Shown: positions 1 through 64,000, counted from the stretch's first letter. The stretch is DNA of 64,000 nucleotides from an uncultured Desulfobacterium sp. (GCA_900258555.1 LT984857.1:323795-387794); one strand, 5' to 3'. Made by a program: numbers and translations. Notes: generated from the letters alone by a model not told the origin.

Positions 1-2
1 AC

Positions 3-80
3 ACCGCAAAAAAGATCGACTGGCAGTTCACCACGTCTGATGCTCGCATAAAACTAAAACGCCTTTATCCGAAACAATAA
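3..80 (+). pseudogene. IS630-family transposase, C-terminal tail only
   Basis: The first 25 codons of the window are open to a TAA stop and read as a C-terminal tail with the pattern I-D-W-Q-F-T-T-S-D-A-R-I-K-L-K-R-L-Y-P. This resembles the end of IS630-type DDE transposases, where a W-x-F-T-T-x-D-A-R-I-K-L-x-x-L-Y-P ending is familiar. The gene may continue to the left of the window, so it may be intact or broken. Its position beside a recombinase remnant and a tRNA suggests the edge of a mobile region. The identification rests on a short stretch. Confidence 0.6.
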
Positions 81-624
81 AGGTTACATGGTACTAGGAT
101 TTAAGTTCTAAAACCACCTATATGAATTCAATCAGCAATTGAAAGCCAATAGTGTTTAGACTCTGATATCCTTAGCTCAGCTTAAGATATCAGCCACCTC
201 AGGAACCTGAGAGATGTCTATAAAGGGCAATCCTAATTTTTAAGGACATAGGAGTTGCAGGTCAAAGGTTACAAAATGAAATATTTAACCCCTTGATATT
301 AAATGTTATATGTGATACTGATAATCAAGAGTTGACAACGCTGGTGATTGACAATGCCAAGTAACTGTCAGCTTAGACCTATGCTTTTTTGCTATAATTA
401 CCAATTGATAATGCAGGCTTCTTCAAAACCAAAAGTTGGCTTATACAGCTTGCATAAACCGGAGTGCCGTAAAGGGAGATTTGTCATATTTATCTAAAAT
501 AACAAGATTTATCTAATTTAACAAGAAGACTCGGCAACTTCTTATACAATACATCCTATATAAACATTGTTAGATGATAGGATGAACACATGAGTGATCT
601 CACTGGTCTGTTTTAAGCATTATA
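81..624. other. Gene-free decayed region with hairpins and a 19-bp tandem repeat
   Basis: No credible gene is visible between the transposase tail and the recombinase remnant. The stretch is AT-rich. It contains an almost perfect inverted repeat at 163-193 (arms CTGATATC and GATATCAG), a perfect short palindrome CTCAGGAACCTGAG at 198-211, and a 19-bp unit repeated in tandem at about 489-526 (ATTTATCTAAAATAACAAG, then a copy with two changes). It is best read as degraded mobile DNA. Confidence 0.5.
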
Positions 625-825
625 GTCCCCGAATCAGTGATAATGAAAATCACCGGCCATTCGACCCGAGAGATGTTTGATCGCTACAACACTATTGACC
701 GGAAAGATACCCGGAATGCTGTTGACCAACTGGAGTTATTTCTCGCAAATGTTGACCAAATTGTTGACCAAGCCAATTTTTTTGATCCTAAAACAAAAAA
801 GGGAGTTTATAACTCCCTTAAATAA
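625..825 (+). pseudogene. Tyrosine recombinase (phage integrase family), C-terminal fragment
   Basis: The frame reads V-P-E-S-V-I-M-K-I-T-G-H-S-T-R-E-M-F-D-R-Y-N, the end of the catalytic domain of tyrosine recombinases. The box II histidine (GH) and the nucleophilic tyrosine (DRY) are both visible. Everything upstream (core-binding domain, first catalytic arginine, lysine) is missing, and the frame has no recombinase-like sequence before about 620. The gene runs towards tRNA-His, and its last codons overlap the hairpin that terminates the tRNA transcript. It is probably the relic of an element that integrated at the tRNA 3' end. It cannot be functional as it stands. Confidence 0.8.
795..819 (-). 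terminator. Intrinsic terminator of the tRNA-His transcript
   Basis: Read on the minus strand, a perfect 9-bp stem (AAGGGAGTT / AACTCCCTT) with a 3-nt loop is followed by a run of six T. It lies about 17 nt beyond the CCA end of tRNA-His. This is a textbook Rho-independent terminator. The same bases encode the last residues of the recombinase fragment on the other strand. Confidence 0.85.
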
Positions 826-836
826 TTGCTGTTTTA

Positions 837-913
837 TGGGGTGAGTGATGGGACTTGAACCCACGACCACTGGGGCCACAACCCAGTGCTCTGCCAACTG
901 AGCTACACTCACC
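837..913 (-). tRNA. tRNA-His (GUG anticodon)
   Basis: The minus strand folds as a complete cloverleaf: a 7-bp acceptor stem (GTGAGTG with CACTCAC), the extra 5' G(-1) typical of tRNA-His at 913, a D-arm containing AGCTCAGTTGG, an anticodon stem CTGGG/CCCAG around loop TTGTGGC (anticodon GTG), a T-arm with GGTTCAAGTCC, discriminator C and an encoded CCA at 837-839. It is followed by an intrinsic terminator. The 3' end of a tRNA is a common integration site, which fits the recombinase fragment next to it. Confidence 0.97.
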
Positions 914-964
914 ATATTTTGTACTAATTATCCCAACTTTTCGAAATTTTGCAAGCAGTTTTGT

Positions 965-1627
965 TTAATCGCGGTCAATTGTGAGAAAAAATGAGCCTTC
1001 GGGCTCTCTTATCACCTTGAGGCCGAACATCCTGATGGTTTCGGTCAAGGGCCTGCCAAAGACAAAAGCCATTTCTTCCGGGGCTATTTTCAGCCTCTCT
1101 GAGACAAGGGGTCTTAACTGGTGATCAAATCTTATAATCCCCATAATCCCTTGGACCGCCTTTTCCCCATCAGCCTCAATACTCATGGCAAGTTTTTCGA
1201 GCACGTTATAACCGCACCTGTTTTCGTGTTCCCTGATCAGGTCCAGGAGGATATTGTCGCTGATTATGTCTTTTCTATTTAACCTCTGGCCGTTGAACAC
1301 CCGCTGGAACTCCCTGTCATCCCGGCAGGCAAGTGCAACGCACTGGGAAGGCCTGTGCTCATAGATCAGGCAGGCCTTCTCTTCTTCATCATAAAAAATG
1401 CAGGCCCTGCCTGAGTCTTTTTCCCTGACTTTGATAAGCTCTTCCTGATTAATCACAGGACGGCTGCTGATGTTATCCCAGACAAGCTCCCCAACCCTTA
1501 TGGTATAGAGGTCCTTTTTCTGAATCAGGCCATGCCTGATCAGGTCAATATCCTGTAACTGGAGTGAGGGGCTTGATCTCAGGCAACACTGTCCGCACCT
1601 GATGCAATGAGTTCTTTCCGGCCTCAA
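965..1627 (-). CDS. YkgJ-family cysteine cluster protein
   Basis: A 220-residue protein with an N-terminal CxxCxxCC cluster (Cys8, Cys11, Cys14, Cys15) and four more cysteines at about 76, 86, 96 and 101. This is the pattern of the YkgJ/UPF0153 family, thought to bind zinc or iron, with no firmly known reaction. No signal peptide or membrane segment is seen, so it is probably cytoplasmic. Its start overlaps the uvrB stop by 4 nt, so it is likely translationally coupled and the last gene of the long minus-strand run before tRNA-His. Confidence 0.8.
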
Positions 1628-3618
1628 AAGGTCAATACCTCAAGCTCCTTGTTTTCCAGGGCCTTTATCCGGTCTCTGAGCGATATGGCCTGTTCAAAAT
1701 CAAGCCTCTTTGCCGCCTCCTTCATCTTCGCGGTGAGCTCCCTGATCACCTTGTTGGTCTCGTCAGGGCTCAGGTAAGGCGCCTGATCTTCGGCCACTAC
1801 AGGGACAGTGACATAATCCGCCTCATATACAGAGCCCAGGATATCATCAATGCTTTTGCGGATGGATGAAGGGGTGATATTATTTTCTTTATTATATTCC
1901 ACCTGGATCATACGGCGGCGATTGCATTCTTCAATCGCCCTTTTCATGGAATCGGTCATTGTGTCTGCATAAAAAAGGACCATGCCGTTTACATTTCTGG
2001 CCGCCCTGCCGCATGTCTGTATCAGAGACCTTTCAGACCTCAAAAATCCCTCCTTGTCCGCATCGAGTATGGCGACCAGTGTCACCTCCGGAAGATCAAG
2101 GCCCTCTCTTAAGAGGTTTATACCCACCAGCACATCAAAGGCCCCGAGCCTGAGATCCCTGATGATCTCCATCCGCTCGATGGTCTTGATATCAGAGTGC
2201 ATATACCGTACATTGACACCCAGATCCGCGTAGTATTCCGTCAAATCCTCCGCCATCCTCTTGGTCAGGGTGGTCACCAGTGTGCGCTCCTTTTGCGCCA
2301 CCCTCTCCCTTATCCAGCCCAACAGATCATCCACCTGTTTTGCGGCGGGCCGCACCACTATCTCCGGGTCTGTAAGGCCGGTGGGTCTGATGATCTGTTC
2401 TGCAATAACACTGGATCTCTCAAGCTCATATGGTCCCGGGGTAGCAGAGACATATATCACCTGTTTTACCTTTGAATCGAACTCCTCAAAGGTCAGCGGC
2501 CTGTTATCCAGGGCCGAGGGAAGGCGAAACCCGTAATTGACCAGGGTCTCCTTTCTGGACCTGTCACCGCGATACATGCCGTGCAACTGGGGGACCGTGA
2601 TATGGCTTTCATCAATAATGACCATGAAATCCCTTGGGAAATATTCGATCAAGGTAGGAGGGGGCTCTCCTGCTGCCCGGCCTGTCAGGTGTCTGGAATA
2701 GTTTTCTATACCGTGGCAATATCCCATCTCGATCATCATCTCGAGATCAAACCTGGTGCGCTCTTCTATCCGCTGGGCCTCGAGGAATTTACCCTGTTCG
2801 CGAAAATAGACTATGCGCTCTTCAAGCTCCTCTGTGATCTGCCTTATGGCCTTTTCCCTTATGGAGGTGGTTGTTACATAATGGGTGGCAGGATAAATGG
2901 TTATCCTCCCGAGAGGCTGGATGGTCTTGCCGGTCAAGGGGTCTATCTCATAAACGGATTCCACCTCGTCGCCGAAAAAACAGATGCGGACTGCCCGGTC
3001 CTTTTCATGGACCGGGTATATATCCAGGACGTCACCTCTGACGCGAAATCTTCCCCTGTAAAAATCTATGTCTCCCCTCTCATACTGGATCTCTACAAGC
3101 CTTTTGATTGCATCTTCCCTGGAAAGGGCAGCACCCTCTTCAACGTAGAGGAGCATATCATGATAGGCCTCGGGAGAGCCAAGGCCATAGATGCAGGAGA
3201 CGCTTGCCACAATGATCACGTCGTCGCGGTCCAAAAGTGACCTTGTGGCCGCATGCCTCATCTTGTCTATGCTTTCGTTTATTGAGGAATCCTTCTGGAT
3301 ATAGGTATCTGACTGGGGGATGTAGGCCTCAGGCTGGTAGTAATCGTAATAACTGACAAAATACTCTACGGCATTGTGGGGGAAGAGATTTTTGAATTCT
3401 CCGTAGAGTTGTGCGGCCAGGGTCTTGTTTGGGGCTATGACCAGCGTGGGCTTCTGGACCTCTTTAATGACATGGGCCATGGTAAAGGTCTTGCCCGAGC
3501 CTGTTACCCCTAAAAGTATCTGATGCCTGGTGCCCTTCCTGATGCTGTCCGAGAGGGTCCTTATCGCCTCCGGCTGATCCCCGCAAGGCGCAAGGTCTGT
3601 AACGATCTCAAACATCAA
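1624..3618 (-). CDS. uvrB: Excinuclease ABC subunit B
   Basis: UvrB, the damage-verifying helicase subunit of nucleotide excision repair, which receives the lesion from UvrA and recruits UvrC. At 664 residues it is of normal length. Visible features are the Walker A motif GVTGSGKT (37-44), the tyrosine-rich beta-hairpin ([14 protein letters not shown]) that clamps DNA, a DESH motif near 332, the helicase VI-type segment QTCGRAARN, and a C-terminal UVR domain that contacts UvrC. The gene overlaps cysS by 11 nt and ykgJ by 4 nt. The protein could start at either of two consecutive Met codons. Confidence 0.97.
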
Positions 3619-5083
3619 GTCTCCAGGTAGTCCCCTGGGGCCCGTCTTCCAGGATGACGCCCATTTCCTTCAGGCGATTGCGGACCTGGTCCGCCTTGGC
3701 CCAGTCTTTTTTTGCCCTGGCCTCGGTCCTCTCCCGGATCATCTCTTCAATAACTGCCGGATCAATACCCCCGGCCTCAGAGGGCCTTGTAAGTTCCGCA
3801 AAAAATTGTTCCGGCCTTGTCTCTAAAAGTCCCAATACCTGTCCAGCCGCAAGGATGTCTTTCCTGTCATCCTCAAGCCGCCTGAGGCTGGAGTCGTCCC
3901 TAAGGGTGTCTGATGAGTCCATCAGCCTGTTTATATCTCTTACCTTTTCAAACAAAAGACCAATCGCCCCCGCGGTATTGAGGTCATCGTCCATCAATGA
4001 GACAAACTGGGGGAGGAAAGAATCCTCGTTAGATCCCTGGGACAGGTCGCCCGCTGAAAACGCCTTGTTATCTACATTTGTTTTTCCGGGGCCCAATAAG
4101 TTATCAAGCCGCTCAAGGGTCCTGTATATCCTGACCAGGCCTGCCTGGGCCGCCTCTACGCCGCTTGCGGAAAAGTCAATCGGGCTCCTGTAGTGTTTGG
4201 AAAGGAGAAATAGGCGCAGGACCTGCGAATGATGGCTTTTAAGGGCATCCCTTATGGTCAGAAAATTGCCCAGGGACTTTGACATCTTTTCAGACTCAAT
4301 GGTCACAAAGCCGTTGTGGACCCAGTGCCTGGCGAATTCCCCGCCGTTTGCACACAGGGACTGTGCCCTCTCGTTTTCGTGATGCGGGAAAAGGAGGTCT
4401 TTTCCGCCCCCGTGGATGTCAAATGATACGCCCAGATACCGGTTGCTCATTACGGAACACTCCAGGTGCCAGCCGGGTCTACCCAGGCCCCAGGGGCTCT
4501 CCCACTTGGGCTCTCCGGGTTTAGCGGCCTTCCATAGGACAAAGTCCATGGGGTGTCTCTTGTTTTCATCAACGGCGATTCGGCTCCCTGCCTGCATTTC
4601 ATCCAGACGCCTTCCTGATAACGCGCCATAGCCCTTGAAGCTTTCAACGGAAAAGAATATATCGCTTCCCTGCTGATAGGCGTGTCCGCGCTCCAGCAGT
4701 GTTTCAATCATCTTGATCATACCTTCAATATGATCCGTGGCCCGGGGTTCCACATCCGCATCCAATACCCCGAGGCTTTTCATGTCGTTGCGAAATGCGT
4801 CAATATACTGCTGGGCAAGGGCGAAGGTGTCTTTTGCCAGTTCATTTGCCCTTGCGATAATCTTGTCGTCAATATCAGTAAAATTTCGCACATAGGTTAC
4901 GTTTAATCCACTTGCCCTGAGATACCTGACAAGGACGTCAAACACGATGGCGGATCTGGCGTGACCGATATGGCAGAGGTCATAGACCGTTACCCCGCAG
5001 ACATAAATGCCGACATTTCCCTCCCGCAACAGCACAAGGTCCTCTTTCCTGCGAGTGGCGGTATTGTATATTCTAAGCGTCAA
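3608..5083 (-). CDS. cysS: Cysteinyl-tRNA synthetase
   Basis: Class I aminoacyl-tRNA synthetase charging tRNA-Cys. It shows the HIGH motif (residues 38-41), a zinc-site Cys29 with further ligands in HLEC and FPHHENE, and KMSKS near residue 267. I place the start at a TTG codon at 5083 because an AGGAG sits six nucleotides before it, the protein then begins at the family's usual N-terminus (TLRIYNT), and the overlap with ispF falls to 11 nt. An in-frame ATG at 5113 would give 501 residues and a 41-nt overlap. Confidence 0.95.
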
Positions 5084-5555
5084 CTTTTTCTCCTGTAAGA
5101 CTGACAACGGCATAGGCCGCTATCCCCTCTTCACGGCCGCAAAACCCCATCCCCTCAGTGGTCGTGGCCTTGATATTGACATGGTCTGCGCCAAGGGCTG
5201 TAATGAGCCTTTCCCTCATCGCCGGGATAAAAGGGGCAAGTCTTGGCCGCTGGGCAACTATGGTTGCATCAAGGTTGTTTACGACAAGGCCCGCGGCCTT
5301 CACCCAGTCCATCACCTCTTTTAGCAGCTTAAGGCTCTCAGCCCCTTTATACGCCGGATCAGTATCCGGAAAGTGCCGGCCGATATCACCCTTGCCCAGG
5401 GCGCCCGTGAGAGCGTCCATAATGGCATGGACCAGGACATCCGCATCGGAATGACCTTCAAGCCCCAGGGAATAAGGGATCTCAATCCCTCCCAGGATCA
5501 AGGGCCTGTCCTTAACCAGGCGGTGGGCGTCATATCCGAAGCCGATTCGAAACAA
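5073..5555 (-). CDS. ispF: 2-C-methyl-D-erythritol 2,4-cyclodiphosphate synthase
   Basis: IspF converts CDP-methylerythritol 2-phosphate to the cyclic diphosphate in the MEP isoprenoid pathway. It is a soluble homotrimer. At 160 residues it is full length. The metal ligands Asp9 and His11 (GYDAHR) and His43 (VLVHAIMDA), the GHSDADV motif and the C-terminal GREEGIAAYAVVSL are visible. It lies directly upstream of cysS, which overlaps its 3' end. A copy of a TAGCTATTAGCTG-like motif (about 5585-5600) lies upstream, between fmdB and ispF. Confidence 0.97.
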   Translation of the reverse strand: MFRIGFGYDAHRLVKDRPLILGGIEIPYSLGLEGHSDADVLVHAIMDALTGALGKGDIGRHFPDTDPAYKGAESLKLLKEVMDWVKAAGLVVNNLDATIVAQRPRLAPFIPAMRERLITALGADHVNIKATTTEGMGFCGREEGIAAYAVVSLTGEKVDA

Positions 5556-5603
5556 GAATATTCTCCAGTGTATATTAAGCGATCAGCTATTAGCTGTTGG
5601 AGG

Positions 5604-5840
5604 TTAATGACATGTACTGCAGTTTCCGCCGGCACAGGAGGCACATCCCGATGAACTTGAGGACGCCCCATAACCTTCAGTTACATCGCTCCCGCCGCCG
5701 CTCTTGAATCCAAACGAAGACATAAGACGACTGAGATTATCACCGTTACAACGGGGGCATGTCACCTTGTCTCTCGATCCAAAGACAAGGGCCTCAAAGT
5801 CTTCATTACAATCCAAGCACCTGTATTCATAAATGGGCAT
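5604..5840 (-). CDS. FmdB-family zinc ribbon protein
   Basis: A 78-residue protein beginning MPIYEYRC, with a zinc ribbon formed by Cys8, Cys11, Cys28 and Cys31. This is the FmdB/CxxC_CXXC_SSSS regulatory protein family. The C-terminal third is glycine- and serine-rich and ends in a second cysteine-rich cluster (CASCAGGNCSTCH). Members are often called putative regulators, but no role is established. It sits between a deoxyhypusine-synthase-like gene and ispF. Confidence 0.85.
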   Translation of the reverse strand: MPIYEYRCLDCNEDFEALVFGSRDKVTCPRCNGDNLSRLMSSFGFKSGGGSDVTEGYGASSSSSGCASCAGGNCSTCH

Positions 5841-5868
5841 AATAAATATCTCCCTATCAAGTCATGCG

Positions 5869-6816
5869 TTACCTGTTTAATTTCTCAACAATTGCTGCGG
5901 CAATCAATGGAAACATTATCTCGTGATGCCCCACCAGATTATAACCCTTGCCGCTTTCCAGCGTCGGCCTGTGGACCACATTGGTCATAGGCCTGTAGTG
6001 TCGTATAAAATCCATGTTTACTGTTGTAAAATCCCTGACATCATGGCCGAGATTCCGTACCAGGCTCAGGGCCTTTAAAAACACCTCGGGCATTATCACA
6101 GCAGAGCCCAGATTAATCAGCACCCCCTCTTTTAATGTGGAGACCAGGGTTGAAAAAATCCGGAAGTCCCGGTGAGAAGTCTCTCCGATCGCCGCCCCGT
6201 CCGCATTGGGGTGAAAGTGTATAATGTCCGTCCCTATGGCCACATGTACGGTGGCGGGGATTTGAAAATCGTATGCCCTGGCCAGGATGCTCAGGCGGTT
6301 GAATGGAAAACCTTCTTTAACCAGCATCCTGCCGATGGATTTTCCCAGACCCAGGCCGTTCTTGGCCCCTTCTGAGATAGCTTCATTTAAAAGCCTTCCG
6401 GTCTCCTCGGCCATACCGAATTTTCCATCTCCCAGTACCTGGGCCACATCCTCAGAGGTGCTCCCGACCATCGCCACCTCTGCGTCATGTATGATGCAGG
6501 CCCCGTTCATGGCAACCCCGCTTATAACACCCCGTTCCATCAGGTCAATGATAATCGGGTTTAGCCCCACCTTTATCGGATGTGCCCCCATGGCCAGGAT
6601 AATCGTCCTGTCTGAGTCTGCGGCCTTGACCACACGTGCGATGATCTCTTTTAAGTCAATGCCTGCGAGGATATCAGGGAGCGTTTCCAGCCATTCGCTA
6701 ATGGAATTGCCCTGTCCCCAGGGCCTTCCAAAGAGTTGTGTACTTACCTTGCTGACCCTTTCCTTAAGGGGGTATGATTTTACTCCATCCAGTGATATGG
6801 GCTGGATATCTGCCAT
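5869..6816 (-). CDS. Deoxyhypusine synthase-like protein, function unknown
   Basis: A 315-residue soluble protein. Segments such as GAHPIKVGLNPIIIDLMERG, MNGACIIHDAEVA, TSEDVAQVLGDGKFGMAEETG and HFHPNADGAAIGE resemble the NAD-binding fold of the deoxyhypusine synthase family. The bacterium should have no hypusine-carrying eIF5A, so the substrate is unknown; related bacterial proteins are known or suspected to make other spermidine-derived compounds such as homospermidine. The gene follows gmhA in the same direction, separated by a 65-nt gap that contains a REP-type hairpin. Function is not assigned. Confidence 0.7.
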   Translation of the reverse strand: MADIQPISLDGVKSYPLKERVSKVSTQLFGRPWGQGNSISEWLETLPDILAGIDLKEIIARVVKAADSDRTIILAMGAHPIKVGLNPIIIDLMERGVISGVAMNGACIIHDAEVAMVGSTSEDVAQVLGDGKFGMAEETGRLLNEAISEGAKNGLGLGKSIGRMLVKEGFPFNRLSILARAYDFQIPATVHVAIGTDIIHFHPNADGAAIGETSHRDFRIFSTLVSTLKEGVLINLGSAVIMPEVFLKALSLVRNLGHDVRDFTTVNMDFIRHYRPMTNVVHRPTLESGKGYNLVGHHEIMFPLIAAAIVEKLNR

Positions 6817-6853
6817 GACTGCGCTCTTTTCAACCTTAATGATTAAAATCTAT

Positions 6854-6879
6854 CGGGCGAACACAAGGTTCGCCCCTAC
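6854..6879 (-). repeat. REP-type palindrome (GTAGGGGCGAACC family)
   Basis: A perfect stem GGGCGAAC / GTTCGCCC around a 5-nt loop lies between gmhA and the deoxyhypusine-synthase-like gene. Read on the minus strand it is GTAGGGGCGAACCTTGTG and so on, the form of a widely scattered bacterial REP-like repeat. It lies inside a probable transcription unit and could act on mRNA stability or processing. Confidence 0.6.
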
Positions 6880-6880
6880 G

Positions 6881-7456
6881 TCAATGCCTTTGAAATATTA
6901 TGTAATCCACCAACTGACATATGATATGCCCGGCCAGGATATGCGATTCCTGGATCCTGGCAGTCACATCGCTTTCCACCACCAGGGCCAGGTCCACCAG
7001 ACCCTTTAGCTCTCCTCCGTCCCGTCCCATAAGGCCTGCAACGTAAATACCCCGCTGCCTGGCGTCTCTTGTGGCTGACAGTACATTTTTGGATCGTCCG
7101 CTAGTGCTTATCGCCAACAGGATGTCTCCTTCATTGCCCAAGGCCTTTATCTGTTTGGAAAAGACATCGTCAAAGGAGTAATCATTGCCGATGGCGGTAA
7201 TAATGGAGGTGTCTGTTGTAAGGGCCAGGGCGGGCAGAGGGGGCCGCTCAAGGGAAAAGCGATTGACGAATTCCGCTGCAATATGCTGTGCATCAGCAGC
7301 GCTACCGCCGTTACCGCACAGCATCAGTTTTCTATCGCCGGTAAAGGCTGTGGCGATCTTTTCCGCCAGACGAATCAGAAGGGAGGCGTTTTTTCTGATA
7401 AAAGACTCCTTGATCTTCAGACTCTCGGAAAGGGCCTTTTCGATTATATCTTTCAA
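6881..7456 (-). CDS. gmhA: Sedoheptulose 7-phosphate isomerase (SIS domain)
   Basis: A 191-residue SIS-domain protein close in length to GmhA, which isomerises sedoheptulose 7-phosphate to D-glycero-D-manno-heptose 7-phosphate, the first step of ADP-heptose synthesis for the LPS inner core. The signatures CGNGGSAADAQHIAAEFVNRF, STSGRSKNV and SHILAGHIICQLVD are all present. The family also contains DiaA, a DnaA-binding paralogue, and sequence alone does not fully separate the two. LPS export genes elsewhere in the window make the heptose role sensible. Confidence 0.85.
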   Translation of the reverse strand: MKDIIEKALSESLKIKESFIRKNASLLIRLAEKIATAFTGDRKLMLCGNGGSAADAQHIAAEFVNRFSLERPPLPALALTTDTSIITAIGNDYSFDDVFSKQIKALGNEGDILLAISTSGRSKNVLSATRDARQRGIYVAGLMGRDGGELKGLVDLALVVESDVTARIQESHILAGHIICQLVDYIIFQRH

Positions 7457-7506
7457 TTATAACAACCTCTATCTTTATTCCAGCCAGTTATGCTACATCT
7501 GATTTT

Positions 7507-8478
7507 CTATTCCTTTTTGGCCTCCTGATAAGGGTCTTTCATCATCCTGTCGGCCTGAAAGCCGAGGATCATAAAGGCATAATCGCTTTCAGAGGATATG
7601 GCCGGATAGTCCTTGGCGTCTTTTTCAATTTTGTCAAATAGTGAAATTGTATATTCCTTGGAGCCCCTAAGCTTTATTGTATAGATCGGATTTGTAAACT
7701 TGTCCTTTCCCTGCTCGATATATTTTTCGCACTTGAGATTTGAAAGCAGGGAAATGATGTCGTTCAGTGTGGCGGTATTCCCCTTTTTCCCTTCGCCTGT
7801 TTCCCACAGGGTTTCGGCCTTTTCCCTGGCAGCCTCGGGGGCTGCCTTTTCCTTGTCCGTTTCCTGCGGCTGGGCCTGGGCGGAGGCCTTTTTCTTTAAA
7901 ACTCCCAGAGATTGGTTCCCCTTGATGATCTCGACCTCTGCAATTTCATCTTGGCCGAACGACAATACAGCCTTGTCCCAGAGTTTTTCTACGGTCATAT
8001 CAAAGTCATTTCTGAAATTACCCTTGGCATAGTAAACGTTCGGATTTCCTGGAAGCCTTACAAACGTATGATTCCATGAAGGCGCTGCCCGGCCCATTTC
8101 AAATTCAAGCTTAAGGACATTATCTTTATATGCCTTGACCGTGATTTTTTTGTCATCTACAAGATCAAAAGGCTGGTAGTTTTTTGCCTCGGAGACAAGG
8201 TCTGTCAGGGTAAGGTCCCCGATGGTATTCAGCATCTTGTTGACCAACTCAACGTCTGCGGGATAAGGCCTTGGTTCAATAAACCATTTGTTGTCTTTCC
8301 TGCTGACTGCAAGGGTTGAGGAGGCCTTGATGATTTCAATTTTTGTCACCTCTTTCTTATCAACCTTTGCCACCTCCGGCAATTGGTAGTGGGACTGATT
8401 GGTCTTGCGAAAAAATAGATAACAACACAATGCAACTATTACAATGACAAGTATAAGGTATTCTTTTTTGCCTTTCAT
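7507..8478 (-). CDS. DUF4340 membrane-anchored protein of a Gld-like ABC system
   Basis: A 323-residue protein with one N-terminal membrane anchor (about residues 7-22, LILVIVIVALCCYLFF) and a large exported domain of repeated mixed alpha/beta units, with an Ala/Glu/Lys-rich insert near 200. This is the usual form of DUF4340 proteins, which are encoded directly after GldG-like genes. It starts 22 nt after gldG and completes a four-gene unit gldA-gldF-gldG-DUF4340. The transported substrate of such systems outside Bacteroidetes is not known. Confidence 0.8.
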   Translation of the reverse strand: MKGKKEYLILVIVIVALCCYLFFRKTNQSHYQLPEVAKVDKKEVTKIEIIKASSTLAVSRKDNKWFIEPRPYPADVELVNKMLNTIGDLTLTDLVSEAKNYQPFDLVDDKKITVKAYKDNVLKLEFEMGRAAPSWNHTFVRLPGNPNVYYAKGNFRNDFDMTVEKLWDKAVLSFGQDEIAEVEIIKGNQSLGVLKKKASAQAQPQETDKEKAAPEAAREKAETLWETGEGKKGNTATLNDIISLLSNLKCEKYIEQGKDKFTNPIYTIKLRGSKEYTISLFDKIEKDAKDYPAISSESDYAFMILGFQADRMMKDPYQEAKKE

Positions 8479-8500
8479 CTTCTAATCCCTCAACTGATGG

Positions 8501-10699
8501 TTACCTTTGAAACATCAGACGTATCTTCTTCTGTCGTGAATGCCTGCGGGCCCATACAACTAGGCCGAAGGCAACAACCAGGACCGGCAGGCCCGCAATA
8601 TTAAAGGACTTGATGCCCGTCTTTGCCGCAGGCGCCAGATCAATCAGGGGATTGATCCGTTGCTCCTTTCCCCTCATCACTGCTATCTGATCTCTGTTGT
8701 TCAGGGCGTCAAGGACATTCATCACGAAAACAGCATTGGGGCCCTTACCCTCTTCATCAATCAGGTCGTTCTTCAACAGCTCAGAAGAACCGGCCAGGAA
8801 TATCTTCGCTCGTCTTCCCTTTGTGATTACCTGGCCTGCGCCCTGGACCTTTGAAATCTCTTCACCGGGTTTGTCAACAGGGGGTTTGTCAACAGGCTTA
8901 TCTTTACCTTCAGACTCTTTCTTTTCCTGAGGCTTTTCAGGTATGGGTTTGCCTGCAAAATAACTGGGAAACTCCCCTTCAATAAGGTACGCAAGGGGGA
9001 GACTCTGCATCTCATTGGAGGGAGGCGGATGGATCATCATGGGGCTCAGGTTTATCCTGCCGCTCATCTCCCATGACCGCTCGGATGTGGACACAAGCCT
9101 GGTGGCCGCAAGGCCATTGTCCCCAATACGCTTGGCGTCAATCTCCAGCGGAGAGGCCTTGACCATGATCATTTCTTTTATGGAACCCATAAATTCCGGC
9201 TGATGATTAATAAACTCATTTTTGATTATAGGCGCAAAATAGATGGGAGTCTCTCCCCCGCCCATCTTTGTCCTGCTCCGTTGTTTGTAACAGTTTTCAT
9301 CCATTGCATAAGATTTTTTAATGCGTACACCGTAATGATCCAACAGTTTCTCAAGTCCTGTATCAAGAGGCACAATCTGGGGTCTTTGATTGTAACCGTA
9401 TGCCTCCTGGTTCGGTGGCGTGACCTCATTAAAGGCATCCAGAAACAGGGCCAGGTTATTTCCCCTCATCAGGAATTGATCAATCTGAAACAATTCGTAG
9501 TCTGAAAAATTCTCCTTGGGCCCTGCTATGATGAGGCAATTGAACGTATCAGGAATGTCTCCGGCCTTTAAGTCAACATCCCTGACAGTGTAACTTTGGG
9601 ATGCCACTGTTCTGAAGTTGGTGATTTCACCGTAGTCCTGCTGCATGGGGTTCATCATGGAGGCGGGTGAGGCCCCGGGGGTGCCGTGATCAGCAAGATA
9701 GCCCAGGTCTTCGTTTATCTCGAGCAGGGATTCGATTTGTTCGTTAAGGGTGTCTTCCATCCGGTTCATATCAACCATGCTGTATTGGGTGCCGAAGAGT
9801 GGGACTCGGACTGCACTTACAAGGGGGATGGAGATTGTCTTTTTGCCATACTCCATTATCAGGCCGATTGAGCCGCTGCCGGCCGGTATATTGTCATCGG
9901 ATATCGCGGGCCAGCTCAGGCTCAGTATATTATATTGGCTGACAGTGGATTCAATCTCCTTGTCCTTTGATGGATCCAGGTATTCGAAGGCCAGCTTGTC
10001 GAAGGTCTTTGTATTTAGCTTTGTGACAATCTCCTTTAGCTTTTCAGGAATTGTCGGCAGATCGTTCAGTCGCAGATAAGGGGCAATGATATTGAGTGAG
10101 GATGACATAATCAGCCTGATCCTTATCTTGTCTTCCAGGTTCAGAAGTGCGCTTATCTTGTTGTTCAGTCTCTGTATGGATGTTGTCAGTTGATATTCCA
10201 GACCCTCTGTGGTTGTGATGGTCGGGATCTTTTCAATCATGTCACCGTGGATGATGACAAGGCCCATATAGGCCTTTTGGAATTTCAGCTCGTCCTTTTC
10301 AATATTCTGGAGTTGAATCGGATAGATGCCATAGCTGTTTGCAAGCTGCTTGGTTTCATCGCTCCCGCCTCCTGCCTCTTCTGTCTCCGGCCGGACATCC
10401 TCAAAGCTGAAGTTGAAATAGCGATTGGCGTGGATAGCATATTCTTCCAGAAGGTCGCGAAGGTAGCGCTCTGTGCCGTTGTGCGGGGCCGGGAGGTTCT
10501 TGCTGAAGAACACCTTTATTGTCAACGGCTCTTTAAGGGTGGATACCACACGTTTACTTGCCTCGGAAATGGAGTATATCCCGTTTTTGGTCAGGTCCAC
10601 CCTGAAAAAAAGGGTAATCCCTGCGACATTTATGAGTACAACAACGATCATATATACAAAGAACTTTACATAGCCTTGGATACTCTGTCTTGCGCCCAT
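8501..10699 (-). CDS. GldG-like ABC transporter auxiliary protein
   Basis: A 732-residue membrane protein with an N-terminal membrane helix (about 10-32), a long extracytoplasmic region of the GldG/ABC-2 auxiliary type (segments LKEPLTIKVFFSKNLP, FNCLIIAGPKENFSDYELFQIDQFLMRGNNLALFLD), a Lys/Glu/Pro-rich low-complexity linker near 595-620, and a C-terminal helix followed by a basic tail (RRHSRQKKIRL). It starts 12 nt after the permease gene and is followed by DUF4340. It probably works with the ABC pair in envelope transport or assembly. Confidence 0.85.
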   Translation of the reverse strand: MGARQSIQGYVKFFVYMIVVVLINVAGITLFFRVDLTKNGIYSISEASKRVVSTLKEPLTIKVFFSKNLPAPHNGTERYLRDLLEEYAIHANRYFNFSFEDVRPETEEAGGGSDETKQLANSYGIYPIQLQNIEKDELKFQKAYMGLVIIHGDMIEKIPTITTTEGLEYQLTTSIQRLNNKISALLNLEDKIRIRLIMSSSLNIIAPYLRLNDLPTIPEKLKEIVTKLNTKTFDKLAFEYLDPSKDKEIESTVSQYNILSLSWPAISDDNIPAGSGSIGLIMEYGKKTISIPLVSAVRVPLFGTQYSMVDMNRMEDTLNEQIESLLEINEDLGYLADHGTPGASPASMMNPMQQDYGEITNFRTVASQSYTVRDVDLKAGDIPDTFNCLIIAGPKENFSDYELFQIDQFLMRGNNLALFLDAFNEVTPPNQEAYGYNQRPQIVPLDTGLEKLLDHYGVRIKKSYAMDENCYKQRSRTKMGGGETPIYFAPIIKNEFINHQPEFMGSIKEMIMVKASPLEIDAKRIGDNGLAATRLVSTSERSWEMSGRINLSPMMIHPPPSNEMQSLPLAYLIEGEFPSYFAGKPIPEKPQEKKESEGKDKPVDKPPVDKPGEEISKVQGAGQVITKGRRAKIFLAGSSELLKNDLIDEEGKGPNAVFVMNVLDALNNRDQIAVMRGKEQRINPLIDLAPAAKTGIKSFNIAGLPVLVVAFGLVVWARRHSRQKKIRLMFQR

Positions 10700-10711
10700 T
10701 AGTCTGTCTCC

Positions 10712-11416
10712 TTAATTTTTCCCTTCCATAACAAGGTGTGCGCCATAAAGGCCAAAAAAGCTTACACTCACAAAGTATAGTATATCCCTTGAGTCAATAA
10801 TGCCCTTTGAGATGTTCTGGAAATGAAAGTCCGCCCCCAGGTATTCAAAGAACCCCAACAGCGACTGCGGCATGAAGAACAACATCTTATCCACGAGCGT
10901 CAGTGCGAAGCATATTGCCATGCCGATTATAAAGGCTACAATCTGATTTCTTGTTAATGACGATGCAAAAAGTCCTACAGAGGAAAAGGCCGCCCCCAGC
11001 AATATGGCGCCTATGTATCCGCCCGCCACCGGCCCCCAATCCAGTTCGCCCAGAAATGATATGGTGATCGGGTATGCAAGGGTGGGTAAGAGCATTGCGG
11101 CTATGAGGGCAACACTTGCAAAAAATTTTCCCAGTATGACATCACGAGATGTGACAGGTAGGGTGAGCAGGATCTCGTATGAGCCGATGTTGAGTTCTTC
11201 TGAAAACAGCCTCATGGTGACGGCAGGGACCACGAACGAGAAGGTGATGGGAAGAAGAGCAAAGAAGTTTCTGAGGTCTGCCTGGTTGTAGAGGAAAAAG
11301 GTCATGAAAAAGAACCAGCCTGTAACAAGGAGGAATATCGATATAACGATGTAAGCGATAGGTGAAACAAAATAGGTGCGGAATTCCTTCCGGAATATAT
11401 TCTTTATCTGGCGCAT
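10712..11416 (-). CDS. ABC-2 type permease, GldF-like
   Basis: A 234-residue polytopic membrane protein with about six hydrophobic segments. The segments FRKEFRTYFVSPIAYIVISIFLLVTGWFFF and RLFSEELNIGSYEILLTLPVT are typical of GldF/ABC-2 permeases: an N-terminal interfacial helix, then the E-x-x-x-G-S-Y-E-x-L-L coupling region. The gene begins one base after the ATPase stop and is followed by gldG at 12 nt, so the three are clearly co-transcribed. Substrate unknown. Confidence 0.88.
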   Translation of the reverse strand: MRQIKNIFRKEFRTYFVSPIAYIVISIFLLVTGWFFFMTFFLYNQADLRNFFALLPITFSFVVPAVTMRLFSEELNIGSYEILLTLPVTSRDVILGKFFASVALIAAMLLPTLAYPITISFLGELDWGPVAGGYIGAILLGAAFSSVGLFASSLTRNQIVAFIIGMAICFALTLVDKMLFFMPQSLLGFFEYLGADFHFQNISKGIIDSRDILYFVSVSFFGLYGAHLVMEGKN

Positions 11417-11417
11417 A

Positions 11418-12359
11418 TCAGTTCTCCTTGGTCAGTTGACGGAAGATGCTTTCAAGAGAAAGGGTTTCCTGTTGGAATTCAAGCAATGTCCAGTCGCTTT
11501 GTTTGATCTTTCTGTAGATTTCAGGACGGATGTCGGAGGGGGATCTTAACCGCAGCCGAATGTGTAACGCGTCATTGTCGTCCGCCTTTTTCTCCTCTTC
11601 AACGGCCAGGATCTGACCTATTGAGCCCAGCGCCGCCCTGACGGAATCAATGTCTGCATCCAGCAGTGTGATGTTGATGAAGTACTCGCCGCCTGCACCC
11701 TGCCTTAAGGCCTCTGTTGTGCTGTCAGCGGCGATCTTGCCCTGGTTTAGTATCACCACCCTGCCGCACGTGGCCTCAACCTCACTCAGGATATGGGTTG
11801 AAATGATAATGGTCTTTGTCTTTCCGATCTCTTTTATAATATCCCGGATCTCCACTATCTGGTTCGGGTCAAGTCCGGAGGTGGGTTCATCCAGCACCAG
11901 TATCTCAGGGTCGTTCATCATCGCGTGAGCCAGCCCCACCCTCTGTTTATAACCCTTTGACAATTGATTTATGGGTTTGTGCATCACCTCATTAATGCCG
12001 CATAAATCTGCAAGCTGTTTTAAACGGGTGATCTTGGCGTCACTCTTGATATCCCGTATATTTGCCACATAGTCCAGATAATCAAATACCAGCATGTCGT
12101 GATAGAGGGGCGCAGACTCAGGCAGATAGCCCAGAAGGGATTTGATTTCAAGGCCGTGTTCGTCAATAGAGTAGTCCTTTACCCGGATATTGCCCGACGA
12201 CGGTCTCAAGAAGCCTGTAAGCATCCTTAAGGTCGTTGTCTTCCCGGCCCCGTTTGGACCCAGCAGACCCAGGATCTCACCTTTCTGGATCTCGAAGCTG
12301 ATCTGATCAACAGCACAGAAATCATCAAAATACTTTGTCAGGTTCTCAACATGTATCAT
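11418..12359 (-). CDS. ABC transporter ATPase, GldA-like
   Basis: A 313-residue ABC ATPase: Walker A GPNGAGKT (34-41), Q-loop region LGYLPESAPLY, signature LSKGYKQR (about 134-141), Walker B with LVLDEPTSGLDPNQ, and a switch histidine in IIISTHILSE. A C-terminal accessory domain of about 90 residues follows, as in GldA and DrrA-type ATPases. It is the first gene of the gldA-gldF-gldG-DUF4340 unit and probably the head of the long run down to tRNA-His. About 245 nt of AT-rich non-coding DNA precede it. Confidence 0.9.
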   Translation of the reverse strand: MIHVENLTKYFDDFCAVDQISFEIQKGEILGLLGPNGAGKTTTLRMLTGFLRPSSGNIRVKDYSIDEHGLEIKSLLGYLPESAPLYHDMLVFDYLDYVANIRDIKSDAKITRLKQLADLCGINEVMHKPINQLSKGYKQRVGLAHAMMNDPEILVLDEPTSGLDPNQIVEIRDIIKEIGKTKTIIISTHILSEVEATCGRVVILNQGKIAADSTTEALRQGAGGEYFINITLLDADIDSVRAALGSIGQILAVEEEKKADDNDALHIRLRLRSPSDIRPEIYRKIKQSDWTLLEFQQETLSLESIFRQLTKEN

Positions 12360-12605
12360 CTAATTTCTCCTCCTGAATGTCGTTAGGCTATATTCAAATG
12401 AAAGAATATAATCTATGTTGCTACCCAAACTATCTGGTATCTCTATAAGAAATGTTATTAGGAGAGAATCTTCGCCCTTTTTTCGGAAAATGAAATATAA
12501 GAAAATGCTGGCATTATGTCAATAGACAATTGTTATTAAAAAATCAGGTTGTTAGACTGAAGGCTGACTGTAACAGTTAAAGCTCATTTACCGCCGGATA
12601 ATCCT

Positions 12606-13058
12606 TCAATCATCAGGGATGGTAACCTTTGCCTGATCTGAAAGCGGGCCTTTTTCCCCGTTTTCTCCTACCAGGGAGACCTTGAAAAAATGTATACCTT
12701 TCCTTTTTTTCATGGGGACATCACAGGAAAATTCCTTATCTGTTACAACAACGCCCTCAATTTCGCTATGAACGGCGAAATCAAGGGGGCAGCCCTCACA
12801 GGGGGGATCGTCTTGGGTATAAAATGCATAACTTATGCGGCAACCCGAGATATCTGGCGTTTTTTTCTTTTTGTCTTCCGGGTTTATCACTGTGCCTTTA
12901 AGGTGAAAGGCCCCATCTTTCCATGTTGCCTCAAGGTGTTGCACTTTGACAGGCATCTGCATTTTGGGTAGGAAAGGCGGTTTTTTCCTTCCGCATCCTG
13001 AGCTGATAAATACAACTGTCAGGACGAAGATAAAGATTATATATCCTCTCTGTCTCAA
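12606..13058 (-). CDS. Small predicted lipoprotein downstream of argH
   Basis: About 150 residues, with a hydrophobic signal segment ending in a lipobox SSGC (Cys22), so it is predicted to be an outer- or inner-membrane lipoprotein. The start is set at a TTG at 13058: its TTGA overlaps the argH TGA stop, and an AGGAG lies 8 nt upstream. A longer in-frame ATG start at 13091 would bury the signal peptide. The mature part has two CxxC-like cysteines (PPCEGCPLD). No family recognised. It is the last gene of the arginine run. Confidence 0.7.
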   Translation of the reverse strand: MRQRGYIIFIFVLTVVFISSGCGRKKPPFLPKMQMPVKVQHLEATWKDGAFHLKGTVINPEDKKKKTPDISGCRISYAFYTQDDPPCEGCPLDFAVHSEIEGVVVTDKEFSCDVPMKKRKGIHFFKVSLVGENGEKGPLSDQAKVTIPDD

Positions 13059-14434
13059 GATGCAAGCTCCTCTCTGGCCTTTTTCAGGCACTGTTTTACC
13101 ATCTCCGGCCCTGTCCCCCCAAGGACGTTCCTACGGTTTACGGTCTTGAATGGGTCGAGCCAGGGCTCTACATCTTTATCAATCTTTTTTGCAAAACGTC
13201 TCATCTCCTCAAGGCTCAGGTTATGCAATTCCTTTTTTTGATCAATTGCAAAAAGGACCATCTTTCCCACAATCTCATGCGCCTCTCTGAAGGTGATGCC
13301 CTTGCGGACAAGATAGTCGGCAAGGTCAGTTGCGGCCATAAAGCCCTTTTCAGTTGCGGCCCTGAGATTTTCCTCATTGAATGTAATTTCAGGCAATAGC
13401 CTGCTGATTACCTCAAGACAGATCTCCACCGTATCTGCCGCATCGAACAAGGCCTCTTTATCTTCCTGCATATCCTTGTTGTAGGCAAGGGGAAGTCCCT
13501 TCATGGTGGTCAGAAGAGACATCAGATGGCCATATACCCTCCCGGTCTTTCCCCTGATCAGCTCCGGGAGATCCGGGTTTTTCTTCTGAGGCATTATGCT
13601 GCTGCCGGTGCAAAAGGAATCGGATATGGTGATAAAGGCAAATTCCTGAGACGACCAAATCACCAGCTCTTCACAAAGGCGGCTCAAATGCATCATCAGG
13701 ACGGATGAGGCATAGAGAAAATCAAGGATAAAATCCCGGTCGCTCACAGCATCCATGCTGTTTGCGGTGATCCCGTCAAATCCTAACGTTTCAGCCACCA
13801 TGACTCTATCCAGGTTGAAGGTGGAGCCGGCAAGGGCGGCGCTTCCCAATGGAAGGACGTTCGTCCGTTTGAGCGCTTCTTCAAAGCGTTGGAGGTCTCT
13901 TTTCAGCATCTCATAGTAGGCAAGCATGTGGTGGGCCACAAGCACAGGTTGGGCCCGCTGGAGATGTGTGTAGCCGGGCATTATCAGATCAATGTTCTTT
14001 TCAGCAAGATCTACAATGGCCACCTGCGTCTTTTTTATCAGTTCAACTACACGGCGTATGACATCCCTGACATACATTCGGACATCGAGTGCCACCTGGT
14101 CATTTCTGCTCCTTCCCGTATGGAGCTTTTCACCCAGGGCGCCCACACGTTCGATCAGTGTCTTTTCAACAAGACTGTGAATATCTTCATAGTCATCGTT
14201 AAACTCGATTTCACCCCTGTCCAGTTCCCTCAGAATCTTTGCCAGGGCCTCGAGGATTGCGGATTCATCTTCTACAGAGATTATCCCCTGCTTTGCCAGC
14301 ATCCTGCAATGGGCCATGCTGCCCTCGATATCCTGGGCATACAGGCGGCTGTCAAAGCTGATAGAGGCGTTAAACCTGTTTGTAAGGGTGTCTGTTTCCT
14401 TTCTAAAGCGGCCGCCCCAGACCTTTTGCGTCAT
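13055..14434 (-). CDS. argH: Argininosuccinate lyase
   Basis: ArgH splits argininosuccinate into arginine and fumarate, the last step of arginine synthesis. At 459 residues it has normal length. The fumarase/aspartase-superfamily signature GSSIMPQKKNPD (about 277-288), the HTGRSRNDQVALD segment and the N-terminal WGGRF are all present. It is followed by a coupled small lipoprotein. It is separated from argG by 350 nt that hold a mini IS200-type element, which may have been inserted into what was a tighter operon. Confidence 0.97.
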   Translation of the reverse strand: MTQKVWGGRFRKETDTLTNRFNASISFDSRLYAQDIEGSMAHCRMLAKQGIISVEDESAILEALAKILRELDRGEIEFNDDYEDIHSLVEKTLIERVGALGEKLHTGRSRNDQVALDVRMYVRDVIRRVVELIKKTQVAIVDLAEKNIDLIMPGYTHLQRAQPVLVAHHMLAYYEMLKRDLQRFEEALKRTNVLPLGSAALAGSTFNLDRVMVAETLGFDGITANSMDAVSDRDFILDFLYASSVLMMHLSRLCEELVIWSSQEFAFITISDSFCTGSSIMPQKKNPDLPELIRGKTGRVYGHLMSLLTTMKGLPLAYNKDMQEDKEALFDAADTVEICLEVISRLLPEITFNEENLRAATEKGFMAATDLADYLVRKGITFREAHEIVGKMVLFAIDQKKELHNLSLEEMRRFAKKIDKDVEPWLDPFKTVNRRNVLGGTGPEMVKQCLKKAREELAS

Positions 14435-14461
14435 AACTCTACCTTAAAATTCAAAATTCAC

Positions 14462-14774
14462 AACTAAACCACCCTCGACTATAAGTCGAGGGGTTTTATG
14501 AGGGGTCGATTTCAAATCGACTATCATCAGGAATCGGCTCCCCTTCTTGCTTTTGAAAATATTGCTGGATCATTTCGTCCGTGCAAAACATCACGAGTCC
14601 GTATCGCCACCGCACCAGCCATTCCGCGCTTCAGATATTTGTGAAGCCAGATTTGGTGGACTTTGAGGTCTGTTTTGGTATGGGCACCCAGTTGATAACG
14701 TCGCATAGCGACATGTATTAACTTTTCTTCGCCTAAAGGCGAGGGATTTCAACCATCCCTGAAAGGGACATTAA
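14462..14774 (-). mobile_element. Mini IS200/IS605 element, copy 1 (internally deleted tnpA)
   Basis: A 313-bp repeat between argH and argG, almost identical to 28403-28715 (one difference seen by eye). On the minus strand, 14527-14706 opens with the N-terminus of a Y1 transposase (MRRYQLGAHTKTDLKVHQIW, then VAIRTRDVL). After a junction near 14585 the C-terminus of the same protein follows in another frame (DEMIQQYF, EGEPIPDDSRFEIDP) and stops at 14496. The middle, with the HUH motif and catalytic tyrosine, is missing. Subterminal hairpins remain: CCTCGACT/AGTCGAGG at 14473-14491, TCGCC/GGCGA and TCCCT/AGGGA near the other end. It must move in trans, if at all. Confidence 0.85.
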
Positions 14775-14784
14775 AAATTTAAAA

Positions 14785-15996
14785 TTATTTTTTCAGCATC
14801 TTGGCGATCTTAAGACGCAGGCCGTTTAGCCTTATAAACCCTGCTGCATCCTTCTGGTTGTAAACCTCGTCGCCCTCGAATGTTGCAAACTCTGGATGAT
14901 ATAAAGACGATTCGGACTTCCTGCCAGTAACAATGCAGTTACCCTTATATAGTTTTAACCTAACCGTTCCGTTTACAACCTTTTGCGACTCATCAATCAG
15001 CTTCTGTAACATTTCACGTTCTGGAGAAAACCAATAGCCATAGTAGATCATCTCTGCATACCTTGGGATTAGGCTATCCCTTATGTGCATGACCTCTCTG
15101 TCGAGCGTAATGGTCTCCATTGCAATATGGGCCTTTCTAAGTATCGTTCCCCCGGGGGTCTCATATACACCCCTCGACTTCATGCCCACATAACGGTTTT
15201 CCACCATGTCTTCGCGGCCTATGCCGTTTTTCCCCCCCAGATCATTTAAATGGGCCAGAATTACGGCAGGTGACATGGCAACGCCGTCAACCGCCACAGG
15301 ATTTCCTTCCCTGAAATCAATTTCCACATAGGTTGGCTTGTCCGGAGAGTTTTCCGGTGACACGGAAAGTACAAACATGTCCTCGGGCGGCTCAGCCCAG
15401 GTGTCTTCCAGTATACCGCCCTCAAAGCTGATATGGAGCAGGTTCCTGTCGCTTGAATAGGGTCTTTGTTTTGTAACAGGTACTTTTATTCCTCTTGACC
15501 GTGCATAGGCAATCAGATCTTCCCTTCCTTTAAAGTCCCACAGCCTCCAGGGTGCTATTATTTTAAGGCCGGGTTCCATTGCCATATAGGCCAGTTCAAA
15601 TCTGACCTGGTCATTTCCCTTTCCGGTCGCCCCGTGGCTTACTGCATTTGAGCCGGTCTTTCTTGCTGTTTCCACCTGGCCCTTGGCTATGAGGGGCCTT
15701 GCAAGGGAGGTCCCCAACAGGTATGACGATTCATAAATCGCATTGGCCCTGATTGCAGGAAACACGTAATCACGGACAAATTCCTCTTTCAGATCCTCAA
15801 TTACCACCTCGTCCGCCCCTGTAGTCATCGCCTTTTCCCTGACGTCTGAAAGTTCGTCTCCCTGTCCAAGGTCCGCGGAATAGGCGACTACAGGGCATTG
15901 ATAGGTTTCTTTAAGCCAGCACAGGATGACCGATGTATCGAGGCCCCCTGAATATGCGAGAACGATTTTTTTAATGTCTTTACTCAATTTAACCAC
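14785..15996 (-). CDS. argG: Argininosuccinate synthase
   Basis: ArgG joins citrulline and aspartate with ATP to give argininosuccinate. It has 403 residues, with the N-type ATP pyrophosphatase P-loop [10 protein letters not shown] (14-23) and the conserved [15 protein letters not shown] segment. It starts three bases after the argD stop and is clearly in the same transcription unit. The gene that normally supplies its substrate, ornithine carbamoyltransferase (argF), is not between argD and argG here as it often is in related bacteria. Confidence 0.97.
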
Positions 15997-15999
15997 TCC

Positions 16000-17199
16000 C
16001 TACTTTGTTTGATCAAAGACCTTGTCAAGGGTTGCAATCAGGACATCAATTTCCTTTCTTGTCACAATCAGCGGGGGCAGAAAGCGCAGCACAGTGTCGT
16101 GTGCGCAATTGATCAGGATGCCTTCGTGCATGCATGCATCAACAATCGGGGCGCAGGGCCGGTCAAGTTCCACACCTATAATCAGGCCCAAGCCGCGGAT
16201 ATCTTTTATAAAGCCATACTTTTCAGCAAGCCCTTCAAAGCATTGTCTCATGTATGCGCCCATATCCCGGCAATTGGCGAGCCACCCGTCTTCAAGTATG
16301 CTTTTCAGCACCGCGACTGACACGGCAGTAACAAGGGGGGTTCCCCCAAATGTACTTGCATGGCTCCCGGGACCGAATACCTGGGCGAGCTCATCAGTGG
16401 CAAGCATTGCCCCTATGGGTAGACCGTTTCCCAGCGCCTTTGCCAGCGTCATGATATCCGGCGTCACTCCGAAGTGCTCGTGGGCAAAAAGCCTGCCTGT
16501 CCTTCCGACTCCAACCTGCACCTCATCAAATATCAACAGGGTCTTTCTCTCATCACAGAGTTTCCTTACACCCTTAAGATAATCCGGATCAGGGCATACC
16601 ACCCCTCCTTCTCCCTGTATGGGTTCGACAATCACCGCACAGACCGAGTCGTCCAGGGCCTTTTCCATGTTTTCAAGATCATTGAACAGGGCGAACTTGA
16701 AGCCCTTCAGCAATGGGTCATAGCCCATCTGAATCTTGCTCTGACCCGTGGCTGAAAGGGTGGCCATTGTGCGGCCGTGAAATGAGTTGACCATTGATAA
16801 TATGGTGTTTCTTTTTTCTCCGAATTTTTCATTTGCATAACGACGGGCAAGCTTGATCGCCGCCTCATTGGCCTCAGCCCCGCTGTTACAGAAAAATACC
16901 TTGTCTGCAAAAGAGTTTTCCACCAGCATCTGGGCAAGTTCTGTCTGAGGTCTTGTATAATACAAATTTGATACATGGACCAGGGTCTCTGACTGCTCTT
17001 TCAGCGCGCGCGTGACTACCTCTGAGCTGTGTCCCAGTGCGCAGACAGCAATGCCCCCTACAAAGTCAAGGTATTCCTTTCCGTTTTCGTCCCAGACCCT
17101 GCACCCCTTTCCACGAACCAGGGTTAAAGGGAAGCGGGCATAGGTGCGGAATATATATTTGTTTGCCCTGTCCATGGTTGTAGTCATATCATTACTCAA
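16000..17199 (-). CDS. argD: Acetylornithine aminotransferase
   Basis: PLP-dependent class III aminotransferase (399 residues) converting N-acetylglutamate semialdehyde to N-acetylornithine. It shows FCNSGAEANEAAIKLAR, SFHGRT, LIFDEVQVGVGRTG and the PLP lysine in TLAKALGNGLPIGA (near 252). It lies 14 nt after argB and 3 nt before argG. Related class III enzymes (succinylornithine or GABA transaminases) look similar, but the operon position settles ArgD. Confidence 0.95.
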   Translation of the reverse strand: MSNDMTTTMDRANKYIFRTYARFPLTLVRGKGCRVWDENGKEYLDFVGGIAVCALGHSSEVVTRALKEQSETLVHVSNLYYTRPQTELAQMLVENSFADKVFFCNSGAEANEAAIKLARRYANEKFGEKRNTILSMVNSFHGRTMATLSATGQSKIQMGYDPLLKGFKFALFNDLENMEKALDDSVCAVIVEPIQGEGGVVCPDPDYLKGVRKLCDERKTLLIFDEVQVGVGRTGRLFAHEHFGVTPDIMTLAKALGNGLPIGAMLATDELAQVFGPGSHASTFGGTPLVTAVSVAVLKSILEDGWLANCRDMGAYMRQCFEGLAEKYGFIKDIRGLGLIIGVELDRPCAPIVDACMHEGILINCAHDTVLRFLPPLIVTRKEIDVLIATLDKVFDQTK

Positions 17200-17213
17200 G
17201 ATGAAATCTCCGC

Positions 17214-19493
<2,280 letters not shown>

Positions 19494-19501
<8 letters not shown>

Positions 19502-20048
19502 TTCCGGCCTGTGAAGGAAGTTCCTTTAATACTATTTGATCGTTGGTATATACGCATATGGAGGCCGCGATCTTCATGGCCTCCATTGCAATCTGGTCTG
19601 CCTCGAGATCGGAATGGGCAACCAGGGCCCGCGCCGCTGCAAGGGCATAAGAGCCTCCTGACCCAATGGCGGTCACCGGCTCATCCGGCTCGATAATGTC
19701 ACCGTTGCCGGATATTATCAGGGTGTGGTCTTTATCAATTGCAAGGAGCAAGGCCTCAAGCTTTCTTAGGATCTTATCCGTCCGCCAGTCCTTTGCCAGT
19801 TCGACTGCGGCCCTGGGGAGGTTTCCCCGGTACGCCTCCAGTTTCTTCTCAAGCCTTTCAAACAGATTAAATGCATCTGCCGCTGCCCCTGCAAACCCCA
19901 CAAGGATCTGGTCTTTATACATCTCCCTGATCTTGTTAGCCTTGTGTTTCATAATAGTGTCGCCGAGGCTGACCTGTCCGTCTCCCGCCATGACGGACCT
20001 TCCGTTTTTCTTTACCGCAAGGATTGTTGTGGCCCTTATTATTTTCAT
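19494..20048 (-). CDS. hslV: HslV, peptidase subunit of the HslUV protease
   Basis: Proteasome-like threonine peptidase (184 residues) forming the proteolytic core of HslUV. The catalytic Thr is in [24 protein letters not shown]. Here it is preceded by MKIIRA, a short leader that must be removed to free Thr7, as in other non-enterobacterial HslV with a leader. [14 protein letters not shown] is also conserved. It starts 20 nt after xerC and overlaps hslU. Confidence 0.96.
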
Positions 20049-20068
20049 GCTGTCATTACCTTTTCTTA

Positions 20069-21028
20069 TCAGCTCCGCGGGTGTGTCTTATCATATACCT
20101 CCATAAGTCTGTCAAGACTTACATGGGTGTACTTCTGGGTCGTGGAGAGGTTCTTGTGGCCCAAAAGCTCCTGAACCGAGCGCAGATCCGCCCCGCCGTC
20201 CAGCAGGTGGGTGGCAAAACTGTGCCTCATGGAATGCGGGCTGATCTCAGGGGACAGGCCGCTTGCCGTTGCATATCGCTTGATAATCCTCCCGATGCTC
20301 CTCACGCTCAGGCGTCCACCCCGCATATTTATAAAAAGCGCGCCATTATTAAGTGCCCCCCTCTTTTTCCTGATCTCACGTGTCCCTTCCAGGTACAGGT
20401 TCACGGCCTTTATGGCCTTACGGCCGATCGGCACTATTCTTTCTTTATCTCCTTTGCCTATGACCCTTACCAGACGTTCATTAAAGTCTATACTGTTCAG
20501 GTTCAGGGTCTCAACCTCGCTTGCCCTGATTCCGCATGAATAAAGCACCTCAAGGATAGCCAGATCTCTTAAATCCAGGGGACTGGTCTTTCCCGGTTTA
20601 TAAATCAGCCTGAATACGTCATCAACAGTAAGATGGCTTGGCAGATATTTTTCAAGCTTGGGTGTGGCTATGTCCGCAGCGGGATTTCCCTCATACAGGC
20701 CTCTTTTTTCCAGAAAAAGGAAAAAGGATCGTATAGCAGAGAACTTCCGGGCAATGGAGGACCTTGTCATCTTCCCATAAAGACTGCCAAGATACTCTCT
20801 GATGACCAAGGGGTTTATTTCCCTCAGCGCAAGTCCCTCGGCTCCGCCAAATCCCTTGTCGTTTAAAAGGAAGCCCGCAAAACGCACCAGGTCAGTCTGA
20901 TAATTTCTGATGGTATGACTGGAATATCCCCTCTGGTCTCTTAAATATACTATAAATGCATCAATTAGTTCATGAAGCGACAAAGTGACCCCGCCGTTCT
21001 CCCAGGGGTGGTTTATTCGCCAAATCAA
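20069..21028 (-). CDS. xerC: Tyrosine recombinase XerC
   Basis: Chromosome dimer resolution recombinase. All catalytic residues are visible: Arg in [12 protein letters not shown], Lys in [10 protein letters not shown], HxxR in [13 protein letters not shown], His in [11 protein letters not shown] and the Tyr nucleophile in KYTHV. The listed start is a TTG at 21028 (319 residues). A second TTG at 20983, with GGGG just upstream, would give 304 residues and a more usual N-terminus ([14 protein letters not shown]), so the true start may be there. First gene of the xerC-hslVU-arg run; the assignment as XerC rather than XerD rests on that context. Confidence 0.92.
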
Positions 21029-21290
21029 GACGACTCAGCTGTGGTATGTTGAAGCCGGTTCCCTCCCGAAAGGCGTTTAGATTAAACGCTTTTGTCTGAA
21101 TTGGCAATTAAAAAAGATGACGTATATTCTTGTCTTGACTTTGACTTACGTGTTGTTGTAATTTTATTTCTTTTATGGACTTAACTCACCATTATTCCAC
21201 AACATTAGCCTGGGGGATAAGGTTTTTACCCCCAATAATTGAGAACAGGCGTGAAAGATATTCCAAATTGAGCATTAAGGGGTATAAGGT

Positions 21291-23369
21291 ATGGCAAAAA
21301 AAACCGAATTATTGAAAAACGTGGCCCTCATAGCGCACGGTGGGTCGGGCAAGACGTCTTTGGCCGAAGCTATTCTTTTTGCGGGGAAGGCCACGACCAG
21401 GCTCGGCAGGGTGGACGACGGCACATCAAATTTTGATTATGAACCGGAAGAAATAAAAAGAAGCATTACAATCAGCACTTCATTTCATCATTGTACGTGG
21501 AAAAAATCCACTATTAATATTATTGACACACCGGGGGATGATAATTTTCTCTCTGATACAAGGCTGTCTCTCCAGGCCGCCGATGGTGTGGTAGTAGTCA
21601 TTGATGCAACAGCGGGTGTTAAGATCGGGACGGAGAAGGTCTGGAAATTCTCAGAAGAGCAGAACCTTCCAAGGCTTGTGTTCATCAACAAGATGGACAG
21701 GGAAAGGGCCGATTTTTACAAGGTGATAGAAGAGGTGGCAGGGACATTTGATGTAAAGATTACCCCGTTATTCCTTCCCATTGGTGCCGAGGACAGCTTT
21801 GCCGGTGTGGTGGACCTGGTGAGGATGAAGGCCTATTTTTGCAAGAAAGACGGCAGCGGCGAATTTGATACCACAGATATCCCCTCTGATATGGAGGATG
21901 ATGCAGCCCAATGGCGCGAGAAGATGGTTGAAAACGTCGTTGAGGTCAACGACGAGTTAATGGAAAAGTATCTTGATGGCCAGGAACTCTCCCCAAAGGA
22001 GCTTGAGGAGACCCTTATTCATGGCATCAAGACAGGTGCTGTGATCCCTGCTGTATGCGGGTCTGCAACTCTGGGCATGGGAGTTGCCCAAGTAATGGAT
22101 ATTATAGTTCAGGCATTTCCTTCACCGTCTGACAGGGCGACCAGAAAGGGTGTCAAGCCGAACAGTGATGAAGAAATCGACTTGGCCGCCGAGGCCGATG
22201 CCCCATTTTCATCACTGGTTTTCAAGACCGTTGCAGATCCATTTGCCGGCAGACTCACCATATTAAGGATTTTTTCCGGCACGCTCAAGGCGGACTCCAC
22301 TGTTTACAACCCCAATAAGGGTATAAAAGAGAAATTCGGCCAGTTGTTTGTGCTGGAAGGAAAGAAGCAGCAGGCCATAGAGGAGGCAGGTCCAGGCGAT
22401 ATCGTCGCCATACCAAAGCTGAAAGAGACAACCACAGGCGACACCCTCTGTTCAGAAGGGGCACCTATAATCTATAAACCAGTTGATTCGCTTCCGCCGG
22501 TGATATCCTATGCTGTGGAGGCAAAGGTCAAGGGCAGTGAAGACAAGGTCTTTTCCTCTCTTACGAAACTGCTCGAAGAAGATCCCACTCTCAGGCTTGA
22601 AAGAGACCAGGCCACCGCCGATACAATCCTGTCCGGGACTGGTCAGATACACTTGGAGGCCATCTGCGAGAAACTCAATAGGAAATTCGGCATAGAGGTC
22701 GTCCTGAAGCCGGTCAAGGTTCCTTACAGAGAGACCATCAAGAAGCCGGTCAAAGGCGTTGTCTACCGGCATAAAAAACAATCGGGCGGCCGCGGGCAAT
22801 TTGCTGAAGTGCATTTTGATGTATTCCCCTTGGACAGGGGCAAGGGCTTTGAGTTTCACGAGGACCTCACCGGCATGAACGTGCCCAGAAACTTTGTCCC
22901 GGCCGTTGAAAAGGGTCTTGTGGAGGCACTGCCTAAGGGCATCCTTGCAGGGTACCCGGTTGTTGACCTGAAGGTCCGCTTCTATGACGGCAAATCCCAT
23001 GAGGTGGATTCCTCTGAAATGGCCTTTAAGATAGCGGCCAGCATGTGCCTTAAAAAGGCTGTACAGGATGCAGCCCCCATCCTCTTGGAACCCATTATGA
23101 AGATGGAGATCACTGTACCCGATGATGTGATGGGTGATGTAATGGGAGACTTAAACGGCCGTAGGGGTAAGGTGGTCGGCATGGATGCCCAGGGCAAATA
23201 CCAGGTGATCAAGGCAGAGGCTCCCATGTCTGAGGTCCTCCGCTATGCACTGGATCTCAATTCAATCTCCGGGGGCCGAGGTACATTCAAGATGGAGCGT
23301 TCCCATTACGAAGAGCTCCCCGCCCAACTCGCGGAAAAGGTAATCGCCGCCTCCCAGGAAAAGGAATAG
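21291..23369 (+). CDS. EF-G-like translation GTPase (second-type EF-G)
   Basis: A 692-residue protein with all five EF-G domains but a changed GTPase site. G1 reads AHGGSGKTSLAEA instead of AHVDAGKTTT, and G3 reads DTPGDDNF, so the catalytic His of DTPGH is replaced by Asp. NKMD (G4) is normal. Domain IV (KQSGGRGQFAEVHFD) and the C-terminal MEITVPDDVMGDVMGDLNGRRGKV are well kept. These traits match the EF-G-2/EF-G-like group, not the main fusA. It is monocistronic or co-transcribed with mog, and is not in a str operon. Role is uncertain; some paralogues act in ribosome recycling or have weak GTPase. Confidence 0.85.
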   Translation: MAKKTELLKNVALIAHGGSGKTSLAEAILFAGKATTRLGRVDDGTSNFDYEPEEIKRSITISTSFHHCTWKKSTINIIDTPGDDNFLSDTRLSLQAADGVVVVIDATAGVKIGTEKVWKFSEEQNLPRLVFINKMDRERADFYKVIEEVAGTFDVKITPLFLPIGAEDSFAGVVDLVRMKAYFCKKDGSGEFDTTDIPSDMEDDAAQWREKMVENVVEVNDELMEKYLDGQELSPKELEETLIHGIKTGAVIPAVCGSATLGMGVAQVMDIIVQAFPSPSDRATRKGVKPNSDEEIDLAAEADAPFSSLVFKTVADPFAGRLTILRIFSGTLKADSTVYNPNKGIKEKFGQLFVLEGKKQQAIEEAGPGDIVAIPKLKETTTGDTLCSEGAPIIYKPVDSLPPVISYAVEAKVKGSEDKVFSSLTKLLEEDPTLRLERDQATADTILSGTGQIHLEAICEKLNRKFGIEVVLKPVKVPYRETIKKPVKGVVYRHKKQSGGRGQFAEVHFDVFPLDRGKGFEFHEDLTGMNVPRNFVPAVEKGLVEALPKGILAGYPVVDLKVRFYDGKSHEVDSSEMAFKIAASMCLKKAVQDAAPILLEPIMKMEITVPDDVMGDVMGDLNGRRGKVVGMDAQGKYQVIKAEAPMSEVLRYALDLNSISGGRGTFKMERSHYEELPAQLAEKVIAASQEKE

Positions 23370-23376
23370 ACTTGAG

Positions 23377-23877
23377 ATGATGGAGTCGCGATTCCGGGCC
23401 GGGGTCCTTACAATCAGCGATAAAGGATCTAAGGGTCTCAGAAGGGATGACAGCGGCGAGGTGGTTGCCGGCATGCTTTTGGAACAAGGATTCAGCGTCA
23501 TCAAAAGGGAGATCATCCCTGATGACCGCGAGCAGATCTCCGACACCATTGTTCAGTGGGTTGATAATGAGGGTCTTTCATTGATCGTCACCTCAGGAGG
23601 AACCGGCCTTAGCCCCACTGATGTCACCCCCCAGGCCATGGAACAGGTCATTGACTACCAGGTGCCTGGAATGGCTGAGGCCATGCGAGCTGAAAGTCTT
23701 AAAAAGACACCCCACGCCATGATCTCAAGGGCCATGGTGGGGGTCAGAAAATCCTGTCTTATAATCAACCTCCCTGGCAGCCCGAAGGGCGCCAGGGAAA
23801 ACCTTTCCGTAGTGCTGCCCGCCCTGAATCATGCGCTTTCAAAATTGACGGGTGACATGTCTGACTGTGCAGTTTAG
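23377..23877 (+). CDS. mog: Molybdopterin adenylyltransferase
   Basis: A 166-residue MogA/MoaB-family protein that adenylylates molybdopterin before metal insertion. The motifs VLTISDKGS, VTSGGTGLSPTDVTPQA and NLPGSPKGARENL are typical, the last favouring Mog over MoaB. It starts 7 nt after the EF-G-like gene and ends 5 nt from the converging prmC stop. moaA is also in the window (41376), consistent with a molybdenum- or tungsten-using anaerobic metabolism. Confidence 0.88.
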   Translation: MMESRFRAGVLTISDKGSKGLRRDDSGEVVAGMLLEQGFSVIKREIIPDDREQISDTIVQWVDNEGLSLIVTSGGTGLSPTDVTPQAMEQVIDYQVPGMAEAMRAESLKKTPHAMISRAMVGVRKSCLIINLPGSPKGARENLSVVLPALNHALSKLTGDMSDCAV

Positions 23878-23882
23878 AAGGG

Positions 23883-24767
23883 CTAATCCGCAATCTTCAT
23901 GGCGCGAACGACCCTGTAATGTCTGCTGTAATCCATGATCCTCGCGCTTTCGCTATAAGCCATTTTTGACTCTATCAGCTCAAGTGCCTTTTCTGTCTGG
24001 CCAGGGGCCATTTCCAGCAACAGCCATCCGCCGGGCCGCAGAAAATTCGGGCATTGCTCAATAATCCTGCTGATATAAAAAAGGCCGTCTTGATGCCCAT
24101 CCAAGGCCAGCCTGGGCTCGTGGTCGCGGACCTCAGGGGGAAGATCATCATATTCCTCGGAGCTGACATAAGGGGGGTTGGAGACTATAAGATCAAAGGC
24201 AATGTCCTGATGGGCAAATGGTTGCAATAGATCGCCATATCTGAAATCAATCCTGTCTGAGACACCATTCCTTTGCGCATTCATCCGGGCAACCTCAATG
24301 GCCCCTTCAGATATGTCAGAGGCCCAAATTCGGGCCTTTGGGATCTCTTTTGCCATTGCCACGGCCAATGCCCCTGAGCCTGTTCCCAGGTCCAGGATCC
24401 TTGGGTTATCACTCAGAGTCGCCTTTTTCAAGAGTTCAACGGTTTGCTCCACTAGCAGTTCGCTTTCCGGCCTGGGGATAAGGACCCTTTTATCCACATA
24501 AAAGCTAAGCGACCAGAACTCCTGCGTCCCTGTTATATATTCCAATGGCTCTCTGCTGATTCGCCTCCTAATCGCCTCGCGATAGGCCGAGACCTCGGAG
24601 TCATTTAAAGGCCGGTCAAGGTCTAGATAAAGATCCATGCGGGTGATATTGAGGCAATGGGCCAAGAGGATCTCTGCAGTCAGGCGGCATACATCTAACT
24701 GTTTTTTTTGGAGGTAATCTGTGGTGACCTTTAGAAGCTCTCTTATTGTCCAAGGGTTGTCTTGCAC
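23883..24767 (-). CDS. prmC: Peptide chain release factor N5-glutamine methyltransferase
   Basis: PrmC/HemK methylates the Gln of the GGQ motif of RF1 and RF2. It has 294 residues: an N-terminal helical substrate domain (about 1-85), a SAM motif LDLGTGSGALAVAMAKE, and the N-P-P-Y active-site motif in LIVSNPPYVSSEEY. It is placed directly after prfA, its substrate's gene, as in many bacteria. Confidence 0.96.
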   Translation of the reverse strand: MQDNPWTIRELLKVTTDYLQKKQLDVCRLTAEILLAHCLNITRMDLYLDLDRPLNDSEVSAYREAIRRRISREPLEYITGTQEFWSLSFYVDKRVLIPRPESELLVEQTVELLKKATLSDNPRILDLGTGSGALAVAMAKEIPKARIWASDISEGAIEVARMNAQRNGVSDRIDFRYGDLLQPFAHQDIAFDLIVSNPPYVSSEEYDDLPPEVRDHEPRLALDGHQDGLFYISRIIEQCPNFLRPGGWLLLEMAPGQTEKALELIESKMAYSESARIMDYSRHYRVVRAMKIAD

Positions 24768-24780
24768 GGTTTGGCATCTC

Positions 24781-25851
24781 TTAGTCGCCCGTGCTCTTTT
24801 TTAGAGCTTCTGTCTGGAAGTGCGTGATAAGTGGGTCAATCAGCATATCAAGGCTTCCCTGGAGAGCTGCCTCCAGCTTATAAAGTGTGAGCCCTATCCT
24901 GTGGTCAGTAACCCTGCCTTGTGGGAAGTTGTAGGTCCGAATCCTTTCGCTCCTATCACCAGAGCCGACCATGCTCTTGCGTTCCTCGGATATCTTTGAA
25001 TGCTGTTCAGCCTGCTCCATATCAAGGAGTCTTGATCTTAGGACCTTCATGGCCTTGGCCTTATTTTTGTGCTGGGATTTTTGGTCCTGGCATGAGACCA
25101 CAAGCCCCGTAGGAAGATGCGTGAGCCTTACTGCAGAGTCTGTCTTATTGACATGCTGGCCCCCAGGGCCGGAAGAGCGGTACACATCAATTCGAAGGTC
25201 TTCAGGATTTATCTCGACATCAATCTCTTCGGCCTCTGGAAGTATGGCCACTGTCACTGCTGAAGTATGAATTCTACCCTGGGCCTCTGTCTCCGGGACG
25301 CGTTGCACACGATGGACACCGCTTTCGTACTTGAGCCTGCTGTAGACCATCTGCCCTTCCACCAGGACAATGACCTCCTTAAACCCACCTATGCCGGTGA
25401 TACTCTGGCTTAGAATCTCTGTCTTCCACCCTTTTAATTCAGCATATCTGCAGTACATCTTAAACAGGTCCGCGGCGAACAGGGCAGCCTCTTCTCCTCC
25501 TGTGCCCGCCCTTATCTCAAGGAGGATATTTTTTTCATCATTCGGGTCCTTAGGGAGCAGCAGAATCTTTAATTCTTTTTCTATATCAACCAGTTGTGTT
25601 GTAAGGGTTTCAATTTCCTCCCTGGCCATTTTCCTCATCTCTGAATCTGAATCAGAAAGAAGGGTTTTGTTTCCCTGGATTTCCGCCTCAATCGCCTTAT
25701 GCCTTCTGAATGCTGTTATGATGGGCGACAACTGGCTGTGCTCCTTGGCTACCTTTTGATAGGCCTTTTGATCAAGGATCAGTTCAGAACTGGCCAGCTT
25801 GTTTTCAAACTCATCATAGCGCTGTTCAATTTCTTTGATCTTATCAAACAT
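24781..25851 (-). CDS. prfA: Peptide chain release factor 1
   Basis: RF1 (356 residues) reads UAA and UAG. The GGQ motif lies in [26 protein letters not shown], and the domain with [13 protein letters not shown] is present. It lies between rpmE and prmC in the same direction. About 260 nt separate it from rpmE; no gene is seen there, although a DUF1385 gene is found at this place in some relatives. Confidence 0.97.
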
Positions 25852-26113
25852 TGGTCCAAACCTTGTTTTTTAAACCATGCTTCTTATGGTTCGGGTGAGA
25901 CGGTTCTGCCAAAATAGACCTGATGTCCATACGTTGACGGTGGACACTGGATATCCAAAGGCATAAGGGTCTGTGTTCCCCCTGGACAGAGGATAGAAAC
26001 AAAAAAGTTAGTAGTAGGGCTGAATGGTGGGGTTTAGCAAGTCTTAACCTTCATGTCATGCGGTAGATCATAGGCCAACGGCTGAAATGATGAGGTTATT
26101 CTCACTCCTCCAA

Positions 26114-26335
26114 TTATTTTCCATTGCCTTCTTCGTTGAATTTTGCATATTTTTTTCTAAAGCGCTCCACTCTTCCGGCTGAGTCAACAAGCTTCTGTTT
26201 GCCTGTGAAGAAGGGATGGCACTTTGAACATATTTCAACAGTTATCTCCTTAGCCGTTGATCCTGATTCAAATTCGTTGCCGCAGGCGCAACGCACGATT
26301 GTCTTGTAATATTCCGGATGTATGCCCTGTTTCAT
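26114..26335 (-). CDS. rpmE: 50S ribosomal protein L31, zinc-binding type
   Basis: A 73-residue L31 starting [10 protein letters not shown]. Four cysteines in two pairs (CACG and CSKC, with [19 protein letters not shown] after them) mark the zinc-containing form. The start at 26335 is chosen because AAGGAG lies just upstream and the family begins at this Met. Longer in-frame starts add six residues that do not fit. It is followed by prfA and preceded by rho. Confidence 0.95.
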
Positions 26336-26404
26336 TTTTTTCTCCTTCAGCAAATCAAACTCCCTCGCCTAAAAACCGATGGGCGGGAAGCCCCTTGAGC
26401 CTTT

Positions 26405-27652
26405 CTATTCGCTCATGGAATTTAAGAAACTTTTATTATTCTTTGTTCCTTTGATTTTTTCAAGTAAAAATTCCATACTGTCAACTGGGGTAAGGGCAGC
26501 CAGAAGTTTTCTCAATATCCATATGCGGTTGAGGTCTTCCTGGTGCAGCAGCAGTTCCTCCTTCCTTGTGCCAGACATGTTGATATCCATGGATGGGAAT
26601 ACCCTCCTGTCGCTCAGCTTCCTATCCAGGTGGATTTCCATGTTTCCTGTACCCTTAAATTCCTCAAATATCACCTCATCCATTCTGCTTCCGGTATCTA
26701 TAAGGGCTGTAGCAATGATAGTCAGGCTCCCTCCTTCTTCGATATTCCTGGCAGCGCCGAAAAAGCGTTTGGGTTTGTGAAGGGCGTTTGAGTCCACACC
26801 GCCTGATAGGATCTTTCCGCTGGGAGGCACTACAGTATTATATGCCCTTGCCAACCGGGTGATGCTGTCCAGCAATATGAGAACGTCTTTTTTGTGTTCA
26901 ACAAGCCTCTTTGCCTTTTCTATTACCATCTCTGCTACCTGAACGTGACGTTGTGGAGGCTCATCAAATGTTGAGCTGATAACCTCGGCATCAACGGATC
27001 GGGACATGTCAGTGACTTCCTCAGGCCTTTCATCAATTAAAAGTACTATTTTGTGAATGCTCTTGTCATTGGCTGTGACGCTGTTGGCGATATTCTGCAG
27101 GAGCATGGTCTTGCCTGTCCTGGGCGGGGCGACGATCAGACCTCGCTGCCCTTTTCCGATCGGGGTCATCAGGTCCATGATCCTTGTGGAATAGTTGTCA
27201 GGGGTTGTCTCAAGTTTGATCCGTTCCTGTGGATAAAGAGGGGTAAGATTATCAAAGAGGATCTTCTCTCTGGCAATCTCAGGATCTTCCATGTTTACAT
27301 TTTCAACCTTAAGGAGCGCAAAGTACCTCTCTGATGACTTGGGGGGCCTTATCTGTCCTGATATAGTGTCGCCTGTTCGCAGATTGAAACGTCGGATCTG
27401 GGATGGTGAGATATAAATATCATCAGGGCCGGGCAGGTAATTGGCATCGGGTGCCCTCAGAAATCCAAAGCCATCAGGCAAGATCTCCAGGACGCCTTCG
27501 CCATATATAAGGCCGTTTCTTTCCGAGTGGGCCTGCAAGAGGGCGAATATAAGATCCTGCTTTCTCATGCCGGAGGCGCCGTCAATATGGAATTCTTTTG
27601 CCATTTCGGTTAGTTCATTTATTTTTTTCTGTTTGAGCTCCACAAGATTCAT
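26405..27652 (-). CDS. rho: Transcription termination factor Rho
   Basis: Hexameric RNA helicase ending Rho-dependent transcripts. It is 415 residues long, with an N-terminal helical bundle ([21 protein letters not shown]), an RNA-binding cold-shock-like domain ([43 protein letters not shown]), Walker A in [13 protein letters not shown], Walker B in [15 protein letters not shown], the Q-loop and the R-loop [28 protein letters not shown]. It heads rho-rpmE-prfA-prmC. Confidence 0.97.
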
Positions 27653-28402
27653 AAATAATCTCCGTATTGATAGATTTAATAAAATATATTCAGGAAGGAC
27701 TATTGGATGTTGGGTTGCACATCAATCGAGTTTCCATGCTAAGGACAATTGGGTTTTTATGATATGTATGAAAAACATACTTTTGCAGAATTCCATGAGG
27801 CGGTCCGGAAATGGCTATTGTTCCTAATCTCTGGATCAGACTCTCCCGGCAACGGGGGGCCTTTGTCGGTCTATAAAATAACTCCTTCTCGGAAAGCCGA
27901 ATAGCGCGCTTAGAAGGCAGGCTTAGTATATAAATTTTGTATTGGGAGCCTTTTTCCTGCCCGACCAGGCTTACAGTCTCAGTATTTCCATGATGTTGGT
28001 AATACCTGAGGAGGAAACTTCCTTATACCTTGAATCCCGTTTAGACGGGAATAATCTTTTAAAGACTTACAAGGTGGATGGGTATCACTCAGGGAATCGT
28101 TTGGACATCCAGATTAAAACGAAGCCTCCAACGGCAGGATATTTCAATTCCCATCAAGTATAGTAATTTTTTTTTAAGTGTCAACCTATTTATGTGTTTT
28201 TTACAACAGCCCTGAATTTTGCAAGGTCAGTCTCATTCAATCGAAAAACCATAACCCTGGATATCGGCCATCCCTTGTTTTTACTTCATTGATAAGATTG
28301 CAGGACACAAGGTCGCTTTATGACCCGAAGAATAAGCATTGGGATTTCGAAATTCCTCACCTAATAGACAATCAAGACGTGAGGTAATGGACCGCATTTT
28401 TG
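27653..28402. other. Gene-free stretch upstream of rho
   Basis: About 750 nt without a convincing gene. Two short frames on the plus strand (27942-28163 and 28178-28387) lack good starts, ribosome sites or recognisable motifs. The rho promoter and leader must lie near its left end on the minus strand, but I cannot point to a clear -35/-10 pair. A GC-rich hairpin CCCGGCAACGGGG is near 27848. No known riboswitch pattern was recognised. The stretch ends at the second mini IS200 element. Confidence 0.4.
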
Positions 28403-28715
28403 AACTAAACCACCCTCGACTATAAGTCGAGGGGTTTTATGAGGGGTCGATTTCAAATCGACTATCATCAGGAATCGGCTCCCCTTCTTGCTTTTGAAAA
28501 TATTGCTAGATCATTTCGTCCGTGCAAAACATCACGAGTCCGTATCGCCACCGCACCAGCCATTCCGCGCTTCAGATATTTGTGAAGCCAGATTTGGTGG
28601 ACTTTGAGGTCTGTTTTGGTATGGGCACCCAGTTGATAACGTCGCATAGCGACATGTATTAACTTTTCTTCGCCTAAAGGCGAGGGATTTCAACCATCCC
28701 TGAAAGGGACATTAA
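28403..28715 (-). mobile_element. Mini IS200/IS605 element, copy 2
   Basis: A 313-bp element matching 14462-14774 with one base difference seen by eye (A for G near 28508, in ATTGCTAGATC). It has the same two tnpA remnants on the minus strand (N-terminal 59-codon frame and frame-shifted C-terminus) and the same terminal hairpins. On the minus strand both copies are preceded by TTAAT just outside or at the left end, which may be the insertion target. It lies in non-coding DNA between the rho leader region and lptG. Confidence 0.85.
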
Positions 28716-28872
28716 TGAAATTTATTTTTTTAATTTTAACACATATTTTTTTAATTGGCAGAAAATTGGTTCATATCTCCAGCGAGATCTTACAATACTG
28801 CAAAAGGGTTGCCCATTTTTTTGATGATATTTTTCCTGACTGGACTTTTGATAAAACATTATGAATGGGTAT

Positions 28873-29949
28873 TTAAGTCTCGACATGCATCATTAAATAA
28901 ACCCCCAGAAAAAAAAAGATCAGACTTGCCAGCCATGCAGAAAACATTGGGGGAAGCACATCAGAAAACCCCAGGGAGCGGCCCAGGCCCAATGCAATAA
29001 GATACAGAAAACAAGATGCAATGCCCAGAGAAACCGCAAGGGGGGTGCCACCTTTGTTGATGCTCAAGGCGATTGGAATGCCGATCAGGACCATAATAAA
29101 ACTCAACAGCGGTAAGGAAAGCTTCATGTTCATGTCCACCTGGAATTGGGTGTCATCGTAGCCTTCGGCTGCTGTCTTTTCTGCATGGCGCTTGAGCTCC
29201 CAGTAGGTCATTTCCTCCGGTTTTTTTTCAGTTCTCAAAAAAGACTCCGGATTTTCCGGTATATCAAGCTCCATCTCGGAAAACATCTCAAACCTGTAAG
29301 AATCCTTGTCCACGGCCCTCTGGATGATTCCGTCCTCCGCCTTCCACCTGTCTTTTATCCATACAGCCCTTTTCGCGTCAATTTTCTTGGTCAAAAAAAA
29401 GTCATCATCAAAAAAATAGAATGACGGGTCTTCCATTACCATCTGTGTCCCATCAAAATGCCTTATCCAGTAAATGGCCTTTTGCGCCCTGAACCAGATA
29501 TTGCTGCGATTGTAAAAACGACTCTGGTCTTGTTTTTTGACCTCCCTCTGCCATATGTCATTACTCCTGGTGCTGGCGAAAGGAACGAGCAATTCTGAGA
29601 CAATAAAAATTATCGCCGCAAGCCCCAGTGATGCCCAAAGCACAGGGAAGGAAAGCCGCAGGATACTCAGGCCGCAGGCCTTTAAGGCAGTTATTTCGTT
29701 GTTTTTTTTCATCAATGAAAACATTACTATTACGGAAATCAGGGATGCGACAGGCGCCATCTGGACTGCGATAAGCGGTGTCTTGTAAAGAAAAAACCGG
29801 ATCAACGCAAGACCTGATGCATCGGCCTCCATGAAATTGTCTATCTTTTGGACAAAGTCTATGACCAGATAAAGACAGACAAATGCCGCCAGACACAACA
29901 AAAAAAGCCTGCTGAATTCCTTTAAGATATATCTGGTAAGTATCGTCAT
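28873..29949 (-). CDS. lptG: LPS export system permease LptG
   Basis: One of the two inner-membrane permeases of the LptB2FG transporter that extracts LPS. It has 358 residues. The N-terminus MTILTRYILKEFSRLFLLCLAAFVCLYLVIDFVQKIDNFM and the segment MKKNNEITALKACGLSILRL (coupling helix) are typical of LptG. About six membrane helices flank a periplasmic jellyroll domain in the middle (about 125-260). It follows lptF by 53 nt. Confidence 0.92.
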   Translation of the reverse strand: MTILTRYILKEFSRLFLLCLAAFVCLYLVIDFVQKIDNFMEADASGLALIRFFLYKTPLIAVQMAPVASLISVIVMFSLMKKNNEITALKACGLSILRLSFPVLWASLGLAAIIFIVSELLVPFASTRSNDIWQREVKKQDQSRFYNRSNIWFRAQKAIYWIRHFDGTQMVMEDPSFYFFDDDFFLTKKIDAKRAVWIKDRWKAEDGIIQRAVDKDSYRFEMFSEMELDIPENPESFLRTEKKPEEMTYWELKRHAEKTAAEGYDDTQFQVDMNMKLSLPLLSFIMVLIGIPIALSINKGGTPLAVSLGIASCFLYLIALGLGRSLGFSDVLPPMFSAWLASLIFFFLGVYLMMHVET

Positions 29950-30002
29950 AGGCCTAAGGGCAAAACATGATAAAAGGATTTATGGCCATGATCATACATA
30001 CC

Positions 30003-31157
30003 TTATGCCGGCCTGAATCTAGGGCCGATAAAACCGGACAGTAAGTTGATGGAGCGTTCATTGGCTACACACTGTACAAGATAGATTGCAGAGACAAGCA
30101 GGAACAGATCAGGTATCCACACACCTATCTGTGGGGGGATGAGTCCTGTTTCGCATATGCTCCTGGCGCCGGCAAGGCATAGATAATAGACAAGAAATAT
30201 GGCCAGGCTCACCCCTATGCCTGCGGAGCGGCCCCTTGCCTGCAACTGGGCACCCAAAGGCATTCCGATGATCCCCATAAGGAACACCGCCAGTGGTATT
30301 GAGACCTTTTCCATCAGCTCGATTATCATGTCATTGTATCTGGTTTCCCGCTTAGGCGTTTCTTTCAATTGTCTTATTAATTCTCCGGCGGTCATCTCTT
30401 TTGGGGCCTTTTTTCTAGATGCAAGCGCTGCCATAATGTCTTTTAGGCCTATACTGAGATCATAGGTTTCAAATTTTACGGTTCTTCCGGAGCGATGATC
30501 CTTGTCGGCGATAAAAATAGCGCCATTCTGGAAATGGAGGACAAACACCTTTTCACGGGGGTTGACAAATATCCTCCCCCTTTCAGCGATAATCGTGTTG
30601 GTTACAGAGGGGTCACGTCTGTCTGTCACAAAGACATCCTCCATCTCGTTATCCCTCACGGAGAGCCTGTTTACGTAAAAGACAACCTTGCTAAAGGGCT
30701 CACAAAAGGTGCGCTCTTTGATCCCAAGGTCGGCCTTTGACTCAACGATTTGAAAGATAAGAGACTTAAATGAGTTGTTTCCCCAGGGGACCCCAATGAA
30801 GCTTATCAGCAATGAGGCTATAAGCCCCAGGCAGGAAAAGAACAAGACCGGCGGCAGCATCTGGTAGAGGCTTATGCCCGATGATTTGAGTGCGATTATC
30901 TCTGAGTCAACCGATAGGCGCAGAAAGGCCAAGACAACAGCGATAAGGCTTGCCGCTGGAAGTGCAAAGCCTACAATATCCGGGAGCAGATAGAGCACCA
31001 TCCGGGCCACATGAGAGATTGAGACACCCCGGCCGACGATCATATCCATGATGGACAACATCTTTGTCGCCACGACGATAAAGACGAACACCGAAAGACC
31101 GGCCAGGAACGTCGGCCATATTTCATTAAAAATATATCTGAAAAGGGTGGATTTCAT
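30003..31157 (-). CDS. lptF: LPS export system permease LptF
   Basis: The partner permease of LptG. I start it at the ATG at 31157 (384 residues, MKSTLFRYIFNEIWPTF); a TTG five codons upstream is also open. It shows LRLSVDSEIIALKSSGISLYQMLPP (coupling helix), a periplasmic domain rich in beta strands (about 130-250) and a C-terminal group of helices beginning MGIIGMPLGAQLQARGRSAGIG. It lies between rfbD and lptG. lptB and the periplasmic lptA/C genes are not in the window. Confidence 0.92.
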   Translation of the reverse strand: MKSTLFRYIFNEIWPTFLAGLSVFVFIVVATKMLSIMDMIVGRGVSISHVARMVLYLLPDIVGFALPAASLIAVVLAFLRLSVDSEIIALKSSGISLYQMLPPVLFFSCLGLIASLLISFIGVPWGNNSFKSLIFQIVESKADLGIKERTFCEPFSKVVFYVNRLSVRDNEMEDVFVTDRRDPSVTNTIIAERGRIFVNPREKVFVLHFQNGAIFIADKDHRSGRTVKFETYDLSIGLKDIMAALASRKKAPKEMTAGELIRQLKETPKRETRYNDMIIELMEKVSIPLAVFLMGIIGMPLGAQLQARGRSAGIGVSLAIFLVYYLCLAGARSICETGLIPPQIGVWIPDLFLLVSAIYLVQCVANERSINLLSGFIGPRFRPA

Positions 31158-31181
31158 ATTTAAAGATATCAAAAAAGTTGG

Positions 31182-32069
31182 TTAATGGTCATCAGAGAGC
31201 AAATGGGGCATAATGTTTTTCAAGACCTCCTGCCAGGGCCTGGGGCTGATTCCAAATCGTTTTTCAATCAGTGAGCAATCAAGGGCGGACATGACAGGTC
31301 TCTTTGCCGGCATGGGATATTGGTCTGCAGTTATTGCATGGAGTTCTTTGAGCCTAAGAGAGGTATGTTTTCCAGCCAGCTCAAAGATCATTTTTGCAAA
31401 ACCATGCCATGTGGTCGCGCCTTTTCCGCAGAAGTGGTATGTCCCCCAGGCAATATCCTCCCCTTTAATGAGACTGCCGGCAAGGGTGAGGAGCGCATCG
31501 GCCAGGTCGCCTGCAAATGTCGGGCAGCCGTATTGGTCGCATACAACCCGGAGTTCCTCCTGCGCCCTTCCAAGCCGGAGCATGGTCCTGACGAAATTGT
31601 TGCCATGCACGCCATAGAGCCAGGCAGTGCGGATGATTATGTGTTCCTTCAACAGGGTTCTCACCCTCTCATCGCCGTCTGCCTTGCTCTTTCCGTATAC
31701 ACCCAGCGGACAGACAGGGTCTGTTTCTTTGTATGGGGTCTTTTTTGTGCCGTCAAAGACATAATCCGTAGAGATATGAAAGAGGGGAACCTTGGCCCGG
31801 GCGCATGAAGAGGCCAGATAGGCAGGACCATCACAATTGACCTTAAAGGCAAGTTCTTCCTGCGTCTCAGCCTGATCAACCGCAGTGTAGGCAGAAGCGT
31901 TGATCACAAGAAAAATGCCTTTCCCGTTCACCTGGCTCTGGACCTGAGACGGATGAGTGATGTCAAACTCCGGTAGATCGAGGCCAAGGATATCGAAGCC
32001 CCTGTCCTTTCCACGTCTGCATAATTCCCAACCCAGTTGGCCTTTTGAGCCTATGACAAATATCTTCAT
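31182..32069 (-). CDS. rfbD: dTDP-4-dehydrorhamnose reductase
   Basis: RmlD-type short-chain reductase making dTDP-L-rhamnose for surface polysaccharide. It is 295 residues long, with the NAD(P) motif GSKGQLG (7-13), HISTDYVFDGTK, the YGKSKADGD catalytic Tyr/Lys pair, RTAWLYG and the C-terminal RPVMSALDCSLIEKRFGI. The other dTDP-rhamnose genes (rfbA, B, C) are not adjacent. Its place just upstream of lptF links it to LPS or O-antigen export. Confidence 0.93.
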   Translation of the reverse strand: MKIFVIGSKGQLGWELCRRGKDRGFDILGLDLPEFDITHPSQVQSQVNGKGIFLVINASAYTAVDQAETQEELAFKVNCDGPAYLASSCARAKVPLFHISTDYVFDGTKKTPYKETDPVCPLGVYGKSKADGDERVRTLLKEHIIIRTAWLYGVHGNNFVRTMLRLGRAQEELRVVCDQYGCPTFAGDLADALLTLAGSLIKGEDIAWGTYHFCGKGATTWHGFAKMIFELAGKHTSLRLKELHAITADQYPMPAKRPVMSALDCSLIEKRFGISPRPWQEVLKNIMPHLLSDDH

Positions 32070-32106
32070 CGTGTTAGTCCCTTATAGGATTCAAAATATC
32101 ATAACG

Positions 32107-34473
32107 CTAACCTGTCACTCCATTTTTAACAAGCCGAAACTCCAGGGGCTGCAAGGTGTCCAGGTGAATATCGCGCTGGGGAAAGGCTATCACTATTCCG
32201 GCTTCTCTGAAGAGCTCATCAATACTGAACCTGATGGAGCTTTCTATCTGTTGTTTTTCAACCGCCCGTCTGACGCTGATCCAAAAATAAAGATGAAATA
32301 TCAGGGCATTATCTCCGAAATCACCGAATATGACAAAAGGTTCAGGGGCTTTTAGGACCTTATTGTTTTCATGGGCGGCCTTTAAAAGGAGGCGTTCCGC
32401 CTCCCTGACAGGAGCCCCATAGGCGATACCCACAGTGACCCTGGCCCGTATATTGCGGTCAGAAAGGGTCCAGTTGGTGATATTCTTTTCCAGAAAGCTG
32501 CTGTTCGGCACAAGGATGTGGATGTTCTCTCCTGTGCGCACACGGGTGCTCCTTGCGCCTATTTCTTCCACCTTGCCCAATATCCCCTCCACTTCAATTA
32601 GGTCCCCCACATTGATCGGTCTTTCGGCCATCAGGATAAATCCGCTGATGAAATTGTTTATGAGATTCTGAGCGCCGAAGCCCACTCCGATAGCGACTGC
32701 GCCGCCCAAAAAGGCAAATGCGGTAAGCGGTATATTGACTATACGAAAGGCGAGCAGCAATACCACCAGGTAGGCAAAATATGCCAGCATCTTTTGTATG
32801 GCAATGGCGGTGTTTTCCTTCAGGCTTACAACGGAAAACAGTCTATTTGTGACATGGCGTAGGATATACTTTGACGCGATGATTCCGGTTACCAGTATGA
32901 ACAGGGCGACAAAGACTTTTCTTACCGTAACCGCACGGTTGTCAATTACCCAGAGCTCGAAGTTCCAGATCTCGTTGAGCTTTTTTGTGATATTTATCAG
33001 TCCCTGTTTCAGCCTGGCCTGCCGCAGTTTCGAGTTGATTTCATCCAGGAGGCGCCTGTCCATCTGCTCTGTCAACAGGAGTGTCGAGACATAGTCAAAC
33101 TGCCTTTCCGCAAGTTTTTTAAGCGCCTCTATCTGGCTGTCCAGGTGGGGCTTGATCTGGGGGTCAAGGTCTTTGTCCGAGGCCTTTTTTTCGAGCGAAA
33201 CGATCTGGGCTTGTATGGTGTTATGGTAACTCTGCTCTACACCTAGAGATCTGCCGAGGTTCTTGGCATGGCCGGTAAATTCGGTCTTTTCCTCAATGAT
33301 CTTTTCGTGTTTAAGCCCTCCCTTCAGGAGGCCGTAGCGCAAATTCCAGATACGCTCCTGATGGCCGAGCAACTGCTCTTTTTCCTCTGCATGTTCCAGT
33401 GCTGTCTGATAGGTCTTGACCCATGCCTCGCTTGCCTTCAAATAATCTTCTTTTACCTGGGCGGGCCTTCCGTTTGTTGCATCTGCTGACGACCTCTGCG
33501 CCTTGAGCAATTTTTCCCGTGCCTCCGCATGCCTGCGGATCAGTTTCTGCACCTGTTTTTCAAGCTCAGTTTTCTGATTGGCCAATGTGTCAAGCTGCAT
33601 CTTGAGATCCTCTTTATCAAAGGCAAGATGCTCCTTAACCCAATCCACCTTTAATTGAGACATTTGGGCGCGCAGCCCGGCTATCTCAACCTGTTTGACA
33701 AGATTATCATGGTTTGCACGCTCAAGGCTTACCAGTGTTTCAGCAAGCTCCACCTCAAGCTGGGCCTTTTCAAGGGCTAAGGCAAGGCCGCGCCGGAGCT
33801 TTTCATCAGATTCCGCATCGAACAGATCTTTTTGGCTCCGCCAATCTTTTTGGGCCTTTTCAAGTCTGAGCTTTGCATCCTCAGAGGTTGTATCAGACAG
33901 TTTTAATGCAAAGCCGAATGTCTCCAACTGCTGCTGGGATTCGGTCAGCTCATCAAGGATGTTGTCATAGAAGCTCAGATTATAAGGCGGCTTTTTTTCG
34001 ATAACCACCTGGCGTCCCGCCTTTATTTTTTCCTTCAGGCCGGTCTCTTCTTCTTCCTGGGCTGAGCTCTTATTCAAGGCGGTTATCAGGCGCTCGTAAA
34101 CCGACTGGATGGTCTTAAGCCTTTCTGTGCGGTCTGCAAGGTCTGCCAAGGAAACGCCCATCTGTTGTGCTGTCTGCTCGTTTTCCGACTGCTTTGAGAG
34201 ATTGATTCTTTTTTCAAGCTCTCCGATGGCCTTTTCTATCTGAGAAATGGTAATGGGTTGCGATACTTCCTTCTGAACCTGGGGATTGGCAGGTTGATCA
34301 ACGGCACAGACTGATTTTGCATTTATACAAAGAAAGAGGGATGACAGAAAAAGCACAGACGCCGCCACCAGCCCCAACTTGCGAGGCCTTTCTGAACCAA
34401 GAAATGTTGATGAGGAAGAACCTTTGCTGATGGTTACTGTGTCGTTGCCTCTACAATACGGAAAAAGGGCCAT
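32107..34473 (-). CDS. Large MscS-family mechanosensitive channel
   Basis: A 788-residue protein. An N-terminal hydrophobic segment (about 32-52) is followed by a very long, charged, coiled-coil periplasmic region (about 70-490, rich in E/K/Q/L), several membrane helices (about 515-620), and an MscS core: the pore-lining helix region GGAVAIGVGFGAQNLINNFISGFILMAERPINVGDLIEVEG and the beta domain with RSTRVRTGENIHILVPNSSFLEKNITNWTLSD. This is the KefA/MscK-like layout. It likely protects against hypo-osmotic shock. Confidence 0.88.
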   Translation of the reverse strand: MALFPYCRGNDTVTISKGSSSSTFLGSERPRKLGLVAASVLFLSSLFLCINAKSVCAVDQPANPQVQKEVSQPITISQIEKAIGELEKRINLSKQSENEQTAQQMGVSLADLADRTERLKTIQSVYERLITALNKSSAQEEEETGLKEKIKAGRQVVIEKKPPYNLSFYDNILDELTESQQQLETFGFALKLSDTTSEDAKLRLEKAQKDWRSQKDLFDAESDEKLRRGLALALEKAQLEVELAETLVSLERANHDNLVKQVEIAGLRAQMSQLKVDWVKEHLAFDKEDLKMQLDTLANQKTELEKQVQKLIRRHAEAREKLLKAQRSSADATNGRPAQVKEDYLKASEAWVKTYQTALEHAEEKEQLLGHQERIWNLRYGLLKGGLKHEKIIEEKTEFTGHAKNLGRSLGVEQSYHNTIQAQIVSLEKKASDKDLDPQIKPHLDSQIEALKKLAERQFDYVSTLLLTEQMDRRLLDEINSKLRQARLKQGLINITKKLNEIWNFELWVIDNRAVTVRKVFVALFILVTGIIASKYILRHVTNRLFSVVSLKENTAIAIQKMLAYFAYLVVLLLAFRIVNIPLTAFAFLGGAVAIGVGFGAQNLINNFISGFILMAERPINVGDLIEVEGILGKVEEIGARSTRVRTGENIHILVPNSSFLEKNITNWTLSDRNIRARVTVGIAYGAPVREAERLLLKAAHENNKVLKAPEPFVIFGDFGDNALIFHLYFWISVRRAVEKQQIESSIRFSIDELFREAGIVIAFPQRDIHLDTLQPLEFRLVKNGVTG

Positions 34474-34579
34474 CCTTGTTCATCTCCTTTTTGAAGTAGC
34501 ATACCCTGACAAAAATTTGCTCATGTTACTGTTAATCAGCAGCTCTTGCAAGTTACAATTGAAATTTCCCAACCGATTT

Positions 34580-34753
34580 GCTGGAGTTTTAGCCCCTGAA
34601 TTTGACGACTCTGGAGCAGTCAAGTCCGTCATAGGCATCACCCGTAATATTGATTTGGCATTGCTGGATATTAAACTTCCGGATATAGAGGGCGGAAGGC
34701 TTTATGGTCTTCTCAAGGAGTCAAGACCGGAGAGGTTATTGCCTGACGTCTAA
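34580..34753 (+). pseudogene. Remnant of a hybrid PAS sensor kinase / response regulator
   Basis: A short plus-strand frame reads as the end of a PAS domain (LAPEFDDSGAVKSVIGITRNI) joined directly to the middle of a receiver domain (DLALLDIKLPDIEGGRLYGLLKE), with the phospho-acceptor Asp in LLDIKLPD. In an intact protein hundreds of residues, including the kinase core, would lie between them. It is a decayed deletion relic. No start or ribosome site belongs to it, although the frame stays open upstream through unrelated sequence. Confidence 0.65.
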
Positions 34754-34767
34754 GAGTGATGGCCTGA

Positions 34768-35508
34768 TTATGCGGTCATCCCTGAATACTTTAGAACCCT
34801 TTTTACATATTGGCTCGTTTCTTTGTACGGCACCTTGCCCCCATAACGTTCAACAGTGCCTGGGCCGGCGTTATAGGCGGCAAGGGCCTTTTCAATATCG
34901 TTATCAAAGCGGTCCATCATTTTTTTCAGATATCTCGTTCCCCCATCGATATTCTGCTCGACATCAAAAACGTCCTTCACGCCGAGTTCTCTAGCCGTAT
35001 CAGGCATTAACTGCATTAGGCCCCTGGCCCCTGCCCGTGATTCGGCCCTCACCTGAAAACCTGATTCCGCCTTAATAACGCCTCTGATCAATTCATCGGG
35101 CAAATCATATTTTTGGGCTGCCTTGTTTATGCTGCGCTCTATAGCACTATTTGAATAAACATCAGGGGTCTCAACCTGTTCTTCTTCTACTTCTTCAAAC
35201 GAATTGTCCAAGATATTCGGTTTCCACGACAATGGTGTCATTTGATTAGTCTTTCCGGCAAGTGAGGCCTGCATGCATTTGATCATTCCCCTTGTATTAA
35301 GTTTAACCGGATTGGACAGATAATCGGCAGCGGTCAATCCTGATTCTTCTTCTTTTTCTCCTTTCATGCATGAAAGGAATATGTCACTAAAATCAGTTTG
35401 CTGGGAAATGCCATCGAACTTAAGTAGGCTTGGTTCCCTGTCCCTGACCTTAGGAGTTTTTATCGCTTTATAGTAATCCGATATTGTTAATTGGCTTTCC
35501 GGTTTCAC
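34768..35508 (-). CDS. Lytic transglycosylase (SLT family)
   Basis: A 246-residue protein with a C-terminal Slt-type domain (about 125-246). The catalytic Glu is in GVIKAESGFQVRAESRAGARGLMQLMPDTARELGV, and the conserved NIDGGTRYLKKMMDRF and ALAAYNAGPGTVERYGG follow. The first 120 residues have no recognisable domain or clear signal peptide, so it may be exported by another route, as for some flagellar or secretion-linked transglycosylases. It cleaves peptidoglycan with formation of anhydro-muropeptides. Confidence 0.88.
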   Translation of the reverse strand: MKPESQLTISDYYKAIKTPKVRDREPSLLKFDGISQQTDFSDIFLSCMKGEKEEESGLTAADYLSNPVKLNTRGMIKCMQASLAGKTNQMTPLSWKPNILDNSFEEVEEEQVETPDVYSNSAIERSINKAAQKYDLPDELIRGVIKAESGFQVRAESRAGARGLMQLMPDTARELGVKDVFDVEQNIDGGTRYLKKMMDRFDNDIEKALAAYNAGPGTVERYGGKVPYKETSQYVKRVLKYSGMTA

Positions 35509-35746
35509 GGCTTATCCCCTTCCTTGTTTCTCATAATACTTTTCTGGAAAGATATGCAATATATGTTCCAGAATATAACTATGTGCAATCCTATAATATT
35601 ACAATAAGTTATAACTATACGAAAAAACAAGCGGCCGTTTAAAAGGAAGATTTTGCCTATGTAGTGTCAGAAAGCAGAACTGTCTCTGATCTGGCGCTAT
35701 ATCTGTCAAAGGAGCTGAGGCCGCAAGACATCAGTCTCTTTCAACT

Positions 35747-36115
35747 TCATCGCTTATCAGGATTTATAAGATCGGCAAGACGTGTAAATGGTTTGTGCTT
35801 GATTGAACCTTTGTTATCAACCGCCAAGCCGCCTCCGCCTGCCTCATAGTCCAAGTACTTGCTGTGTTCGTGCTCATGGCAATAGATGCAAAGATTCTCC
35901 CAATTGCTCCCATCCGGCGGATTGTTATCGTGGTTGTGGTCCTTGTGGTGGACTGTCAGCAGGTGGAGATTCCTGTTTGTAAATTCCCTGCCGCAACTGG
36001 CGCAGACCCAGGGATGAATATGCAGGGACTGCTCTCTGTACCCCTTCATACGTTCAGCTTCGGCCCTACGGACCTTGGCGATAGCTTGGTCCATTTTCTC
36101 CCTGGTTAGCTTCAC
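35747..36115 (-). CDS. HNH nuclease-family protein, YajD-like
   Basis: A 122-residue protein with a compact HNH module: zinc cysteines 38 and 41 (CASCG), the catalytic HHKDHNH at 56-62, N73 in NWENLC, and Cys76, Cys79 and His80 in the second zinc half (CIYCHEHEH). This resembles the small YajD HNH family, whose natural substrate is unknown. It lies alone, 31 nt downstream of the PEP-synthase-like gene, and could be co-transcribed with it. Confidence 0.85.
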   Translation of the reverse strand: MKLTREKMDQAIAKVRRAEAERMKGYREQSLHIHPWVCASCGREFTNRNLHLLTVHHKDHNHDNNPPDGSNWENLCIYCHEHEHSKYLDYEAGGGGLAVDNKGSIKHKPFTRLADLINPDKR

Positions 36116-36146
36116 AATAACCCTCCACTCTGATAATGAAGGTTAA

Positions 36147-38744
36147 TCATTCCATTTTACATTTGATGGTATAGTCACCTTTTAAAAAGCACTCTGAAAG
36201 ATGCATTACGCTATCTTCCGTATGCATCAACATATCCATCTGCTGGGTATAGATAATCAGTCTGCCCAGTTGATCAAGTTTTTCGAAGACTACCTCCTGA
36301 GGCTGCTTTGCAAACCTGGCCGATACCCGGTCGGCCTTTACCTCCACCAGGAACTCCAGCGCCTTGAGCACTTGTTTGATCAGTCTAGCCCTCCTATTGC
36401 GCCGGATTCCGTCTGCGGCACCCCCCTGGAATGTGAAATTGATATAGTTCTTGGTTGAGGTCAGACCGCAATATGCGTCCAGGACGCTGTAATGATAGCC
36501 TATCCGTGAGCTGAAATTCAGGTACTTGTCGGATATGATTGCGTAGCTCTTGTCCCCGAATCTCTCGGCCCCCATATGGGGAGGTGAAAGCGCCTGCTCG
36601 CTCATCACCGAAAAGAAGCCTTTGAAATCCACCGGCCTTGGCTCCATGTAACGGGATTTAACATGCAGCATGCCCTCGAGTATTGCCTTGAAAGGCACCG
36701 AGACAACATCATCCACATAGATCTTCCGCCTGTCTTTCTTTTTCCCTTCTTTTAAACCCCCACCTAGGTCAATCACATGGAGGTCAAGGGGTAGATTGGC
36801 CTTAAGCTTGACGGAAATGTTTGCGCTATCAGTGGTATGATCACTCAACTGAAAGATTTCACCGTAGGCGCATTCGTGGATATAACGCATTATGTCATGA
36901 ATGGTCTTACACTCAGCCGGTGTAAATCCGGCGGATTTTGGGTCTGTCAGGTTCAGCGGTATAATAAATTGAGACAGCCTTTTCAGTGTCTCATAAACAG
37001 TGGTGCCCTTCATAAAAGAGCCCTTCTTGACCTGCATTTCAAGCAGTTCCGGGACATATCCCTGGTAGATCCGTCCGGCGTGGGCGTCAACAGTGATTAC
37101 CTCGCCTTCTTTAATAGACGATGTAGCACCGTGCAGGTTCAACACTGTAGGCACCCTGAACTCCCTTGCCAGGGATGCCATGTGCCCTGTAACACTGCCG
37201 GAATCAGTGACAATGGCAGAGGCCTTTGTCATGACCATAACATACTGTGGTGAAGAATGAGCAGCCAGAAGCACTCCTCCTTCAGGAAAAGAGGCTAGAT
37301 CGCTTTCAGAATGAATGTGGTAGGCCGGCCCTGAGCCAACCCCGGCAAAGGCGATGTTACCGCCCTCTAAGATCAACTTGTATTCAGCTAATTTTTCACT
37401 GGTTATCGCAACCTCTTTTTTGCCTTCAATGCGCAGGGGCCGGCTCTGGAGGATCAGCAGATTATCTTCCTGATCCATCGCCCATTCAATATCCTGCGGC
37501 TGCCGATAATGGGCTTCGATTTTGCCGGCGTATTTTGCAAGCAGCCTTGCCTGTTCCTCACTCAGACAGGGGATGTCCTGCATTTGAGGATCTACAGGGT
37601 ATTCCATTATATCGCCATCCGCTTTCATCCCCATTCGCCTTGGCTTGTTGGCAATTTTCGACTCCAATAGGACCGGATCAGCGCCCTTTGACATGATATA
37701 GGAATCAGGCGTAATCACACCGTCCACCACAAATGTTCCAAGCCCCCAGAGTGCATTTATTATGACATTATCTTCAAGGGGGTTAATAGGATTATGGGTA
37801 TACACTACGCCGCTTGCCTTGGCATCTACCATTGCGATACAGGCCACTCCCATCGAAACCTCTTCGAACGGAAAGCCCATGTGCAGCCTGTAGGATATGG
37901 CCCTTGGCGTGAAGAGGCTCGATATCACCCGCACATATCCCTCTATGATCTTATCTCCGGGGAGATTGAGGACACTTAGATACTGTCCTGCAAAGGAAAG
38001 GTCGCTGTCTTCTCCTATAGCGCTACTCCTCATGGCCACCTTGACGCTTGTAGGGGATGGTCCATCAGGGTCAACAAATCTGGTGTATGCATTTATAATT
38101 GCATTTCTAATCGGCTCCGGGACCTGCGCCTGCATAAACATGTCCTGGATATTCCTGCTGACGCGGACTATGGATTCCGGATCATCCGCATTGAGTTCCA
38201 TCCTTTGCTTGTTGATTTCGTCCATCAGGTCATTTGCACTTATGAATTCATCAAAGGCGGTTGTGGTAATGGCAAAGCCCTTTGGAACGGGGAGTCCGAT
38301 ATACGAGGCGATTTCGCCCAGGTTGGCGCTCTTGCCGCCTGTGACACCCGTCATTTCCTTGATGATCTCGAAATAAGGCAGGACATATGCCGAGGCCTTG
38401 CGCGGACTCTTCTGAGCCAGTTCCTCTGATATGACAGACTGGATATGTCTGAGCGTTCCGGAAAGAGATGGATATCCGTGCCCTGCTAATTCCTCAAACC
38501 CCTTGATCATCCTTGCGGTGTGAAAAACCAAACGAGCGGTCTGGGATCGGATATAGGACAATCCGAAGACGCGCTCTCCACTTAACTTATCTTCAAGATC
38601 TGAGATAAAGTTTAAGAGTTCGGAATTGGATTCCAGTATTGTTTTGAAGCTTATATACTTATTCCGGAATATGTTTGATGTTTCACTGTCTGAAGGATGC
38701 TGTTTGCGGACCTTTTTGAAAAAACGGATCAATCGTTCGAGCAT
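36147..38744 (-). CDS. PEP synthase-like protein with atypical C-terminal domain
   Basis: 865 residues. An N-terminal helical region (about 1-125) is followed by a pyruvate-phosphate-dikinase ATP-grasp domain (about 130-450: TGGKSANLGEIASYIGLPVPKGFAI, VAMRSSAIGEDSDLSFAGQY, QDIEWAMD) and the swivelling phosphohistidine domain with SGSVTGHMASLAREF (His near 518). The last 300 residues do not look like the PEP/pyruvate-binding TIM barrel: no terminal Cys-containing GGxCGxxxx or SIGTNDL-like motifs are seen. So it may phosphorylate or dephosphorylate another substrate. It is related in layout to dikinase-type phosphotransferases. Reaction unknown. Confidence 0.75.
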   Translation of the reverse strand: MLERLIRFFKKVRKQHPSDSETSNIFRNKYISFKTILESNSELLNFISDLEDKLSGERVFGLSYIRSQTARLVFHTARMIKGFEELAGHGYPSLSGTLRHIQSVISEELAQKSPRKASAYVLPYFEIIKEMTGVTGGKSANLGEIASYIGLPVPKGFAITTTAFDEFISANDLMDEINKQRMELNADDPESIVRVSRNIQDMFMQAQVPEPIRNAIINAYTRFVDPDGPSPTSVKVAMRSSAIGEDSDLSFAGQYLSVLNLPGDKIIEGYVRVISSLFTPRAISYRLHMGFPFEEVSMGVACIAMVDAKASGVVYTHNPINPLEDNVIINALWGLGTFVVDGVITPDSYIMSKGADPVLLESKIANKPRRMGMKADGDIMEYPVDPQMQDIPCLSEEQARLLAKYAGKIEAHYRQPQDIEWAMDQEDNLLILQSRPLRIEGKKEVAITSEKLAEYKLILEGGNIAFAGVGSGPAYHIHSESDLASFPEGGVLLAAHSSPQYVMVMTKASAIVTDSGSVTGHMASLAREFRVPTVLNLHGATSSIKEGEVITVDAHAGRIYQGYVPELLEMQVKKGSFMKGTTVYETLKRLSQFIIPLNLTDPKSAGFTPAECKTIHDIMRYIHECAYGEIFQLSDHTTDSANISVKLKANLPLDLHVIDLGGGLKEGKKKDRRKIYVDDVVSVPFKAILEGMLHVKSRYMEPRPVDFKGFFSVMSEQALSPPHMGAERFGDKSYAIISDKYLNFSSRIGYHYSVLDAYCGLTSTKNYINFTFQGGAADGIRRNRRARLIKQVLKALEFLVEVKADRVSARFAKQPQEVVFEKLDQLGRLIIYTQQMDMLMHTEDSVMHLSECFLKGDYTIKCKME

Positions 38745-38905
38745 GCGCCAACCCCCTCAGGGTATGGTTACATTAGTGAGGACGAAAAGGCAAGACGCAA
38801 ACCGGTTCCGGTAAAATGAAGATGAGCTTATGCCGCTATGGAGTGAATGGTAGGATGTCATATAAGGAGCGCTCGACTCAATACCATGGTCTGCACCGGG
38901 GCAGT

Positions 38906-39853
38906 TCATTTTTTTTCAAAAAGCACTGAGCAGTAACCCACCACCCGGTCCTTGCCGCCTGACGGGACATCGCCCGAGTTGGCGTAGCGCAGGATCTGGC
39001 AATGATTCCCTCCGTTTGCCCTTGCATAATTAATTGCAGTCATTACCCCTCCTCTGGCACACATGGCCGTAGCCAGATTGGGTACGGGTGAAAGCGTCTC
39101 TTTACTTGTCAGATGGGAAAAGAGCCTCTCCGCATCAACCTCTTTTAATGCATCCAGGGTAGATTTATCCAGCTTATTGGCCCAATCATAAGGCGGGTAG
39201 TGGGACATATCGGTACTTGCGAGCACAAAGACCTTTTTGTCCGCCCGGCAGGCTACTATTGCATCCGCCAAGATACTGCTGTTTTTCGCATTTGGATTGC
39301 CGAAGAGTATCGGGACGATCTTGAATTGTCTCCCCTGAACCTGCAAAAAGGGCAGTTGGACCTCAACCGTGTGCTCGGTTTCATGTAAGGATTGATCCGG
39401 CCTGATACCCGGGTTATACTTTTCCATTGCCTCCGTCATCTCCCGGTCCACCTGCACCCTGCCAAGGGGGGTCTCAAAGTAATCTGCGGGGGATGTAAAG
39501 GCGACGACGTCACGGTAACTATCGTGGCCGATGATGACAATGGTGTCAAATGAGACTTCTGAGAGCTGCCTGTGGGTGCAGGCTGCAACAGGTCCTGAAA
39601 ACACGTAGCCTGCATGGGGGGCGATGGCTGCCAGTATCCTGCCATCGGGTTTGGTCGCAGGGACATTTGTAAGAAGCTCGGTTATTGCACCCTTGAGAAC
39701 ATCCGGTGAATCCGGATAGAACTTGCCTGCCACTGCGGCAGTGCGTACGATATTTTCTAGCCGGTCTTTGCAGAATGCCGGATGGGAGTTAAGTACGGGG
39801 TTGATAAGCATAATTAAGAAGGCAAGAAAAGGACCCAAGAAATATTTGTTCAT
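38906..39853 (-). CDS. MEMO1-family protein (AmmeMemoRadiSam system protein B), with signal peptide
   Basis: A 315-residue protein with an N-terminal hydrophobic signal (about 5-28, ending PAFCKD), followed by a complete MEMO domain: AAVAGKFYPDSPDVLKGAITELL, AIAPHAGYVFSGPVAA, TIVIIGHDSY, LASTDMSHYPPYDWANKLD, and the end MCARGGVMTAINYARANG. MEMO proteins are related to class III extradiol dioxygenases and use His/Cys metal ligands. The AmmeMemoRadiSam partners (AMMECR1 and a radical SAM protein) are not next to it. An exported form is unusual. Confidence 0.82.
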   Translation of the reverse strand: MNKYFLGPFLAFLIMLINPVLNSHPAFCKDRLENIVRTAAVAGKFYPDSPDVLKGAITELLTNVPATKPDGRILAAIAPHAGYVFSGPVAACTHRQLSEVSFDTIVIIGHDSYRDVVAFTSPADYFETPLGRVQVDREMTEAMEKYNPGIRPDQSLHETEHTVEVQLPFLQVQGRQFKIVPILFGNPNAKNSSILADAIVACRADKKVFVLASTDMSHYPPYDWANKLDKSTLDALKEVDAERLFSHLTSKETLSPVPNLATAMCARGGVMTAINYARANGGNHCQILRYANSGDVPSGGKDRVVGYCSVLFEKK

Positions 39854-39994
39854 TTTAATCCCCCAAAAGTTCTTGCCTTATTATAAGAGGCTGCGATAAA
39901 AATAAAAACCTTTTTCCGTGCCCTTATCCTCCACCCAGGGTAAGAGGCTAAATGATATTGGGCCATATAACTTATATAGCTTCAGGGGGTTTTC

Positions 39995-40513
39995 ATGTCT
40001 TATCGTCTTAATTCCATATTTAACAAATTGATATTTGTATCTGTGTTGGCCTTTACCATTTTCGGCTGCAAGAGTGATATCGCGGCCGGACCCGCAGCAC
40101 CTGATTTCTCGCTTAAAGACCTGTCAGATAAAACCGTCACACTTAAGCAGTATCGTGGGAGCATTGTTGTACTGGACTTTTGGGCCACTTGGTGTCCGCC
40201 TTGCAGGGCGGCCATACCTGAACTCGTCGCCATGCAGGAAAAATATAGGGATAAAAAATTGGCTGTCATTGGGATCTCAATGGATGATCCCCGCAAAGTG
40301 ACCAATGAATATCTCCGGTCCTTTTCAGAAAAGTTTAATATCAATTACATTATCTTGCGTTTTGATTTAAAGGTGGTGGAGGACTATTTCGGGGCACAGG
40401 CCCCTGCCTTGCCTACTTTGTATATTATTGATCGCGATGGGCAGGTAAGAGACAAACTGGTGGGGTTCGACCCTGATGCCCTTCAGTCTGCTGTTGAAAG
40501 GCTCCTCAAATGA
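39995..40513 (+). CDS. TlpA-like thioredoxin lipoprotein
   Basis: A 172-residue protein with a signal peptide and lipobox IFGC (Cys25), then a redoxin/TlpA fold: APDFSLKDLSDKTVTLKQYRG, the active site WCPPC (Cys67, Cys70), and a cis-Pro region ALPTLYIIDRDGQ. It is probably a membrane-attached periplasmic thiol-disulphide reductase, as in cytochrome c maturation or envelope redox repair. The next gene starts in an ATGA-like overlap with its stop. Confidence 0.9.
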   Translation: MSYRLNSIFNKLIFVSVLAFTIFGCKSDIAAGPAAPDFSLKDLSDKTVTLKQYRGSIVVLDFWATWCPPCRAAIPELVAMQEKYRDKKLAVIGISMDDPRKVTNEYLRSFSEKFNINYIILRFDLKVVEDYFGAQAPALPTLYIIDRDGQVRDKLVGFDPDALQSAVERLLK

Positions 40514-41361
40514 TAGTGGATTTTCATACCCATATCTTCCCCTCCTCTTTCAGGAACAACCGGGAAGAAATCTTTTCATACGAGCCTGCCTTTAGCCTCC
40601 TCTATGGCCCCCCAGGCGCAAAAATGGTGGGCGCAACTGGCTTGATCAGGTCTATGGACGAGGATGGGGTGAACAGATCAGTGATATTTGGGTTTCCCTG
40701 GGAAGATGAGGGCCGTTTTAAGAGACATAATGATTATATCATTGAATCGGTGCAGCTCCATCCGGAGCGTCTGACAGGTCTTTGCTGCTTTTCGGTTAAA
40801 ACACCGGATGCTGCCAGAGAGGCGGAAAGGTGCCTCAATTCCGGACTTGCAGGCGTTGGCGAGCTCGCTGTTTATGACTCGGGCCTTACAACTGAGGTAA
40901 TATCCTCATTTAAAGATGTGATGAGTGTTTGTGCCGAGCTTGACGCCCCGCTGCTCCTGCACGTAAACGAACCAATCGGCCACAACTATGCCGGTAAGGC
41001 GCCGATAACCTTGAGCCAGATCTACCAGTTTATCAAATTATATCCGTCAAACCGCATTATCCTTGCCCACTGGGGAGGGGGGATTTTCTTTTACGGGCTT
41101 CTGAAAAAAGAAGTTAAGGATGTTCTAAAAAACGTCTGGTTCGACACAGCGGCATCACCATATCTATACCGGCCGGATATTTATAGGATTGCAAGCGAGA
41201 TCATCGGCCTTGATAAGATTCTGTTTGGAAGTGATTATCCCCTGCTAAGACCAAAAAGGTATTTTGAAGAGATGAATGCAGCAGGCCTGACCAATGAGGC
41301 CAAGGAAATGATAACGGAATCAAATGCGGAAAGGGTATTAAATTTGAAATCTCAAATTTGA
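40510..41361 (+). CDS. Amidohydrolase-family (TIM-barrel) hydrolase
   Basis: A 283-residue metal-dependent hydrolase of the amidohydrolase-2 (ACMSD-like) type: DFHTHIF at the N-terminus (Asp4, His6, His8), LLLHVNE and IILAHWGGG with further metal histidines, and FGSDYPLLRP with the catalytic Asp near the end. Substrate cannot be read from sequence. It overlaps tlpA by 4 nt. A short tandem repeat of TTTGAAATCTCAAA lies across its stop codon. Confidence 0.85.
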   Translation: MIVDFHTHIFPSSFRNNREEIFSYEPAFSLLYGPPGAKMVGATGLIRSMDEDGVNRSVIFGFPWEDEGRFKRHNDYIIESVQLHPERLTGLCCFSVKTPDAAREAERCLNSGLAGVGELAVYDSGLTTEVISSFKDVMSVCAELDAPLLLHVNEPIGHNYAGKAPITLSQIYQFIKLYPSNRIILAHWGGGIFFYGLLKKEVKDVLKNVWFDTAASPYLYRPDIYRIASEIIGLDKILFGSDYPLLRPKRYFEEMNAAGLTNEAKEMITESNAERVLNLKSQI

Positions 41362-41375
41362 AATCTCAAATTCCC

Positions 41376-42371
41376 TTATCCCCCTATCTCAGACATCTGC
41401 CCGAGCAAAGATTCCTTGCTGTCCAGATTGTGGCCCTTGGGTTTGTTGGAAACGGCACTTAGAAAAATCCTCCTAAGATCATCGTCGGATGCACCGCCTC
41501 TCATCGGTCCTTTCAGGTCTTCTTCGTGATCAGACAGCAGACACACCCTCAGGTGGCCTTCTGATGTAAGCCTCAGCCTGTTGCAGATCCGGCAAAAATG
41601 TTCGGTCAAAGGGCTTATAAACCCTATCTCTCCCAAAGCCCCATTGTATTTGAAACGTTCTGCAGGTCCGTCGAATCCCGACCTGGAAACGGGTTCCAGC
41701 CTGCCGAGCTCGCTGATCCTGGCCTTGATCAATGTGTTGGGCAAAAAATTCGTCCGGATGTCGAATTTGACGGCGCCCAGAGGCATAAGTTCTATGAATC
41801 TGACATGGTACGGATATTTAAAGGTCATCCTGGCAAATTCGTATATCTCATCATCATTTAAGCCCTTGATTGGGACCATATTTATCTTGATAGGATGAAA
41901 CCCCATTTGTCTTGCAAGTTCAATACCCTCCCATACCAGATCAAAGCCATCGTAACCGGTGATTTTGACATATTTTTCCCTGTCCAGGGTATCCAGACTT
42001 ATGTTTATCCTCTTTATGCCTGCTGATCGGATCTTTTCCAGATTGTCTTTGAGATAAATGCCATTGGTTGTAAGTGACAGCTCCCTGAGCCCATGCAGGG
42101 ACGACACTCGGGAGATGAATTCTGTTATGCCCTTTCTGACCAAGGGTTCTCCCCCTGTCAGACGGACCTTATTAATGCCCAGGCCCACGGCGATTTCTGT
42201 AAGGCGATATATTTCCTCGTAAGACAGGATATCATCGTGTCTCAATTTAGGGAGGCTGCCGTCCGGCCTGCAATAGATGCATCTCAGGTTGCACCGGTCG
42301 GTTACCGAGATCCTGAGGTAATTAAGATGACGATCGTATTTGTCTATCAGTACCGGATGATTATATTCCAT
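41376..42371 (-). CDS. moaA: GTP 3',8-cyclase MoaA
   Basis: Radical SAM enzyme that converts GTP to 3',8-cyclo-GTP in molybdenum cofactor synthesis. From the ATG at 42371 it has 331 residues. The SAM cluster is TDRCNLRCIYC (Cys27, Cys31, Cys34), with GGEPLVR after it, and the second 4Fe-4S cluster is in HFCRICNRLRLTSEGHLRVCL. A GTG eight codons upstream is an alternative start. It ends in a non-typical C-terminus without the usual GG tail seen in many MoaA. It stands alone, converging with the amidohydrolase gene. Confidence 0.95.
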   Translation of the reverse strand: MEYNHPVLIDKYDRHLNYLRISVTDRCNLRCIYCRPDGSLPKLRHDDILSYEEIYRLTEIAVGLGINKVRLTGGEPLVRKGITEFISRVSSLHGLRELSLTTNGIYLKDNLEKIRSAGIKRINISLDTLDREKYVKITGYDGFDLVWEGIELARQMGFHPIKINMVPIKGLNDDEIYEFARMTFKYPYHVRFIELMPLGAVKFDIRTNFLPNTLIKARISELGRLEPVSRSGFDGPAERFKYNGALGEIGFISPLTEHFCRICNRLRLTSEGHLRVCLLSDHEEDLKGPMRGGASDDDLRRIFLSAVSNKPKGHNLDSKESLLGQMSEIGG

Positions 42372-42591
42372 CGCCAATTTAAATCCATAATTCACAATTA
42401 AACATCAAGAATTGTGCCTGGACGTGTATTTGTTCAGGCACGTCAATTGATATCTGAATCATGTCAGATAGTCAAATGATTCGGCCTGGAGGACGGACTT
42501 GAAAACAGGGGAGTTATATCCTATGATTCCATAATTTGCCATATGGCCGACTTTTATGCCCCGGCCAACACCTTTTTACATCGAGGAAATC

Positions 42592-43797
42592 ATGCGTAAC
42601 ATCTTGGTGACAACAGCCCGTCTGATCCTGTGGTTTGCTGTCGTTTGCCTGCTCGGCTGCTACCCTGCGCTCAGAAAGGAGGCCTTACGGCCTGAAGAAG
42701 CCCTTACTCCCATCCGGTTTTTCTACCCTGAATTCTGTGATGACATGGATCAAGGCTCTCTTAAGAAGGTAATCGAGAGAAACATGGTATATCTCAAAAA
42801 GATTGATCCTGAAACGGTCTTTAAATATGGGGCCGATTCAATTACCTGCAGACAGATAAAACAGAGCCAGGAGGCATTCCTGTCGCTTATCAGCACAAGT
42901 CATGATTGGAGGCAGTTGAACAAGGAAATAAGGAGGCAATTCAGACTTTACCGGGCAGCGGGCAGGGCTGGGAACAAGAACGTGCTCTTTACCGGATATT
43001 TTGAACCTGTTTATGACGCAAGGACTTCACCTGATCATATATTCAAGTACCCTTTGTATAGAAAACCCGATGACCTGGTGAGTATTGATCTGTCTGAATT
43101 CAGCAATAGATTCAAAAATGAAAGGCTCACCGCCAGGGTCGAGAGGAACCAGGTGATGCCCTATTACACAAGGCATCAGATCGAGATTGAAAACGCCCTC
43201 AAGGGCAAGGGTCTTGAGATTGCCTGGTTGCGCGATCCCTTGGATGTCACCTTTCTCCAGATACAGGGATCAGGCAGGCTGAATCTCGCTAACGGAAAGA
43301 CCTTGCGCGTGGGATATTGTGCGTCAAACGGAAGGGCCTACAGGAGCATTGGCAATTATATGCTTCAAAAGGGTTTTCTGACCAAAGAAAATGTGTCCAT
43401 GCAGGAAATAAGGAGGTATCTGTCCGAACATCCTGAGGTGAGAGAGGAGGTTTTAAGCAGCAACCCGTCATATGTATTCTTCCGAATCCTGGAGTCAGAG
43501 CCTGTGGGCAACATCAATGTCCCTCTTGTGCCCGGCAGGTCCATTGCCCTGGATGCGAAGGTTTTTCCAAAGGGGGCCCTCGCCTTTATGATATGCCAAA
43601 AACCGGATGTAGATAATAACAACAAAATAACCGGATGGAAAAAGTTTTCACGTTTCGTGATCAACCAGGATACAGGAGGTGCTATAACCGGAGCAGGCCG
43701 GGCAGACCTCTTCTGGGGCTGCGGACCATATGCGGAAGTGGCCGCCGGCCATATGAAGCACGAAGGTGAGCTGTATATGTTGATCAAAAAAGAATAG
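42592..43797 (+). CDS. mltA: Membrane-bound lytic murein transglycosylase A
   Basis: A 401-residue lipoprotein. The start at 42592 has GAGG six nt upstream and gives a clean signal peptide with lipobox LLGC; the longer open start at 42556 spoils it. MltA features are FTGYFEPVYDARTSPD, WLRDPLDVTFLQIQGSGRLNLANG, VGYCASNGRAYRSIG, LPGRSIALD-like (LVPGRSIALD) and the C-terminal 3D-like domain FVINQDTGGAITGAGRADLFWGCGPYAE with the catalytic Asp. It acts on peptidoglycan at the outer membrane and heads mltA-aroK-htpX-EndoQ/UvrD. Confidence 0.95.
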   Translation: MRNILVTTARLILWFAVVCLLGCYPALRKEALRPEEALTPIRFFYPEFCDDMDQGSLKKVIERNMVYLKKIDPETVFKYGADSITCRQIKQSQEAFLSLISTSHDWRQLNKEIRRQFRLYRAAGRAGNKNVLFTGYFEPVYDARTSPDHIFKYPLYRKPDDLVSIDLSEFSNRFKNERLTARVERNQVMPYYTRHQIEIENALKGKGLEIAWLRDPLDVTFLQIQGSGRLNLANGKTLRVGYCASNGRAYRSIGNYMLQKGFLTKENVSMQEIRRYLSEHPEVREEVLSSNPSYVFFRILESEPVGNINVPLVPGRSIALDAKVFPKGALAFMICQKPDVDNNNKITGWKKFSRFVINQDTGGAITGAGRADLFWGCGPYAEVAAGHMKHEGELYMLIKKE

Positions 43798-43809
43798 TGG
43801 TGCCGTATT

Positions 43810-44361
43810 ATGGAGCCCTGTGATCCTAAAAGGGATGTAAAACAAAGGCGGTCAAATATCATCCTGATCGGTATGCCTGGATCTGGAAAAAGTACCGTAG
43901 GCGTTATACTGGCCAAGCAGAGCGGCCGTGATTTTATTGACACCGATGTGATCATTCAGACCATGCAAGGGCGATCATTACAGGAAATTGTTGATCTCGA
44001 CGGCTACATGGCCCTGCGCAGAATCGAGGAAGAGGTTCTGCTTAAACTCAAGCTTTGCAACCATGTAATTGCAACAGGCGGAAGCGCTGTATACAGTGAT
44101 TCGGCCATAAGGCACCTGAAGTCGGACGGAATAGTGATTTTTTTGGATGTAGAGCTTCCAGCCCTGATGTCAAGGGTGCAGAATTTCTGGACAAGGGGTC
44201 TTGCCAGATCGCCGGGCCAGGAGTTTGGTGATTTGTATGAGGAGCGTCTTCCTCTTTACATAAAGTACGCCGATATTGTGATCAAGTGCGGGGATCTTTC
44301 TCATGAAGGGGTATGTGCCAAGCTTATTGAAAGACTTGGGGAAACCAGTGGCAAGATGTAA
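43810..44361 (+). CDS. aroK: Shikimate kinase
   Basis: A 183-residue P-loop kinase: Walker A GMPGSGKS, the shikimate-binding DTD motif (FIDTDVIIQ), Arg in ALRRIEEEV, and ATGGSAVYSD in place of the commoner GGG motif. It phosphorylates shikimate in aromatic amino acid synthesis. The NFWTRGLA segment matches the lid arginine region. It lies 12 nt after mltA and is followed by htpX 22 nt later. A related gluconate-type kinase is less likely. Confidence 0.85.
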   Translation: MEPCDPKRDVKQRRSNIILIGMPGSGKSTVGVILAKQSGRDFIDTDVIIQTMQGRSLQEIVDLDGYMALRRIEEEVLLKLKLCNHVIATGGSAVYSDSAIRHLKSDGIVIFLDVELPALMSRVQNFWTRGLARSPGQEFGDLYEERLPLYIKYADIVIKCGDLSHEGVCAKLIERLGETSGKM

Positions 44362-44383
44362 AATTTATTGAGGAGAACAGATC

Positions 44384-45310
44384 ATGGGAAATTGGTTTAA
44401 GACAGCCATACTTTTGGGTGTGATGACCGCCCTTATTGTATTCATAGGCAATCTCCTGGGTGGAAGACAGGGGATGATAATAGCCTTTATCATTGCGATG
44501 GGGATGAATTTTTTTAGCTACTGGTATTCAGACAGGATTGTCCTTCGAATGTATCGCGCGCGGGAGGTCAGTCCTGATCAGAGCCCCGAAATCTACGGTT
44601 TGGTGGCTGACATAGCCCAAAGGGCAGGACTTCCCATGCCCAGGATATACATCATTCCGGAGGATTCTCCCAATGCATTTGCAACTGGGAGAAACCCGGA
44701 GCATGCGGTAGTTGCAGTAACACAAGGGCTTATAAAACTGATGAGCAGAGAAGAGATCAGGGGTGTGATCTCACATGAAATGGCTCATATCAAAAACAGA
44801 GACATTTTAATAGGCTCTATTGCTGCGACCATGGCCGGGGCCGTGATGATCCTGGCCAATATGGCGCAGTGGACGGCCTTTTTTGGAGGCAGATCGGATG
44901 ATGAAGAAGGCGGTGGACTGGGGGCAATTGGGATGATCATCATGGCGATTGTAGCGCCTGTTGCAGCCATGCTGGTGCAGATGGCCATATCCAGGTCAAG
45001 GGAGTATCATGCGGATGCAACTGGGGCATCCTTTGCAGGACAATCGCAGGGGTTGGCCAATGCCCTGGAAAAACTGGGCGCCTATTCAAAGAGGATACCA
45101 ATGCATTCAAGCCCACAGACTTCACACATGTTTATCATAAATCCATTGAGCGCCGGCGGCATTATGAATCTGTTTTCCACCCATCCACCCCTGGAAGAGA
45201 GGATTGCAAGGCTAAGGGGCATATATCCCGGCAGAACCACTCCGGATCAGCGACCGGATTCGGATAGGGGGCTCAAGGATGCTGAGAGTTTCTGGAATAA
45301 TCTCAGATGA
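44384..45310 (+). CDS. htpX: Membrane zinc metalloprotease HtpX
   Basis: Inner-membrane M48 protease for misfolded membrane proteins. At 308 residues it has two N-terminal helices (about 7-50), the zinc motif HEMAH (His130, Glu131, His134), two further hydrophobic segments, and the third ligand in REYHADATGASF. The C-terminal PQTSHMFIINPL and FSTHPPLEERIARL are typical. It has a strong ribosome site (GAGGAG). Its stop overlaps the start of the EndoQ/UvrD gene. Confidence 0.95.
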   Translation: MGNWFKTAILLGVMTALIVFIGNLLGGRQGMIIAFIIAMGMNFFSYWYSDRIVLRMYRAREVSPDQSPEIYGLVADIAQRAGLPMPRIYIIPEDSPNAFATGRNPEHAVVAVTQGLIKLMSREEIRGVISHEMAHIKNRDILIGSIAATMAGAVMILANMAQWTAFFGGRSDDEEGGGLGAIGMIIMAIVAPVAAMLVQMAISRSREYHADATGASFAGQSQGLANALEKLGAYSKRIPMHSSPQTSHMFIINPLSAGGIMNLFSTHPPLEERIARLRGIYPGRTTPDQRPDSDRGLKDAESFWNNLR

Positions 45311-48300
45311 AATTCATTGCCGACATCCATATCCATTCCCACTTTTCCAGGGCCACCTCCAGAGACTTAACCCCTGAAAACCTTTCCCTGTGGGCACAGA
45401 AAAAGGGGATTACAGTTGTCGGCACAGGTGATTTTACCCACCCGGGGTGGCTTGCGGAGATAAGAGAAAAGCTGGTTGAGGCGGAAGGAGGCCTTTATCA
45501 GTTAAGGCCGGATCTGAAAAAAACTGTTGACAGCCAGGTCCCTCCATCCTGCCTTGGCCGGACGCTTTTTGTGCCATCAGGAGAGATAAGCTGCATATAC
45601 AAAAAAAACGGTTTGACCAGAAAGGTCCACCACCTGATCCTGATGCCGGATCTGGAGGCGGTTGAACGGCTGAATGACCGGCTTGAGCGGGTCGGAAATA
45701 TACATTCAGACGGAAGACCCATCCTTGGGCTGGATTCAAGAGACCTCTTGGAAATAACCCTTGAGGCGAGCGACAAGGCCTTTTTTATCCCCGCCCATGT
45801 ATGGACACCATGGTTTTCAGTGTTCGGTTCTAAATCAGGCTTTGATACTCTGGAAGAGTGCTTCGGGGACCTGACCGGTCATATCCATGCACTTGAAACA
45901 GGCCTTTCATCTGATCCGCCGATGAACAGGCTCCTTTCCTCCCTCGACGACTACATATTGGTCTCCAACTCCGACGCACATTCTCCTTCCAAGCTGGGCC
46001 GTGAGGCCAATATCTTTGATACAGGCCTAAACTACAAGGACTTGGTCCAGGCCATGACAGACGGCAGAGGCCTTATGGGGACGATTGAGTTTTTCCCGGA
46101 GGAAGGCAAATATCACCTGGACGGCCACAGAAAATGTCAGGTAAGACTCGATCCCGCTGAGACCATGAAAACGGAAGGGCTTTGCCCAGTGTGCGGGAAG
46201 CCTCTTACTGTGGGAGTCCTCAATCGAGTGAATCAGCTTTCAGACCGCAATGATCCAAGGCTTTCAAAGCCCTTTTTCAGCCTTATCCCACTTGCTGAAA
46301 TACTTTCCCAGATCCTTGAAAGCGGTCCCTCTACCAAAAAGGTCTCCGAGGCCTATGAAAGGCTCCTGGACAAGCTTGGGCCTGAGCTTAGTATCCTGAT
46401 GGATGTCTCCTTAGGTGATTTAGAGGCCGCAGGGGGGCCGATCCTTGCAGAGGCGATCAACAGGATGCGCACAGATAAGGTGATAAGAATCGGGGGTTAC
46501 GACGGCGAATATGGGTTAATACGATTGTTTGAGGCTTCTGAAAAACAGAAGCTGACCGGTCAGTTGGGCCTGTTTGCCGTGGAGGAAAAGAAAAAGGCCA
46601 AGACCAAGTCGGCTGTTAATCGTCCTCCCCAGGAGGAAAAACCAAAGAAGAAAGAAAAAAAGGCTGATCCTGAACTTGATGTATTGACCGATCCTATCCT
46701 TGATCCTTTAAATGAGGAGCAGAGGGCAGCCGTCTGCCATGAGGGAGTGCCCCTTCTTGTGGTGGCCGGCCCCGGCACGGGAAAGACAACGACACTCACC
46801 CATCGTATTGCATACGTTATCCGACAGGGCGTAGCACAGGCAGAAAAGATATTGGCCCTTACCTTTACCAGGAAGGCCGCAGGCGAGATGGCCGAGAGGA
46901 TTTCTAAGCTTGTAAAAGACGATGGATCAGGTGGAGTGTATGTATCCACCTTTCATGCCTTCTGCCTCGATGTCCTAAGGAAATATGGGGAGAGGATCGG
47001 CATTGACCAGGGCTTTACCCTGTGCTCCGAACCGGATTCAGAAGGTCTTATAAAAGGGCTCTTTGCTGAATCAGACGTCAAAAAGCGGGATATACAGAGG
47101 TTTGTAAAGGCGCTTCCGGAGATCAGGATCTTATCTGTTACGGGCAATAATACTCCTGTTGATCAGGAGATGGTCCGGCTTTTCGAAGGATATCAGCGCA
47201 GGCTAAGGGACATGGGGATGCTTGACCTGGATGAGCTCGAAATAGAGGTTCTGAGGCTTTTCAGGGATCATGTAGATGTGGCCGAATACTATGCAGCCAG
47301 GTTTCCATGGATATTTGTGGATGAGTACCAGGATACAAATCCGGTCCAGGTGGGCATCATAAAATGTATTGCAAGTGCTGGCCCTGTAACCCTGTGCGCA
47401 ATAGGAGACCCGGACCAGGCCATATACGGCTTTAGGGGTGCTGATGTTAAAAGTTTTTTTGGCTTTGCCGGTGATTTCCCAGGGGCCACGGAGATCCGGC
47501 TTGAGCAAAACTATCGCTCCACAGAACCAGTGCTTAAAGGTTCCGCCGCTCTTATGGGAAGGCGTAAAAGCCTTCAATGTCACAGGCAAGGGGGTGGGCC
47601 GATCTCTGTAGCCTCGTGCCAGACTGATGCTGAAGAGGCGGAAATGATTGTAGAGCAAATGGAAAGGCTGATAGGAGGGACAACATATTTTTCTCTGGAT
47701 AGCGGCAGGGTCGCGTCTCACGAGGGTGAAGAGTCTTTGTCATTGGGAGACATCGCAGTCCTTTATCGTATAAACAGCCAGGGGGATGCCCTTGAAAAGG
47801 CCCTCAATCGCGCTGGCATTCCATTTATAAGATCAGGAGAAAAACCCTTGATCAGCCGTTATCCTGTAAATGTCATATGGAGGTTTCTTCAGACTAAGGC
47901 GTATCCTGACAATGTCTTTTACAGAGATGAATACAATGGCCTGATCAAAGAAAGTGAAATTGCAAAAAGGGCGGAAGATGTTGAAATCAACGTTTCATCA
48001 TCAGTAATAACGGTGATTGAACAGGCCATCTCTTTGCATGGGTTTGATGATTCGGATAAACAATCCTCTGATGCCGCAAAACGACTGAAGGTTATGGCAA
48101 GGAGTTTTAATGGCGACCTCCCCCATTTTCTGGATATGCTATGTCTTGAAAGGGGCATAGATCATGCGGCATTAATAGGCGACAGGGTTTCACTTATGTC
48201 GCTGCATGCGGCCAAGGGCCTTGAATGGCCGGTGGTATTCATAACCGGGTGTGAAGATAGGCTGTTACCCTGCTCCCTGTTTGGAAGTCAGGATGAAGAG

Positions 48301-48513
48301 GAAGAAAGACGTTTATTTTATGTGGGGATGACCAGGGCGCAGCAGAGACTGATCCTTTCACACGTAAAAAGAAGGTCAATGAACGGCAGGGTCCTTGATA
48401 TGAAACCATCGCCTTTTTTGGAGGCGATCCCCAAGGGCCTGAAGGCCGCCTTGGATAGGGGAGGGTGGAAGGCGAAGAAGAGGCCTTATAAGCAGTTGGA
48501 ACTTTTCAGATGA
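45307..48513 (+). CDS. Endonuclease Q-like PHP domain fused to UvrD/Rep helicase
   Basis: 1068 residues, two enzymes in one chain. Residues 1-410 match endonuclease Q: PHP metal motif DIHIH (Asp6, His8, His10), VVGTGDFTHPGW, PAHVWTPWFSVFGSKSGF, SNSDAHSP, a zinc site (Cys277, CPVC at about 293-296, TVGVLNRV) and IGGYDGEYG. EndoQ nicks DNA 5' of deaminated bases. A lysine-rich linker (about 425-455) leads to an SF1A helicase: GPGTGKTTT (about 488-496), FVDEYQDTN, GDPDQAIYGFRGAD, LEQNYRST, SLHAAKGLEWPVV, RRLFYVGMTRAQ. The helicase lacks much of the usual C-terminal extension. It overlaps htpX by 4 nt. Confidence 0.88.
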   Translation: MKFIADIHIHSHFSRATSRDLTPENLSLWAQKKGITVVGTGDFTHPGWLAEIREKLVEAEGGLYQLRPDLKKTVDSQVPPSCLGRTLFVPSGEISCIYKKNGLTRKVHHLILMPDLEAVERLNDRLERVGNIHSDGRPILGLDSRDLLEITLEASDKAFFIPAHVWTPWFSVFGSKSGFDTLEECFGDLTGHIHALETGLSSDPPMNRLLSSLDDYILVSNSDAHSPSKLGREANIFDTGLNYKDLVQAMTDGRGLMGTIEFFPEEGKYHLDGHRKCQVRLDPAETMKTEGLCPVCGKPLTVGVLNRVNQLSDRNDPRLSKPFFSLIPLAEILSQILESGPSTKKVSEAYERLLDKLGPELSILMDVSLGDLEAAGGPILAEAINRMRTDKVIRIGGYDGEYGLIRLFEASEKQKLTGQLGLFAVEEKKKAKTKSAVNRPPQEEKPKKKEKKADPELDVLTDPILDPLNEEQRAAVCHEGVPLLVVAGPGTGKTTTLTHRIAYVIRQGVAQAEKILALTFTRKAAGEMAERISKLVKDDGSGGVYVSTFHAFCLDVLRKYGERIGIDQGFTLCSEPDSEGLIKGLFAESDVKKRDIQRFVKALPEIRILSVTGNNTPVDQEMVRLFEGYQRRLRDMGMLDLDELEIEVLRLFRDHVDVAEYYAARFPWIFVDEYQDTNPVQVGIIKCIASAGPVTLCAIGDPDQAIYGFRGADVKSFFGFAGDFPGATEIRLEQNYRSTEPVLKGSAALMGRRKSLQCHRQGGGPISVASCQTDAEEAEMIVEQMERLIGGTTYFSLDSGRVASHEGEESLSLGDIAVLYRINSQGDALEKALNRAGIPFIRSGEKPLISRYPVNVIWRFLQTKAYPDNVFYRDEYNGLIKESEIAKRAEDVEINVSSSVITVIEQAISLHGFDDSDKQSSDAAKRLKVMARSFNGDLPHFLDMLCLERGIDHAALIGDRVSLMSLHAAKGLEWPVVFITGCEDRLLPCSLFGSQDEEEERRLFYVGMTRAQQRLILSHVKRRSMNGRVLDMKPSPFLEAIPKGLKAALDRGGWKAKKRPYKQLELFR

Positions 48514-48515
48514 GT

Positions 48516-48781
48516 TCTCAACAGGTCATACTAATTGGCGGGCAGGCAGGGGCATTTTTTACGTGTTTGCATATTTGTGAGTCACTCCGAACATACGGCG
48601 GCTTTATACGCAATTTTTCATATGTGGGCTCGGTGAGGTTGGCGGCCGCGCAAAATATGCCATATCCGCCTGTAAGTTGCTTGAAATCATGGCCGGAGGC
48701 CTTTTTTAATTATTGCCATTGATGATGCAAACAGGTAAAAAGCGCCCCAGCCCGCCCGCCGGTTAATATGACCTGTTGAGA
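48516..48781 (+). repeat. TIR mini-element (MITE-like), copy A
   Basis: A 266-bp element with near-perfect inverted ends of about 55 bp (TCTCAACAGGTCATACTAAT at the left; the right end reads the same on the other strand), continuing into GGCGGGCAGGC, TTTTTACSTG and TTTGCAT. The core is related to 53061-53300 in inverted orientation, for example CTCCGAACATACGGCGGC and GAAATCATGGC. It starts 3 nt after the stop of the EndoQ/UvrD gene. No transposase is encoded. A 70-codon frame lying mostly within it (48510-48722) is not a credible gene. Confidence 0.75.
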
Positions 48782-48793
48782 TTCTATTATCCT

Positions 48794-48955
48794 AAAAAGA
48801 GCAGTTAGCCGTTAGTTTTTAGCTGTTAGGTAAGGGGTTTCGACATATTGACAACATCTATGGTTGCACCGAGTTGGGTGATGCAATAAATTGGTACAAT
48901 TTATTGAATTCCTTAAGCTAACGGCTGATCGCTAACAGCTAACAGCCTTTTTTAA
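48794..48955 (-). repeat. TAGCTGTTAGC-type palindromic element, copy 1
   Basis: About 162 bp with inverted ends rich in GTTAGC/GCTAAC units (AAAAAGAGCAGTTAGCCG at the left; CTAACAGCTAACAGCC then T-run at the right). On the minus strand it aligns along its length with 58213-58386, including CAATTTATTGCATCACCC versus CAATTCATTTCTTCACCC. It lies 12 nt after the TIR mini-element and just before the IscU-like gene. Shorter relics of the same end motif occur near 5585 and 55505. Confidence 0.65.
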
Positions 48956-48982
48956 GATTATAGCAAAGTGCAGGGATTTTTA

Positions 48983-49411
48983 ATGGAAGAAAAGATATTT
49001 GATTTCTGGCAGGATCATTCCCAGCAGTTTTTAGAGATGGCCTTTATGACGGAAAGGCGTGAGGTGATAGAGAGGCCGGACGGCTATGGCAAAAATTCGT
49101 CGGACTGTGGCGATACGGTTGAGATCTACATCATGGTCCGAGACGGGGTTATAACACATGCGTCATTTAGTTCTAACGGTTGCATAAACACCAGCGCCTG
49201 CGCCAACACTGTATTGCATCTCGCGGAGGGAAAGAGTGTAGAGGATGCGTGGAAGATCTCGCCCAAAGATGTAATTGATTATCTTGAAACACTACCTGCG
49301 AAAGAACACCACTGCGCAGAGCTTGCCATTGGCGCGCTTCACCGTGCATTGTCCAATTATCAGGAAAACAGGCGGGAGCCTTGGAGGAAGCTGTATTTTA
49401 CAGGGCGATGA
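48983..49411 (+). CDS. IscU/NifU-type iron-sulphur cluster scaffold protein
   Basis: A 142-residue protein with the three conserved scaffold cysteines: SDCGDTVEIY, FSSNGCINTSACAN and KEHHCAELAIGALHRAL, spaced as in the IscU/NifU N-terminal domain. It assembles Fe-S clusters for transfer to client proteins. The start at 48983 is preceded by AGGG at a suitable distance. It stands alone between repeat elements, with no cysteine desulphurase next to it. The many radical SAM and Fe-S enzymes in this genome would be clients. Confidence 0.85.
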   Translation: MEEKIFDFWQDHSQQFLEMAFMTERREVIERPDGYGKNSSDCGDTVEIYIMVRDGVITHASFSSNGCINTSACANTVLHLAEGKSVEDAWKISPKDVIDYLETLPAKEHHCAELAIGALHRALSNYQENRREPWRKLYFTGR

Positions 49412-49993
49412 GCATATACGAATTTATAGCATACAAGCCCGGATGCTTCCCTATTGACTGACTCTTCCCCTGAAACCATATTGACCGCATGCTTGATACT
49501 TCAATGACAGTTTTGTAGCTGTTGGGTTCGGGGTTGATTGGAATTATGGGACAATAAATAAATTTAGATAGGGATTGTTGCTATTACCATAAGAATACGT
49601 TATAGAATTAGGCACTTGGTTTGCGTATCGATAGTGCCAAGTAACTATTCGCTGGATGGGTAATGATTTTATTTGGAGTTCCAGATGATAACACTCTCTG
49701 TGCCGATACAGCATAGTCTTTGCTTTTTCTCAATATCCAGTAAAATTTTAACAAAGACTAGCTTTTTCTAATGAATAATTTGTTGGGCATCAGAAGACTC
49801 TGGTTTCCTGTGCCCAGCAACCGGAAGTTGGATCACTACGACTAGTGGTGACTGAGTGGTCGAACGTATTGGCTGCGGGTGTGCAGGTGGAGATATGCGT
49901 TCCCACGCAGGAGCGTGGGAACGAGTTAATACACACGGCGAAGGCCGATATGGAAGGATTCTCTTTCGTATCGCCCCGGATAATGAATCCGAA
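49412..49993. other. Gene-free stretch with repeats
   Basis: About 580 nt between the IscU-like gene and the M16 peptidase stop. No credible gene is present on either strand. It is AT-rich to about 49850, contains a loose inverted repeat GTTGGGCA / TGCCCAGCAAC near 49787-49836, and ends with the REP hairpin described separately. The 12-mer TGCCAAGTAACT near 49628 also occurs near 355; I could not tie it to a known element. Confidence 0.4.
49898..49923. repeat. REP-type hairpin CGTTCCCACGC
   Basis: A perfect 11-bp stem (CGTTCCCACGC / GCGTGGGAACG) with a 4-nt loop. It is of the CGTTCCCACGC type that is scattered in many proteobacterial genomes. It lies about 70 nt beyond the M16 peptidase stop and could protect that transcript's 3' end. 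There is no T-run, so it is not a typical intrinsic terminator. Confidence 0.65.
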
Positions 49994-52900
49994 TTACCTC
50001 AACTTAATCTCCTGATAAGGTAATGACATCTCCTTTGCCAGGTCCTTTAGATCTTGTTCCAGTGTTATGTCTCTGCGGTCCTTCTTTTTTACCTGTGTCA
50101 TCTTGTCTCCTACAACAAAGACCTGTAACTTTTTTGGATCAAGGAATCTGGCTGCCAGTGTCTCCAGTTCTTCCCTTTTTGCGCCTATAAACGAGTCCTG
50201 GATCATTTCAAGGGTGTTCAAGGGTTCCTTGCGCAGATAATAGGTGGCGTATGTCCTTACCAATTCCGCAGGGGTGTCAACGTTGAATACAAAACTGTTC
50301 AAGGCGTCAAGTCGTTTCTGTTCAAGTTCATTTGCAGGAACATCCTTCCTCAATCCTGTCATGATATTTACTGTCTCATCTATCGCGTTTCCGGTCCTGT
50401 CGGCCTTGCACCCCAAGTATCCGATAAGGATTCCGGTCTTCCAGTTGTAGATCTGGAAAAACCATCCTGAGTAGATCAGGCCCAGATCGTCCCTCAGACG
50501 CGTATACATCAGGGAATCGCTGCCGCCAAAGATATCCATCAACAAACCGATCTTCCAGTAATCCGGATTGGTGCGACCGACACTGGGAAGCATAAATCCG
50601 ACCTGAGACTGAACCTGGCCGGGTTTGTTTATCAGGGCCACGACCGGCGGGGTCTCAGGGGGTTGAGCGATGTTACGCTCGGGCGCCTGTTTTTGCGGCA
50701 GGGCCGCCAAGAGCCCTTTCACGCCATCTATCGCCTCTGACTCGTCAATATCGCCTGATACTGCAACCACCATGTTTGACGGTACAAAATAGGTCTTCAG
50801 GAATGTCTTTAAGTCATCCCTTGTCAATCCAGGTATGGTACTAAGAGCCAGGAGCGGATCACGGCCATAGGGATGGCCCTTAAAATGAAAGATCTTAGAC
50901 TCACGCCTCAACACGGCCTGGGCATCCTCCCCCTGCCGTTTAAGTGATATCATCGCCTGTTGTTTCGCTACATCAAGAATCTCCTGGTCAAACCCTGGAC
51001 TTGTCAGGATCTCTTTCAGCAGCGAAACCCCCGTCATCCAGTCATTCTTCATCACAGACATCTGTACTACTGCCTGCTCCTCTGCTATGGATGTTGTTAA
51101 CTGAATGGCATTATCATCCAAACTGGCGGCAAGTTCTTTGGGCGTGCGTTTCTCAGTGCCGCCGCGCACAAGACAGCCGCTTACCAGACTTGTAAGCCCT
51201 GCCTTTGAATCATCAACATCAACATCCCCCGCCTTTACCAGAAGAGTCAAATCAATGAGGGGCAGTTCCCGGTCAGGCAGGTAAAATGCAGTTGAGCCCC
51301 CTGCCTCTACTGGTTTTGTCTCAGGATACTCAATCTTTTTTGGTTTTCGTTCAAAGGAAAGGGGATGTCTCCAACCGGCGGGTGTCGGGTATATTGAATT
51401 ATTTACAGAGGTATCGCATTGATCGGACAGTTTTGCGGCCGAACGGCTGCCGGAGCGAATCTCTGTATATTTTTCCTGCGCAACCTCCTGGTCCCCTCCA
51501 GGGATTACATAAGTGCTCGTCTTGTTTTCCTCTACAAGATACCTGTTCGCTACATCCCTTATATCTTCCGGCGTCACCTCAGAAATCATTTCCAGATATG
51601 TTGTTATGTAACGCCAGCCTGTTTCGACCTCCAGGGTGGTCAGGGTGCCTGCCAGTTGTTCGTTGCTGCGCATCCTGTCAAGGAACGCACGCTGGTTAAG
51701 CTTTTTGACCCGGTCAAGCTCTCTTTGGGGCACAAGTTCTCCCTTGAGTCTTTCTATCTGCGCAAGGAGAATACCTTCCAGGTCTTCGCAGGCCGTAACA
51801 CACATGCTGCGCCTTTCTTCTTCACTGATTTTGGCGTCTTTTATGCCTTCAGGGTCATTGGGGGAGCCGCCGATGATGAACAGATCGCCATAACGGCTGT
51901 CCGGGTTATACCCCCAGGCCTCTACAGCCTTTCCCTTTTCAACGACTTCCTGTGTCATTCTACAGCTTCGACCCTCACTAAGTATCGCGGACAGCGCGTC
52001 GAGGGCATAAAATTGCCTTGAACCCATTTTATCCACATGAAAACCCACCCTTACCAGGGGCGTTCTCGCACCTTTTAGATACCTGATACACCTTCGCGGA
52101 CCTTGCTGCACCGGTTCTTTTGTAACCACCTCAGGGGCGGGTATTCCTTCGGGGTAGCGTTCAAAATAGATCTCCGCGAGCCTCTTTGCCTGTTCTACCG
52201 TAACGTCGCCGGCAAGCACACACACCGCATTGGTGGGGTTGTAATATCTTTTGTGGAATTCCATTGCATCCGTGGCACTGAACTTTTCCATGTCCGCCTT
52301 CCAGCCGATTACCGGGTTGCGGTAGGGGTGTGCGGTAAAGGCGGTTGAGTAAAGGTCGAGCCATGCGGCGCCATCAGGATCATTGATATACCTGAATGCC
52401 CACTCCCTCTGCACCACCTCCTTTTCCACATAAAACTCCCTCCAGGATGGCTCAAAGATCTGTTCGCTCGCTATGGAAAACCACTGCTCCAGCATGTCTG
52501 ACGGTAGGGATGCAGTGTACTGGGTCTGGTCTTTGGTGGTGAAGGCATTGATATCTACAGCGCCGTTTTTCTCCAATTGGGATGAGAATACCTGGGGCAC
52601 AAAGATCTCCTGGACCTCTGTCCTGAGATCGTTCATCTCGGCAAGCTTTGCCCGGATCAGAATCTCATCCGGGTTGCGCCTGGATTCTTCCAGGAGCACT
52701 GCCTGGTAGGCCGCCTCAATCTGTTCCTGGAGCTTTTCATCCTTTTTGATGTCAAGGCTTCCGAAGTTCTTTGTACCCTTGAACATCATGTGTTCAAGCA
52801 TATGTGCAAGTCCGGTCTTACCGGAATCTTCAAGGGCGGACCCGGCCCTGATAGCAAGCCTGACAGCGACCTGGGGGGCAACAGGACGCTCCACCACCAG

Positions 52901-53035
52901 GAACATCATCCCGTTTTTAAGATGAAATTCCTTGACGTCCAGGTGGATGTTGTCGGGTGAATTCTGACCTGCACTGGTGGTTGCAGCGACAGCCCAGAAA
53001 AGAAGACCAATTAAAAATTTTTTAAAAAGGCGCAT
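49994..53035 (-). CDS. M16-family zinc metallopeptidase (pitrilysin type), secreted
   Basis: A 1013-residue double-length M16 protein with a signal peptide (MRLFKKFLIGLLFWAVAATTSA). The inverted zinc motif HMLEH is at 78-82 in the first half. The second half, beginning near 590 (LPLIDLTLLVKAGDVDVDDSKAGLTSLVSG), has the same fold but lacks HxxEH, so it is the inactive partner, as in PqqL/pitrilysin-like chains. It probably degrades peptides in the periplasm. It lies downstream of pcrA with a mini-element between them. Confidence 0.92.
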   Translation of the reverse strand: MRLFKKFLIGLLFWAVAATTSAGQNSPDNIHLDVKEFHLKNGMMFLVVERPVAPQVAVRLAIRAGSALEDSGKTGLAHMLEHMMFKGTKNFGSLDIKKDEKLQEQIEAAYQAVLLEESRRNPDEILIRAKLAEMNDLRTEVQEIFVPQVFSSQLEKNGAVDINAFTTKDQTQYTASLPSDMLEQWFSIASEQIFEPSWREFYVEKEVVQREWAFRYINDPDGAAWLDLYSTAFTAHPYRNPVIGWKADMEKFSATDAMEFHKRYYNPTNAVCVLAGDVTVEQAKRLAEIYFERYPEGIPAPEVVTKEPVQQGPRRCIRYLKGARTPLVRVGFHVDKMGSRQFYALDALSAILSEGRSCRMTQEVVEKGKAVEAWGYNPDSRYGDLFIIGGSPNDPEGIKDAKISEEERRSMCVTACEDLEGILLAQIERLKGELVPQRELDRVKKLNQRAFLDRMRSNEQLAGTLTTLEVETGWRYITTYLEMISEVTPEDIRDVANRYLVEENKTSTYVIPGGDQEVAQEKYTEIRSGSRSAAKLSDQCDTSVNNSIYPTPAGWRHPLSFERKPKKIEYPETKPVEAGGSTAFYLPDRELPLIDLTLLVKAGDVDVDDSKAGLTSLVSGCLVRGGTEKRTPKELAASLDDNAIQLTTSIAEEQAVVQMSVMKNDWMTGVSLLKEILTSPGFDQEILDVAKQQAMISLKRQGEDAQAVLRRESKIFHFKGHPYGRDPLLALSTIPGLTRDDLKTFLKTYFVPSNMVVAVSGDIDESEAIDGVKGLLAALPQKQAPERNIAQPPETPPVVALINKPGQVQSQVGFMLPSVGRTNPDYWKIGLLMDIFGGSDSLMYTRLRDDLGLIYSGWFFQIYNWKTGILIGYLGCKADRTGNAIDETVNIMTGLRKDVPANELEQKRLDALNSFVFNVDTPAELVRTYATYYLRKEPLNTLEMIQDSFIGAKREELETLAARFLDPKKLQVFVVGDKMTQVKKKDRRDITLEQDLKDLAKEMSLPYQEIKLR

Positions 53036-53060
53036 GGTTAACCCCTCTAATGGTAATTTC

Positions 53061-53300
53061 TCAATAGGCTCGGGCAGGCCGGGGGCTTTTTACCTGTTTG
53101 CATCACCAATAACAGCAGTTACAAATAGCACAAAGCCATGATTTCGATCACCGTACAGGCGGAAAAGGCTATATATGCGCGGCAGGCAACTACATGGAGC
53201 CTGCTGCTGAAGAATTCAGCGTATAAAGCCGCCGTGTGTTCGGAGCGACTTAAAAATATGCAAAAAGGCAAAAAGCCCCCGGCCTGCCCGAACTTATTGA
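53061..53300 (-). repeat. TIR mini-element (MITE-like), copy B
   Basis: A 240-bp element in inverted orientation relative to copy A. Terminal inverted repeats are TCAATAGGCTCGGGCAGGCC and its mirror (TCAATAAGTTCGGGCAGGCC), extending through GGGGGCTTTTT to TTTGCAT. On the minus strand its core matches copy A in blocks: TTTGCATATTTTTAAGTC, CTCCGAACACACGGCGGC, TTTATACGC, CCGCCTGTA and GAAATCATGGC. It lies 13 nt after the pcrA stop and 25 nt before the M16 start, so it must be transcribed if the two form an operon. Confidence 0.75.
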
Positions 53301-53313
53301 AAAGTTACATATT

Positions 53314-55488
53314 CTAAACCTTTTCCAGATGGGTATATTTCAAGTGTAGAAGCTTTCTTCCCGCATCTCTGAAGACCACCTCGATTTTGTCATCAGCAGA
53401 AAACTTTGATACCACGCCCGCGCCAAAGGCGGGGTGCTTTACCCTGTCCCCGCGGACAAACTCAACTGTAGCGGACTGATCCTGGTTATCTACAGTCAAT
53501 ACCTTATCTGTTTTTAGATGATCACGGGCAGGACTGGTTATAGTGCCTGCAAAAAATCCCCTGTGACCCCCTGGTGATTCGTAGGATAACACATCAGAGG
53601 GCAACTCCCTGATAAATGATGAAAGTCCGGTCCTGAAGCCGGTGCCGGTCATCTGCCACACAGGAATGGACTCCTCGCCGGGATAGCAGAGAATCAACTC
53701 GTCCTTGGCGCGGGTCGCGGCCACATACATCAGCCTCCGCTCTTCCTCAAGCTCTCCCGCATTGTTGTATGACATGGCAGAGGGAAACCTCCCCTCCATA
53801 ACCCATATTATTATCACCACCCGCCACTCAAGCCCCTTTGCGGAATGGACCGTTGAAAGGGTGAGGGTGTCATTGACATCTGAGGGCTCAATGTCGGCAG
53901 GGCTTGAGGGCGGCTCCAGGGTCAGATCGTCCAGAAAATTCCTTAGCCTTTTGTAGCGCCCTGCCATTGGGATTAACTGCTCAAGGTCTTTCTGGCGTTT
54001 GGGAAAATCATCAAACCTCTCCATCAGGATGGGGGTATAATATTCCAGGACAGACTCAACCGCCTTTTGGGGACTGATGTTGTTAATGGAAATATCGTTC
54101 AAGAGTTTGGACAGCAGCTTGAGGCCGGAATCCTTTTTGCCTGCGCCGGGCCACTTTTCTATCTGGCCGGCAGTTATCCGGTTTTGTCTTATCCAGTTGA
54201 TGATTGTCTGGGTCTTTGCCTGACCGACGTTTTTTATCAGTCTTAGTATACGCACCCAGCTTACTGTCTCATCCCTGTTGACAACCACCCTCAGGTGGGC
54301 CAGGAAGTCTTTTATGTGAGCGGATTCCAGGAACTTGAAGCCGCCGTATTTAACATATCGGATCCCCTGGCGGCTGAGTTCGGCCTCCAGTTCAAATGAG
54401 TGGTACGCTGCCCGGAAAAGCACGGCTATTTCTGATACCGGAACCCCCTGATTTGTCAGGTCCTTGACGTATCTGCACACATAGAGGGCCTGCTCCGGTT
54501 CGGTCCTGGCGTCAATCACCTTAGGCCTCTGGCCCCCCTCCCGCCTGGTGAACAGGCATTTGGTGAATTTCTCACTGGCGTTGTCCATCAATGAGTTCGT
54601 GAAGGTGAGGATCGGTTGTGTGGAGCGATAGTTCTCCTCCAGCCTTATCAGCCTTGCACCTGTAAACCGGTTCTTGAACTCAAACATGTTTCTGTAATTG
54701 GCGCCCCTGAAGGAGTAAATGGACTGGGAGTCATCTCCCACTACCATGATATTCCGGTGGCCCTGGCCCAGCCAGTAGACAATGTCCGCCTGGATGGAAT
54801 TGGTGTCCTGATATTCATCCACCATGATGAACCTGTATTGTCTGCCAAGTTCTCCCCTTACATAGTCATTTTCCTTGAGCAGTCTCTGAAGATTCAGTAT
54901 CAGGTCATCATAGTCCATCAGTTGATTGGACCTCTTGTAGTCATTATAAAGGACAGCGAGTTTGCTGAACTGGGGGATGAAGTGGATGAACTGGCCATAT
55001 TCGTTTGCGACAAGCTCGTCAATCGGTTGTTGGACGTTGGCCGCCTTGCTGAGTATGTTTGCTAGGGTCTCGCGCTTGGGGAACCTCATCAGGCCCGCGG
55101 GGAGACTGAGTTCAGAAACAAGTGAGTGGATGACCGCCTCCATGTCCGAGCGGTCGAGGATTGTAAATGTGTTCCTGTAGCCCAAGACTTCGGCATGTGT
55201 CCTCAGCACCCTGTGGGCAAGGGAATGGAAGGTGCCGCCCGAGACATATGTACACCTGATATCCGACAGCCCCGCGGCCCTGTTGAGCATCTCCTGAGCC
55301 GCCTTTCTTGTGAAGGTAAGCAGCAGGATCTCCTCGGGCGCAACACCTGTCTCCACCAGGCGTGCTACCCTGTAGACCAGGGTCCTTGTCTTTCCGCTCC
55401 CTGCCCCGGCGATGACCAGCACAGGGCCCTCCAGGGTCATTACCGCCTCCATCTGGGAGGGATTTAATACGCTGTTATAATCAAGCAT
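53314..55488 (-). CDS. UvrD/PcrA/Rep-family DNA helicase
   Basis: A 724-residue SF1A 3'-5' helicase: LNPSQMEAV (Q-motif), VIAGAGSGKTRTLVYR (Walker A), MVDEYQDTNSIQ (II), VVGDDSQSIYSFRGANYRN (III), LEENYRSTQPIL (IV), STVHSAKGLEWRVV (V), RRLMYVAATRAKDEL (VI), and a PcrA-like C-terminal Tudor module (RGDRVKHPAFGAGVVSKF) that binds RNA polymerase in relatives. It acts in replication restart or transcription-coupled repair. It is a separate gene from the EndoQ-fused helicase. Confidence 0.93.
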   Translation of the reverse strand: MLDYNSVLNPSQMEAVMTLEGPVLVIAGAGSGKTRTLVYRVARLVETGVAPEEILLLTFTRKAAQEMLNRAAGLSDIRCTYVSGGTFHSLAHRVLRTHAEVLGYRNTFTILDRSDMEAVIHSLVSELSLPAGLMRFPKRETLANILSKAANVQQPIDELVANEYGQFIHFIPQFSKLAVLYNDYKRSNQLMDYDDLILNLQRLLKENDYVRGELGRQYRFIMVDEYQDTNSIQADIVYWLGQGHRNIMVVGDDSQSIYSFRGANYRNMFEFKNRFTGARLIRLEENYRSTQPILTFTNSLMDNASEKFTKCLFTRREGGQRPKVIDARTEPEQALYVCRYVKDLTNQGVPVSEIAVLFRAAYHSFELEAELSRQGIRYVKYGGFKFLESAHIKDFLAHLRVVVNRDETVSWVRILRLIKNVGQAKTQTIINWIRQNRITAGQIEKWPGAGKKDSGLKLLSKLLNDISINNISPQKAVESVLEYYTPILMERFDDFPKRQKDLEQLIPMAGRYKRLRNFLDDLTLEPPSSPADIEPSDVNDTLTLSTVHSAKGLEWRVVIIIWVMEGRFPSAMSYNNAGELEEERRLMYVAATRAKDELILCYPGEESIPVWQMTGTGFRTGLSSFIRELPSDVLSYESPGGHRGFFAGTITSPARDHLKTDKVLTVDNQDQSATVEFVRGDRVKHPAFGAGVVSKFSADDKIEVVFRDAGRKLLHLKYTHLEKV

Positions 55489-55542
55489 GGTTCGTAAACT
55501 TTAGTTAAGCTAATAGCTAAAAGCCAATAGCTGATTGCTTTC

Positions 55543-56385
55543 TTACTGCCACATCTGCCCAACCTGCTGACGGCCCAGGAAAAAGACGACCAGTATTATC
55601 ACTGCTACTACAAAAAAGAAGACAATGGCCGCAGGTATAATCAATGCAAAAAACACCTTCAAATAGGAGGTCCCGTGGATCTCACGCAGCCCAACGATCT
55701 GGACAATAAGCTGCCAGACAAGGCTGATCCATCCGCCGATAAGAGGTATTAATCCCAATACCTGAAGTGCATGGGAATAGGTGACCACCCTGAAGGTGGC
55801 CTCAAAACCATTATCCGCCCCCCTCAGGAGCAGGAGAAACAGGTGCCATACGGCAGTCGAGATAAATATCGCCGCAATGACCAGGATGGGGGCAAATACC
55901 AGCGTAATGAGGAAAAGCACTCCGAATGTAAACTGGCCGACAAAGGCATTGCCTATTGACATAAACCCGCCGGAGACCATCAGAAACTGCCAGAAGATGC
56001 TGAACATCGCACCTATTGAACCGGTCAGCATCCCAAACGCCAGCGGTTCACGAAACCCGGCGTTATAATTCAGACCGCTGAAAAATTTGTCCGGTGAAAA
56101 CATAACAGCCTTTATGGTTTGATATATCGCCTGCCACAGACCGAGAGTGGAACGGTCCTCCCACGGTGACCCTGTGCTGATGGGGTTGTCTTTCAAAGAC
56201 TGCCCGTTTTCCTGCCGGAATTCTCCCGCCGTGGTCTTTTCAGTTGTGATCATGCCATCCTTGTATGACAGGGTGAATCTTTGCCCACAGCGTGGACAGG
56301 TGGCTGATTTGGCATTGGGGGGGATCTTTTCTTCCGGGATGTTCTTTGAAAAGCTGCAATAAGGGCATGTAAGGGCTACTGCCAT
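55543..56385 (-). CDS. Zinc-ribbon and Yip1-domain membrane protein
   Basis: A 280-residue protein. The N-terminus has a zinc ribbon of the MJ0042/zinc_ribbon_4 type (CPYC at 8-11, CPRC at about 31-34, then GQRFTLSYKDG). After a polar stretch come about five membrane helices (about 115-275) with the Yip1-like segment FSPDKFFSGLNYNAGFREPLAFGMLTG and a helix pair ending in FFFVVAVIILVVFFLGR. Function unknown. It starts inside the preceding small cysteine-protein gene, with a 10-nt overlap. Confidence 0.8.
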   Translation of the reverse strand: MAVALTCPYCSFSKNIPEEKIPPNAKSATCPRCGQRFTLSYKDGMITTEKTTAGEFRQENGQSLKDNPISTGSPWEDRSTLGLWQAIYQTIKAVMFSPDKFFSGLNYNAGFREPLAFGMLTGSIGAMFSIFWQFLMVSGGFMSIGNAFVGQFTFGVLFLITLVFAPILVIAAIFISTAVWHLFLLLLRGADNGFEATFRVVTYSHALQVLGLIPLIGGWISLVWQLIVQIVGLREIHGTSYLKVFFALIIPAAIVFFFVVAVIILVVFFLGRQQVGQMWQ

Positions 56386-56654
56386 TTTGTGTTTCCTCTG
56401 GGTTTTTTAAGACGCATGCTGAGCTCTTTCCTGTCAGACCATCGTTTCAGACGATTCATAAAACCGTGTGCGGGCGAACGCTCCATTATCCTGCTCTTAA
56501 ACGCCAGGCCCTCCTGGGTGTCGAGGGATGCCTTAAGACAGTCCACGCGGTCAGGGCAGTCAAGGCAGTCGGGGACGATCTCCCTCAGTCCCCGATCTCC
56601 CATTGGAAATACCTTGTCCAAGACGCCAAAGCAATCCTTCTGATGTCCTGTCAT
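56376..56654 (-). CDS. Small cysteine-motif protein, unknown
   Basis: 92 residues with the motif DCLDCPDRVDCLKAS (three Cys within 11 residues, plus Cys8), and a basic C-terminus (MNRLKRWSDRKELSMRLKKPRG). It overlaps the Yip1-domain gene by 10 nt, so it is likely translated as its partner. The cysteine pattern suggests a metal site. I do not recognise the family. Confidence 0.6.
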   Translation of the reverse strand: MTGHQKDCFGVLDKVFPMGDRGLREIVPDCLDCPDRVDCLKASLDTQEGLAFKSRIMERSPAHGFMNRLKRWSDRKELSMRLKKPRGNTKWQ

Positions 56655-56901
56655 TCCACACCTAAGATGCCTGTTTTTTTATCCGCCCGGCCCGTTGATC
56701 AGGCCTGAGTGAAACTTGTATCCTTAAGACCTGTGGGCGTCTGCGCCGAACTGTTTTATAGCGTTATCATATACCGGCCGATTTGTAAAACAAACAGATC
56801 AAACAAATCCGGCCGGTTGGCATAAGGCACATCGAGTGCAGGCCTCCGTTCAGGCCTGCCTGAATCTGTCTTTAATGAATAGTATCCGAATATCAAAGGC
56901 A

Positions 56902-57384
56902 TCAGTTCGTTAAGATACTGACCAGTCCGTCAATATACTGATCCTGATGCCCTTTTTCCGGAAACGGTAAGGTGTAAAATAGGCACTGAATATCAGCGAT
57001 CCTGATCGCCTCTTCAACATGTGATTCTATCTTTTTCAGGCAGGCGATTACTACATCCGGCTGATACATCTGAAGTCTCATCGCAAGTGAGAAGGCACTG
57101 TCTTTCAGTGCCTGATCTCGATGCCCCTTCCCAAGGTGGTCTATTGGTTCATGTGAAAGGTCGTCAAAAAAACAGCCCTGATTCTTGAAATGATCAAGAA
57201 AGGCCTTGTCGCTTAGGAATCTGAGTTTATATGCCTTCTCAAATGCCTTGCGGGTGCATGTAGCAAGGGGATTATTACCGAAGTAAAGGAATTCCCCTGT
57301 TGACGGCGCTGATTCTCCGACAAAGAGGATCTTAATATAATCGGGTTTATATGACTGCCGTATGTTTTCTATCGGATTATGCAT
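56902..57384 (-). CDS. Uracil-DNA glycosylase superfamily-like protein
   Basis: 160 residues. The N-terminal segment ILFVGESAPSTGEFLYFGNNPL resembles motif 1 of the uracil-DNA glycosylase fold (GE-P-G), and the C-terminal LPFPEKGHQDQY sits where motif 2 (H-P-S-type) would be. The rest (DVVIACLKKIESHVEEA) fits an alpha/beta Rossmann-like sheet. Known active UDGs have clearer motifs, so it may be a divergent non-glycosylase member. It stands alone with non-coding DNA on both sides. Confidence 0.5.
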   Translation of the reverse strand: MHNPIENIRQSYKPDYIKILFVGESAPSTGEFLYFGNNPLATCTRKAFEKAYKLRFLSDKAFLDHFKNQGCFFDDLSHEPIDHLGKGHRDQALKDSAFSLAMRLQMYQPDVVIACLKKIESHVEEAIRIADIQCLFYTLPFPEKGHQDQYIDGLVSILTN

Positions 57385-57524
57385 CTGGATTTTGGGCGCT
57401 TAAAAAGAAAGAGAATTCAATTCATATGTAATGGCGAGATTTGAGTCATTTCCGGTTAAGGCTGTTTTTTGACAAAAGCTATAACTTATCAGATTATCAT
57501 TGCGATACCTTAACCTGTCGGACA

Positions 57525-57872
57525 TCACTTACCATAGATATGGACCGTATACTTGTTCCACACCCCGGTTCCCTTCAGGCCGAGGAAGCTCACCTTTTCA
57601 AGGTCAGCAAAGTATACTGTTTCAATACCGTTTTCCCTGGCTATATCGCCTATGGCGTTGCTGCTCCATATGGCATCCAAATCTACATAAGGTATATGGA
57701 TATGCTTTATGCTTGCATCGCCATGATTCATACCGGCAGGGGTCTTTGAGAAATTGACATCAAGCGGTGTTGTTACATGAGAATAAATTAACCCCCGCGG
57801 GTGCAGCTGGCTGCAGGATGTTACGGTAAGCAGCATCAACAAAATTACAGAGGAGTAATATATCACTTTCAT
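57525..57872 (-). CDS. TRL-like family lipoprotein
   Basis: 115 residues with a signal peptide and lipobox TVTSC (Cys20). The mature part begins PRGLIYSHVTTPLDVNF, like proteins of the TRL (tRNA-associated locus)-like family, and continues with DASIKHIHIPYVDLDAIWSSNAIGDIARENGI and a C-terminal V-W-N-K-Y-T-V-H-I-Y-G. Function unknown. It directly follows a second small lipoprotein gene (25 nt gap) that shares the same theme. Confidence 0.7.
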   Translation of the reverse strand: MKVIYYSSVILLMLLTVTSCSQLHPRGLIYSHVTTPLDVNFSKTPAGMNHGDASIKHIHIPYVDLDAIWSSNAIGDIARENGIETVYFADLEKVSFLGLKGTGVWNKYTVHIYGK

Positions 57873-57897
57873 ATTTCAGACCCTATTTTAGCAAAGA

Positions 57898-58191
57898 CTA
57901 ATTTCCATATACTATAGTAGTATTGCTGCAATAAAGCCCGAAAAGTATGCTTACCACCTGTGCATCCATATGATTTATAACAGTGATATTGCCGTCTTTG
58001 GCGGCAGCGGCTGTCCCTGCATCGCCCCATGCAACAAGCCACAGGATCGAATAGCAACTGGCTTTGCCGACCTTATCGCCGAGAGTGGTTTGGTCAAGAT
58101 CCGTATCATAGGGTGTCTTGACGTTTACATACGCACATCCGGAAAATGCAAACAAGACAATAAGCAGAATAATTGAAATGACCTTTTTCAT
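57898..58191 (-). CDS. TRL-domain small lipoprotein
   Basis: 97 residues with lipobox FSGC (Cys19). The mature part, LGDKVGKASCYSILWLVAWGDAGTAAAAKDGNITVINHMDAQVVSILFGLY then TTIVYG, matches the pattern of the TRL domain: G-x-A-x-x-x-x-x-G, GDAG, AAK-G-I, and a final TTIVYGN. It probably forms a two-gene unit with the lipoprotein downstream. The repeat element at 58213-58386 lies just upstream of its start. Confidence 0.7.
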   Translation of the reverse strand: MKKVISIILLIVLFAFSGCAYVNVKTPYDTDLDQTTLGDKVGKASCYSILWLVAWGDAGTAAAAKDGNITVINHMDAQVVSILFGLYCSNTTIVYGN

Positions 58192-58212
58192 TCCTTACCT
58201 CCATAATAAAGA

Positions 58213-58386
58213 TTTAACCTAAAAAAGCAGTTAGCTGTTAGCGATTAGCCTTTAGCTTAAGGATTTCAAAATATTGCTCCAATTCATTTCTTCACCCATT
58301 GGGTGTAACTATAATATTTGTTAACATGTCAGAATTCCTGCCCTAATAGCCAATAGCTAATGGCTAACTGCTTTTTTTAGGTTTAA
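58213..58386. repeat. TAGCTGTTAGC-type palindromic element, copy 2
   Basis: About 174 bp between the TRL lipoprotein and the methyltransferase, with inverted ends TTTAACCTAAAAAAGCAGTT and its mirror. It aligns with 48794-48955 (reverse strand) with mismatches along its length. The right end carries repeated AGCTAATGGCTAACTGC units. It has no coding capacity. Confidence 0.65.
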
Positions 58387-58458
58387 TGGAATTTAGGAAA
58401 AACGGGATCAGAAGTCAATGCCGGAAGTTAAGAGGCCGGACTTGGCGGTCCGGGCCGA

Positions 58459-59082
58459 TCACGTGATCACCCACAGCTCCATCCTGTTTGTGCGTACCTT
58501 GAAACGGCCTATGCCGCTTTCACCAAGGATTGCCTCTATCTCCCGGGGGAGCCAGGCCGAACGCACAGAATCTCCGAAGCCCCTCCTGGCAGTGCTGAAA
58601 AAAAATACTGCCCGCCATGCTGCGTTGATGATTCCAAAAAGCGGGCCTTTTATGTCCCTGCGAAAATCAATGATCAAGAGCACTCCTCCAGGTTTGAGCA
58701 CCCTGTCTATTTCCTTAAGGAGCCTTTTGGGATGATCCATATGGTGCATGGCAAACAGTGATATCACACAGTCAACCTTGTCTGCGCCGAAGGGGAGAGA
58801 TTGGCCGTCACCGACAAGTACAGGCAATTGGAAGCCGGACCTCACAGCATGGCCCTTTGCCATCAAGATCATATCCTCTGATATATCAATGCCTATAAAA
58901 CGGGTTTTGGGAAAGGAGCTTTTGAGGTTAAGTGGTATTGTCCCGGGCCCTGTGCCGATATCAACAACCGTCATGCCTTCTTTTATCCTGGCCCCGAGGA
59001 TGTGCCTGATCCTTCGTCCTGCGGCCTGCGCAGTTAGGGAGGATACCCTTGAAAATACGGCCAGGGTGCCTTTATCAATCAT
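58459..59082 (-). CDS. SAM-dependent methyltransferase (UbiE-like class I)
   Basis: 207 residues from the ATG at 59082 (a longer open start at 59115 overlaps the upstream gene; the chosen one has AAGGGGG just before it). SAM motif VVDIGTGPGTIPLNL, acidic loop GIDISEDMI, GDGQSLPFGADKVDCVISLFAMHHM and RVLKPGGVLLIIDF are all typical. Substrate unknown; its place as the last gene of the ACP/radical SAM cluster suggests the cluster's product. A hairpin (CCGGAC/GTCCGG at 58436-58453) lies just beyond its stop. Confidence 0.82.
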   Translation of the reverse strand: MIDKGTLAVFSRVSSLTAQAAGRRIRHILGARIKEGMTVVDIGTGPGTIPLNLKSSFPKTRFIGIDISEDMILMAKGHAVRSGFQLPVLVGDGQSLPFGADKVDCVISLFAMHHMDHPKRLLKEIDRVLKPGGVLLIIDFRRDIKGPLFGIINAAWRAVFFFSTARRGFGDSVRSAWLPREIEAILGESGIGRFKVRTNRMELWVIT

Positions 59083-59104
59083 GCCCCCTTCAGGCTGTCT
59101 TCGG

Positions 59105-59584
59105 CTAAAGCACACCGAAATATCTCCCTGGAAACAGTATCATGCAGACCGCAATCGCAGAGCCGATGAGCGAGCCGGACATAATCAGGGAAGTCCCAAC
59201 AACCCTCCCATAGCCGAGCATCACGGCGAGTATGCAGGCTGAGAGCACGCCGAAACCGCGAAACGGCAGGGTGGCGACCAACACTATTGCAACGTGTCTG
59301 TAGCGAAGCACGCCCTTCCATGACTCCTTTTCCAATATACCTGTCCTGACCCTGTCGGCCTTGGTCTTAATCCAGGTGGTAAATCGTCCGGGCAGGTTTA
59401 TGCGCCTCTTTGCAGATTCAAGTGCAAGTCCATAGACCGGTATCTGGAAGAGGTCAATAATGAGGGAGATGAAAAGCGAATGCCACGGCGACAGGCCCAT
59501 TATGAGACAGGCAGCAATCGCACCCAGCCTGCCTGCCGCCAGATAGGCGGTGATCACAATTCCACCCTGGCTCAGGAAAGACAC
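59105..59584 (-). CDS. Small multi-spanning membrane protein (COG2426-like)
   Basis: 159 residues with four to five hydrophobic segments and a conserved-looking LPFRGFGVLSACILAVMLGYGRVVGTSLIMSGSLIGS, resembling the small multidrug-export (COG2426/DedA-like) family. It starts at a GTG with GGAG 8 nt upstream and overlaps the radical SAM gene by 13 nt. A basic stretch lies between the halves (about 60-95). It could move or flip the cluster's product, but no substrate evidence exists. Confidence 0.55.
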   Translation of the reverse strand: MSFLSQGGIVITAYLAAGRLGAIAACLIMGLSPWHSLFISLIIDLFQIPVYGLALESAKRRINLPGRFTTWIKTKADRVRTGILEKESWKGVLRYRHVAIVLVATLPFRGFGVLSACILAVMLGYGRVVGTSLIMSGSLIGSAIAVCMILFPGRYFGVL

Positions 59585-60942
59585 TGTGTCTGCTCCGGCA
59601 TTTGGGTTTGGATATCAGGGTTCCACAGGGAATGGGCAAGACGGGTCTGAGCGCGGTGCAGGGAAAAATTGGCGGTCAAAAAATACTTCCTGGCCGCAGA
59701 CTTTTTCTTGATCCTTGAAAGTATGGAACTGGGTGAGGCTAAATATTTCAAGGCCCAGGCGTAGCCCTGCTGGAGTTCTTCCTGGGTCATCCCGGCGGGT
59801 CTGAATACCACATGGTTCATATCATAATATGACCAGTCCTTGTGGATAATCCGGTTTTCCGTCTCCAGTTCATCAAAGAGGGGCGTGCCGGGAAAAGGGG
59901 TAAGAATACATATATTCGGCAGTTCAATGCCGGTTTCCTGGATAAAGGCCACAGTCTCACGGAATACCTCGGGGGTGTCGCTGTCAAAACCGAATATGAA
60001 TGAGCCCTGGATTCCTATGCCGTACTTGTGGATGAGCCTTATGGCCCGCGCCATTTTTTCCGGCGCCCCAAAGGACAGATTTTTTGTCATATGTCTTGGG
60101 TCATGGAGTGTTTCAAAACCGATAAACAGCGAAACGCAGCCGCTATCCGCCAAGGCCTTCAGATACGCTTCATCTTCACACACAGAAAGATTTGAAAAGG
60201 CCATCCAGCGAAATCCGAACCTGCGAAAAAGGCCCATAAGATCTAGGGATCGGTCCTTTTTCATGGTGAAATTGTCATCCACGATAAAGAGCCTTCTAGA
60301 CCTGAAGCGGCTTAAAAACTCCAGCTCTCTTTCCACTGATCTCGGGGATTTTATCCGAATCTTTCTGCCTGATATCCTCGGAACAGAACAGAAATCGCAG
60401 TCTCTGGGACACCCTCGGCTGGTCTGAAGTGGGGAGAGGAAGAATCTGTGCCTCCAGTCCAGGAGGTCAAGGGAAGGACTTGGGAGGGAATCAAGATCTG
60501 TGAGAATGTCTCCCTGGTAAAGCGGGGCAAGGCTTTGATTTTCAAAATCAGCCAAAATCCGAGGGATTATGTGCTCTGCCTCGCCTGTCACAACCGATGT
60601 TGCGTGCATAGATGCCTCTTGCGGCAAGACTGTAGAGTGGACACCTCCCATGATAACCGGGATGCCTCTTGCCAGAAACATATCCGCAATGGCATATGCC
60701 CTTGGGGCAGTTGAGGTGAGGGAAGTAATAAAGACGATGTCGGTCTTTTCACTGCCCAGTACCTTACTTACCCTTTCATCTTTTATTCGGACAGTGTAAT
60801 TTTCGGGAAAATATGATGCGAGCAAGGGCAGCGCTAAGGAAGGAAAAGGCAGGAGCGCGTCATTGGATAATGACCTCTTCCTCTCGCATGGAGATATAAG
60901 GAGTGCCTGTTTTCGGCTATTGCTGTTTTGCAGCCAGTTCAT
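59572..60942 (-). CDS. B12-binding-type radical SAM protein
   Basis: About 456 residues from the ATG at 60942. The N-terminal third (segments LALPLLASYFPENYTVRIKDERV, TDIVFITSLTSTAPRAYAIADMFLARGIPVIMGGVHSTVLPQEA) is the cobalamin-binding-like Rossmann domain of the BchE/P-methylase group, here with no clear DxHxxG. The radical SAM cluster is CPRDCDFCSVPR (near 176-184), followed by FIVDDNFTMKK and FGFDSDTPEVFRETVAFIQETG. The substrate is unknown. It overlaps the SPASM gene upstream by 26 nt. Confidence 0.85.
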   Translation of the reverse strand: MNWLQNSNSRKQALLISPCERKRSLSNDALLPFPSLALPLLASYFPENYTVRIKDERVSKVLGSEKTDIVFITSLTSTAPRAYAIADMFLARGIPVIMGGVHSTVLPQEASMHATSVVTGEAEHIIPRILADFENQSLAPLYQGDILTDLDSLPSPSLDLLDWRHRFFLSPLQTSRGCPRDCDFCSVPRISGRKIRIKSPRSVERELEFLSRFRSRRLFIVDDNFTMKKDRSLDLMGLFRRFGFRWMAFSNLSVCEDEAYLKALADSGCVSLFIGFETLHDPRHMTKNLSFGAPEKMARAIRLIHKYGIGIQGSFIFGFDSDTPEVFRETVAFIQETGIELPNICILTPFPGTPLFDELETENRIIHKDWSYYDMNHVVFRPAGMTQEELQQGYAWALKYLASPSSILSRIKKKSAARKYFLTANFSLHRAQTRLAHSLWNPDIQTQMPEQTQCLS

Positions 60943-62197
60943 GGAGCCTGTCAAGGACGCCCTCTGATGTCGGCCTTACTCCGCAGGTGTTGATTACATC
61001 CAGGACATCCTTCGGCTTGAAGACCCACAGGCAGGTCTGGGTTTCGTTACAGTAGCGGCGGTTTATGTCACGTAAACCCTCAAAAAAATCGGACCGTAGG
61101 ATATCCACCATGGACTTTTTCCTGATATTGTCTTTTGAAAAAGGCATAAGCACGCACGGCTCAACATCGCCGTTGGCGTTTATGTGCATTGTAATGCGGC
61201 CTGCGCTGCACCCTTCGGTGATCCTTGCATCATTGTAAAAATCCAGGAGCAGGATGGGCTTCCGAAACCTTGCCTTTTTTACCATGTCGTATATCTGTTT
61301 TTTCTGTTCCTCGGTAAGTATCAGCTCAGGCTCCACACAGGCCCTGCCCTGGGGAAGGGCGAGCGGTATCCAGCCATAGCCCGCGCCGCAGGCGATCATC
61401 TCATCAAGGAACTTGTCAGAGTAGATTGTGTCAAAGTTTCTCCGGCTCAACATGGCGGAAAAACCCACAATCACACCCGCCTCATTCAGCCTGCGCATAA
61501 GGGCTGTGGCCTTGGCATATGTCCCCTTGCCCCTGCGCCTGTCCGTTTCATCTTCAAACCCGTCAACACTGACGCTGATGGCGGCGTTGCCAAGTCTCGA
61601 AAGCCTTTCCACCTTCTCATCGTCAATTAAAAGACCGTTGGTGTAAACCTGGAAGGCAAGTGAGGGATGCCTTTCTATCATGTCCAAAAGCCAAGGTACC
61701 ATAAAGGGCTCTCCGCCCAACAGGATAATGAAGTTAGTCCCTGCATCGGAGGCCTGTGTAAGTATCCGGTCCACCTCATCAAAGGTAAGTTCATCTGTCT
61801 TATCATGTGTGCCCGCATAGCAACCGTAGCAGTTGAGATTGCAGCGCATGGTAGGGCTGATCATCAAGGTGCCGGGGGGCGCAACACCATGTTTATTGTA
61901 AAATTCAAGCCTCTTGCGATAGCCCAGCAATAGACAGCCCAGTATCAGATTATTCATTATCGCCGATCTGGCCGCGGGGTTTGCGTTTTTTAAAATCCTT
62001 CTGGTCGCCTGTATGCCGGGGTGGTCCTCCTCTATCATACGCCTAAGAAATTCAAATCCCCGGAAATGCCATTTGATGGAGGCAAATTTTTCAAGTATAT
62101 TAAGCGCCTTAATAAGATTACCGTTTGAAGCATTGGCGGTTATCTTAAGAAGCTCATCAGATACGATCTTTGGGATTTTAAGATTATTCAGATTCAT
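60917..62197 (-). CDS. Radical SAM protein with SPASM-like C-terminus
   Basis: 426 residues. An N-terminal helical region (about 1-105) precedes the radical SAM cluster SPTMRCNLNCYGCY (Cys near 118, 122, 125), LGGEPFMVPWLL and VYTNGLLI. The C-terminus has extra cysteines for auxiliary clusters (CSAGRITMHINANGDVEPCVLMPF, YCNETQTCLWV, CGVRPTSEG). It is similar in build to peptide- or lipid-modifying SPASM enzymes. It is the second gene of the cluster, 43 nt after the ACP gene. Confidence 0.87.
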   Translation of the reverse strand: MNLNNLKIPKIVSDELLKITANASNGNLIKALNILEKFASIKWHFRGFEFLRRMIEEDHPGIQATRRILKNANPAARSAIMNNLILGCLLLGYRKRLEFYNKHGVAPPGTLMISPTMRCNLNCYGCYAGTHDKTDELTFDEVDRILTQASDAGTNFIILLGGEPFMVPWLLDMIERHPSLAFQVYTNGLLIDDEKVERLSRLGNAAISVSVDGFEDETDRRRGKGTYAKATALMRRLNEAGVIVGFSAMLSRRNFDTIYSDKFLDEMIACGAGYGWIPLALPQGRACVEPELILTEEQKKQIYDMVKKARFRKPILLLDFYNDARITEGCSAGRITMHINANGDVEPCVLMPFSKDNIRKKSMVDILRSDFFEGLRDINRRYCNETQTCLWVFKPKDVLDVINTCGVRPTSEGVLDRLHELAAKQQ

Positions 62198-62240
62198 ATA
62201 ATTTAGACCAATAATTTCCTGAATGCTGCCTAAGAACCCA

Positions 62241-62501
62241 TCATGATCGTTTTTTTATGATAAAATCGGCCAGTGCATCAATCGAGGCAAATGCCTCCAT
62301 TCCCACCTCTTCGTCCTCAATAAGGACGCCGTATTTTTTCTCTATGGCGACAACCAGCTCCAAGGCGTCAATGGAATCAAGGCCCAGACCATCGCCGAAG
62401 ATCGGATCCTTATCCACAATGGAATCCGGGTTTACATCCTCCAGCCGGAGGGTCTCGACAATGAGCAGTTTAAGTTCTGATTTTAAAGCTTCCTTATCCA
62501 A
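62241..62501 (-). CDS. Acyl carrier protein
   Basis: 86 residues with the phosphopantetheine site GLGLDSIDALELVVAIEKKYGV (Ser43). The starting TTG at 62501 has a strong GGAGGA 9 nt upstream. The DSID form, unlike DSLD of the fatty acid ACP, suggests a dedicated carrier. It is the first gene of ACP-radical SAM-radical SAM-membrane protein-methyltransferase. It should carry an acyl or aminoacyl intermediate on which the cluster acts. Confidence 0.92.
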   Translation of the reverse strand: MDKEALKSELKLLIVETLRLEDVNPDSIVDKDPIFGDGLGLDSIDALELVVAIEKKYGVLIEDEEVGMEAFASIDALADFIIKKRS

Positions 62502-62926
62502 ACCTGGCGTTCCTCCACTGCCTTAATATTTCTCAAGCCTGAGTTTGTATGCGATCCTGCCGGCGCCTCGGCGTTTTTTTTGATGTCGCCGATTGAGGTC
62601 ATCTTTATTGAATAAGTCGCCGGGGTCTTTTCCCCAGAGATCCTGATTCAAAAGAGATTATCTCTATTATACGGATGCCATAATGTCAATAAATGAAAAG
62701 TTGAGATTAAGGCCTTGAGAAAGCGTTGATTTCATACTCCCGCTGATTTTAAAATACCAATGTAAGATAAGGTCTTGGAAGACTTTTTCTGTTTACCGCC
62801 GTTCTCCGGCCTTACTTTTCGCCCGATTTAAAGTCAACTGGTTTTAATGGTTAAGCTTTTGCCGGAAACTGCCGATAGACAGGGACAGGAAGTCATGAAA
62901 GTTATCACCAATAAGAGGTTGAAATC
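62502..62926. other. Divergent intergenic region
   Basis: About 425 nt separate the ACP gene (minus) from a lipoprotein gene (plus), so promoters of both should be here. The stretch contains a T-rich run near 62575 and GC-rich blocks, but no operator or riboswitch that I can name. No gene is seen in it. Confidence 0.4.
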
Positions 62927-63574
62927 ATGGGCATAAATAGAGTGTTTATTCTGGCTGCCTTGTGCGCAATCCTGTCATTGTCCGGCTGTCTTTATCAGCG
63001 ATATAGTGTGCCGGTTTGGGAATCGTTTATAATGGATCTGCCTGAGGAGACCTACCTGTGCCCTGAAGCCAATACGTTTAGCCGGTCCAATGTGGCGGTG
63101 TTTACTTTCAGCGAACCTGACCACGCCCCCGGCACTGGAAAGGTTGCTGCCGAGGCCATGTTTTACGCCCTGCTAAAAGATGAGGCGTTCTCACGTATCT
63201 ACAAAGAAACACAAGAGGAATATGTCGGTATTTCAAATTGCCTGGATGTGGCGCGTCAGAAGGGCTATCAGCTCATACTCACAGGTGAGGTCCTCTACTA
63301 TTTTGAGGGGAGCATGTCACTGTCCTCAACTGTAAAGGAGAGGATAAGCGTTATTGATGTTTCAACCAGGCGTGTAATATGGTCCGCGTTATCTTCCACC
63401 AAGGCGGACCCCGCTCCTATGAAATATTATTATATCTCAAGCACCAAGGGCTCCCCTGCAAGACCGGCAAGCGAATTAATTGAGAAAAATGCCGAAAAGT
63501 TCTGCAACATGCTTCAAAGGCACTCCATAGATCAGGCCGAAATAGAGGCAGAGGGCCTCACATCAGGCTCCTGA
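62927..63574 (+). CDS. Predicted lipoprotein, family not recognised
   Basis: 215 residues with a signal peptide and lipobox LSGC (Cys21). The mature part reads NVAVFTFSEPDHAPGTGKVAAEAMFYALLKDEAFSRI, then LILTGEVLYYFEGSMSLSSTVKERISVIDVSTRRVIWSALSS. The alternation of a G-T-G-x-x-A-A-E helix and a V-x-V-I-D-V-S-T-R-x-V-x-W strand recalls lipoproteins of the GNA1162/CsgG-like type. It has a moderate AGAGG ribosome site. Function not assigned. Confidence 0.7.
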   Translation: MGINRVFILAALCAILSLSGCLYQRYSVPVWESFIMDLPEETYLCPEANTFSRSNVAVFTFSEPDHAPGTGKVAAEAMFYALLKDEAFSRIYKETQEEYVGISNCLDVARQKGYQLILTGEVLYYFEGSMSLSSTVKERISVIDVSTRRVIWSALSSTKADPAPMKYYYISSTKGSPARPASELIEKNAEKFCNMLQRHSIDQAEIEAEGLTSGS

Positions 63575-63637
63575 AGACCGGCATCGCTCAGCATTACAGC
63601 GACTTAACGCCCGGATGGTCGGCAAAAAAGGCAGGGA

Positions 63638-64000
63638 TTATCCCTTGGGCAGATGAATGGAGAAGGTGCTCCCTTTTCCAGGGCTGCTGTCAACTGTAAC
63701 ATTCCCGCCATGGGCCTGAATGATGTGTTTTACAATCGAGAGGCCCAGACCCGTCCCCCCCAGATTTCTGCTCCTTGCCTTATCCACACGATAAAACCTT
63801 TCGAAAAGACGGTCCAGGTGCTTCCTTTCTATTCCGCATCCCTGGTCAACTACCTCTATGACTATTTCATCTCCCTTTGCCCCCGCCTTAAGCAGCACGG
63901 TTCCCCCCTCTTCACTGTACTTAACGGCATTATCCAGAAGATTAATTATGGCCTGTTCGAGCAGGGCGCGGTTTATGTTACATGTTAGACCATACTCGCA
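63638..64000 (-). CDS. Histidine kinase, C-terminal part (PhoR-like), cut by window edge
   Basis: The frame is open from the window end to a stop at 63638. It contains the catalytic HATPase_c boxes: N box NLLDNAVKYSEEGG, G1 DQGCGIERKHLDRLFERFYRVDKARSRNLGGTGLGLSIVKHIIQAHGG (G1, F and G2 boxes), ending GKGSTFSIHLPKG. The phospho-accepting His domain and sensor lie outside the window to the right. The sequence is close to PhoR-type phosphate or envelope-stress kinases. Only the last 120 residues are visible. Confidence 0.9.
   Translation of the reverse strand, partial: CEYGLTCNINRALLEQAIINLLDNAVKYSEEGGTVLLKAGAKGDEIVIEVVDQGCGIERKHLDRLFERFYRVDKARSRNLGGTGLGLSIVKHIIQAHGGNVTVDSSPGKGSTFSIHLPKG

Follow-up and report, generated by a model that had tools for sequence, protein, structure and literature searches.

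Insertion sequences (ISs) of the IS66 family have ends that start with GTAA and produce 8-bp target duplications. A bacterial MITE with IS-type ends has been described in Cardinium, where MITECca01, an element of ~240 bp, carries ISCca4/IS982 ends (PMC9769881). Template switching between inverted repeats, as described elsewhere, homogenises the two arms and yields apparent compensatory changes (PMC8794818, PMC8604942). Here we describe from an uncultured Desulfobacterium sp. a new family of MITEs of the IS66 type, apparently orphaned and ordinary in kind. The only feature of these elements that is more than routine is the covariation of the two arms within each copy.

The analysis began with a stretch of 64,000 nucleotides (the window; GCA_900258555.1 LT984857.1:323795-387794), in which two related elements stand just after helicase genes. 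Element A is a plus-strand copy at 48510-48787 and has well-paired TIR arms at 48516-48572 and 48725-48781 (49/57 complementary) around a core at 48573-48724; its span comprises the paired arms and six further diverged TIR bases on each side. Element B is a minus-strand copy at 53053-53308, and its arms at 53258-53308 and 53053-53103 are 45/51 complementary. The two are 77% identical across 220 bp (E 1.6e-38 against the 5.4 Mb genome), which bears out a sequence-only reading that had recognised them as a homologous inverted-repeat pair. That reading had given 48516-48781 for A, which holds as the extent of the paired arms and falls short of the full span, and 53061-53300 for B, which is superseded by the minus-strand coordinates above. 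It had also proposed an RNA-folding check. Both elements form much stronger folds than their dinucleotide shuffles do (z -8.5 for A and -10.8 for B), a result that is due to the paired arms.

Upstream of A is an EndoQ/UvrD-type helicase gene (45307-48513, plus strand; PF00580 1.8e-72, PF13361), and downstream is a NifU-N-like gene (48968-49411, plus strand; PF01592 2.7e-20). Upstream of B is a pcrA-like UvrD helicase gene (53314-55488, minus strand; PF00580 1.9e-71, PF13361 5.1e-59), and the 5' end of an M16 peptidase gene (49994-53035, minus strand; PF05193, PF00675) faces the element from the other side. The two elements are indeed oriented alike relative to their respective helicase genes, as had been noticed. 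The gap after the pcrA-like stop is 5 nt rather than the 13 nt first read, and at A, for which 3 nt had been given, the end of the full element probably overlaps the EndoQ/UvrD stop. This TGA (48511-48513) probably lies inside the extended end of A, which reads ATGAGTTCTC and matches GTAACTTCTC of the TIR consensus at 7/10 positions. The encoded protein ends in LELFR* at A and in LELF*, one residue shorter, in the orthologue from a genome of the same genus (G001). To judge from these sequences, the last two codons and the stop of the EndoQ/UvrD gene (48504-48513) probably derive from the MITE end. Two further repeats were seen nearby. The first, at 48800-48955 between A and the NifU-like gene, is again an inverted repeat (GTTAGCCGTTAG...TAGCTGTTAG / CTAACGGCTGATCGCTAACAGCTAACAG) and may represent one more small repeat, and similar words flank copy c11; a palindrome at 49900-49930 of the window (CGTTCCCACGCAGGAGCGTGGGAACGAG) looks like a further dispersed repeat.

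A genome-wide search, a check that had been proposed for the two elements, yielded dispersed, intergenic copies in two families. A search with A uncovered family I, to which A and B belong and which has 15 diverged copies in the 5.4 Mb genome with a core pairwise identity of 66-90%. Family II came to light in a scan for the terminal pattern GTAACTTCTCAATAAGTC and has 10 near-complete copies and additional fragments, so that the two families together have 25 near-complete copies. The search combined BLAST, the TIR pattern and a sequence profile, and very decayed copies may be missing from these counts. Family II has the same ends as family I, and the cores of the two are homologous over ~110 bp (the better copies match the profile with 20-30 bits, and shuffled sequences score 10.9 at best). 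The copies are short, at 225-286 bp, without a transposase gene or conserved ORF. One pair of family I copies lies in opposite orientation only ~90 bp apart (C1:1030134-1030407 and C1:1030499-1030769; L013). The family I profile found seven matches in G001, which are family II-like where read, but had no match among 44 further genomes of the taxonomic family; an exact-pattern scan of genome and viral contig collections with the family I core gave no match. Among the genomes searched, the family I and II cores occur only in this genus.

The ends are far more widespread than the cores. They are conserved over 17-22 bp (GTAACTTCTCAATAAGTYCGGG), and, when up to one mismatch is allowed, 20 of 46 genomes of the taxonomic family contain GTAACTTCTCAATAAGTC, compared with none for a reversed-pattern control. 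In other genera the same ends bound elements of about 100-290 bp that have unrelated cores. Among these elements (L054-L072), the copies in G052 have inner inverted repeats, GGCGCTCTCT and GATATTTGGGGTTTT, and a GC-rich hairpin is inserted in some elements and missing in others. For copies in which both ends are recognisable, 8-bp target duplications with at least 6/8 bases matching, which chance would supply in 0.4% of cases per copy, flank 9/16 copies in the present genome and 16/18 in relatives. Perfect duplications flank copies c7 (AAAAGCAC), d3 (ATGAAAAC) and d5 (TTTTGTAG). At A and B no target duplication can be recognised (B matches at 3/8 positions and the ends of A have diverged), so the case for their insertion comes from the rest of the family and from element-free relatives.

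Autonomous elements with these ends exist in related bacteria. A relative (G042) carries an IS of 1788 bp (L101/L104) with a 24-bp TIR, GTAAGTTCTCAAAAAGTTCGGGTA, and a transposase of 533 aa that matches PF03050 (1.6e-13, 51 bits, cut-off 23.1). The same protein matches NF033517 (2.1e-30) with 106 bits, which is under the NCBI curated cut-off of 180 bits and therefore marks it as a divergent IS66 member. Related transposases in named MAGs of Desulfobacteraceae and other Deltaproteobacteria lie within ISs of 1.4-1.8 kb, five of which (L140, L141, L142, L143 and L153) have ends 20-22/22 identical to the MITE consensus; the L142 IS has a 7/8 target duplication. More distant cousins, whose transposases are 34-35% identical, have GTATCAKCTCAATAAATAGGGG ends, and one is flanked by a perfect 8-bp duplication; in the cousin L106 the target duplication is GTCTTTGT. 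The ends of the partner IS, GTAACTTCTC / GTAAGTTCTC, and the duplication length are those of the IS66 family. From the identical ends and the duplication length, we infer that an IS66-type enzyme mobilised the MITEs.

No such enzyme was found in the present genome, either as a match to the L101-type transposase at E<=1e-10 or as an autonomous partner in a TIR search. Because the transposase is missing from a genome that is 98.9% complete, the copies appear to be orphaned. Two other candidates were set aside. An IS66-like gene of the same genome (C3:787947) does not have these ends, and at L064 a TIR end stands beside a 351-aa ORF that is unrecognised, with no second TIR found in the piece. The searches made revealed no similarity between the MITE cores and the IS interior. 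We envisage that an IS66-type transposase, either once resident or supplied by a visiting IS, would have bound the element ends of ~22 bp and, by making staggered 8-bp cuts in the target, placed most of the elements between genes. Its source would since have been lost, leaving the copies to decay.

The copies are shorter than ~300 bp without a transposase gene, have TIRs, are flanked by target duplications and share their ends with an autonomous element, which are the features by which MITEs are recognised. Given the 25 near-complete copies, the 8-bp duplications, the autonomous ISs in relatives and the absence of the element beside the G001 orthologues, we hold with strong confidence, on comparative sequence grounds, that A and B are MITEs formerly moved by an IS66-type transposase and that their helicase position is coincidental. 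Chance insertion of a MITE family, one of two interpretations first offered for the pair, is thereby upheld.

The arms of these elements deserve separate consideration. Paired arms are about 50-65 nt long in most copies and up to 63/63 complementary. Within-copy arm identity in family I averages 0.87, compared with a mean of 0.61 once the right arms are exchanged at random between copies; in family II the values are 88% and 71%, and in neither family did any of 5000 permutations reach the observed value. The perfect arms of c7 (61/61) and c8 (63/63) differ from one another at about one base in six. Since arms are matched within copies and different between copies, complementarity has been kept while the sequence changed. 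Mismatches between left and right arms in family I are more common in the outer part (13%) than in the inner part (5%). In copy d9 of family II (C3, L041:4023-4309) the outer arms bear no relation to the MITE ends and yet mirror each other, with 74 nt that are 96% complementary. No source for these replaced arms was found in G001 or G008. Recognition of the ends cannot explain the arm pairing in d9.

Possible causes of the kept pairing are selection for an RNA hairpin, selection for a DNA hairpin, and the use of one arm as template to rewrite its partner. Inward of the TIR, one arm might periodically be rewritten from its partner at the DNA level by template switching between the inverted repeats, in which case each lineage would drift in sequence yet stay a foldback hairpin. 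We prefer this explanation because the best copies are perfectly Watson-Crick paired without G.U steps, and because d9 has mirrored arms without transposase-binding ends. Nevertheless, we consider DNA-level homogenisation or template switching to have about an even chance of being what maintains the pairing. Arm mismatches are more often G.T than A.C (35 versus 20 in both families; 24 versus 13 in family I and 11 versus 7 in family II). This lean counts against template switching, and selection on RNA would give the same lean, so we regard it as suggestive and not decisive. The broader proposal, that MITE arms throughout the clan evolve in concert by being rewritten from each other on foldback, perhaps coupled to transposition, is offered tentatively, and we rate it slightly below an even prospect.

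A further alternative is that the elements are a dispersed structured RNA gene, with the arm pairing kept by selection on the transcript and a functional core. The strong within-copy covariation of the arms is what such a gene would be expected to show, and the lean of arm mismatches to G.T is seen in element orientation. Likewise, mismatch between copies is slightly lower in the core (0.26, compared with 0.28-0.31 in the arms), and the homology of family I and II cores extends over ~110 bp. However, G.U pairs are entirely missing from the perfect arms of the best copies, most family I cores are not clearly better folded than shuffles, and RNAalifold gives only 15 core pairs. Furthermore, neither the elements in the window nor those at four further loci are matched by an Rfam covariance model, and the same ends surround unrelated cores once the genus that holds the family I and II cores is left. 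We therefore view an RNA gene as improbable.

The second interpretation first offered for A and B was a mobile 3'-UTR or terminator-like unit tied to helicases, which would stand after the stop, end or stabilise the transcript and be retained by selection. Both copies in the window do lie 0-5 nt past the stop of a UvrD-family gene in the same orientation, both fold strongly, and B has three terminator-like matches where 0.5 are expected. In A, however, the terminator-like score is near chance; incidental transcript termination is accordingly possible, to judge from such matches, in B. The distribution of the copies speaks against such a unit. Only A and B (2/15) adjoin a UvrD-family gene in family I, and 13 copies do not. 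Of the four UvrD-family genes in the genome, an element adjoins only the two within the window; none of the listed copies is near the others (C1:325097 and C1:2432750). Neighbours elsewhere are unrelated to helicases and include genes for hydantoinase B, UvrC and SecA, the ROK family, phosphoglycerate mutases (PGM), adenylate kinase, Lgt, Slp and radical-SAM proteins, as well as unassigned genes. A tabulation of copies against gene ends, which had been suggested as a check, shows 3'/3', 3'/5' and 5'/5' intergenic gaps with copies in either orientation; this speaks for a MITE, and a unit that follows genes would not be expected between divergent (5'/5') ones.

Comparison with relatives leads to the same result. 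In G001 the EndoQ/UvrD orthologue is 84% identical, and the NifU-like gene begins ~22 nt past its stop with no element between the two. The 144 bp that could be inspected downstream of the PcrA orthologue of that genome (86%) are likewise free of the element, and neither A nor B was seen after the orthologous helicase genes of G008. Because no element follows either helicase orthologue in G001, neither A nor B is a conserved 3' part of its helicase gene, even though the elements may have been lost in G001 instead of gained in the present genome. We consider the helicase-linked unit refuted and give it very little residual probability: that A and B each stand behind a helicase gene is a coincidence.

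It had also been noticed that the core can be read as a shared short frame (M-I-S...QA...A-R) broken in copy A. A further reading takes the core as a short protein-coding gene (M-I-S...QAEKAI...). Most family I copies show the frame, and in family II the same strand holds a comparable QAEKAI stretch, but there is no conserved ORF: the frame runs for 6-57 codons and is broken at differing places (28 codons in A, 57 in B, 6 in c4 and 12 in c12), so we reject a coding core, to which we assign a negligible likelihood. We give equally little credence to the elements being REP/REPIN-type palindromes mobilised by a RAYT, a Y1 tyrosine transposase, instead of an IS66 enzyme. Intergenic, hairpin-forming, multi-copy elements would fit this reading, but it is contradicted by the element length (250-290 bp), the 17-22 bp TIRs common to ISs encoding an IS66-type DDE transposase, and the 8-bp duplications, since REP/REPIN elements move without target duplication.

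We believe that these findings are of value beyond the locus itself. An apparent helicase-linked regulatory element is settled as a mobile repeat, and both the likeliest type of mobilising transposase and autonomous ISs in related bacteria can now be named. A family-wide MITE clan has been described in which one set of ends is combined with genus-specific cores. The results also urge caution in RNA discovery, where strong covariation can stem from events at the DNA level in a mobile palindrome. Should concerted arm evolution prove general, a functional RNA could not be taken as proven by arm covariation alone in dispersed bacterial repeats.

Among known systems, the elements are most readily compared with IS66-family ISs (PF03050 / NF033517; L101, L140-L143 and L153), with which they share 20-22/22 bases of terminal sequence in named examples and the 8-bp duplications. 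Unlike these ISs, they are MITEs without a transposase, and their paired arms are 50-63 bp, compared with an IS TIR of 22-28 bp. IS-derived bacterial MITEs such as MITECca01 (PMC9769881) are similarly short and non-coding, have IS-like ends and need a transposase in trans, although MITECca01 belongs to another IS family, and the copies described here are old and diverse, with a parent IS gone from the genome and long covarying arms. REPINs and REP palindromes (PMC3116915, PMC3733652) are likewise intergenic, non-autonomous hairpin repeats, whereas the present elements are much longer, are flanked by target duplications and have an IS partner of the DDE type. Finally, template-switching homogenisation (PMC8794818, PMC8604942) predicts perfect arms and multi-base paired changes between lineages; the published cases concern RNA genes and coding DNA of yeast, whereas the extension to MITE arms is our proposal.
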